A DNA stretch of 35,604 nt from a virus: positions 1 through 35,604 of the IMG/VR virus record IMGVR_UViG_3300046689_000598, one strand, 5' to 3'. Both the position numbers and the translations under genes were made by a program. The notes below the pieces were generated by a model, which saw only the letters and a program-made list of their open reading frames with translations, was not told where the DNA came from and did no database searches. Positions within the stretch are counted from its first letter, which is position 1. Every line of letters begins with the position of its first letter. Below, piece after piece: positions 1-35,604 of the stretch.

Positions 1-80
1 GAACACCCGGCCAGCAGCGGGTAGGGGCCTCTGCTGGCCGGGGCCGCCGGTGCCGTCCCCTGGCAGGTGGGGGGTGTTCG
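1..80. other. Nested inverted repeats at window start
   Basis: A perfect 12-bp stem (6-17 with 31-42, arm CCCGGCCAGCAG) with a 13-nt loop lies inside an outer arm GAACACCC (1-8) that pairs with GGGTGTTC (72-79). The two arms share a few bases, so they are partly alternative folds. It sits just downstream of the leftward gene ending at 98 and could be its terminator, although no T tract follows on the minus strand. It could also be a structured end of the contig. No gene was found in 1-97. Confidence 0.45.
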
Positions 81-97
81 GAGACGGCGTGCGGGGT

Positions 98-253
98 CTA
101 ACCAAAGGTCTCCCTGGCCTTCTCGATCAACGCGCGGACCATGATGGTCCCCAGCACACCGGCGAGCAGCCAGAGGGCCAGGGAGACGATCAGCGCGACC
201 GTCCACCCGACCCACTTAGGCCAAGGCTTAGTCGTCGTGCGCGGGGCACGCAT
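98..253 (-). CDS. Single-pass membrane microprotein (51 aa)
   Basis: A 51-residue protein starts MRAPRTTTKPWPKW, has one hydrophobic helix (about residues 15-38, WTVALIVSLALWLLAGVLGT) and ends in a charged tail (ALIEKARETFG). The ATG at 253 lies inside the end of the upstream 334-aa gene, overlapping it out of frame by 26 nt, which suggests translational coupling. The basic N-terminus predicts a cytoplasmic N-terminus by the positive-inside rule. The function is unknown. Small phage membrane proteins of this kind include holins, antiholins and superinfection-exclusion proteins, but nothing in the sequence separates these options. Confidence 0.6.
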   Translation of the reverse strand: MRAPRTTTKPWPKWVGWTVALIVSLALWLLAGVLGTIMVRALIEKARETFG

Positions 254-1232
254 AGTGCGGGTCGACCTTGCACGCCGGGACGTTCTTGTGCGTCGAGCGG
301 TGCGGGCGGTCGCGGTAGATCACCTGCGGCGGGTTGGGCACCGGGGGCATCACGTACTGCGGCGCGGGGGCCGGAGGCACGTTGATCACCACCGGGCTGA
401 TCGGCGCGGGCGGCGGCACGACCACGGCCACCTCGTACTTCTGGCGGCAGTCCTGGCCGACCGCGGCGTAGGCGGCCGCGACGTCCTTGTCCTGGCACAT
501 CAGGGCGCGGGCGGCGGCGCGATCCCCGAGGGTCTGCGCCATTTCGCGGGCGTTCAGACGGCGCACGCACTGGCTGTCGTTCCACGTCGTGCCCAGCGTG
601 CCGCCGAAGCCCATGACGCTGATCCCACCGCTGGTCGAGCCCATGCAGGTCTCGGTCAGGGTGGTCGAGAGCGCCGGGGCGTACACCTGCGGCGTGGTCT
701 CGAGCTTGGTCTTGGACGGCGTGGTCTGGTTGAAGGTGATGCTCTGCGCGTTGCCCTGGTTCGACGCGTTCGGGTTGGCCGTGGCCGAGGACGTGGACGC
801 CCCGGTGGTGGCCGTGCCACCGGTGGCGGTGGAGTTGGCCGTCGAGGACCCGCCCGCGCCGCCCTCTGAGCGCGAGACGGACCCGGAGAGCGAGACCGCG
901 TTGCTGTCGCTGTCGCTGGTGGCCGTCTGCGGGCCGACGGTGGTCGGGCCGATGGTGATGGGGCCGTTGCCGCCGTTGAAGTTGGTGTTGTTGCTCTGCG
1001 ACGCCGCGCCAGAGTTGGAACCGGACGACACCGGGCCGACCTGCACGCCGCCGTTGTTGGCCGACGAGCCGCCGTTGACGTTGGCGTTGGTGTTCTGCGC
1101 GGTCGCGCCGGACTGGCTGTTGGACTGCGCAGCGTCCCCGGTGACCGGGCCATTGGTTTGCTGCGCGAGCGAGATCGAAGGGAGCGACAGGGCCGCGATG
1201 CAGGCGGCCGTCAGCAGGAGACGGGTGTTCAT
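228..1232 (-). CDS. Exported Ser/Asn/Gly-rich repeat protein with Cys-containing C-terminal domain
   Basis: The 334-aa protein has a classical Sec signal peptide (MNTRLLLTAACIAALSLPSISLA, cleavage near residue 23). About 140 low-complexity residues rich in Ser, Asn, Gly, Thr and Gln follow (NNGG, GPVSSG, ITIGPTTVGP). A more ordered C-terminal half has LTETCMGSTSGG, a CVRRLNAREMAQ segment and several spaced cysteines that could form disulfides in the periplasm or outside the cell. The tail is Pro-rich, then basic. The start is supported by GGTGGGG upstream. I recognise the C-terminal style from other phage hypothetical proteins but know no function; surface remodelling or a virion-associated role is inference. 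An intrinsic terminator lies immediately upstream of the start codon. Confidence 0.8.
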   Translation of the reverse strand: MNTRLLLTAACIAALSLPSISLAQQTNGPVTGDAAQSNSQSGATAQNTNANVNGGSSANNGGVQVGPVSSGSNSGAASQSNNTNFNGGNGPITIGPTTVGPQTATSDSDSNAVSLSGSVSRSEGGAGGSSTANSTATGGTATTGASTSSATANPNASNQGNAQSITFNQTTPSKTKLETTPQVYAPALSTTLTETCMGSTSGGISVMGFGGTLGTTWNDSQCVRRLNAREMAQTLGDRAAARALMCQDKDVAAAYAAVGQDCRQKYEVAVVVPPPAPISPVVINVPPAPAPQYVMPPVPNPPQVIYRDRPHRSTHKNVPACKVDPHYACPAHDD

Positions 1233-1250
1233 TTCATTACCCCACCAAAG

Positions 1251-1286
1251 GAAAAAGGGTGGCGGGCGAGGCGACCGAAGCCACCC
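1251..1286 (-). terminator. Intrinsic terminator or attenuator, leftward
   Basis: Read leftward there is a 7-bp GC stem GGGTGGC / GCCACCC (1280-1286 with 1257-1263) with a 16-nt loop, followed at once by TTTTTC (1256-1251). It ends the transcript of the 116-aa gene. It lies only 18 nt before the ATG of the next leftward gene, leaving no room for another promoter between them. That next gene may therefore depend on readthrough. Confidence 0.65.
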
Positions 1287-1392
1287 CGCCCACCGTCTCA
1301 GTGGTGTCGCCGGTGCGGAGTTTCCCCCGCGCGGCTAACCACCAAGCTCGGATCGAGAATGAGGGCGGCCGCAGCCACCCGCACCCCCGAGG

Positions 1393-1743
1393 TTAGAAAG
1401 GCCAGGAAGCGTGGCTCGCCGCGGCCGCCGCGCCCGCCTGATTGGCGCCCGAGGTGGAGAAGCTGAGGCCCGTCTGGGTGTGGACCGAGACCGTCGAGCC
1501 GGTCGAGGTCGTGCCGGACGTCGCGGCCACCGGGCTCGGGAAACCGCGCGAGGCGGCGGCAGCCGCACCGGAGGTGTTGGTGGCGGCGTTGACGCCGACC
1601 GAGGTGGACGGGCCGATCGACAGGGTGTTCGAGCCGGAGGCGACTTGGCTGGAAGCCGCGGTCGAGGCGGCGATATCGGCCGAGGCCGCACCGGCCAGGG
1701 CCAGCAGCGCGAGGGCGGCGACGCCCGCGAACAGGTTCTTCAT
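1393..1743 (-). CDS. Small exported Ala/Ser/Thr-rich protein
   Basis: The 116-aa protein starts MKNLFAGVAALALLALAGAASA, a clear Sec signal peptide with an A-x-A cleavage site after residue 22. The mature part is rich in Ala, Ser, Thr and Gly (SIGPSTSVGVNAATNTSGAAAAAS) and has no cysteine. The start at 1743 was chosen because the signal peptide begins there and AGGA sits about 10 nt upstream; a longer in-frame extension is Arg-rich and unlikely. It shares style and short motifs (SIGPST/ITIGPTT) with the exported protein encoded next to it, so the two may work together at the cell surface. No function is recognised. Confidence 0.75.
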   Translation of the reverse strand: MKNLFAGVAALALLALAGAASADIAASTAASSQVASGSNTLSIGPSTSVGVNAATNTSGAAAAASRGFPSPVAATSGTTSTGSTVSVHTQTGLSFSTSGANQAGAAAAASHASWPF

Positions 1744-1818
1744 GATGTGGTCATCCTGAAATTGAGAGCGTGACCGGGCCACACCCGTTTCCCCCACCGG
1801 GCAGGCCCGGCGAAGCCC

Positions 1819-1847
1819 GAAGCTAGCAGGGCCGTAACCACGGTCAA
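1819..1847 (-). promoter_or_regulatory. Candidate sigma-73-like promoter for the exported-protein unit
   Basis: On the minus strand TTGACCG (1847-1841) is followed after 13 nt by GCTAGCTT (1827-1820). This is close to the Caulobacter housekeeping consensus TTGACGS-N10-14-GCTANAWC. It lies about 75-100 nt upstream of the ATG at 1743, in the divergent gap between the leftward and rightward genes. Confidence 0.5.
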
Positions 1848-1938
1848 GCCACAATCTCGTCTCTTTGTGCGACAGCTGTGGAGGGCGTAACCTACGTGGT
1901 GGCAAGTCTCAAAATTTGCCGACATTCGGAGACACCAG

Positions 1939-2112
1939 ATGTCCCTGCTCATGTTCGCGATCCTCTGCGTCGTCATCGTCGGCGTCGCTGTCGGCATCGC
2001 CTACTACATCCCCGCCCAACCCCCGTTCGCATGGCTCAAGTGGGCCATCCCGGTCGTCGCCCTGCTGATCGTACTGGTGCTGACCGTGCAGCGCCTCGGC
2101 GTCGCAGGCTGA
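1939..2112 (+). CDS. Two-helix small membrane protein (holin candidate)
   Basis: A 57-aa ORF (MSLLMFAILCVVIVGVAVGI ... VQRLGVAG) has two hydrophobic segments, about residues 2-22 and 32-50, joined by a short polar Pro-rich turn (PAQPPFAWLK). GGAGA stands 7-11 nt before the ATG. Size and two-helix hairpin layout fit small holins, which open the inner membrane at lysis, but many phage membrane microproteins look like this. No endolysin or spanin is visible nearby. It is the first of five short rightward genes embedded in a leftward arm. Confidence 0.65.
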   Translation: MSLLMFAILCVVIVGVAVGIAYYIPAQPPFAWLKWAIPVVALLIVLVLTVQRLGVAG

Positions 2113-2125
2113 GAGAGGACGCATC

Positions 2126-2293
2126 ATGGCCAAGTCACCGCAGCCCCCGCCCTGGCCCGCCGAGTGGCCGCCCAAGGGAGACGGAGGCGGCATGGCCCAC
2201 GTCCCCAACAAGGGGAGCGTGGCCGTCCCGGTCCCGGCTCCGACGCCGACCGGCCGCGGCCGCCCCGGCAAGCCCTATCCGAAGGGGTTCTAG
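2126..2293 (+). CDS. Pro-rich small protein, copy 1
   Basis: A 55-aa Pro/Gly-rich protein (MAKSPQPPPWPAEWPPKGDG ...) ends in TGRGRPGKPYPKGF. GAGAGGAC lies 7-15 nt upstream of the ATG. Its start (MAK.P) and C-terminal pattern GRPxxxPxGF match the following gene, so the two look like tandem paralogues. The protein is basic and probably disordered. The function is unknown. Confidence 0.55.
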   Translation: MAKSPQPPPWPAEWPPKGDGGGMAHVPNKGSVAVPVPAPTPTGRGRPGKPYPKGF

Positions 2294-2295
2294 GC

Positions 2296-2457
2296 ATGGC
2301 CAAGACCCCGAAGACGCCGCCCCCTAAGAAGGCTCCCACGCCGCGCAGCCCGCCCCGGCAGATCGGCGCACCGGCGCGCGTGCTCGACAAGCAGGCTCCG
2401 AAGATCGGTCCGATCGGCCCCGGCGGCAGGCCCAACCCCAGCCCGAGCGGGTTCTAA
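2296..2457 (+). CDS. Pro/Lys-rich small protein, copy 2
   Basis: The 53-aa protein (MAKTPKTPPPKKAPTPRSPP ...) ends in GPGGRPNPSPSGF. The ATG begins 2 nt after the stop of the previous gene, with AAGGGG 8-14 nt upstream, which overlaps the last codons of that gene. An in-frame extension to 2164 exists but would overlap the previous gene and encode Arg-rich sequence, so I reject it. It is a probable paralogue of the previous gene, strongly basic and probably disordered. Confidence 0.55.
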   Translation: MAKTPKTPPPKKAPTPRSPPRQIGAPARVLDKQAPKIGPIGPGGRPNPSPSGF

Positions 2458-2489
2458 AGTAAATTCGCCTCACAAGGGAATGTGAAGCC

Positions 2490-2627
2490 ATGCCCCTGAA
2501 CAAGTCGGGATCAAAGAAGGCCGTCAGCGAGAACATTAAGACGGAAATCGCCGCAGGACGCCCACAAAAACAGGCCGTGGCCATCGCGCTGAACGTCCAG
2601 CGCAAGGCCAACGGCCACAAGAAGTAG
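2490..2627 (+). CDS. Conserved-type small basic phage protein
   Basis: The 45-aa protein starts MPLNKSGSKKAVSENIKTEI and continues with AAGRPQKQAVAIALNVQRK. This SGSKKAxSxNIxxEIxAGxPQKQAxAIA pattern recurs in tailed-phage genomes as an unnamed small protein (established by pattern recognition only). AAGGGAATGTGAA precedes the ATG. The protein is helical and basic; a nucleic-acid-binding or minor virion role would fit but is inference. Confidence 0.7.
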   Translation: MPLNKSGSKKAVSENIKTEIAAGRPQKQAVAIALNVQRKANGHKK

Positions 2628-2636
2628 GAGAGGCCG

Positions 2637-2768
2637 ATGGTCAAGAAGCCGAACCCGTTCGAGAAGTCCGGCAAGGACAAGGAGCCGCGCGGCATGAAGG
2701 AGGGCTCCAAGGCCGAAGAAGCCCTCGACCGCAAGCAGTCGAGGGCTCCCCCGTTCAAGAAGAAGTAG
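2637..2768 (+). CDS. Small Lys-rich protein
   Basis: A 43-aa highly charged protein (MVKKPNPFEKSGKDKEPRGM ... APPFKKK) starts 9 nt after the previous stop, with AGGAGAGG directly upstream. Its stop is one base from the stop of the convergent PEP-CTERM gene, with no terminator between them. It resembles small Lys-rich proteins common near phage head genes. The function is unknown. Confidence 0.6.
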   Translation: MVKKPNPFEKSGKDKEPRGMKEGSKAEEALDRKQSRAPPFKKK

Positions 2769-2769
2769 G

Positions 2770-3468
2770 CTAGGCCGTCGCGAACGCCTGCTTGCGGCGA
2801 CGCAGGGTCATGCCCATGCCGCCGAAGCCGACGATCATCAGCGCCCAGGAAGCGGGCTCCGGCACGCCGCCGGTCGGGTTGATCACCGGGCAGTCGATCG
2901 TGCAGGTCCCATTGGCGATGAACTCGTGCTCGGTGCCGAACGAGAACTGCAACCCCTTGAAGTGCAGGTTGCTGGCCCCCAGCAGGTCGAAGGTGAAGGT
3001 CGCCGTCCCCAGGATGTAGGGGTTGAAGTTGGCAAACCCGCCGTTGGTCGCCCCGAAGCTGGTCGAGGCGATCATATCGGTCGGAGACCCGCCGCCCAGC
3101 GCGTCGAGGTAGACGTTGCCGGACACGAGGCTGATATCCCAGCGGGTCGGGTCGCCGGGAACCAGGGTGACGACACCGCCGGAGGTGACGTTGGCCAGCT
3201 GGCCATCCTGGGTGAACGCGTCCACGTCGGTGACGTCGGTGGTGAAGTCCAGCAGCACGTCGCTGATCGCCTGATTGGAGGCGAACATGTCGGCGGTGGT
3301 GTTGGTGACGGTCAGGGTCACGTGGTCGCCGACAGTGGTGTAGGTGGCCTGGGCCGAGACGTTGTTGCCGTTGGCGTTCGGCGTCGCGTTGAGGATGAAG
3401 GTGGTCGCACTGGCCGACGTGGCCAGCAGCGTGGCGGCGCAGGCAAGCGCCAGGGTCTTGAGATACAT
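2770..3468 (-). CDS. Exported PEPxxWA-CTERM domain protein
   Basis: The 232-aa protein begins with a Sec signal peptide (MYLKTLALACAATLLATSASA, cleavage near residue 21). A beta-rich, Asn/Thr-rich mature domain of about 175 residues follows. It ends in the tripartite PEP-CTERM sorting signal: VPEPASWALM (PEP at 203-205, Trp at 208), a hydrophobic helix (about 208-222) and a basic cluster RRRK (223-226). In bacteria this tail is recognised by exosortases (EpsH/Xrt), which process it and send the protein to the cell surface or exopolysaccharide. The PEPxxWA form is typical of alphaproteobacteria. AAAGGGGGC precedes the ATG at 3468; a longer in-frame extension is Arg-rich and rejected. No exosortase is in the window, so a host enzyme would have to act on it. 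A role at the host envelope is inference. Confidence 0.85.
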   Translation of the reverse strand: MYLKTLALACAATLLATSASATTFILNATPNANGNNVSAQATYTTVGDHVTLTVTNTTADMFASNQAISDVLLDFTTDVTDVDAFTQDGQLANVTSGGVVTLVPGDPTRWDISLVSGNVYLDALGGGSPTDMIASTSFGATNGGFANFNPYILGTATFTFDLLGASNLHFKGLQFSFGTEHEFIANGTCTIDCPVINPTGGVPEPASWALMIVGFGGMGMTLRRRKQAFATA

Positions 3469-3545
3469 AGGAAGTGCCCCCTTTGGGTGGTTTCTAGCTA
3501 GAGTACAAGAGACTAGCTGGACCGTAGGGGCAAGGCAACCCCAAC

Positions 3546-3585
3546 GCAGCCCTCCCCCGGGCGTGTCGGACAAGGGGAGGGCTGC
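3546..3585. terminator. Perfect 12-bp hairpin, possible leftward terminator
   Basis: GCAGCCCTCCCC (3546-3557) pairs perfectly with GGGGAGGGCTGC (3574-3585) around a 16-nt loop. It lies between the leftward Ig-like gene (ends 3626) and the leftward PEP-CTERM gene (starts 3468). The minus-strand continuation (GTTGGGGTTG) is only weakly T-rich, so termination is plausible but not certain. Confidence 0.5.
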
Positions 3586-3625
3586 CCGGGTAGGTCCCCG
3601 CCAGCTGGACGGGGATCGTGGTCTC

Positions 3626-4165
3626 TTACGCCTTGGGCTCGCCGGTGGGCGGCAGGCCCTGGCCCGGGCGCGGCGGCGCACCGCCCGGGAGCGAGTTGTC
3701 GATGCCCGGCTGGTCGCCCGGCAGGCCCGCGTCGGGGCGGCCACCGGCTTCCTGGCCGAAGCCCGGGTCGACCGGACGCTGGCCGTTGGGCAGGCTGTTG
3801 TCGATCGAGCCGCCGGACCCGCCGGGCAGGCTGTTGTCGACGCCCGGGCCGCCGGGACCGACCACCGGGGTGATCTCGCCACCGATGGCCACGCCCTTGG
3901 CGATGACGGTGATGGACACGGTGGCCTCGACCTCGGTCATGCCCTCGCCCAGGTCGCTGTCGGCGACGGCGGTGATGACGGCCTCACCGGCGCTCGGGCC
4001 AGCGGTGATGGTGGCCAGCTTGTCGTCGGTGGCGTTGGCCACGACGGTGGCGACGGCCGGGTTGGACGACAGCCAGTCGACGGAGCCGTCGACGTCGGCG
4101 GGGTTGCCCGAACTGTTGACGAACTGGACGGCGACGTCGACGGCGTGGGAGGCGAGCAGCTTCAT
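3626..4165 (-). CDS. Ig-like domain protein with DNSLP repeats
   Basis: The 179-aa protein has one bacterial Ig-like (Big_2-type) beta domain, about residues 8-90, with the recognisable WLSSNPAVATV ... ATITAGPSAGEAVITA pattern. A Gly/Pro-rich tail carries three copies of (V/I)DNSLP(G/N)G at about 109-116, 121-128 and 155-162. There is no signal peptide. GGAGA stands just upstream of the ATG at 4165. Phages often put Ig-like domains on virion surfaces, where they bind weakly to carbohydrates; that this one is virion-borne is inference, since it is not in the structural arm. Confidence 0.75.
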   Translation of the reverse strand: MKLLASHAVDVAVQFVNSSGNPADVDGSVDWLSSNPAVATVVANATDDKLATITAGPSAGEAVITAVADSDLGEGMTEVEATVSITVIAKGVAIGGEITPVVGPGGPGVDNSLPGGSGGSIDNSLPNGQRPVDPGFGQEAGGRPDAGLPGDQPGIDNSLPGGAPPRPGQGLPPTGEPKA

Positions 4166-4208
4166 GGGTGTCTCCTGGGTGATGCGGGGCAGAGGCCACG
4201 CTTGTCGC

Positions 4209-4556
4209 TCAGGACTGTGACGCGCGCAACCGTGCTTCGTACTCGGCGATGGCCTGGACGCAGGCGGCCCGGCCCTTGGTGGTCAGGTCGTAGACGTTCA
4301 TCCTGACCACGCGTCCCGACGGGTTGCGGCGCGGCAGCTTGCCGATGCAGTAGACGTGGCCTGCCTGCACGAGGGCGGCGGTGCGCGGCGAGAAGCTGTC
4401 GCGCGGCATATCCCACTGGCGGGCGATCTCGGTGGTCGAGAGCGCCCCCAGCCGGTACAGCGCCATGACGTAGCGGGCGGCCAGCTTGAGGGTCGGCGCG
4501 TTGGCGGCGGCCTGATGGCTGGTGGCCGGGTCGGTGGTCCTGGCGCGGCCGGGCAT
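4209..4556 (-). CDS. Winged-helix DNA-binding protein
   Basis: The 115-aa protein (MPGRARTTDPATSHQAA ...) has a helix-turn-helix-like core (YRLGALSTTEIARQWDMPRDSFSPRTAALVQAGHVY) and a wing-like beta hairpin (RRNPSGRVVRMNVYDLTTKG). The TDPxTSHxAA opening is common in small phage winged-helix proteins. The start at 4556 was chosen because it overlaps the stop of the upstream gene as TGATG, showing coupling; a longer in-frame extension is rejected. It is a candidate regulator of this operon or of early/late switching, and might bind the palindromes described elsewhere. That link is inference. Confidence 0.7.
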   Translation of the reverse strand: MPGRARTTDPATSHQAAANAPTLKLAARYVMALYRLGALSTTEIARQWDMPRDSFSPRTAALVQAGHVYCIGKLPRRNPSGRVVRMNVYDLTTKGRAACVQAIAEYEARLRASQS

Positions 4557-4909
4557 CACGCGATCCTGTCCACCCACTCGATGTAGGTGGTGCCCTTGTG
4601 CTGGTAGATGGCGAGGCTGGAGAGCACCGGGCAAATCTCACAGTAGAACTGGATGACCATGCCGGTGCGGCGGCCGCTCGGGTTGCCGCTGCCGCTGTTC
4701 GGCCGCGTGGCGACGGACACGTCCCCCTCGTAGCCGCCCACCGAGACCACCTGCACGTCCTCGTCGTCCTCGCCACGCGTGAAGTACCTGATCCCGTCGT
4801 GGTGCAGGTTCATGCTGTCGCACGACGGACAGGCCAGCCCGCCATTGCCGGGGTCGATGACCGGCAGCCGCGCCTCGCGCGGCCAGCTGAGTGCGGTGAA
4901 CGCGCTCAT
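4556..4909 (-). CDS. Cys4 zinc-ribbon-like phage protein
   Basis: The 117-aa protein has CPSC (Cys27, Cys30) and CEIC (Cys90, Cys93), a spacing and context (LACPSCDSMNLHH ... VIQFYCEICP) that fits a zinc ribbon with a long, Gly/Ser-rich insert. The final strand GTTYIEWVD resembles unnamed zinc-ribbon proteins in many actinobacterial and proteobacterial phages. The start follows the previous stop without a gap (TAGATG), and the end overlaps the winged-helix gene. The role is unknown; nucleic-acid or protein binding is usual for such folds. Confidence 0.7.
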   Translation of the reverse strand: MSAFTALSWPREARLPVIDPGNGGLACPSCDSMNLHHDGIRYFTRGEDDEDVQVVSVGGYEGDVSVATRPNSGSGNPSGRRTGMVIQFYCEICPVLSSLAIYQHKGTTYIEWVDRIA

Positions 4910-5152
4910 CTAGGTCGGGTCCTCGCCCGGGAGGGTGGCGGGCACGGCCTTGGGCTTGCGCGTGCGGCCACCGCCGCGGGAGGCCGAGCCGCCCTTGGAC
5001 CCGGCCGACTGGGCAAGGTCACGGTTCTTGGCGAACGACCGCTTCTCGGGCGGCACGGAGCCGCCACCCTTGCGGGCGATCTCGCGGCGGCGTTCGGGGC
5101 TCATGGCGGCGAACCCGCGACGGGCGCGGGGCTTGATGATGGTCTCGGTCAT
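4910..5152 (-). CDS. KGG-repeat (stress-induced motif) protein
   Basis: The 80-aa protein carries the pattern RGFAAMSPERRREIARKGG, then SVPPEKRSFAKNRDLAQSAGSKGG, matching the KGG short repeat (stress-induced bacterial acidophilic repeat family). The C-terminal tail is basic and Gly/Arg-rich. A strong AAGGAG lies 8-13 nt before the ATG at 5152; the longer in-frame form is rejected because it would span the palindrome and lacks an RBS. The biochemical role of KGG proteins is not established. A palindrome (5184-5203) and a possible promoter lie directly upstream, so this gene may start its own transcript. Confidence 0.8.
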   Translation of the reverse strand: MTETIIKPRARRGFAAMSPERRREIARKGGGSVPPEKRSFAKNRDLAQSAGSKGGSASRGGGRTRKPKAVPATLPGEDPT

Positions 5153-5171
5153 GGTCAACTCCTTCGTGATT

Positions 5172-5203
5172 GGCATAGCTTGATGATTGCGCCAGCGCAA
5201 TCA
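5172..5203 (-). promoter_or_regulatory. Palindrome copy 1 overlapping a possible promoter
   Basis: TGATTGCGC-CA-GCGCAATCA (5184-5203) has 9-bp arms around a 2-nt centre. It shares the core ATTGCGCyAGCGCAAT with 7093-7112 and 7168-7191. On the minus strand TTGCGCT within it is followed after 14 nt by GCTATGCC (5179-5172), a partial match to the sigma-73-like -35/-10 pair. A repressor bound here could block transcription of the KGG gene. Confidence 0.5.
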
Positions 5204-5211
5204 GCTTGGCC

Positions 5212-5457
5212 TTAATCCTCTCCGTCGTAGAAGTGGCTGAGCCGCCACTTGGCCAGCGCCTTGTGGTAGCCCGCGGCCCCGCTGTCGCGGTCCTGGGCTT
5301 CCAGGGTGGCGATGGCCAGGATGGTCTTGAACCGGTCCCACTGGACACGCGTGCAGCGTTGCACGTCGAGCAACATCAGGATGGTCTCGAACTCGACCAC
5401 GATCTGCGGGGGCAGCGGGTCGTCGGGGCGCATCCACTTCACGTCGATGGCGGGCAC
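5212..5457 (-). CDS. Unrecognised small protein (81 aa)
   Basis: An 81-residue protein with GTG start (codon 5457-5455) overlaps the upstream stop by one base (TAGTG), with GGGAGA 7-12 nt before it. The sequence is mixed helical (VVEFETILMLLDVQRCTRVQWDRFKTILAIATLEAQ), without cysteine clusters, signal or membrane segment. Its place in a coupled operon supports it as real. I do not recognise the family. Confidence 0.6.
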   Translation of the reverse strand: MPAIDVKWMRPDDPLPPQIVVEFETILMLLDVQRCTRVQWDRFKTILAIATLEAQDRDSGAAGYHKALAKWRLSHFYDGED

Positions 5458-5762
5458 TATCCGGTCTCCCGTGTCGACCAGGGAGACCCAGGCGGGGACG
5501 CGTCCTTGAGGATGGCTTCCACGAGGCGGGTCAGGTCCTGGCCAATGTCCACGCTGATCTCCCCGGTCAGCACCATCGCCGTCACGGTCGCGCGGTAGAC
5601 CGCGATGGGCAGGCGTATGTCGGGGACGTCGATGGCCGGGTCCTGCTTGGCCACCGCGCGCAGCATGCGCCGCAGGCCCTCGGTGTCCACGTCATGCAGC
5701 AGGGCGCGCACCGCAGGGTCACGGAGCCGCTCGGGGTCGTCGTGGAGGCGGGGGATGGCCAT
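5457..5762 (-). CDS. Unrecognised small helical protein (101 aa)
   Basis: The 101-aa protein starts MAIPRLHDDPERLRDPAVRA. It is predicted largely helical, with VRALLHDVDTEGLRRMLRAVAK and LPIAVYRATVTAMVLTG. The ATG at 5762 lies 8 nt after the upstream stop; a much longer in-frame extension is an Arg/Pro-rich shadow of the upstream gene and is rejected. Partner genes on both sides are likewise unknown. No catalytic motif is visible. Confidence 0.6.
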   Translation of the reverse strand: MAIPRLHDDPERLRDPAVRALLHDVDTEGLRRMLRAVAKQDPAIDVPDIRLPIAVYRATVTAMVLTGEISVDIGQDLTRLVEAILKDASPPGSPWSTRETG

Positions 5763-5770
5763 GAGAGGTC

Positions 5771-6181
5771 TCAGAACCACAGATACCGCAGGGGACACCT
5801 GCGCCACCGCTGCTCGATCGCGGCGAGGATGTGGTCGGTCACGTCCGGCTGGCCGGTCAGGAGGGCGTTCTCGATCAGGAGGGCGCGCAGCAGGCGATAC
5901 TTTCGCCTGCTGATGGTCTTGTCGGCCAGCTGGTTGATGATCGGAGACGCGCGTTCGTAGATGTGCTCGGGGACCATCAACTCCCACGCCTGGGCGAAGG
6001 CGAGGTGCAGGGTGGGCGGCGTGGGTTTTGACCGCAGGCCGAGCATGCCTGCGATACCGGGCAGGAGGTGGCGGTGGCCATAGCGCACCTGTACGCCCAC
6101 GGCGATGCGCGAGCACTCGTCGGAGATCGACAGGATCGGCGCGTGAGGACCCTGGCGGGGTTGCTGGCTGGGGAGGGTCAT
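5771..6181 (-). CDS. Unrecognised protein (136 aa)
   Basis: The 136-residue protein overlaps the upstream gene by ATGA (6178-6181), a hallmark of coupled translation. It has an N-terminal polar stretch, a segment RIAVGVQVRYGHRHLLPGIAG, and a helical C-terminus ending LRYLWF. There is no signal peptide, membrane helix or known motif. The function is unknown. Confidence 0.6.
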   Translation of the reverse strand: MTLPSQQPRQGPHAPILSISDECSRIAVGVQVRYGHRHLLPGIAGMLGLRSKPTPPTLHLAFAQAWELMVPEHIYERASPIINQLADKTISRRKYRLLRALLIENALLTGQPDVTDHILAAIEQRWRRCPLRYLWF

Positions 6182-6624
6182 TGGGCCTTCGCCTTCTTCT
6201 GCGGCAGATGCGTGGGCAATGGTCGCTCACCGAAGGCCACAAGCCAAGCTGAGACGATCATCTTCTCCGCGGTCTCGCGGATGAACCTGTTCTGGCTGTA
6301 GGCGTGCGCCTGATTGAAGCGACGGACGGCGTCGGGATCGACCACCGGGATGATCGGTACGCTGGACGGTGCGCCATTGACGTATGCGTAGTAGAGCATC
6401 TGAGTGTCCGGCTTCGCATAGGTGTGGCCACTGGCGTTGATGATGCGGGTCATAGCGCCGAGCCGGGTCTCGCCCCACCTATCGGCCAGCTGCGCGATCA
6501 TGTTCCGTGCGATGTGCGAGACGTAGATGTTGATGCGTTTACGCGGCGCTAACTTACGCGCGATGGATTGGCGCGGCGTAGACTGCGTTGCGACGTGCCT
6601 AAGATAGCGTTTAGACGGCGGCAT
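6178..6624 (-). CDS. Unrecognised basic protein, first gene of leftward operon
   Basis: The 148-aa protein has a basic N-terminus (MPPSKRYLRHVATQ ... ARKLAPRKR), a middle INIYVSHIARNMIAQLADRWGE and a C-terminal helix (FNQAHAYSQNRFIRETAEKMI) with a Lys-rich end. The composition suggests nucleic-acid binding but no fold is recognised. No strong Shine-Dalgarno precedes the ATG. It is the promoter-proximal gene of a unit running from 6624 to 4209. A TTGACT/GCTAAAAG pair sits 45 nt upstream, but with short spacing. Confidence 0.6.
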   Translation of the reverse strand: MPPSKRYLRHVATQSTPRQSIARKLAPRKRINIYVSHIARNMIAQLADRWGETRLGAMTRIINASGHTYAKPDTQMLYYAYVNGAPSSVPIIPVVDPDAVRRFNQAHAYSQNRFIRETAEKMIVSAWLVAFGERPLPTHLPQKKAKAQ

Positions 6625-6687
6625 GTGATGCTCACTAAGGCTGGATGAGAGGCCAAGAGTGCGCTTTTAGCGTGACTGTAGTCAATA

Positions 6688-6727
6688 GGAGGGGGTAATT
6701 TTCACGTTGGGAGGGGGAATTTTCACG
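6688..6727. repeat. Iteron-like direct repeat pair
   Basis: GGAGGGGGTAATTTTCACG (6688-6706) and GGAGGGGGAATTTTCACG (6710-6727) are near-identical and start 22 bp apart, two helical turns. They lie at the GC-rich to AT-rich transition, like the initiator-binding iterons of plasmids and some phages. With only two copies and no initiator gene in view, operator sites for the leftward operon are an equal possibility. Confidence 0.55.
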
Positions 6728-7092
6728 AACCGCGTAAATTCGTGTGACCGGATTATTGAGGAGGATCAATAACATCACTCATATATTGCTCTTTTCACCG
6801 TGTTTCCGAGGATCTTTTTTTCCGGGGGTGGAGGGCTAAGATAAAATAGGCCGCCCTTAAACCTAAACCTCGGGCGCGCGCGGGGGGGGCTATCCTGATT
6901 TTGAATGAAAAGAATAATTATTATTAAGAGTAGAGAATGTATGTGCAATTTCAGTGGTTTAGACTTTCGAACGGATTTTCAGGATAGTAAACGACCTATC
7001 AGCATATTGATATTGCAATATATTTTAGCCTGTCAGGGTGTCGGTTTTCCGTCGCGCGCAAGCGCGCACTGGCCTTCCCCCCGCCCGCCAGC

Positions 7093-7112
7093 TGATTGCG
7101 CCAGCGCAATTA
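7093..7112. repeat. Palindrome copy 2
   Basis: TGATTGCGC-CA-GCGCAATTA has a perfect 7-bp inverted core ATTGCGC/GCGCAAT. It lies 21 bp upstream of the -35 element of the rightward promoter at 7133. Confidence 0.6.
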
Positions 7113-7132
7113 AACCGACAACGCATTTTAGC

Positions 7133-7158
7133 TTGACGCATCTGTCAAACGCTAGACG
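7133..7158 (+). promoter_or_regulatory. Sigma-73-like promoter between two palindromes
   Basis: TTGACGC (7133-7139) matches the Caulobacter housekeeping -35 consensus exactly, and after 11 nt GCTAGACG (7151-7158) matches 6 of 8 of the -10 element. A start near 7165 would place palindrome copy 3 at the first transcribed bases and copy 2 just upstream of the -35, a typical two-operator layout. No rightward gene follows before the convergent 294-aa gene, so the product may be a short RNA. Confidence 0.5.
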
Positions 7159-7167
7159 CGTGGGTTA

Positions 7168-7191
7168 TTTGATTGCGCTAGCGCAATCAAA
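7168..7191. repeat. Perfect 24-bp palindrome (copy 3)
   Basis: The arm TTTGATTGCGCT is followed directly by its exact reverse complement. The core ATTGCGCTAGCGCAAT is shared with 7093-7112 and 5184-5203. All three copies are intergenic. This is a probable binding site for a dimeric regulator; as RNA it would form a stable hairpin. Confidence 0.7.
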
Positions 7192-7206
7192 CCCGATGCA
7201 TAGGCC

Positions 7207-7239
7207 AAAAAAAGCCCCTCGCGTTTCCGCGAGGGGCTT
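7207..7239 (-). terminator. Intrinsic terminator of the 294-aa gene
   Basis: Read leftward, AAGCCCCTCGCG (7239-7228) pairs perfectly with CGCGAGGGGCTT (7223-7212) around a 4-nt loop and runs into a T tract (7213-7207). It begins 17 nt after the stop of the leftward 294-aa gene. Read rightward the same hairpin lacks a good T tract. Confidence 0.9.
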
Positions 7240-7255
7240 AGTCGGTTAGTCGGTG

Positions 7256-8140
7256 TTAGGCGGCTTTCTTAATCGTGTGGAGCCGCTTGGCTTCCTGACG
7301 CGCCTTGGCGACGTCCAAGCCGGGTTCAAACGCTTCCGTCGACGCCAGATCAATCAGCCATGCGGCCAAGCGATCAGGGAAGCGTTCCGCCGCAATGGCG
7401 AGACGCAGCGCGGCGTTGGCGTCCGTCGGGAAGATCGCCTCTGCGGCGACAAGCGCCGGACGGGCGGCGTTGTTACCGCCTTCCGCCTTGGCCGCGTCAC
7501 CTGCGGAACCGTCCGCGTCCGTCCCGTTCAGCGCGGCCGCCTTGGCGTCCGTCGCAGCCTTGGCGGCCGCCAGCTTGGCCGCCTTGTCAGCGGCCGCCTT
7601 GGCCGCCTTCTCAGCGTCCGTCAGGAGCTTGGCCCCCGAGCGCGGCGAAAGCGTCCCGTCCGGTTCGTGGGCCATAACCCACGTCCCGTCAGGATACTTG
7701 GCGTCGCGAAGCAACGGGCGAACCCGTTCGCAGTAGGAACCGGCGCTTTCGCCCGCCAGAGGGTCGGAGAAGTGCGGAACCTTCGGAACCGCCTTGTCGC
7801 CTTCCCAGTCGAGCGGACGCGTCATCGCAGCGATGACAATCGTCTTCACGCGGCTGACATGCGAGGCGACCGAAGACGCGGCCAAATACTTGCCCGCTTC
7901 CTTAGTCACCTTCACCGCCAGTCCCTTCGCCCAAACATCTTCCGTCAGGAGAACCCCGGCAATCGCCGTGGTCGCCTTGCGGATGTTGCGGAGAAGGTCG
8001 CGCTCAATCCGAGCGCGTGCGTCACGATCAAGCTTGAACGCGTGGCCAATGCCCTTCGCCAGCTTGGCCGCGTCATCATCCGAAAAGGGGATGATGACGG
8101 AAGCGGCGGGGGCGGGGGCGTTGTTCGTTTGCGTGGTCAT
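7256..8140 (-). CDS. Unrecognised 294-aa protein with Ala/Lys coiled coil
   Basis: The 294-aa protein has an N-terminal helical domain of about 150 residues (FSDDDAAKLAKGIGHAFKLD; RKATTAIAGVLLTEDVWAKG; a VIAAMTRPLDW segment). A long Ala/Lys/Asp-rich helical stretch (about 180-225, EKAAKAAADKAAKLAAAKAA) and a C-terminal helical domain follow. AAGGAAAC lies before the ATG, and a strong terminator follows. It is a single-gene unit with a roughly 500-bp leader or regulatory region. I do not recognise the family. Its isolation next to an origin-like island makes a replication or control role an attractive but unsupported idea. Confidence 0.75.
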   Translation of the reverse strand: MTTQTNNAPAPAASVIIPFSDDDAAKLAKGIGHAFKLDRDARARIERDLLRNIRKATTAIAGVLLTEDVWAKGLAVKVTKEAGKYLAASSVASHVSRVKTIVIAAMTRPLDWEGDKAVPKVPHFSDPLAGESAGSYCERVRPLLRDAKYPDGTWVMAHEPDGTLSPRSGAKLLTDAEKAAKAAADKAAKLAAAKAATDAKAAALNGTDADGSAGDAAKAEGGNNAARPALVAAEAIFPTDANAALRLAIAAERFPDRLAAWLIDLASTEAFEPGLDVAKARQEAKRLHTIKKAA

Positions 8141-8645
8141 AGCCTTGTTTCCTTTGACATAAATCCGTTCGCACCTTGAACCCGGACGGGCGGCGCGTCG
8201 GAGGGTTCGCCCTTCGCCGACTAGGCGAGGGTGGAAACCCTATTCAGTGTCCAAGCGCCCCCGCCCCCTTGTCCGGGGGGAAGCGTGCCGCCTTTGCTGG
8301 CGTGACTGTCAAAGAACGGTAGCAAAACCGTTTCAGCCCGTAATGAGGGGCCGAGCACAATAGATAGGTATTCCAAGGGCTTATTGCAAGAGGGGACGCG
8401 TCACAGGCAAGGCGGGGGGGCGGGGGGGCATGGGGCCAAGGGGGGCCGGGCGGGGGTGGGCCGTTAAGCACCTCTCTCAGCACAAGACCCCAAAAACCCT
8501 CCCCCGTCAAATGACGAGACACCTCCGTCCCTTCACGTCGCTTTCCGGTCCTTGTCCCCCGCCTCAAATCGTCTCAAGGTGCCCGCCCATGCACAGCATG
8601 GCCGACGTCCTCCAACCCCTGCTTCCGTGGCCCGAAGGAGTGTTG
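8141..8645. other. Non-coding gap with leader hairpin
   Basis: No gene is supported in this 505-bp gap between divergent genes. A long imperfect hairpin (8202-8241, arms AGGGTTCGCCCTTCGCC / GGCGAGGGTGGAAACCCT with a small internal loop and bulge) lies in the likely 5-prime leader of the leftward 294-aa gene. A minus-strand TTGACA occurs at 8312-8307 without a convincing -10. The 10-mer GCGTGACTGT (8300-8309) also occurs at 6670-6679, upstream of the other leftward operon. The right part is strongly G-rich then C-rich. Confidence 0.45.
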
Positions 8646-9113
8646 ATGGCCCCCACCTCGTCCCCGACCCCCCAGATCGAAGGCGACAGCCTCCGCGTCA
8701 CCGACGACTACTCCGCGGCCCGCGCCCCGCATCCCACAAGCCGCGTCTCCCTGGACGACATCGAGGCCGAGATCACCTGCGTCCACTACCTCAACGCAGG
8801 CGAAGCCGTGCTCGACACCGGCATGGACCCGACCACCTCGGAAGGCCGCGTCACGATCGCCCTGCTGACCATGGCCAACAGCTTCGTGGTCGTGGGCAAG
8901 TCCGCCCCGATGGACCCGGCCAACTTCGACCCCGAGAAGGGGAAACGCTTCGCCTACGAGGACGCCGTGCGCCAGCTGTGGCCGCTCATGGCCTACTCCC
9001 GCCTCGATCGCGCGCCGGTCACCCTGCGCGATGACGACCCCGTCCATGTTCTCCTCGCTGACGAGGAGGACGAAGACGACGAGGACCCGGGAGAACCTGA
9101 GAGCGGCGATTGA
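8646..9113 (+). CDS. Gp49-like phage protein
   Basis: The 155-aa protein contains the Gp49_66-type signature: YLNAGEAVLDTG, then VTIALLTMANSFVVVGKSAP, then DPANFDPEKGKRFAYEDAVRQLWPL. This family is widespread in tailed phages and binds no known substrate. The C-terminal tail is Asp/Glu-rich. The start at 8646 was chosen because AAGGAG stands 7-12 nt upstream; ATGs at 8589 and 8598 are alternatives without such a site. It is the first gene of the rightward structural arm, separated from the next gene by a perfect hairpin. Confidence 0.8.
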   Translation: MAPTSSPTPQIEGDSLRVTDDYSAARAPHPTSRVSLDDIEAEITCVHYLNAGEAVLDTGMDPTTSEGRVTIALLTMANSFVVVGKSAPMDPANFDPEKGKRFAYEDAVRQLWPLMAYSRLDRAPVTLRDDDPVHVLLADEEDEDDEDPGEPESGD

Positions 9114-9201
9114 AAACCGCCCCGCCACGGCTTAGATTAGCCCGGCACGGTGAACGAACGGCAAAGCCAGCCCCCCCGGCGCTCAACGGTCGAACACCCA
9201 G

Positions 9202-9229
9202 GACCCTGGCCGCCTAGGCGGCCAGGGTC
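9202..9229. terminator. Perfect 28-bp palindrome after Gp49-like gene
   Basis: The arm GACCCTGGCCGCCT is followed directly by its exact complement. It lies in the 130-bp gap before the small-terminase candidate, with no T tract. It is one of a series of GC hairpins between the structural genes, and may act as terminator, attenuator or RNA-processing site. Confidence 0.55.
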
Positions 9230-9243
9230 TAGCATTCCAGGCC

Positions 9244-9972
9244 ATGCCCGACCTCGCCCTCAGCCCGATCCTCTACTTCGACCCGCAACTCGTGGCCGAG
9301 TTGGCGCTGGGCGCTGAGCCGCCGCTGACCATCGCCGAACGCTATGGCCTGGACGTCGACACCTACGACCACTTGGCCGCCCAGCCGTGGTTCAACGAGC
9401 TCGTCGCCCGCAAGCGCACAGAATTCCATGAAGATGGAGTTCTTTTCACGGCCAAGGCAGGCATGATGGCCGAGGCGCTGATCACCCGGCTGTTCCAGCA
9501 GTCCATGGCCGGGAGCCTCGCCGCCCCGCTGATGGTCGAGATGGCCAAGCAGCTGTCCGACATCGGGCGGCTCAAGCCCTCCTCTTTGGCCGCGGCCGCC
9601 GCGTCCGGCCCACCCTTCCAGATCAACATTCAGGTCAACGGGCTGGACGTGGTCCACTCCCACGCGCCGCAGGAGCTTGTCCCGGTGGCCGAGGTCGCGA
9701 CCGAGATGGTCATCGACTTCGCGCCCGGGCTGCCGCCCCCGCCCCCTGCGCTCAAGGTGCCCGACTTCGACCTGCGCCCCAGCGCCCTGGTGGGCACGGC
9801 GCAGGCACAGCATGCGGCGCGGGGTGTCGACACCCCGCACCCAAGCGCATCCTCTGCGGTGGCCCAACACGCCGCAGGCGCGTCCCCGGCTGGACCATCC
9901 CGGTCCCTCGACACGCAGCCGGGGGCGTCGTCCCCTGCCGTCGGCCTTCCCACCCGGGCTCGCCCGGCGTAA
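9244..9972 (+). CDS. Probable terminase small subunit
   Basis: The 242-aa protein sits before the large terminase. The N-terminal half has LTIAERYGLDVDTYDHLAAQPWFNELVARKRTE, a helix-turn-helix-like recognition segment, and a helical stretch (AKAGMMAEALITRLFQQSM) as in small terminases that bind the packaging site. From about residue 160 the sequence turns Pro/Ala-rich and looks disordered. No clear Shine-Dalgarno precedes the ATG. The assignment rests on position and style; a regulator or other early structural protein is the alternative. Confidence 0.6.
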   Translation: MPDLALSPILYFDPQLVAELALGAEPPLTIAERYGLDVDTYDHLAAQPWFNELVARKRTEFHEDGVLFTAKAGMMAEALITRLFQQSMAGSLAAPLMVEMAKQLSDIGRLKPSSLAAAAASGPPFQINIQVNGLDVVHSHAPQELVPVAEVATEMVIDFAPGLPPPPPALKVPDFDLRPSALVGTAQAQHAARGVDTPHPSASSAVAQHAAGASPAGPSRSLDTQPGASSPAVGLPTRARPA

Positions 9973-9991
9973 GCTCCCCGCCTCAGCCTCT

Positions 9992-10015
9992 GCCGGGCGA
10001 CTGCGGCCGCCCGGC
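9992..10015. other. GC hairpin before the beta protein gene
   Basis: GCCGGGCG (9992-9999) pairs with CGCCCGGC (10008-10015) around an 8-nt loop, a few bases before the GGAGA Shine-Dalgarno (about 10021) of the next gene. It may limit ribosome access or mark an mRNA end. Confidence 0.4.
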
Positions 10016-10032
10016 CTCATGGAGACGACACC

Positions 10033-10377
10033 ATGCCCGGTCTCTCGACCCAACTCCCCCCGCCCGGTCCCAAGCAGGTCATCGCGGCCGCCAAGGTCGG
10101 GGGCGGCGCGGCCACCCTGGCCACCGACCCCACCGTCATCAACGCGCCGTTCGTCAAGGTCTCGGCCGTGGCCACCGCCGCCGACAGCGTCACCCTGCCG
10201 CTCACCCAGGGCGGCGACCAAATCCTCATCCAGAACCAGGGCGCGGCCTCGATGACCGTCTGGGGCTGGGGCGGCGCGACCATCAACGGGGCCGCCTCGC
10301 TGGCGCAAGCCAATGGCCTCGGCGCGCTGTACGTGGCGTCCCTGGAAGGGACGTGGACACGCTTCCTCCAAGGCTGA
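10033..10377 (+). CDS. Small beta-rich phage protein (decoration or fibre type)
   Basis: The 114-aa protein carries the pattern DSVTLPLTQGGDQILIQNQGAAS, then TVWGWGGATINGAASLAQ and a final GTWTRFLQG. This resembles small beta proteins common in tailed phages, often placed near head genes (recognised by pattern, not by search). GGAGA lies 8-12 nt upstream of the ATG. A head-decoration or fibre role is plausible. Hairpins flank the gene on both sides. Confidence 0.65.
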   Translation: MPGLSTQLPPPGPKQVIAAAKVGGGAATLATDPTVINAPFVKVSAVATAADSVTLPLTQGGDQILIQNQGAASMTVWGWGGATINGAASLAQANGLGALYVASLEGTWTRFLQG

Positions 10378-10396
10378 CACGTCGGCCTTGATCTCT

Positions 10397-10426
10397 CGCT
10401 GCGCGGCTCGGGCCAGCCGCGCAGCG
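10397..10426 (+). terminator. Perfect 12-bp hairpin before terminase
   Basis: CGCTGCGCGGCT (10397-10408) pairs exactly with AGCCGCGCAGCG (10415-10426) around a 6-nt loop and is followed by a modestly T-rich stretch (CCTTGTTTC, 10433-10441). It is a possible weak terminator between the beta protein and the large terminase. Confidence 0.55.
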
Positions 10427-10446
10427 GCTGGACCTTGTTTCAGTCC

Positions 10447-10455
10447 TGTGGATAA
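10447..10455 (-). promoter_or_regulatory. Perfect DnaA-box sequence
   Basis: The minus strand reads TTATCCACA, the strongest bacterial DnaA box, ten bases before the terminase ATG. It is a single copy, so it may be chance. Confidence 0.3.
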
Positions 10456-10464
10456 CCTCGGCCC

Positions 10465-11883
10465 ATGACCGAGGTGCTGACCTACACCCCGCCGCCCAGC
10501 GTCGCCGGGTTCTTCCTCGACGACCGGTTCATCGACCTGATCGTCGGGCCGATCGGGTCGACCAAGACCACCGCGGCGATCATGAAGATCGCCTACCACG
10601 CCAGCCAGATGGCCAGATGCCGCGATGGTGTGAGGAGAAGCAAAGCAGTATGGGTCCGCAATACTCGGGAACAACTAAAGGATACGAGTATTCCCGATTT
10701 CTTGCGTTGGTTTCCAGATGGGCTCGCCGGGAATTTCATTCGGACAGACCTGAAATTCATGCTGCGCTTCGGCAACGTGGAGTGCGAGGTGCTGTTCCGG
10801 GGACTGGATGACCAGAACGACGTTCGCCGCCTGCTCTCCCTGCAGACGTCGTTTGGCATCCTCGATGAATTCCGAGAGATCAATCAGGCGGTCTATGACG
10901 CCCTGCAGGGCCGGGTCGGCCGCTATCCAAGCAAGCTCGACAATGGCGTCGGGTGCGTTACCGACGACGGCCGCGAGAACAAACACATCTGGGGCTGCTC
11001 GAACCCGCCGGACATGGACAGCCATTGGGAGAAGCTGCTCTCTGATCCACCGTCCAATGTCAGCGCGCACTTCCAGCCCTCCGGCCTCAGCGCCGAGGCC
11101 GACTGGCTCGAGTACCTGCCGCAGGACTACTACCAGAACCTCGCGGAGGGGAAGTCGCAGGACTGGATCGACGTCTACATCCACGCCAAGTTCGGCCGCA
11201 CCCTGGCAGGTCTGCCCGTCTACCGCACCTTCAAGCCCGACTTCCACATCGCCAAGGCCCCGCTCAATCCGATCAGGATCATCGACCGGCCGCTGATCCT
11301 GGGGATGGACTTCGGCCTTAACCCCAGCGTCACCATCAACCAGATCGACCTGCGCGGGCGGTTCCTGACCTACGACGCCCTGACCTCCGACAACATGGGC
11401 ATCGAGCGGTTCATCGAGCAGCAGCTGAAACCCAAGCTGGCCAGCAAGTACCCGGGGTTCTCGATCATCATCGTCGGCGACCCGGCGGGCCAGCAGCGCG
11501 CCCAGACCAACGAGCGCACCTGCTTCGACATGCTGCGGCAGGCCCGCCTGAACGCGGTGCCCGCGCGCACCAACAACATCGCCGCGCGCATCGCCGCGGT
11601 GGAGAAGTACCTCAACCGGCAGATCGACGGCGGCCCGGCGCGGCTCCTCTGTCCTGAGGGGGCCAAGCCGCTGATCGCCGCCTACCGTGGGGGCTACCGC
11701 TACAAGCTCAAGAAGTCGGGCGACGCCGAGGACCTGCCGGACAAGGGCAGCCCCTACTCCCACATCGCCGACGCCGACCAGTACGCGGCCCTGCACGCCG
11801 ACGCCGAGCAGGGGGGAAACCCCTGGTCGGCTCGACAGCAGGCGCGTCCTGTGCAGAGGGTGAACGCGCTCGGTTGGACATGA
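10465..11883 (+). CDS. terL: Terminase large subunit
   Basis: The 472-aa protein is the packaging ATPase-nuclease that docks on the portal and pumps DNA into the capsid. It has a variant Walker A GPIGSTKT (28-35), Walker B ILDE (132-135), a coupling-type motif WGCSNPP (176-182), and the RNase H-like nuclease acids in LGMDFG (Asp282), IVGDPAG (Asp339) and HIADADQY (Asp436/438). Length and motif order fit the family. The codon use of about 10610-10770 (AGA, CTA, GTA, ATT, TTG codons) is clearly more AT-rich than the rest of the gene, suggesting a recombined ATPase-domain segment. The Shine-Dalgarno is weak. A hairpin precedes and a palindrome follows the gene. Confidence 0.95.
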   Translation: MTEVLTYTPPPSVAGFFLDDRFIDLIVGPIGSTKTTAAIMKIAYHASQMARCRDGVRRSKAVWVRNTREQLKDTSIPDFLRWFPDGLAGNFIRTDLKFMLRFGNVECEVLFRGLDDQNDVRRLLSLQTSFGILDEFREINQAVYDALQGRVGRYPSKLDNGVGCVTDDGRENKHIWGCSNPPDMDSHWEKLLSDPPSNVSAHFQPSGLSAEADWLEYLPQDYYQNLAEGKSQDWIDVYIHAKFGRTLAGLPVYRTFKPDFHIAKAPLNPIRIIDRPLILGMDFGLNPSVTINQIDLRGRFLTYDALTSDNMGIERFIEQQLKPKLASKYPGFSIIIVGDPAGQQRAQTNERTCFDMLRQARLNAVPARTNNIAARIAAVEKYLNRQIDGGPARLLCPEGAKPLIAAYRGGYRYKLKKSGDAEDLPDKGSPYSHIADADQYAALHADAEQGGNPWSARQQARPVQRVNALGWT

Positions 11884-11887
11884 CACA

Positions 11888-11911
11888 GCAGGACGTGTCG
11901 ACACGTCCTGC
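11888..11911. terminator. Perfect 24-bp palindrome between terL and portal
   Basis: The arm GCAGGACGTGTC is followed directly by its exact complement. It lies 5 nt after the terminase stop and just before the portal Shine-Dalgarno (AGGAAA, 11917-11922). No T tract follows, so it may reduce rather than stop transcription, or protect an mRNA end. Confidence 0.5.
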
Positions 11912-11927
11912 GCTATAGGAAACCCCC

Positions 11928-14165
11928 ATGGCCGTCACCCCCGCCCCCTATGGCCAGCCCGCCACCGTCGGTCCGCAGCAGGTCGGCCTGCCGGGGATGC
12001 CGCCGCCCGCCGCCGCCCCCACTTCGACCGCTGTGGTCATCCAGCACCCGGCCATGCGGGCCATGAGCCTGGGCGCGCTGCAGCAGCGCGACGCCGATGC
12101 GCGGAGCGAGGCTGAGGACCGGCAGGCCCAACCGCTGATCACCGGGCTGGCCGGGCACATCCACCACAAGTTCGTGCTGGCCCGCGACGCGCGGCGCTAC
12201 GCCGACGTCGAGCAGCGGATGATCGACAACATGCGGGCGCGGCGGTCGATCTACACCCCGCAGAAGCTGGCGGCGATCCGCATCGAGGGCGGCAGCGAGG
12301 TCTACGCCGGGCTCACCGGCCAGAAGTGCCGCGCCGCCTCGGCGTGGATCAGGGACGTGATGATGTCCACCGGCGAGGACCGGCCGTGGTCGATCAAGCC
12401 GACCAAGGTCCCCGAGCTTCCGCCGGAGGTGAACGACCTCATCGTGCAGCAGGCGATGGGGCCGCTCAAGGAACAGCTGCTGGCCGCGGCCCAGGGCAAC
12501 GGGCCGCCGCCGGACCCCGGCTCGACCGTCCACATGATGTCGATGATGCGCGATCAGGCGAAGGAGGCGCTGCGCCAGGAGGCTGACAAACGCTGCGTCC
12601 GCATGGCCGACAAGATGGAGGACCAACTCCTAGAGGGCGGCTTCCTCGACGCGATGGACCAGTTCATCAACGACCTGACCACCTTCCCCACCGCCATCGT
12701 CAAGGGGCCGGTGATCCGCATGAAGCCCATGCTGACCTGGGGGCCGGACAACCAGCCGGTGGTGCAGATCAAGCTGGTGAAGGAGTGGGACCGGGTCGAC
12801 CCGTTCAAGTTCTACCCCAGCCCGGCGGCGACCTGCATCGACGACGGCGACATGATCGAGAAGCACCGGCTGTCGCGGAAGGACCTGCAGGACCTCAAGG
12901 GCGTGCCCGGCTACGACAGCGGGGCCATCGACATGGTGCTCGACAACTATGGTCGCTCGGGGCTGCTGAACTACCTCTACGACGACATGGACCACGACGA
13001 CGCCGCCGGGCGGCCGCAGACGACCCTGGCCTCCAACCCCGACGGCCTGATCGACGCCCTGCAGTACTGGGGGTTCGTGCAGGGCCAGCTGCTGCTGGAC
13101 TGGGGGATGACCAAGCAGCAGGTCCCCGACGCCATGAAGGAGTACATGATCGAGGGGTGGCTGGTCGGACCCTACGTCATCAAGGCCATGCTCAATCCCG
13201 ACCCGCTGAACCGCAAGCCCTACTACGCCGCCAGTTTCGAGCGGGTGCCGGGGACCTTCTGGGGTCACAGCGTCTGCGATCTGGTCCGTGATCCCCAGGA
13301 CATCTGCAACGCCGCGGCCCGCAGCATGATCAACAACGCCGCCCTGGCCAGCGGACCGCAGGTGGGCATCCTCACCGATCGCATCGCGCCCGGGGAGCAG
13401 ATCACCCAACTCAAGCCGTGGCGCATCTGGCAGCTGAACAGCGACCCGATGGGCGGGGCCAGCGCCGACCCGCCGATCCGGTTCTTCCAGCCGCAGAGCA
13501 TCCTCGGCGACCTGATGCAGCTGTTCGACAAGTTCTCAACCATGGCCGACGATTACTCGGGCATCCCCCGGTACATGACCGGCACCGCGCAGGCGGGCGG
13601 CGCGGGCCGGACCGCCTCCGGCCTCAGCATGCTGATGGGCAACGCGGGGAAGATGATCACCTCGGTGATCCAGAACATCGACCTCAACATCATCGAGCCC
13701 CTCTTGGAGCGGCTGTACTACTTCAACATGCGCTACGAGACCGACCCGGAGCTCAAGGGCGACGTCTGCATCTCGGCCAAGGGGGCGAGCAACATCGTCG
13801 CCAAGGACGCCGCCCAGGTCCGCCGCAACGAGTTCCTGGCCACCACCGCCAACCCGATCGACATGCAGATCATGGGGATCGAGGGCCGCGCCGCGGTGCT
13901 GCGCGAGACGGCGAAGACCCTGCAGATGGACACCGACAAGGTGGTCCCCGACACCGACGCCTTGCGCGAGCGGCTGGCGGTCAAGGCCGCGCTTACCGCC
14001 CCCGACCCCAACGCGCCGCCAGGGGCGGGCGGCGCGGGCGGCGCACCGCCGGGGCCGGGCGGGGTCGCCGGTGGGTCGCCGCCGGGGCCGGGCTCGCAAC
14101 AGGGCAATGCCCAGCAGCTGACCAACGGGGCTCCGGTCACCGACACCTTCGGGTCGGGGATGTAG
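11928..14165 (+). CDS. Portal protein
   Basis: The 745-aa protein follows the large terminase and precedes the scaffold. The N-terminal 60 residues are Pro-rich, then comes a helical body. The central region has VDPFKFYPSPAA and a GHSVCDLVRDPQDICNAAARSMINN helix. Later the portal-style segment DDYSGIPRYMTGTAQAGGAGRTASGLSMLMG is followed by an IIEPLLERLYYFNM helix, and the tail is Gly/Pro-rich. Portals form the dodecameric ring through which DNA enters and to which adaptors bind. The length (over 700) suits portals of podoviruses such as the N4- and P22-like groups. Confidence 0.92.
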   Translation: MAVTPAPYGQPATVGPQQVGLPGMPPPAAAPTSTAVVIQHPAMRAMSLGALQQRDADARSEAEDRQAQPLITGLAGHIHHKFVLARDARRYADVEQRMIDNMRARRSIYTPQKLAAIRIEGGSEVYAGLTGQKCRAASAWIRDVMMSTGEDRPWSIKPTKVPELPPEVNDLIVQQAMGPLKEQLLAAAQGNGPPPDPGSTVHMMSMMRDQAKEALRQEADKRCVRMADKMEDQLLEGGFLDAMDQFINDLTTFPTAIVKGPVIRMKPMLTWGPDNQPVVQIKLVKEWDRVDPFKFYPSPAATCIDDGDMIEKHRLSRKDLQDLKGVPGYDSGAIDMVLDNYGRSGLLNYLYDDMDHDDAAGRPQTTLASNPDGLIDALQYWGFVQGQLLLDWGMTKQQVPDAMKEYMIEGWLVGPYVIKAMLNPDPLNRKPYYAASFERVPGTFWGHSVCDLVRDPQDICNAAARSMINNAALASGPQVGILTDRIAPGEQITQLKPWRIWQLNSDPMGGASADPPIRFFQPQSILGDLMQLFDKFSTMADDYSGIPRYMTGTAQAGGAGRTASGLSMLMGNAGKMITSVIQNIDLNIIEPLLERLYYFNMRYETDPELKGDVCISAKGASNIVAKDAAQVRRNEFLATTANPIDMQIMGIEGRAAVLRETAKTLQMDTDKVVPDTDALRERLAVKAALTAPDPNAPPGAGGAGGAPPGPGGVAGGSPPGPGSQQGNAQQLTNGAPVTDTFGSGM

Positions 14166-14202
14166 TTGACAAATCAGGCACGTAGCACCAGCGTGCCGCC
14201 GG

Positions 14203-14454
14203 ATGTTGACCAAGCCCACCGCGGCCGCCCTGACTGCCCTTGCGCAGCTTGAGGAGACCCCCCGGTGGCGCGACATCAGCACCATGCTTGAGGACGAGAT
14301 CGAGGCCCTGACCAAGCGACTGCTGGGCGCGCGGGAGACCGCAGACGTCCACGAGCTTCGGGGCCGCATCTCGTCCCTGAGAGAATTCCGGCAGACGGTG
14401 CTCGACGCACGCGTTATGCTGGCCAACGTGGGACGCACAGTCCCGCTCGCATGA
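14203..14454 (+). CDS. Small helical protein between portal and scaffold
   Basis: The 83-aa protein is almost entirely helical and charged (ALAQLEETPRWRDISTMLED; LTKRLLGARETADVHELRGRIS). Similar small proteins occur between portal and scaffold genes in podovirus-like genomes. There is no good Shine-Dalgarno before the ATG; a GGCACG/CGTGCC hairpin (14177-14197) and a TTGACA (14167-14172) lie upstream. The function is unknown. Confidence 0.65.
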   Translation: MLTKPTAAALTALAQLEETPRWRDISTMLEDEIEALTKRLLGARETADVHELRGRISSLREFRQTVLDARVMLANVGRTVPLA

Positions 14455-14489
14455 GCTGACCAGAGGGATACCGGCCCAGCCGACCCCAG

Positions 14490-15452
14490 ATGCAGCCGGA
14501 GATGCGGATGAGAGATCGAGTGCCCGAGGCCGTGAAGCGGCAAGCGGAAGCCATGGACGCCCTGGACGCGGAGCTTACCGCCCCACCCCAGGAGACCCCA
14601 CAGGACCCGCCGCCGTCGGAGCCCCCGGCCGAGCCGCCCGCCGCGCCGCCCCCGGCCGCCGAGGACTGGCAGCACAAGTTCCAGACCCTGCAGGGGAAGT
14701 ACAACGCCGAGGTTCCTGGCCTTAGGAACCAAATCGCTGAACTCACCCGACAGGTCGAGGAGCTTACCGCCAAGCCCGCTGCGACACCGGAGCCGCCGCC
14801 CGCGCCGCCCGCGCCGAAGCTGATCACGGACGAGGACACCGAGACCTATGGAGCCGACCTGATTGACCTGATCCGTCGTGTGGCCGTGGAAACGGACGCC
14901 GGGGAGAAGGCCAGACTGCAGGGCGAGATCGCCGATATGCGCAAGCAGATGGCGGCCCAGGCGACACAGGTTGAGACCGTGGCGGGAAACGTCGCGGACG
15001 AGCGACGGGCGACCTACTTCACCGAACTGGCGAAGCTCTGCCCGACCTATGAGGAGACCGACGGCCGCCAGGACTTCAAGGACTGGCTGGTGCAGTTGGA
15101 CGACTTTAGCGGGCTCGTGCGCAACGACATCCTGCAGGCCGCCTACGCCCGCTTCGATGCGGACCGGACCGCCAAGGTCTTCAACCAGTTCCTCGGGGCC
15201 ATACCAGCCGCACCCGCACCGCCGGTCCCACCCGTCGATCCACAGGCCGAACTGTCCGAACAGGTGTCGCCGGGCCAAGCCCGCGCGTCCTCGGTTCCGG
15301 CCCCCGACGACGGCAAGAAGGTCTGGTCCATCACCGAGATGGATCAGTTCTACAAGGACTTCGCCAGGGGTGTGTATCGGGGACAGCTGGACGTGGCCAA
15401 GCGCATCGAAGCGGACATCGACAGGGCTCTCGCTGAGGGACGCGTCCACTAG
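14490..15452 (+). CDS. Capsid scaffolding protein
   Basis: The 320-aa acidic protein has an N-terminal Pro/Ala/Glu-rich linker, a coiled coil (KYNAEVPGLRNQIAELTRQVEEL, about 70-95), a second Pro-rich linker and a mostly helical second half. It ends in a charged helix (VYRGQLDVAKRIEADIDRAL). This layout and the position directly before the major capsid gene identify a scaffold, which assembles the procapsid and then leaves. The start could be 14490 or 14508; CCGGAG at 14495-14500 favours the latter. Confidence 0.85.
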   Translation: MQPEMRMRDRVPEAVKRQAEAMDALDAELTAPPQETPQDPPPSEPPAEPPAAPPPAAEDWQHKFQTLQGKYNAEVPGLRNQIAELTRQVEELTAKPAATPEPPPAPPAPKLITDEDTETYGADLIDLIRRVAVETDAGEKARLQGEIADMRKQMAAQATQVETVAGNVADERRATYFTELAKLCPTYEETDGRQDFKDWLVQLDDFSGLVRNDILQAAYARFDADRTAKVFNQFLGAIPAAPAPPVPPVDPQAELSEQVSPGQARASSVPAPDDGKKVWSITEMDQFYKDFARGVYRGQLDVAKRIEADIDRALAEGRVH

Positions 15453-15460
15453 GACCGTCC

Positions 15461-15484
15461 GGGTGAGGGCCTCGACCCTCACCC
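15461..15484. terminator. Hairpin between scaffold and capsid genes
   Basis: GGGTGAGGG (15461-15469) pairs perfectly with CCCTCACCC (15476-15484) around a 6-nt loop, 18 nt before the capsid ATG. No T tract follows. It may stabilise or process the abundant capsid mRNA. Confidence 0.5.
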
Positions 15485-15502
15485 CCAGCGCGAGAGACGC
15501 TC

Positions 15503-16474
15503 ATGGCCCAAGTCGGCGTTGCCGTTCAACCTCCCTTCGTTACGACCCCGCCTTATTCAGGGGCGTTCATTCCGCAGCTGTGGTCAGGCAAGCTGAACGT
15601 CAAGTTCTATGCCACCACGGTGTTCGGTGAGATCGCCAACACGTCCTACGAGGGCGAGATCAAGGGGATGGGTGACACCATCACCATCAACAACATCCCG
15701 ACGATCGCGATCAACGACTACACGGTCGGCCAGAACCTCAACTACCAAGTGCCGCCGCCCAACACGATCGACCTGAACATCAACAAGGCGAAGTACTTCG
15801 GGGTGAACGTCTCCGACGTCCTCGAATATCAGGCCAAGCCCGCCCTGATGTCGATGTTCACCGACGACGCCACCAAGCAGATGGCCATCGCCATCGACCG
15901 GCAAATCCTGCTGGAAGAATTCAACAATGGTGCGGCCGCCAACAAGGGCGCGACTGCGGGCGTCATCTCCGCGGCGATCCCGCTGGGCACCGACGCCGCG
16001 CCGCTCGACCTGTCGACCGCGCCCGACCAAATCCTCAAGACGATCCTGGGGATGGCCACCGCGCTCGACGAGCAGAACGTGCCCGACACCGAGCGGTGGA
16101 TCGTCATCGACCCCGCCACCCGGCTGCGCCTGATGCAGTCGCCCCTCCAACAGGCGTACCTGACCGGGGACGACAAGAGCATCCTGCGCAACGGCAAGCT
16201 CGGGGTCATCGACCGGTTCACGATCTACCTGTCGAACCAGCTGCCGAAGGCGGCCGCGGGCTTCAACCCGGACGGCACCGTCAACGGCGGGTCGCTCGCG
16301 CGCCGCATGCTGGTCGCCGGGCACTCCTCGGCCCTCACCTTCGCCGCCCAGATCACCAAGACCGAGAGCCTGCAGAACCCGAACGACTTCGGGCAGCTGG
16401 TGCGCGGCCTCAACGTGTTCGGCAAGAAGATGATCAAGCCGGAAGCCTGGGTGCTGGCGCAGGTCCAGAAGTAG
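15503..16474 (+). CDS. Major capsid protein
   Basis: The 323-aa protein follows the scaffold. Features typical of the HK97-fold coat proteins of podoviruses are visible: the N-terminal FIPQLWSGKLNVKFYATTVFGEIAN, the extended-loop style EIKGMGDTITINNIPTIAINDY, the ATKQMAIAIDRQILLEEF backbone helix, the WIVIDPATRLRLMQS strand and helix, and the C-terminal FGQLVRGLNVFGKKMIKPEAW. Strong positional support comes from its neighbours (portal and scaffold upstream, adaptors downstream). GAGAG lies upstream of the ATG. It is flanked by hairpins on both sides, consistent with separate high-level expression. Confidence 0.93.
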   Translation: MAQVGVAVQPPFVTTPPYSGAFIPQLWSGKLNVKFYATTVFGEIANTSYEGEIKGMGDTITINNIPTIAINDYTVGQNLNYQVPPPNTIDLNINKAKYFGVNVSDVLEYQAKPALMSMFTDDATKQMAIAIDRQILLEEFNNGAAANKGATAGVISAAIPLGTDAAPLDLSTAPDQILKTILGMATALDEQNVPDTERWIVIDPATRLRLMQSPLQQAYLTGDDKSILRNGKLGVIDRFTIYLSNQLPKAAAGFNPDGTVNGGSLARRMLVAGHSSALTFAAQITKTESLQNPNDFGQLVRGLNVFGKKMIKPEAWVLAQVQK

Positions 16475-16500
16475 GCGGTCTCCCTCCGCTGGACAGCGAT

Positions 16501-16526
16501 GCCGGGGTGGCCGACAACACCCCGGC
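16501..16526 (+). terminator. Terminator-like hairpin after the capsid gene
   Basis: GCCGGGGTG (16501-16509) pairs perfectly with CACCCCGGC (16518-16526) around an 8-nt loop and is followed by GTTCTGTCTTG, a T-rich though interrupted tail. It is the best terminator candidate of the structural arm; partial termination here would set capsid mRNA above tail mRNA. Confidence 0.6.
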
Positions 16527-16547
16527 GTTCTGTCTTGTGAGACCCCA

Positions 16548-17213
16548 ATGGCCGTCACCGCACAGACCATCATCTCGCGCGTCCGCACGCAGCTGATCGA
16601 CGAATTGCCGACCAAGCGGTGGACCGACGACGAGCTCCTGCGGTGGCTCTCCGACGCCCAGCGAACTGTGGTCGCCATAAAGCCCTCGCAGGGCCTCGTG
16701 CAGACCTCGATCCAGCTGGTGCCCGGCACCATGCAGACCTTGCCGCCGGGGATGTTCCTGCTGCTCGACATCCAGCGGAACCTGGGTCTGGACGGCAACA
16801 CGCCGGGCCGGGCGGTGACCCAGATCAGCCGCGAGAACCTCGATCGCGTGGAGCCGAACTGGCACGCGTCGCTCAGGAGCGACGTCACCCTGCACTACCT
16901 CTACGACACCAAGCAGCCGCTGGTGTTCTTCGTCTACCCGCCGTCGACCGGGCAGAACTGGCTCGACCTCAACTACGCCCAGACCCCGCCCGACTTCACC
17001 GCGCTCACCGATCCGATGACCATCGAGGTGCTCTACCAGACGGCGCTGTTCGACTACGTCATGTTCCGCGCCCACCAGAAGGACAGCGACTACTCCGCGG
17101 GCGAGAGCAAGGCGCAGGTCTACCTCGCCCTGTTCCAGATGTTCGTCGGCGTGCATGAGGGGGCGAAGGTGGAAGACGCCCCGCCTGACCCGGACAGGGG
17201 AGCCGTCGCATGA
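16548..17213 (+). CDS. Head-tail adaptor (phage adaptor, DUF6682-like)
   Basis: The 221-aa protein begins MAVTAQTIISRVRTQLIDEL followed by RWTDDELLRWLSDAQRTVVAIKP, the hallmark opening of the adaptor family that sits under the portal. A beta-rich middle (GMFLLLDIQRNLG; PLVFFVYPPS) and a helical C-terminal region with YQTALFDYVMFRAHQKDSDYSAGE follow. The gene overlaps the next by ATGA. Its place right after the capsid fits the first ring below the portal. Confidence 0.85.
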   Translation: MAVTAQTIISRVRTQLIDELPTKRWTDDELLRWLSDAQRTVVAIKPSQGLVQTSIQLVPGTMQTLPPGMFLLLDIQRNLGLDGNTPGRAVTQISRENLDRVEPNWHASLRSDVTLHYLYDTKQPLVFFVYPPSTGQNWLDLNYAQTPPDFTALTDPMTIEVLYQTALFDYVMFRAHQKDSDYSAGESKAQVYLALFQMFVGVHEGAKVEDAPPDPDRGAVA

Positions 17214-17863
17214 CCGCGATCTTCGACCTGACCCCGCTGATCCTTCCGTTCGTGCGCGACTGCTCGACCCCGGCCGCGGTGATCGCCGCGCGCTTCGCCG
17301 CCATTGAGTTCTACAAAAACACGCTGTGGCAGCAGGAGGAGCTTGAGCCGGTCGACCTGTTCGAGGGACAGGCCACCTACCCGATCGACACCATGCCCAA
17401 CACCGTCCCGGCCGCGGTGATGCGGGTGAAGATCGACGGCATCAACCTGCCGCTGACGTTCGCCACCAAGGACAGGCTCGACCAGCTATACCACTACACC
17501 GACTGGACCACCCTGGTCGGCAACCCGCGCTACTGCACCCAGATCGTCACCGACCAGATCATCCTCGTGCCCGCGCCGGACGACATCATCGCCCAGCCCA
17601 AGGCGATGAAGCTGCTGGTCGCCACCCAGCCGACGCCGGACGCCGACGAGATCGACGACGAGGTGTTCAGCTACTACGCCGAGACCCTGGCCTACGGGGC
17701 TCGAGCCCGGCTGGTGGAGACCGCGGGCCAGCCCTACTACGACCCGCAAAGCGCGCCGTTCCTGTGGAAGAAGTTCTACGTAGGGATCAGCGAGGCGAAG
17801 GCGCGGCGCATGCGCGAGCACACCCGGGCGGTCCAGTCCGTGCAGCTGAGGCCCTGGGTATGA
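17210..17863 (+). CDS. Second head-tail connector protein
   Basis: The 217-aa protein overlaps both neighbours by ATGA, so it is translationally coupled. It has helical ends (VRDCSTPAAVIAARFAAIEFYKNTLW; YVGISEAKARRMREHTRAVQSVQL) and a beta core (ATYPIDTMPNTVPAAVMRVKIDG). This layout resembles connector and tail-completion proteins that stack beneath the adaptor. The family name is not certain. Confidence 0.7.
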   Translation: MTAIFDLTPLILPFVRDCSTPAAVIAARFAAIEFYKNTLWQQEELEPVDLFEGQATYPIDTMPNTVPAAVMRVKIDGINLPLTFATKDRLDQLYHYTDWTTLVGNPRYCTQIVTDQIILVPAPDDIIAQPKAMKLLVATQPTPDADEIDDEVFSYYAETLAYGARARLVETAGQPYYDPQSAPFLWKKFYVGISEAKARRMREHTRAVQSVQLRPWV

Positions 17864-18252
17864 GCACGGCGCGCATCAAGCTCGTGGTCGGCGACACCCG
17901 GCCGATGGTCTACATCCAGCTGAAACAGCCGGGTGCGCCGATCGACACGCCGCTCGATGTGTCGAATGCGGCGGTGAAGCTGCGGTTCAAGCCCTGGGGC
18001 GAGGACACCGTGCTGTTCGCGCTCGACGGCGAGAAGCTGCCCGGCACCCTGCAGGCCGACCTGCAGACCCCCGACCTGACGCAGTACCCGGTGGGCGGCA
18101 GCGGCGGGCGCGTGCGGTTCGGCTTCATCCAGGGGAACCTGAACCTGCCGCCTGGGCGCTACCTGGGCGAGGTCGAGGTGACCTACGGGCCGGGGAGCGT
18201 GTTCACCGCCTTCGCGCCCTTGGAGTTCCAGCTGCGCGAGCAGTTCGCATGA
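17860..18252 (+). CDS. BppU-like N-terminal-domain protein
   Basis: The 130-aa beta protein starts MSTARIKLVVGDTRPMVYIQ and has PGAPIDTPLDVSNAAVKLRFKP, then RFGFIQGNLNLPPGRYLGEVEVTYG. The pattern (GDTxP, PIDL, GxVxY, LxxPGxYxxEVEV) matches the beta-sandwich found at the N-terminus of baseplate upper proteins that hold receptor-binding proteins. The start at 17860 was chosen from the ATGA overlap. Directly upstream of a large adhesin, it probably helps to attach it to the virion (inference). Confidence 0.7.
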   Translation: MSTARIKLVVGDTRPMVYIQLKQPGAPIDTPLDVSNAAVKLRFKPWGEDTVLFALDGEKLPGTLQADLQTPDLTQYPVGGSGGRVRFGFIQGNLNLPPGRYLGEVEVTYGPGSVFTAFAPLEFQLREQFA

Positions 18253-20870
18253 GCACGCGGTCGAACCTCCTCACGCTCGTACCGGACGTCGACCTCAAGT
18301 GGTCGACCTGGGTCGACTACTTCGCCGACCCTCGATACGCCGACCACTTCCCTGTCTTCGACGACTTCGTCTACGCGGTGACCTACGAGCGCACGCCGGA
18401 CGAGTTCATCTTCACGTCGGACGAGGTGTCGCTCTACACCGGGTTCACGCGCGCCCCGGCGGATACGACGACCCTGGCGGACATCTTCACGTTCGATGCC
18501 ACCTACATCCGCGCGTTCGCCGACCCGATGGTCGTCACCGACGACATCACCCTGATCCTGGGCACCACCGCCAACGTCAACTACGCCGACGCCGTGGCGA
18601 TGACCGAGGTGTTCGGCACGGCCCTGACCATGCCGCGCAGCCTCGCCGACAGCGTGGCGATGAGCGAAGCGTTCTCGTCGATCAGCACCGTGGTGCTGAA
18701 CGTCGCCGACGTTGCGACGATGTACGACGTCGGTCAGAACTTCGACAGCTACTGGCCGTATGTGGAGGCGCTGTTCCACTTCGACGCCGGGAGTTCGGCG
18801 AACGGCGGCAACAACCTCAACTGGATCGACAGCAGTCCCTACAACAAGACGGTGCTGACCTCCACCCAACTGCCGTTCCAGGGGACGGTCTCGCCCTATG
18901 TCGGCGCGAATACCAGCTTCGCGGACTACTCCGGGATTGGCGGCTCGGCCTACTTCGGCGCGGTCGGCACGGACAGCCTGTACTCGCCGCAGAGCGACCA
19001 CTTCCACTTCCCGCCCGGCACCGACTTCACCATCGAGTGCTGGGTCTACATCACCGACAACTCGCCGCCGGACTACAACGGCGACCGCACGGCCTGCATC
19101 CTGTCGACCTATCCGACGGACGTCCATCACGGCGGCTGGACCATCAACCTGCAGGGGGTCGGCGGCAGCGGCGTCACCGGGGCGAACGCGGTCTATCTGG
19201 AGAAGGTCGGCCCCGGGGGCTCGACCTATGACGCGGTCGTCGCGGGCGGCATTTCGCAGCGCAAGTGGCACCACATCGCGGTCTGCCGCGCGGGAACCGT
19301 GACCCGCATCTTCCTCGATGGTGTGCTCGGCGTCACCCAGACGATGAACGATCAGGACGTGCTGGCCAACGGTCCGCTGGTGCTCGGCCGGGACGCCGCG
19401 CCTGGGATCAACCGCTACTTCAAGGGCTACATTGCTGACGTCCGCATCAGCAAGGGCGCGGCCTACTACGTGTCCAACTTCACCCCGCCGACGACGAAGA
19501 CCGACGGCTCCAGTCTCGCGACCGCGATCAAGCTTGAGTTCTCCAACGCGGCGGTCTTCGACAGCGCCCGTAAGAGCGACATGCACTTGGACGGCACAGT
19601 CCTGCTAGGGACAGGTCCGTGGGGGAGCCCGGCGATCTACTTCGACGGCAACAGCCGCAACGTCCAAACGCCGTTCGCCTTGTCGGTGGCTGAACGCTTC
19701 GCCGTCATGGACCGGGACTTCACGATGGAGTGCTGGTTCTGGTTGGCGGGCGACAGCCCTGTACTCCCAGCCAACGGTATTCGCGACGGCACGTTGATGA
19801 CGACGTGGCCAAACGGTGCTGCGGCCAGTGGGCTGCTGGTCTATATCATCGGTAACGCCAATACGACTGGCGACGGGATTGCCTGCAGCATTTCGGATAC
19901 TAATGGCAATGCTGAATACTGCACGTATTGGGGTGCGATCACCAAGAATGCTTGGCATCATGTCGCGTTCAGTCGGACCGGTGGAAACCTCTACCTCCAC
20001 TACGACGGCGTCATGGTGATCACCACACCGGCGAGCAAGGTCGTCGCCACTCCAGCCACGCCGCCGTACGCCGGTCCGCTCCTGCTGGGGATGACGGCCT
20101 ATCCTGGCTGGGCAATGGCCTTCAACGGCTACATCGACGACTTCCGCTTCACCATCGGCAAGGGTCGCTACGGCGCGACAAACTTTGGACCGCCAAACGC
20201 GCCGTTCCCGAACGGGGTCGCAGCCTACACCGACGTCTACAACCGCGTGTTCTCCGACAGCGTGACCATGAGCGAGGCGGGCACGTTCGACATGCCCGCG
20301 TCGACGACGTTCGATCCCGCTCTGGTCGGCTCGGTCATCACGCTCTCCGGCGGCAACCTGATCGCTTCGCGCAACAGCGGCGCGCAGTACAACTGCGCCC
20401 GCTCGACCACCGGCAAGACCACCGGCAAGTGGTACGCCGAGATGAAGCCTGTCGCGGGCAGCAGCGGTGACATCGGCTTCGGCGTCGGCCGGGCGTCCTT
20501 CGCGCTGACCGCCACCTACCCCGGCTCGGCCGCCCCCTCGGTGGGGTTCAGGAACAACGGCTTCGGCAATAACGATGGCACGCCGTGGGCGTCCGGTGCT
20601 GCGGACTTGACTGTGCCTAACGGGGGCACGGTCTGCATCGCTGTCGACGCGTCGGCTGGTCTGGTGTGGCTTGGAAAGAACGGCGCGCCGACGTGGAACA
20701 ACAATCCGGCGGCGGACCCGGCGACCGGCGTGGGTGGCCTCGTGCTCTCCGGGTCCGGCGCGATCCACCTGCTCACCGGCATGTACACGCCGCCCGATCA
20801 GGTCAGCCTCAACTGCGGCCAGAGCGCGTTCGTCCACCCGATCCCGGTCGGCTTCTCGCGGTGGGGCTAG
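18249..20870 (+). CDS. Large adhesin with two LamG-like domains and a SPRY-like end
   Basis: The 873-aa protein has an N-terminal repeat region (about 75-165) built on ADAVAMTE / ADSVAMSE units. Two concanavalin-A/laminin-G-like domains follow, about 170-415 (HFDAG; FTIECWVYI near 260; KWHHIAVCRAG; GYIADVRISKG) and about 425-655 (AIYFDG; FTMECWFWL near 490; AWHHVAFSRTG; GYIDDFRFTIGKG). After a short DSVTMSE repeat there is a SPRY/B30.2-like sandwich (about 700-873; GKWYAEMKPV, IGFGVG). Such domains bind glycans or proteins, so this is a receptor-binding or virion-surface protein. The second LamG (about 19.74-19.98 kb) is less GC-rich than its surroundings. ATGA couples it to the previous gene. 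Confidence 0.85.
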   Translation: MSTRSNLLTLVPDVDLKWSTWVDYFADPRYADHFPVFDDFVYAVTYERTPDEFIFTSDEVSLYTGFTRAPADTTTLADIFTFDATYIRAFADPMVVTDDITLILGTTANVNYADAVAMTEVFGTALTMPRSLADSVAMSEAFSSISTVVLNVADVATMYDVGQNFDSYWPYVEALFHFDAGSSANGGNNLNWIDSSPYNKTVLTSTQLPFQGTVSPYVGANTSFADYSGIGGSAYFGAVGTDSLYSPQSDHFHFPPGTDFTIECWVYITDNSPPDYNGDRTACILSTYPTDVHHGGWTINLQGVGGSGVTGANAVYLEKVGPGGSTYDAVVAGGISQRKWHHIAVCRAGTVTRIFLDGVLGVTQTMNDQDVLANGPLVLGRDAAPGINRYFKGYIADVRISKGAAYYVSNFTPPTTKTDGSSLATAIKLEFSNAAVFDSARKSDMHLDGTVLLGTGPWGSPAIYFDGNSRNVQTPFALSVAERFAVMDRDFTMECWFWLAGDSPVLPANGIRDGTLMTTWPNGAAASGLLVYIIGNANTTGDGIACSISDTNGNAEYCTYWGAITKNAWHHVAFSRTGGNLYLHYDGVMVITTPASKVVATPATPPYAGPLLLGMTAYPGWAMAFNGYIDDFRFTIGKGRYGATNFGPPNAPFPNGVAAYTDVYNRVFSDSVTMSEAGTFDMPASTTFDPALVGSVITLSGGNLIASRNSGAQYNCARSTTGKTTGKWYAEMKPVAGSSGDIGFGVGRASFALTATYPGSAAPSVGFRNNGFGNNDGTPWASGAADLTVPNGGTVCIAVDASAGLVWLGKNGAPTWNNNPAADPATGVGGLVLSGSGAIHLLTGMYTPPDQVSLNCGQSAFVHPIPVGFSRWG

Positions 20871-20930
20871 ACCTGCGCATGTTGCACCCCACCCCCCCAA
20901 CAGGTAGCGTCCCACCGCGACGCCGGAGCT

Positions 20931-21389
20931 ATGACGATGCTCGATGACGCACTCACGATCACCGGCCGCGTGCAGCTGGAATTGCGTGACGAGTACGGTC
21001 GGCTCAAGCAGCTGACTGAGGTTCCCAACCTCGTCCACACCATGGGCAAGGGCGTGATCGCCGCCCGGATGGTCGCTGCCCAGGCGTTGCCTGCCGTGTC
21101 CCACATGGCGGTCGGCACTGGCAGCATCGCGCCGGGGGCAGGCGATCAGACTTTGCAGGCCGAAGTCGCCCGGATCGCGCTCACCTCGACGAACGTGGCC
21201 GCAGCAGTGATCACCTACGGCGCGTCGTTCGGACCGGGCGTTGGCACTGGCGCGCTGCAGGAGGCGGGCTTGTTCTGTAACGGGACGCCAGGGTCCGGTC
21301 TGCCCGGCCTCGCGCGCACCACCTTCGCGGTGATCAACAAGGCTGCCGGGGACACGCTGAACGTCAGCTGGACCGTGACGATTGGATAG
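20931..21389 (+). CDS. Small repeated beta protein, copy A
   Basis: The 152-aa protein has the pattern LELRDEYGRLKQLTEVPNLV, TMGKGVIAARM, SHMAVGTGS, GVGTGALQEAGLF and a final DTLNVSWTVTIG. This architecture recurs widely in phage tail regions without a firm function. CCGGAG lies upstream of ATGs at 20931 and 20937. It is clearly paralogous to the next gene. Confidence 0.75.
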   Translation: MTMLDDALTITGRVQLELRDEYGRLKQLTEVPNLVHTMGKGVIAARMVAAQALPAVSHMAVGTGSIAPGAGDQTLQAEVARIALTSTNVAAAVITYGASFGPGVGTGALQEAGLFCNGTPGSGLPGLARTTFAVINKAAGDTLNVSWTVTIG

Positions 21390-21397
21390 GTGACCTG

Positions 21398-21838
21398 ATG
21401 CTCCACGCGCCCATCAAGCTGACCGGTGCTCTTGAGCTTCGCCTCGAACGCGAGGACGGCAGCATCGAGGTCACCACGGTCGAGAACCTCGTCCTGACCC
21501 TGGGCAAGGGCGTCGTCGCTGATCGCATGAAGGCGGTGCCGACGACGTCGCACTTCACCCACATGGCGGTCGGCACCGGTTCAAGCCCGGTCGGCGTCGG
21601 CGACATCGGACTGGCCGCCGAGATCGCTCGCGTCGTGCTGGGCGCTGCCACGGTTGCGGCGGCGGTGGTCACCTACACCGCGCAGTTCGGACCTGGGGTC
21701 GGCACCGGGGCGCTGCAGGAGGCGGGCATCTTCAACGCCGCCGGTGGCGGGGTGGAGCTTTGCCGTACTCTGTTCGCCATCATCAACAAGGCGGCGGGTG
21801 ACACGCTCAATGTGACGTGGACCGTCACGGTCGGGTAG
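21398..21838 (+). CDS. Small repeated beta protein, copy B
   Basis: The 146-aa paralogue of the previous gene has the same blocks: LELRLEREDGSIEVTTVENLV, LTLGKGVVADRM, THMAVGTGSS, FGPGVGTGALQEAGIF, DTLNVTWTVTVG. It starts 8 nt after the previous stop (GGTGACCTG upstream). The tandem copies have diverged most in the middle. They could be subunits of one hetero-oligomer, or copies diversified for different targets. Confidence 0.75.
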   Translation: MLHAPIKLTGALELRLEREDGSIEVTTVENLVLTLGKGVVADRMKAVPTTSHFTHMAVGTGSSPVGVGDIGLAAEIARVVLGAATVAAAVVTYTAQFGPGVGTGALQEAGIFNAAGGGVELCRTLFAIINKAAGDTLNVTWTVTVG

Positions 21839-21842
21839 GCCC

Positions 21843-22793
21843 ATGCCTGGACCCCTGTTCGCCAACAACGCATCAGGCACCCTGGCCAGCAGCTACAGCG
21901 CCGCGGCGACCGCGATCACGCTGAACGCCAACCAGGGCCTGCTTTTCCCTGCGCCGAGCGCCGGTGACTGGTTCATGGCGACCATCACCAACGCCCTGAA
22001 CCAGATCGAGATCGTCAAGGTCACGGCGAAAGCTGGTGACACGTTCACCGTGGTGCGAGGTCAGGAAGGCACCAGTGCGCGCGCCCTCGCCGCCGGAGAC
22101 AAGATCGACAACCGCCTCACCGCCGGGACGCTCATGCTCATCAGGAGCACTCCGGTCGATCCGACCACCATTCCTGACAACTCGGTCAACGGCAGCAAGC
22201 TGGTCGATGGGTCGGTCTCGAACGCCAAGCTGGCGGGCGGGATTACCGCCGCCAAGCTGGCCGGGGGGATCGACAACAGCAAGCTGGCCGCTGGCGTGGC
22301 CATTGCCAACCTGGGCTTCACGCCGGTCAACCAGGGCGGTGGCATCAGCCAGACCAGCGACAACGTCTTCATCGGCTGGTCGACGGCGAACAAGCTGCGG
22401 CTGACGGTCGGGGTCACCGACCTGGGGTTCATCCTGACGGAGCGTCAGGACGGCAGCGCCGGGTCGGCGGGCTACCGCGGCGTGCCGCCGAACTACGAGG
22501 ACGCCGACTACACCATCGGCACCATCGACAACGGCCGTTCCATCGTCCACTCGTTGGGCATCCACACCTACACCCTGCCGCCCGACAGCACGCCGATCGA
22601 CCCCGGTGGCATCGTCCAGATCATCAACCGGGTCGGCGCAGGTGTGCTCGCCATCGCCCCCGGCGCAGGTGTGACCCTGATCGCCGTGCCCGGCGGGGCG
22701 AGCGGCGCACGGTCCCTGGCCGCGCCCGGTGTCGCCACCGCTGAGAAGGTCGGCTCCAACACGTGGTACGTCTATGGCGCGGGGCTGACGTGA
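21843..22793 (+). CDS. Trimeric tail-fibre protein
   Basis: The 316-aa protein has an N-terminal virion-attachment-like beta domain ending GDTFTVVRGQEGTSARALAAGD. A repeat shaft (114-151) follows with four 9-10-residue units (SVNGSKLVDG, SVSNAKLAGG, ITAAKLAGG, IDNSKLAAG), typical of trimeric fibres. The C-terminal domain has GYRGVPPN, YTLPPDSTPIDPGGIVQIINR and GAGVLAIAPGAGVTL, a module common at phage fibre tips. Very probably a receptor-binding fibre. Confidence 0.8.
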   Translation: MPGPLFANNASGTLASSYSAAATAITLNANQGLLFPAPSAGDWFMATITNALNQIEIVKVTAKAGDTFTVVRGQEGTSARALAAGDKIDNRLTAGTLMLIRSTPVDPTTIPDNSVNGSKLVDGSVSNAKLAGGITAAKLAGGIDNSKLAAGVAIANLGFTPVNQGGGISQTSDNVFIGWSTANKLRLTVGVTDLGFILTERQDGSAGSAGYRGVPPNYEDADYTIGTIDNGRSIVHSLGIHTYTLPPDSTPIDPGGIVQIINRVGAGVLAIAPGAGVTLIAVPGGASGARSLAAPGVATAEKVGSNTWYVYGAGLT

Positions 22794-23212
22794 CCGGCGC
22801 GCTCCTCGGGGCGTCGAGTGTGGGTGGCCCGCCGATCCTGCCCGCGCCCCCAGGCGGTGGCGGTGGAGGAGGCGACACAGGTACTGGCGGCGGCGGCACC
22901 GATCCCGGCGGCGGGGGCGGCACCGGTCCAGGTCCCTCGCCGACCGTCACGGTCACCCCGGCGACGATCACCTCGCACAAGCCGCACGGCGGCACCTCGA
23001 CCTTCACGTTCAGTTCGGTCGTGGCCGGTGGGACCGGCCCCTACGCCTATGCCTGGGACGAGGGCGACGGCGTTCGCGATGGGCCGACGGTGACCTTCTC
23101 CAAGCATGCCCCGGCCGACGACGAGGCCGACGGCATCGTCAACCTTACTGTCACCGACGCCACCGGCGCGGTAGGACATGGCTCCGGCCAGTGGTTCGCA
23201 CTCGGCTTTTGA
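22790..23212 (+). CDS. Gly-rich protein with PKD/Ig-like domain
   Basis: The 140-aa protein starts at GTG (overlap GTGA with the fibre gene). The N-terminus MTGALLGASSVGGPPILP resembles a virion-anchoring peptide. A Gly-rich linker (about 22-52) is followed by a beta domain with GTGPYAYAWDEGDG and NLTVTDATGAVG, the style of PKD-like domains. It is probably an exposed virion decoration or adhesin that works beside the fibre. Confidence 0.7.
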   Translation: MTGALLGASSVGGPPILPAPPGGGGGGGDTGTGGGGTDPGGGGGTGPGPSPTVTVTPATITSHKPHGGTSTFTFSSVVAGGTGPYAYAWDEGDGVRDGPTVTFSKHAPADDEADGIVNLTVTDATGAVGHGSGQWFALGF

Positions 23213-23226
23213 GGAAGGAAACCGTC

Positions 23227-23496
23227 ATGCAATTCGAGGAAGCCCTGAAGAAAATCGAAGGCGCGCAGTCGGTCAGCGGTCAGCTGATCGTGGTCCGCGA
23301 TGGCGTCCACATCCTCGTCGGCAAGAACGTCCAGGGCGTGCTGATCGTCGAGGAGACCGCCGAGGCTATCGCTGTCGCCGCTGAGGTCGGCATCAAGGTT
23401 GTGGCCGCGGACGATGACGACGGTCAACCGAAAACCCATCACGTCCACCTCGATGACAAGGTCGAGACCAAGGACAGCATGGGCGGCAAGAAGTAG
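23227..23496 (+). CDS. Unrecognised small alpha/beta protein (89 aa)
   Basis: The 89-aa protein starts MQFEEALKKIEGAQSVSGQL and has alternating strands (LIVVRDGVHILVGKNVQGVLIVEETAEAI). A His/Asp-rich C-terminal part (HHVHLDDKVETKDSMGGKK) could bind metal. AAGGAA gives a good RBS at 23227; a longer in-frame start is rejected. It is placed between virion genes, so a minor structural role is likely, but no family is recognised. Confidence 0.65.
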   Translation: MQFEEALKKIEGAQSVSGQLIVVRDGVHILVGKNVQGVLIVEETAEAIAVAAEVGIKVVAADDDDGQPKTHHVHLDDKVETKDSMGGKK

Positions 23497-23499
23497 TCG

Positions 23500-25362
23500 A
23501 TGAGTTCGATCCGGCTCCTGGGGTTCGACGGGCTGGTCCCGCGGCTGTCGCCCACGCTGCTGGACCAGACGATGGCGCAGGTCGCGTCGAACGTGAAGCT
23601 CTACAGTAAGGAGCTTCGCTATTGGCGCGGCCCGCTGCTGACGTACTCCCCGCCGCCGAACAACTACCAGACGCTCTACCGGCTGTTCAATTCGGCCGGT
23701 GCGAGCGTCTTCCTGTTGTGGCTGACGGACGTGGACGTGGCCCCCAGCCCGGTGGCCGACACCACCGAGAGCCGCATCTACTACACCGGCGACGGCAAGC
23801 CGAAGAAGACCAACTACGCCATGGCGACCAGCGGGGCTGAGCCCTATCCGTCCGCCTGGATGGACATGGGCGTGCCGACGCCGACAGGTCCGCCGCAGCT
23901 GAGCGTCGTCACCGACGGCACTGGCACGTTGGAGACGCGTGGCTACGTCTACACCCTGGTCTCGACCTTCGGTGCGGTGAAGTCTGAGAGCGCGCCGTCC
24001 CCGCCCGGTAGGCATTCGCCGTTCGGTGCGACCGATCAGAACATCGACGTCCACCCCCTGGGTGCGACCGTCAGGATCACCGGCTTCACCGGCTGGACCG
24101 ATGGCCCGCAGCAGAACGTCACCGCCATCCGCATCTACCGCACGGTCGTCGGCGCGAGCTCGGTGGGCTACGAGTTCGTCGATGAAATCCCCCACGTCCC
24201 GGGCGGGTCCGGCGGAGAGGTTTACGACGACAGCAAGACTGTCGCCCAGCTGGGCGAGAACCTTGGCACGATCGGCTGGGTCGGACCGCCGGATGCTCTG
24301 TTGGGACTGGTCGGCCTGCCGGGCGGCGCGCTGGCCGGGTTCGTCGGGAACACGGTCTACTTCTCCGAGCCCTATCAGCCGCACGCGTGGCCGCTGGCCT
24401 ACGCCATCACCATCCCCTCGGCGAAGATCGTCGGGCTGGCCACCTCCGGCTCGGACGTGGTGGTGATGACCGACACCCAGCCGTACATCATCCACGGCGG
24501 CGACCCCGGCAACATGTACGTCGAGAAGGTCCCGCTGATGGAGCCGTGCGTGGCCAAGCGCACGATCGCCTCCGACGAGGACGGCGTGGTCTACGCCAGC
24601 CCCAACGGGCTGATCTCGATCTCCCCGGCCGGGCGCGGCGTGGTGACCACCAACCTGTTCACCGCCGACGAATGGCGGCCGCTGCACCCGGAGACCATGG
24701 TCGCCGAGGTCATGCAGGGTCGCTACTTCGGGGTGTTTCCCGAGCAGACCCCGCCGCGCGCCCTGCTGCTCAGCCGCACCGATCCGCCCGCGCTCAGCTT
24801 CTTGGACTTGCCCGCCACCACGCTGCACGTCGACGCCAGGAACGCGCAGATGTTCTACGTCCACGACAGCACCGATCCGGCGAGCTACTCCAAGGTCTTC
24901 CAGCTGGATGCCGTCGAGGCGGCCCCCCTGCCCTATACATGGCGGTCCAAGCGGTTCTTCGTCGATCAGGCGCAGACGTTCAGCCTGATGCGCCTCGACG
25001 CCGACTACGGGCAGGTGCAGGACGAGGCGGCCTACAACGCAGCCCTGGCCGCCGCGACCGCGGCCAATGCTGCGGCATATCCCAACCCGCTGCTGGGAGC
25101 GATCGACGACACGGCGCTGAACACCTGGGAGATCAACGGCAGCACCCTGATCAACATGCCGTCCCTGGCTTCGGCGCGCACCGTGCAAGTGGTGATCCAC
25201 TGCGATCAGGACGCCGCGATCGTGAGCCTGCGGCCGACCAGCCTGGACCCGATCCGGGTGCCGCCGTTCAAGGCCCGGCATCTCGAGTTCTCGCTCATGG
25301 GCAACATCAACGTCCGCTCGCTCCATCTGGCGACCACGATGGAGGAGCTTAAGGGCTCATGA
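23500..25362 (+). CDS. Tail nozzle-type protein
   Basis: The 620-aa, mostly beta protein has FSEPYQPHAWPLAYAITIPSAKIVGLAT, then DTQPYIIHGGDPGNMYVEKVPL, then VYASPNGLISISP. This recurring signature marks propeller-like podovirus tail proteins that close the tail below the adaptors. N-terminal and C-terminal parts are less conserved in style. It is separated by 3 nt from the previous gene and overlaps the next by ATGA. A role as nozzle or stabilising tail protein is the best call. Confidence 0.75.
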   Translation: MSSIRLLGFDGLVPRLSPTLLDQTMAQVASNVKLYSKELRYWRGPLLTYSPPPNNYQTLYRLFNSAGASVFLLWLTDVDVAPSPVADTTESRIYYTGDGKPKKTNYAMATSGAEPYPSAWMDMGVPTPTGPPQLSVVTDGTGTLETRGYVYTLVSTFGAVKSESAPSPPGRHSPFGATDQNIDVHPLGATVRITGFTGWTDGPQQNVTAIRIYRTVVGASSVGYEFVDEIPHVPGGSGGEVYDDSKTVAQLGENLGTIGWVGPPDALLGLVGLPGGALAGFVGNTVYFSEPYQPHAWPLAYAITIPSAKIVGLATSGSDVVVMTDTQPYIIHGGDPGNMYVEKVPLMEPCVAKRTIASDEDGVVYASPNGLISISPAGRGVVTTNLFTADEWRPLHPETMVAEVMQGRYFGVFPEQTPPRALLLSRTDPPALSFLDLPATTLHVDARNAQMFYVHDSTDPASYSKVFQLDAVEAAPLPYTWRSKRFFVDQAQTFSLMRLDADYGQVQDEAAYNAALAAATAANAAAYPNPLLGAIDDTALNTWEINGSTLINMPSLASARTVQVVIHCDQDAAIVSLRPTSLDPIRVPPFKARHLEFSLMGNINVRSLHLATTMEELKGS

Positions 25363-27209
25363 GCGTCGCCCTCCCCGACGTCCCCGTCCTGCCGAACCCC
25401 GGCCTCTCAGAGCTCCTGCAGGCCATGCGGAGGCAGATGCTGGACATCGGCAGCCGGATGGACGCCTTCGACGCCAGCGGGGCATCTGGGGCTGCTGACG
25501 GGGCCAGTGGAAAGCGAGACCCCAAGAGCTTCGTCCTCGACTACGGCGGGGTGGGCGACGGGGCGGCGAACAACGACGCGGCGCTGGCCGCCTACCAGTC
25601 CGACGCCACGGCCAAGGACGTCTACGTCCCGCCCGGCGACTACGTCACCACCCAGCCCAAGTCGGCGCTGACCAAGCACTACGAGGGCCGAGGCGTCTTC
25701 CTCGTCACGGCCGCCGCCGTTCCGGCCGACTTCGGCTACATGGCGGCCAAGCCGTCAACGTGGCCGGTGCAGGGGGACGCGGGCTGGTTCCGCGGCGACC
25801 AGTGGTTCACCGACGGCGGCGAGTGGAAGGTCATCGGCGCGGGCGTCCGCACCTACGACCTGAACCAGCGGTACTTTGAGAGCAACGTCATCCCGCACCA
25901 CCACTGGCTGGACGTGGAGAGCGGCAACTCCGGCATCGCCGGGTACATCACCGGCGGCGGCGCGGCCAACTACGTCTTCATGGACGCGGTGGCCTCGGCG
26001 GAGTGGGTCGGCAAGCAGTGTCAGATCAAGCAGGGGTTCGGCGGTGCGGTGCTGGGCGGGCCGTTCACGGTCCAGTCGGTGGCCGGGAGCCAAGTCTTCT
26101 TCACCGCCAACCACGGCCTGAGCCTGACGTGGGCTCCCCCCGGCAACGCCCCCAGCCTGTGCTTCGGCCTGCGCTCGTGGGCGGGCGTGCGCTACATCCG
26201 GGTCCGCGCCCGGGCGGGCGGCGACATCTACGGCGACATCGTCCGGGTGCAGATCGAGTACAACCCGAAGCCCACCGAGCTTAGCCACGTCTTCAACACC
26301 ATGACGGGGGCGCAGTACGGCGGCTCCATCGACTTCAAGGCGGGCACCAGCGGCACCTACTGCACAGGATGGGAGAGCCAGTACAATGCCCTGGCTGGTG
26401 ACGGTGCGCCGGACGTCTGCGTGCGCGTCAAGGTCGACAGCTGCGTGCGCGACAGCGACCGGTCAGACGGCGGCGGCCGCTCGTGGACCGGCAACTACAT
26501 GGCCTCCACCGGCCAGCGGCCCTGCGACGCGGCCAACGTGGTGGTCGGGTTCTGGCGGCGAGGCTTCGACACGGTCCCCGCGACGCTAATGGAGGGGTCC
26601 TATCTGGTCGACCCGACCGTGGTCGGCGCGGCCAACGTCAACGTCAAGTGGGCCGCCGGGGCGCGCATCGGTCACCAGATCATCATCGGCGGCGTGGCCG
26701 CCACCATCATCGGGCTGGGGCCGGGCAACATCATCAACTTCTCCCCGGCCCTGACCGTGGCGATGCCGAAGAATACCATCGTCGACTTCCCCGACGGCGG
26801 CGTCGCGCTCCACATGGCGAAGAACCAGTGGATCAACTTCGACGGCCGCCAGACCAGCACCGGTCGTAGCGGCGACCCCTACGGCCTGTTCCCCACCGGC
26901 TGGGGCAACGAGACCGGAGCCATCTGGGCGGGCGCGGAGGCCGACGGCCCCGACACCGCGCTGGCCTTCTACAACGGCACGACCCGAGTGCGGGTGCGCA
27001 CCACCGGCATGACCTGCAACGGCGACATCCTGGCGGCCAAGACGGTCCAGGCCGGGGCGGACTTGCTGACCGGGTCCTCGTCGGCTAACCCCAACTTCGC
27101 GGGGGCGGTTGTGTTTGGCTCCGGCAGCGGCAACTACATCGTCTACAACAATGCTACAGCGAAGTATGAATTCTATGTCGGAACCGTCAAGGTCGCCCAA
27201 CTCCCCTGA
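25359..27209 (+). CDS. Tailspike-like protein with pectate-lyase-type start
   Basis: The 616-aa protein has a helical N-terminus (LSELLQAMRRQMLDIGSRMD), then SFVLDYGGVGDGAANNDAALAAYQ and VYVPPGDYVTT, the usual beginning of a phage tailspike/pectate-lyase-3-type beta-helix. Later come beta-rich stretches and a C-terminal module with GNYIVYNNATAKYEFYVG. Tailspikes bind and often cut host polysaccharide; no catalytic residues can be assigned here. It is coupled by ATGA to the nozzle gene. Confidence 0.75.
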   Translation: MSVALPDVPVLPNPGLSELLQAMRRQMLDIGSRMDAFDASGASGAADGASGKRDPKSFVLDYGGVGDGAANNDAALAAYQSDATAKDVYVPPGDYVTTQPKSALTKHYEGRGVFLVTAAAVPADFGYMAAKPSTWPVQGDAGWFRGDQWFTDGGEWKVIGAGVRTYDLNQRYFESNVIPHHHWLDVESGNSGIAGYITGGGAANYVFMDAVASAEWVGKQCQIKQGFGGAVLGGPFTVQSVAGSQVFFTANHGLSLTWAPPGNAPSLCFGLRSWAGVRYIRVRARAGGDIYGDIVRVQIEYNPKPTELSHVFNTMTGAQYGGSIDFKAGTSGTYCTGWESQYNALAGDGAPDVCVRVKVDSCVRDSDRSDGGGRSWTGNYMASTGQRPCDAANVVVGFWRRGFDTVPATLMEGSYLVDPTVVGAANVNVKWAAGARIGHQIIIGGVAATIIGLGPGNIINFSPALTVAMPKNTIVDFPDGGVALHMAKNQWINFDGRQTSTGRSGDPYGLFPTGWGNETGAIWAGAEADGPDTALAFYNGTTRVRVRTTGMTCNGDILAAKTVQAGADLLTGSSSANPNFAGAVVFGSGSGNYIVYNNATAKYEFYVGTVKVAQLP

Positions 27210-27387
27210 TCATGGAGGTTTGGTTCGCGAGGCGATCGAAGGCCAGATCGGGATGCTCACATGTCAGGTGATCGACCTGAACGTCAGGCTGCGGGTGATG
27301 CAGGACGAGATGGTCCGCATGGACGCCGTCATCACCGAGCGCGACGCCGAAATCGCCCTGCTCAAAAAGGTCGCCCCGAAGGCGTGA
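27175..27387 (+). CDS. Small coiled-coil protein
   Basis: A 70-aa protein begins MSEPSRSPNSPDHGGLVREA and continues with a heptad-like helix (LTCQVIDLNVRLRVMQDEMV ... ITERDAEIALLKK). The start at 27175 overlaps the tailspike gene out of frame by 35 nt. A shorter start at 27253 (44 aa) is possible. It overlaps the next gene by GTGA. It may be a small structural or assembly protein. Confidence 0.55.
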   Translation: MSEPSRSPNSPDHGGLVREAIEGQIGMLTCQVIDLNVRLRVMQDEMVRMDAVITERDAEIALLKKVAPKA

Positions 27388-27794
27388 CCTGGGAGGTCGT
27401 GGCCGACGCGGATGCGGGCTACGAGTTCATTACCCGGTACTATGACATTGCCCGCACGCAGCAGTTCCGTGCCATCTGCCAGAAGAAGAACGGGGTGATC
27501 GTCGCCGCGGTTGGCTACGACGAGTGCAACGGCTCGAACATCTTCTGTCACATTGCTTCGGACGGGTCGAAGCGGTGGATGAACCGCTGGTATCTGCACG
27601 AAATCTTCAAGTTCCCGTTCGTCACCATTGGGTGCGAGCGCATCACCCTGTGGATCGACGCGACCAACCTCGACAGTATCCGGTTCGTCACCAATCTTGG
27701 GTTCAAGCGCGAGGCGGTGCTAGAGAAGGCGGGACGTGATTGCCACGACGTGCTGATCTACCGGATGTTCCGGCGGGAGTGCCGCTATGCGTGA
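27384..27794 (+). CDS. GNAT-family acetyltransferase-like protein
   Basis: The 136-aa protein has a GTG start in a GTGA overlap with the coiled-coil gene. The C-terminal half (ERITLWIDATNLDSIRFVTNLGFKREAVLEKAG) has the strand-helix-turn NxxSIRFxxxLGFxxE that closes the acetyl-CoA fold of GNAT enzymes, and the middle (VGYDECNGSNIFCHIAS) fits the central sheet. GNAT proteins of this kind occur in the virion-gene block of several podovirus genomes. The substrate is unknown; modification of a host or virion protein is inference. It overlaps the next gene by 8 nt. Confidence 0.8.
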   Translation: MTWEVVADADAGYEFITRYYDIARTQQFRAICQKKNGVIVAAVGYDECNGSNIFCHIASDGSKRWMNRWYLHEIFKFPFVTIGCERITLWIDATNLDSIRFVTNLGFKREAVLEKAGRDCHDVLIYRMFRRECRYA

Positions 27795-28860
27795 CCGGTA
27801 CTACTCCAAGAAGGACACGAAGGGGCAGTACGATCCGCAGGTCGGCGCAGCCGCGGCTGCGAACACCGCCGTCGCCCAGAAGTCCGAGCAGTGGAACGAG
27901 GACTTCTTCAAGCAATACGTCGCCCCGGCGCTGCAGCAGAGCATCGAGGAAAGCAAGGTCAACCTCGGTCGCCAGGGCGAACTGTTCGACCTGAACATGT
28001 CGCAAGCCAAGCTGCAGGATGAGCGGTATCGCAAACTCGGTATCCCCGCCGAGGACGCCTACTACAAGATGGTCAGCGACTACTCCGCGCCCGAGGAGCA
28101 GGAGCGGCAGGCGCAGGCGGCGCTCGGCGACCAGCGCACCGCGCAGCAAGTCCAGCAGCAACAGATGCAGCGCCGGTTCTCCGGTCTCGGCATTGACCCC
28201 ACCAGCCCGGCCGCCCTGTCGGCGCAGAGCGACGTGGCCGTGCAGAATGCCGCTGCCGATGCCGCGGCCGCGACCCGGGCGCGGGCCGCGGCCAAGACGC
28301 TTGGCATGTCACTGACCAGTGACGCTGCCAACTTCGGCCGCGGCGGCCAGTCGGGCATCCTGCAGTTCGGCGGTGCGGCGGGTGGGGCGTCCAGCGCCGC
28401 CTTGAGCGGCGCGAACCAAACGTCGCAGGTCGCTCCCGGCGGTGCGGCCAACGTGAACACCGGCCTGGGTCTCGCTCAGAAGGCGTATGGCTCGAACATC
28501 GACGCCTACACCTCGCTCAACAACACCTCGATCGCGCACGCGGGTGACGCAGCGGCGGGCATGGGCAAGCTGGCCGGGCAGATTGGAGGGGCGCTTCTGG
28601 CCCCGATGACCGGGGGAGGGTCCACGGTCCTGTCCTCGCTATTCACCGGGTCCGACCGGAGGATCAAGAAGCACGCCAAGAAGATCGCCACCCTGGCCCA
28701 CGACATCGGCATGTGGACCTTCCGCTACATCTGGGAGGCCAACGATGCGCCGCTGCGGCGCGGGTACATGGCCGACGAAGTCGAGCCGATCTTCCCTGAT
28801 GCGGTGATGGTCGGGCCGGGCGGCTACAAGATGGTCGACTACAGCAAGGTGCTGGTCTGA
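27787..28860 (+). CDS. Internal or tail virion protein with C-terminal S74 autoprotease/chaperone
   Basis: The 357-aa protein has an Ala/Gln-rich helical N-terminal part (EQERQAQAALGDQRTAQQVQQ) and a Gly/Ala-rich middle. Its end reads SLFTGSDRRIKKHAKKIATL, then TFRYIWEA, GYMADEVEPIFPDAVMV and MVDYSKVLV. This is the intramolecular chaperone (Peptidase S74) pattern, with a Ser289-Asp-x-x-x-Lys294 dyad that in phage tailspikes self-cleaves once folding is complete. The host part here is not a fibre but resembles an ejection protein, an unusual pairing. Its stop overlaps the next ATG (TGATG). Confidence 0.8.
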   Translation: MRDRYYSKKDTKGQYDPQVGAAAAANTAVAQKSEQWNEDFFKQYVAPALQQSIEESKVNLGRQGELFDLNMSQAKLQDERYRKLGIPAEDAYYKMVSDYSAPEEQERQAQAALGDQRTAQQVQQQQMQRRFSGLGIDPTSPAALSAQSDVAVQNAAADAAAATRARAAAKTLGMSLTSDAANFGRGGQSGILQFGGAAGGASSAALSGANQTSQVAPGGAANVNTGLGLAQKAYGSNIDAYTSLNNTSIAHAGDAAAGMGKLAGQIGGALLAPMTGGGSTVLSSLFTGSDRRIKKHAKKIATLAHDIGMWTFRYIWEANDAPLRRGYMADEVEPIFPDAVMVGPGGYKMVDYSKVLV

Positions 28861-30671
28861 TGCCCTTTAGCTGGGGAAGCTTTGCCGGTGGCGCAGCCGA
28901 AGGGCTGCAGGCTGCTGAGGAGATCAAGAACAAGCAGGTCGCGCGTCGAGCGCAACAGCAGCAGATCGACGCTCAACAGCAGGCGTTGGATGACGCGGGT
29001 CGTGCGAAGGCGGTCGGGCTGGCGATCCCGCAGGTGGGCGCTGTCCTGCCTCAGGGCTACGATCAGCAGACCGCGATGCAGCAGGCCGCCGCCGCCTACG
29101 ATGCGAAGATTGCGGCTGAGCGCGGCGAGCAGGCTCGCTCTCCGATCGCGCGGGTAATGTCGGCGCTCACCCGACCGAAGGTGGCTGTCACCGCGTCGTC
29201 TGCAGGCGTGGGTATGCCGTTCCTTCCGGGGGTTCCGACGAATGGCACGGCCCCCGCAGCCCCCGCCGCCCCCTCCCCGACAGCGGTTGCGCCGACCACG
29301 CCGCTGCCGGTTGGCCAGGACACCAGCGCCGCCGAGCAGATCACCGGTGCTGCGCCGCCTGCGCCTGCGCCAGCCGCGCCCGCTGCGCCGCCGCAGCGCA
29401 AGCAAACCTTGGAAGATGGGTACAAGGCCATCGCCTACCAGCTGACCATCAAGGGCGACACCAAGGGCGCGATGGAGGCGATGGAGAAGGCCGGTCAGCT
29501 GCACACCAACGACGTGCTTAAGTCGCTGCGCGGTGCGACCCCGGCTGCGATGAGCCGGGTGTTCACGGAGGTCCAGAAAGAGCCGCGCGACGTGGTCGAG
29601 AAGGACGGCAAGTACGAAATCCACGACGCCAGCGGAAAGCTGATCCACACCTACGGGTCGTTCGAGGAGATGTTCGGTGACGTGAAGGCGACCCTCGACG
29701 CGGACCCGACGATCGGGGTCGGCATGGTGATGAACGCTCAGCGCGAGGCGCGTGATCAAGCAAAGGCTGTCGCCGACATCAGGAGCGCCAACGCGTCCGC
29801 GAAAAAGGCCGAGGAAGAAGCCAAGTACGTGGGGCCGGAGGCGGAAGCCCGCATCGGCCTGCAGAAGGGGCAGACCGCTGAGGCGTATGCGGCTGCTGGT
29901 GCGTCTCGTGCGTCAGCCGCGCATTCCGCAGCCGCCGCGAAGCGCGAGGAGGCGCTGTTCGGCTACCAGCTGAGCGACCTGCAGCGGGACAAGAAGGCGC
30001 GGGACATCCTCGACACCCCCAGCAACGCGATCACCCAGCCGGATCAGTGGGAGTGGGCGTCGACGGTTCGGCAGGAAAAGGTCCCGGGTCTCAAGACGTC
30101 GAACGAGCGCGTGGACGACCAGGGCAATGTCATCCGCGAGCAGGGCAACAGATGGCAGGAGGCGGGAGGCGACTACCGGAAAGCTTTTGCCAATGATCAG
30201 CTTGTCAGGGACGGGCGAGTGAAGATCGCCACCAAGGACGGGAAACCCATCTTCACCTACCAGCAGAAGGGTGGTGGGTGGGCGATGACCTCGGACCCCG
30301 ACGAGGCCCTGCATGAGGCGCACAAGGCGTGGGGAGGGCAGGCCCCGGCCGCACCTGCGGCCGCTGGTCGTCGGCCAGCTGCGGCCGCTGCACCGGCTGC
30401 ACCGAGGCTCACAGAGGACCAGCAGTATGCGGCTGACAGGGCTGCTCTCGCTGAATTTCGCAAGACCAATCCGACGGGTCGAATTCCCGGCAACCTTGTC
30501 TCGGCGGCGATGGTCGAGCCGGAACAGCGGGAAGCGAGAAAGGCTGCGGCCGCGCGGCAAATCGCGCAGGAAGACGCGGACCTGATCGCCTTCCGCAAGC
30601 TCCACCCCGGGGGCCGTCTCCCGGGTAATCTTATCGGGGCGGCCCAGCGTCAGGGCCTGGGCGTGCGCTGA
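28860..30671 (+). CDS. Internal virion protein, Ala/Gln-rich with C-terminal repeats
   Basis: The 603-aa protein has a helical start (MPFSWGSFAGGAAEGLQAAEEI) with Gln-rich coiled coil. A Pro/Ala-rich linker (about 120-175), helical blocks with many Ala, and a segment HDASGKLIHTYGSFEEMFGD follow. The C-terminus holds two copies of FRKxxPxGRxPGNLxxAA (about 531 and 577). The composition and place between the S74 protein and a giant virion protein fit podovirus internal or ejection proteins. The function of the repeats is unknown. TGATG overlaps exist at both ends. Confidence 0.7.
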   Translation: MPFSWGSFAGGAAEGLQAAEEIKNKQVARRAQQQQIDAQQQALDDAGRAKAVGLAIPQVGAVLPQGYDQQTAMQQAAAAYDAKIAAERGEQARSPIARVMSALTRPKVAVTASSAGVGMPFLPGVPTNGTAPAAPAAPSPTAVAPTTPLPVGQDTSAAEQITGAAPPAPAPAAPAAPPQRKQTLEDGYKAIAYQLTIKGDTKGAMEAMEKAGQLHTNDVLKSLRGATPAAMSRVFTEVQKEPRDVVEKDGKYEIHDASGKLIHTYGSFEEMFGDVKATLDADPTIGVGMVMNAQREARDQAKAVADIRSANASAKKAEEEAKYVGPEAEARIGLQKGQTAEAYAAAGASRASAAHSAAAAKREEALFGYQLSDLQRDKKARDILDTPSNAITQPDQWEWASTVRQEKVPGLKTSNERVDDQGNVIREQGNRWQEAGGDYRKAFANDQLVRDGRVKIATKDGKPIFTYQQKGGGWAMTSDPDEALHEAHKAWGGQAPAAPAAAGRRPAAAAAPAAPRLTEDQQYAADRAALAEFRKTNPTGRIPGNLVSAAMVEPEQREARKAAAARQIAQEDADLIAFRKLHPGGRLPGNLIGAAQRQGLGVR

Positions 30672-33600
30672 TGCGGGGCTGGCGCGAGGCGGGTTTCGAC
30701 CAGGACCCCGACACCTTGCCGATCTATGGACGATCGTCTGCAGCGGCCACGCCGCAACGGCCTGCCGCGGCGACGTCGACATTCGACTGGCGGAAAGCCG
30801 GGTTCGACGAAGACCCCAACACGCTGCCGGTCTACGGCGCGTCGACGGCGACACCCGCGGCTCCTCCTCCTCGACCCAAGTCCACCCTGGTCGGTAGCGC
30901 GATCCGCGGCACCGGGCAGGTGCTGTCGGCGGCCGGGCGCGCGGCGCAGGATATCGGCCTGCCGACCAAGGGCATCGAGGACTACGGCACGCGTCTTCAG
31001 GAAGAACACCCCGCCGACGTCAACACCCTGAGCGATGTCATCCACCACCCGATCCAGACCATCAAGGAGACGGCCGGGGAGCTTGCCCCGCAGATCGGCC
31101 TAAACCTTGCCGGGGCGTTTGCGGGCGCGCGAGCGGGCGGCGCGCTGGGTGCGCTGGCCGGTGAGGGTGTTGGTGCTGTCCCAGGCGCACTCGTCGGTGG
31201 CCTGATCGGTGGCTTCGCGCCGAACTTCGTTCAGGAGTACGGCGGCATCCGCCAGACCCAGGACCAGACTGGCGTCGACGACAAGGGCCGGGCGCTGGTG
31301 ACGGGGGCGGCGGCCGCGGCCGTCGACCTGCTCGAACCCGAAACCATGGTCCCGCGCAAGATCGTCACCAAGGGACTTGAGGCGGTCGAGAAGAAGGGCC
31401 TCAAGCAGGTCGGCAAGGCGGCGCTCAAGGGCGCTGCGATGGAGGCGGCGGGCGAGACGGTGCAGACCGGCCTCGAACGCGTCGGCGCGGATCAGGACCT
31501 GCTGGGTGCGGACGCGGGCAACGACTACGCGCTCTCGGCGATCAAGGGCGCGATCGGCGGCGGCGCTATCGGCGCGGTCGGCCACGTCATTGCGCCGCAC
31601 AAGGCCGAGACCCCAGCTGCGCAACCCGGCAACGACCAGTCCGAAACTGCGCCGATGGTGGACACGGCATCGGACGCTACGGCGGCCGCGGCTCCGGCGG
31701 CCGCCGCCCCGGCGCGAGCTCCCTATGGCCCACCCGCCCCGCTCGGCGCGTCCACCGCCACTCCCCTGGCCGAACAACTCGAGACCCATCTCAAGGCGGC
31801 GGCCGATGTGGCTCCCGGTGCGCCTGCGCCGGAGAGCGTCACGACCCTGGCCGTGGCCATCTCGGAGGGTGGCGACAGCGCGGCGACCGCGCTCGCGGAC
31901 GAGCGCAAGAGCATCGACGCCGACCACGCCGACCTGTTGAAGAACGCCGCGGACCTTCCTCAGCCGGAACAGAACAGCCGACTGGCCGAACTGGCGACGC
32001 GGGAGAAGGTGCTGGTCGCCGCGCAGGACGCCGCCGCCCAGCTGGCGCAATCGCGCAGCCCGACCCTGGTCACCCAGCCGGGCCAACCTGCGCCCGTCGT
32101 CCCGAACATCCCCGGGCCTACCGGGCTGGTCGCATCCCAGACCACCCTGGCCGATCAGCTGCGCCAGGAGGAGGCCAACGAGAAGTCCGCCAGCAGTCAG
32201 GCCGAGACGGCGCAGTACCAGCGGCAGCGGTCGAAGGTTGAGCGCAAGCTGCGCATCGCCAGCCTGCAGCGGCTGGCCAAGGACCCGAGCGTCAGTGACC
32301 TGCAGGGGGCGTTCCTGGCGCACCTCGACAAGGTGGGCTTCTCGACCGACCTCTCGGCCGAGGAGCGGGCGACCATCGCCGATCAGCAGACCCACAAGGA
32401 TCGCGAGGCGGCGCAGCAGGCGATCGAGGATCAGAAGGCCCGGCTGGACGAGGCCATGAAAGAGCATGAGGCGCTGCAGGAGCAGGACACCACGCTCGGT
32501 GTGAAGGAGGCCAAGCCGCGCGCTGAGGCCGCGCCCGCCGTCGCCGCTGAGCCGGTCGTCGCACCGCAGGCTGAGGCCGCCCCGGTCGCTGCCGCCGCCC
32601 CGGCCGCCGCGCCTGCGCCGGTCGACCTCGACAAGGCTGACATCAAGGCCCGCAGCGAGGCGCACATCACGCGTCGCGAGCTTGGGTCGACGACGGAGAA
32701 GTGGTTCCGCGAGGGCGTGAAGTCGGCCCAGAAGGAGCCGTTCGAGGCCCCGCCCAAAGACAAGCCGGAACTGGTCGGCCACTTCCAGAAGGGCGTCGAC
32801 TTCGTCAAGGAGGAGCAGGAGCACCTCGACAACCGCCGCGCCCTGGAAGCGCAAGGCGTGGTCAGCAGGCCGACCCGCGAGCAGGGCATCGCCGCTGGCC
32901 TCAAGCAGAAGGGCGAGGCGCGTGCCGCGCGCAAGGCCGCCAAGCGCGAGGCCGTGGTCAAGGCGCGCAAGCCGGTGGCGAAGAAGGTCCTGAGCGCGGC
33001 GACCAAGACGGCGGTCGAGGCCAAGCCCACGCCGAAGCCTGCGCCTAAGCCGGTGGTGGCGAAGAAGGCGCAGCCCGCGGCCGCCAAGAAGGCGGTCGAG
33101 GCGAAGCCGAAACCCAAGGCCGAGGCGAAGCCGAAGCCCGCCCCGAAGCCCAAGGCCGCTGTCGTCGTGGCCGCGCCCGCGCCCGCGCCTGTCGTCTCCG
33201 AGGCCGACAAGGCCGATGCGCAGGCCCGCAAGAAGTTCAAGTCGGACGTGGACTACGAGGTCGGCAAGACGATCAGCGCCTTCCAGGCGCAGAAGCTGAA
33301 CATGCTGGCCGAGGCCACGAGCGTCGACGGCACCAGCGAGGACGGCAAGCCCACGGTCTTCCCGACCGACGTGCTGCGTCCCTCCCTGGAAGCTGCGCAG
33401 GCCGAGTACGTCAAGGCTGGCCGCAACGCCAACGAGCTTGGTCGCGGCGAGACTTTCCCGGTCTTCCTGGGCAAGGCGACTACGGCTGTGAAGGCCCAGC
33501 AGCTGACCCGCCGTGGCCTGCTGCGCGGTACGCCGGGCATGCTCGCCGCCGGGCTGGCCTCAGTGAAGGCCGAAGCCCGCACCGCTGTCTCGAACAACAC

Positions 33601-35604
33601 GGCTGTGACGCAGGCCCTCAAGAGCGGCGGCCTGCACCAGACCGTCCAGGCCATCGCCGACACCACGAAGAACCCCGCCTACCGCGTACTGGCCAAGGCG
33701 ATGCTGCTGGGCGGCTTCGCCAACGGCGCGCGGATCGAAGTCTGGGATATGGGCGACGACCCGCTCACCATGACGGGCGTCACCGACACCGGCACCGGCC
33801 ACGTCAAGGTGTTCCACACCACCAAGGGCGGCACCGGGCTGAGCGAGGAGACCATCCTGCACGAGGCGCTGCACTCGTGGGTGGCCGCCCGCTACAAGGA
33901 CATGAACGGCTATCGGGTCGGACCGACGGCCACGCCGACCGACCAGTTCATCAAGACTTTCGACGAACTGCACCAGCAGTTCAGGAAGATGATGCACGCC
34001 AAGTTCCCGGACATGATCGACCGGAACAGCGACAAGGTCGCGTGGTGGGCGCACTTCGCCGCCGGGGATGTGGACGAGTTCTTCGTCCGCGCCTTCACCC
34101 AGCCGGAACTGCAGGACTTCCTGCGCACGCACAACATGGCGGGCGACAGGATCGGCGCGGCCAACCCCACGTCGATCTGGGCCAAGCTGGTGCAGATGAT
34201 CCGCAACCTGTTCGGGCTCAAGCCGCCGACCTCGATCCTCGACAAGGCCATGGACGCCGGGTGGGCGGTGATCAAGTCGGGCACCCTGGATGCGCCGCGG
34301 GCGCTCAGCGCGATCGAGGATCAGGACTGGCACAACTACGCCCGCGACGAGGGCGGGCGGCAGATGTTCAGGCGAGACCAGCCGGAGGCCGCCCAGGTCA
34401 GGGAGGGAACGGAGCCCGGCAAGACCAAGGCGATGATGGTCGGCCAGAACGCGGCGACCAAGGACTTGGACGCGCTCGACAAGGCCGTCGAGTTTCTCAC
34501 GAAGGCCGGAGCGACGCCCGAGAACTACGAGGCCGCGCGTCGCCAGTTCGGCTGGCACTTCGACACCCGCGACCGGATGTGGAAGTTCGAGATCGACGAC
34601 AGCGGGATGCGCTTCAAGACCCCGTTCGGCAGCTGGCCGATGTCAGGTGCGAAACTGGGCGACCTCGTCAAGCATCCGGCGCTCATCGCCGCCTACCCCG
34701 ATCTCGCCAACGTCAACGTCAAGGTGGTCCCCGGCACCCGCGACGCCAGCTACCTGCAGTCCACCAACACCATCACGATCGGGGCGAAGATCGACAGCCC
34801 GATGAAGGCGCTGGTTCACGAACTGCAACACGTCGTGCAGACGGTGGAGGGCTTTGCGCGCGGCGGCTCGCCCATGTCCCGCGACATGACCAACCCCAAG
34901 AACCTCGACAAAATCCAGGCGTACTACGAGCGCATCCGCGGCGAGGTTAAGCAGTACGAGAGCTTCGCCCCTGAGCACGCCAAGCAGCTGATGCTGAAGA
35001 TCGACAACAAGCTGGGCGATATCAAGGAACTGCGCCATCCCGACAGCGACGAATACAAGGCCGCCAAGGAGCTCAAGGATGCCGAGTACGGGGTGCGCTA
35101 CACTGAGATCGCACTTGAGAAGTTGAAGCAGAAGCCGCAGGGCGAACTGCCCGCAGACACGGCGTCGCGGCAGGCGCTCATCGCCCACGCCGAGGACGTG
35201 CTGCAGCAGGAGAACGCCCGGGTCGAGAAAGCCGTCAAGGACCTGAACGCCATGGGGTCCTACCTCTCCATCCGCGACACGATGTACGACATGATGGCGG
35301 GCGAGGTGGAGGCGCGCACGGCTGAGGACCGGCTGCACATGACGGCCGACCAGCGCCGCGCCACGTCGCTGGAAAGCCACTCCGTCTATCGGCCGGAGGA
35401 ACAGGCCGTCACCTACGTCTCTGGGGGTCAGGCGCTGCGCCTCAAGTACAGCCGCATGTCGGCCGACGAGACCAACGACCGGGTAACCGGCAACCCGCCG
35501 CCGATCCCGCCGACCGGCCCGCTCAGCACGTCGCCGGACCCCGCTGGCCTGCCGCCGCGGATGACCACGCCGGAGGCGATCAAGGTCCGCAGCGCCGTCC
35601 ACCA
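30671..35604 (+). CDS. Giant virion protein (polyvalent-type) with two HExxH motifs, incomplete
   Basis: The ORF runs unbroken from ATG 30671 to the right edge, giving at least 1644 residues; no stop is seen. N-terminal tandem repeats WREAGFDQDPDTLPIYG / WRKAGFDEDPNTLPVYG (about 4-20 and 40-56) are followed by a Gly/Ala-rich hydrophobic zipper (about 139-190, GGALGALAG ... GALVGGLIGG). Long Ala/Pro linkers come next, then a Lys/Pro/Ala-rich basic stretch (about 750-840). A zinc-metallopeptidase-like motif HEALH (1064-1068) lies in EETILHEALHSWVAARY. A second, HELQH (1383-1387), in MKALVHELQHVVQTVEGFARGG, matches zincin domains of large polyvalent phage proteins. Such proteins are injected with the genome. 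The basic stretch could contact DNA and the hydrophobic zipper could aid membrane passage; both are inference. Confidence 0.85.
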   Translation, partial: MRGWREAGFDQDPDTLPIYGRSSAAATPQRPAAATSTFDWRKAGFDEDPNTLPVYGASTATPAAPPPRPKSTLVGSAIRGTGQVLSAAGRAAQDIGLPTKGIEDYGTRLQEEHPADVNTLSDVIHHPIQTIKETAGELAPQIGLNLAGAFAGARAGGALGALAGEGVGAVPGALVGGLIGGFAPNFVQEYGGIRQTQDQTGVDDKGRALVTGAAAAAVDLLEPETMVPRKIVTKGLEAVEKKGLKQVGKAALKGAAMEAAGETVQTGLERVGADQDLLGADAGNDYALSAIKGAIGGGAIGAVGHVIAPHKAETPAAQPGNDQSETAPMVDTASDATAAAAPAAAAPARAPYGPPAPLGASTATPLAEQLETHLKAAADVAPGAPAPESVTTLAVAISEGGDSAATALADERKSIDADHADLLKNAADLPQPEQNSRLAELATREKVLVAAQDAAAQLAQSRSPTLVTQPGQPAPVVPNIPGPTGLVASQTTLADQLRQEEANEKSASSQAETAQYQRQRSKVERKLRIASLQRLAKDPSVSDLQGAFLAHLDKVGFSTDLSAEERATIADQQTHKDREAAQQAIEDQKARLDEAMKEHEALQEQDTTLGVKEAKPRAEAAPAVAAEPVVAPQAEAAPVAAAAPAAAPAPVDLDKADIKARSEAHITRRELGSTTEKWFREGVKSAQKEPFEAPPKDKPELVGHFQKGVDFVKEEQEHLDNRRALEAQGVVSRPTREQGIAAGLKQKGEARAARKAAKREAVVKARKPVAKKVLSAATKTAVEAKPTPKPAPKPVVAKKAQPAAAKKAVEAKPKPKAEAKPKPAPKPKAAVVVAAPAPAPVVSEADKADAQARKKFKSDVDYEVGKTISAFQAQKLNMLAEATSVDGTSEDGKPTVFPTDVLRPSLEAAQAEYVKAGRNANELGRGETFPVFLGKATTAVKAQQLTRRGLLRGTPGMLAAGLASVKAEARTAVSNNTAVTQALKSGGLHQTVQAIADTTKNPAYRVLAKAMLLGGFANGARIEVWDMGDDPLTMTGVTDTGTGHVKVFHTTKGGTGLSEETILHEALHSWVAARYKDMNGYRVGPTATPTDQFIKTFDELHQQFRKMMHAKFPDMIDRNSDKVAWWAHFAAGDVDEFFVRAFTQPELQDFLRTHNMAGDRIGAANPTSIWAKLVQMIRNLFGLKPPTSILDKAMDAGWAVIKSGTLDAPRALSAIEDQDWHNYARDEGGRQMFRRDQPEAAQVREGTEPGKTKAMMVGQNAATKDLDALDKAVEFLTKAGATPENYEAARRQFGWHFDTRDRMWKFEIDDSGMRFKTPFGSWPMSGAKLGDLVKHPALIAAYPDLANVNVKVVPGTRDASYLQSTNTITIGAKIDSPMKALVHELQHVVQTVEGFARGGSPMSRDMTNPKNLDKIQAYYERIRGEVKQYESFAPEHAKQLMLKIDNKLGDIKELRHPDSDEYKAAKELKDAEYGVRYTEIALEKLKQKPQGELPADTASRQALIAHAEDVLQQENARVEKAVKDLNAMGSYLSIRDTMYDMMAGEVEARTAEDRLHMTADQRRATSLESHSVYRPEEQAVTYVSGGQALRLKYSRMSADETNDRVTGNPPPIPPTGPLSTSPDPAGLPPRMTTPEAIKVRSAVH

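Follow-up and report, generated by a model that had tools for sequence, protein, structure and literature searches.

What are the symmetric sequences that stand between the genes of this phage for, and which protein reads them? The window, i.e., the whole 35.6-kb record that was searched for palindromes, contains the core ATTGCGCYAGCGCAAT three times (5186-5201, 7095-7110 and 7172-7187), always in intergenic DNA (Table 1). A scan of the whole window allowing up to three mismatches returned six strand-matches, which are these three sites and none besides, against an expectation of 0.43 strand-matches in shuffled sequences, with 0 of 100 shuffles reaching six. In simulated sequences that kept the trinucleotide composition, any 7-bp arm with a spacer of 0-6 occurred at most 1-2 times per genome. 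Given the shuffle expectation and this simulated maximum, the three palindromes are beyond chance, which confirms the three intergenic copies, one of them a perfect 24-bp palindrome, that a sequence-only reading of this DNA had pointed out; the motif scan that it had proposed thus added no further copy within the window. The 18-bp form of the motif was also found in seven other viral contigs, at one site each, so it is not a general host site. An Rfam search gave a single match, which was below threshold.

Table 1. Features of the window that bear on the palindromes and on their candidate regulator.
Feature	Position	Strand	Remarks
Winged-helix protein	4209-4556	-	weak MarR_2; rejected as common regulator
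KGG-motif protein gene	4910-5152	-	Pfam PF10685, 7e-10; site in leader in the window phage and G001
Operator-like palindrome TGATTGCGCCAGCGCAATCA	5184-5203		9-bp arms, centre CA
Operator-like palindrome ATTGCGCCAGCGCAAT	7093-7112		core 7095-7110, 7-bp arms
TTGACG...TGTCAA, proposed promoter between palindromes	7133-7148		no standard promoter found
Perfect 24-bp palindrome TTTGATTGCGCTAGCGCAATCAAA	7168-7191		about 20 bp past the 294-aa gene's terminator
Intrinsic terminator of the 294-aa gene	7212-7239	-	12-bp stem, T run
294-aa protein, best candidate cognate regulator	7256-8140	-	orphan, fast-evolving family

The window covers only part of the genome of an uncultured phage of about 61-64 kb: a second contig from the same collection extends it at 99.98% identity, and the relatives found through the terminase are contigs of about 61-64 kb. 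Those relatives that are near-complete or long hold 6-13 copies each of a palindrome of similar size, and each lineage has its own palindrome sequence. The form in the window is ATTGCGC-2-GCGCAAT. Among the relatives we found AATTGCC-4-GGCAATT in G001 (11 copies), mostly ATTGCAC-1-GTGCAAT in G004 (11 copies) and G006 (5 copies), ATTGCT-4-AGCAAT in G005 (6 copies), GTTTACCCCGGGGTAAAC in G003 (10 copies), ATTGCC-3-GGCAAT in G007 (4 copies) and G013 (8 copies), GGTTAAACGTTTAACC in G008 (4 copies) and a palindrome with an ATTAAC arm in G015 (13 copies). More distant phages carry TATTAACT-2-AGTTAATA (L039), GATTAACC-2-GGTTAATC (L056) and TAATCCC-2-GGGATTA (L066). The circuit of three sites that had been proposed for the window is therefore too narrow, as the relatives show a genome-wide set. 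The sites lie almost wholly in the leftward block, where they are spread singly through the leaders of about 30 kb of operons.

The positions of these sites are conserved between relatives and their sequence is not. The matchable positions are the KGG leader, the control region and the leader of an AAA+ gene, and each has a different palindrome from genome to genome. In the KGG leader, the window site stands 32-33 nt upstream of the ATG at 5152, and the orthologous position in G001 (39196) carries AATTGCC-4-GGCAATT. One AAA+-gene leader has five different palindromes in five genomes, 15-18 nt before the same start codon. The perfect palindrome of the window has an equivalent site in G001, G003, G004, G005, G006, G007 and L016; in G001 (41240), the site past the terminator of the 294-like gene corresponds to those past the 294-aa gene in the window. 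The second window copy past this terminator is matched in G006, where the two sites of the pair are 77 bp apart from core start to core start, as in the window. The ATTGCGC palindrome itself was not found at the equivalent places in G001, whose terminase is 97% identical. Conservation in relatives, as the sequence-only reading had it, thus holds for position and symmetry but not for the exact sequence, and to take missing sequence conservation as evidence against the sites would mislead. Terminase relatives in bacterial genomes had no operator set in the stretches examined, and our literature search on dispersed palindromic operators found nothing on this phage group. We conclude that the palindromes are probably the landing sites of a phage regulator before many early genes, and that close relatives rewrite the sequences together, apparently in parallel with the rapid evolution of a phage protein not described before. 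A second palindrome type, centred on GTGTCGACAC, occurs at 9819-9838 and 11888-11911 of the window and twice more in G007, and in none of the other genomes examined.

The surroundings of the sites suggest the step at which such a regulator would act. Ten genomes contributed 72 sites, 38 of which have a Shine-Dalgarno sequence and start codon 6-59 nt downstream (median 22.5), against a background of 11%, and only four of the remaining sites lie inside a same-strand ORF. A TTGACA-17-TATAAT-like promoter (10-12 of 12 matches) is present upstream of 11 of 57 sites (background 0.2%), and for most of the others no promoter of this kind lies within 120 nt. The -10 element of these sigma-70 promoters ends 40-49 nt before the site, meaning that the site is transcribed. 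Both arrangements, in a leader or between cistrons and downstream of a promoter, point to a control after initiation, and we regard most sites as transcribed-leader or intercistronic operators. The earlier view of the palindromes as promoter operators does not agree with this arrangement in the relatives. The promoter proposed between two of the window palindromes is not supported: its TTGACG is present at 7133-7138, but a sigma-70 scan found no promoter close to any palindrome of the window (comparison with the alphaproteobacterial sigma-73 form was by eye), and the matching interval of G004 and G006, read by eye, showed no TTGACG element.

Within a genome, the arms of the palindrome are fixed and its centre and outer flanks vary. 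At the variable positions the two halves match each other no more often than chance predicts, the 4-nt centre shows no conservation, and the outer base in G001, a C or T in each half-site, is symmetric in 4 of 11 sites against 5.7 expected. These unmatched positions speak for DNA bound by a protein dimer rather than for an RNA stem. The proposal that the palindromes are operators of a dimeric regulator looks right, the dimeric state very probably so. By eye, a hairpin is also seen between the -10 element and the operator in the leaders at G001 ~26170, G003 ~21640, G004 ~25850 and G005 ~14730; its stem changes, apparently in a complementary way (CAGTTGGGGGATTGTCTCCCAACTG in G004), and it is perhaps a separate RNA element.

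The best candidate for the regulator is the 294-aa protein, a better one than the winged-helix protein suggested by the sequence-only reading, which had named the 294-aa protein for a binding assay only. A gene of the 294-aa family stands between sites in G001, G003, G004, L019, L037, L039, L045 and L056, the homologues in L037, L039, L045 and L056 being profile-detected, and L066 has between its palindromes a protein of similar architecture that is below profile detection. In the window, the sites are on one side of the gene only, and none lies immediately upstream of it, unlike in G001, G003, G004 and L019. Across eight close genomes, operator difference correlates with the divergence of the 294-aa family (rho -0.64, Mantel p 0.003), and not with that of the terminase (0.13-0.17) or of portal, KGG and other clean families. 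Two further families with p < 0.05 in the Mantel test were set aside after inspection: the matches of f2324 are short, scattered and to non-orthologous frames, and f228 is a low-complexity protein with spurious matches in two genomes. The comparison of G001 with the window follows the same pattern, with terminases 97% identical, 294-like proteins 34% identical and different operators. In the terminase loci, the 294-aa family co-occurs with recurrent palindromes (Fisher p 0.001, uncorrected for relatedness and with some duplicate phages). L031 has a protein of the family and no clearly recurrent palindrome in 4 kb. The family was not found in G010, in about 5 kb upstream of the terminase, and its absence from G018 is uninformative as that contig starts close to the terminase.

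The 294-aa family had no match in Pfam, PHROG or PDB sequences and no relative in phage records, and a pattern search for further relatives came up empty for the window protein and, for two other members, returned nothing but phages that were known already. The N-terminal part of the protein is predicted to be a compact helical domain (pLDDT 80, pTM 0.78), and a fold comparison gave no significant match and no recognisable DNA-binding fold. As neither fold nor family is recognisable, it is from the association that we infer binding of the palindromes by this family. The winged-helix protein cannot be the common regulator, since the gene-by-genome table places it in the window phage and, among 12 other genomes, in G007 only, while at least 10 of the 12 carry palindromes. 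The 148-aa protein at 6178-6624 was rejected as it occurs in the window phage only, according to the same table.

Another phage protein could bind the same dispersed operators, e.g., an 89-aa LacI/HTH_3-like protein or the product of a gene in the unsequenced early block, which we consider rather unlikely. The 89-aa protein is conserved, has a weak HTH match, and its gene has a site about 34-45 nt upstream of the start in G001, G003, G004, G005 and G013/L212; moreover, the gene of the binder may sit in the part of the phage genome missing from the window. However, the putative recognition helix of the 89-aa protein is nearly invariant (GRVTCSYWLNGHKQPH) among phages whose operators differ widely, G010 and G018 have homologues but no recurrent palindromes, and the contig that continues the window has no site in the 82 nt upstream of this gene; the 89-aa protein was thus rejected as the regulator. 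It seems distinctly improbable that the palindromes act as RNA, either as a hairpin next to the Shine-Dalgarno sequence for an RNA-binding regulator or as an element of mRNA processing or stability. Every site could form a stem of about 6-7 bp, and the sites belong to transcribed leaders, many of them no more than 30 nt from the start codon. Ahead of the 89-aa gene, G+C-rich arms lengthen the palindrome, which in G003 is followed by a T run, and L215 has an unrelated TTCG-loop hairpin at that place. A stem that is fixed within a genome and a loop that is free are nevertheless the reverse of usual RNA ligands, the outer symmetric positions pair no more than by chance, and copies are also present past terminators.

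Sites of partition, replication or packaging (parS-like or iteron-like) would explain multi-copy palindromes, some of which are in the A+T-rich non-coding region adjoining the 294-aa gene. This is very improbable for sites that occur singly through the operon leaders rather than in clusters, and the 294-aa family, having no Pfam match, has no ParB domain. That the palindromes are mobile or selfish repeats (REP-like) with no regulatory role is hardly credible: they are intergenic, multi-copy and uniform within a genome, as such repeats would be, but an insertion would not swap copies in place, and here the palindrome at an orthologous position, 15-18 nt from the same start codon, differs from lineage to lineage.

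On balance, we think it somewhat probable that the window palindromes are part of a larger set of dispersed operators, bound by a dimer of the 294-aa family that is autoregulated, blocks elongation and has changed its specificity together with its operators. Each subunit of the dimer would read a half-site of about 7 bp, the bound repressor would block elongation into the early operons in the manner of a roadblock or stoperator, and the 294-aa gene would be autoregulated through the sites flanking it, with the specificity of the protein diversifying alongside the operators. Some sites, however, lie past a terminator, where a roadblock to elongation has no obvious use. Under this model, several more copies of ATTGCGCnnGCGCAAT are expected in leaders of the missing left part of the window phage. 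If true, nature would provide at least seven pairs of protein and operator in related genomes, with operators that changed together and matched positions that stayed, making testable the long-standing question of how a one-to-many regulator shifts its specificity without losing its regulon. The model would also point to a DNA-binding family without known relatives and suggest a mode of early-gene control for an uncultured group of phages on which the literature searched gave no such account. Tentatively, and with more doubt than confidence, we suggest a new class of regulator: an orphan all-helical family that binds symmetric sites in the transcribed leaders of the whole early genome and stops elongation, with the entire operator set rapidly and jointly re-specified between close relatives into immunity-like specificity groups, in phages mostly without a detectable integrase.

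Among known systems, the stoperators of cluster A mycobacteriophages come closest in function, and the present system may work like them. In L5 and TipsytheTRex, one repressor acts on numerous sites dispersed over promoters and short intergenic spaces, and it is proposed to stop both initiation and elongation (PMC6550527, PMC9283540). A repressor site near the repressor gene is conserved, and related phages differ in motif and repressor (PMC6550527, PMC9283540). The phages studied here likewise have multiple copies of one site (6-13), mainly intergenic and in transcribed stretches (38 of 72 before a Shine-Dalgarno sequence and start codon). The L5 sites are 13 bp long, asymmetric and oriented, number more than 20 per genome and are bound by a monomer repressor with a recognisable HTH, whereas those described here are symmetric palindromes, about 6-13 per genome, and the 294-aa family is an unrelated orphan with no N-terminal HTH match. 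An integrase domain was found neither in the window nor in eight of the nine relatives searched; among these ten records, several of them incomplete, only G015 has a tyrosine integrase. With symmetric sites, an unrelated protein and an integrase in G015 only, the system is not a member of the cluster A stoperators.

A cultured distant relative, Rhizobium phage RHph_TM3_14A (L227, MN988472; terminase 35%), has 38 copies of GTTACCTnnnnAGGTAAC, each agreeing at 12 or more of the 14 positions, over 50 kb (from 2067 to 47457). It differs in that, by eye, about half of the copies are inside annotated genes, and a profile search detected no homologue of the 294-aa family in it. The promoter-early stem-loops (PeSL) of T4-type phages are mobile terminator-promoter cassettes; they too are palindromic elements associated with early promoters between genes, but here the palindrome follows the promoter, with a single sequence fixed in each genome. 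The operators of lambda overlap two promoters, while the sites described here are dispersed and downstream of promoters. Lambda CI is a dimeric repressor on symmetric operators (PMC9283540), and the 294-aa protein would resemble it as a dimer on symmetric operators and, as we infer, in its autoregulation.

Some further genes of these phages deserve mention. The ORF at 2770-3882 (- strand) has a C-terminus that matches the PEP-CTERM sorting motif (E 5.5e-6), which is unusual for a phage, and the one at 228-1232 (- strand) encodes a 334-aa low-complexity protein with a signal-peptide-like start, as read by eye. The 2454-aa G001 protein, at 1931-9295 in L202, matches in its C-terminal part a DarB-like antirestriction PHROG. 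In the window, the stretches 21027-21275 and 21485-21733, which are 458 bp apart and 72-74% identical in DNA, probably represent a duplicated gene in the rightward block.
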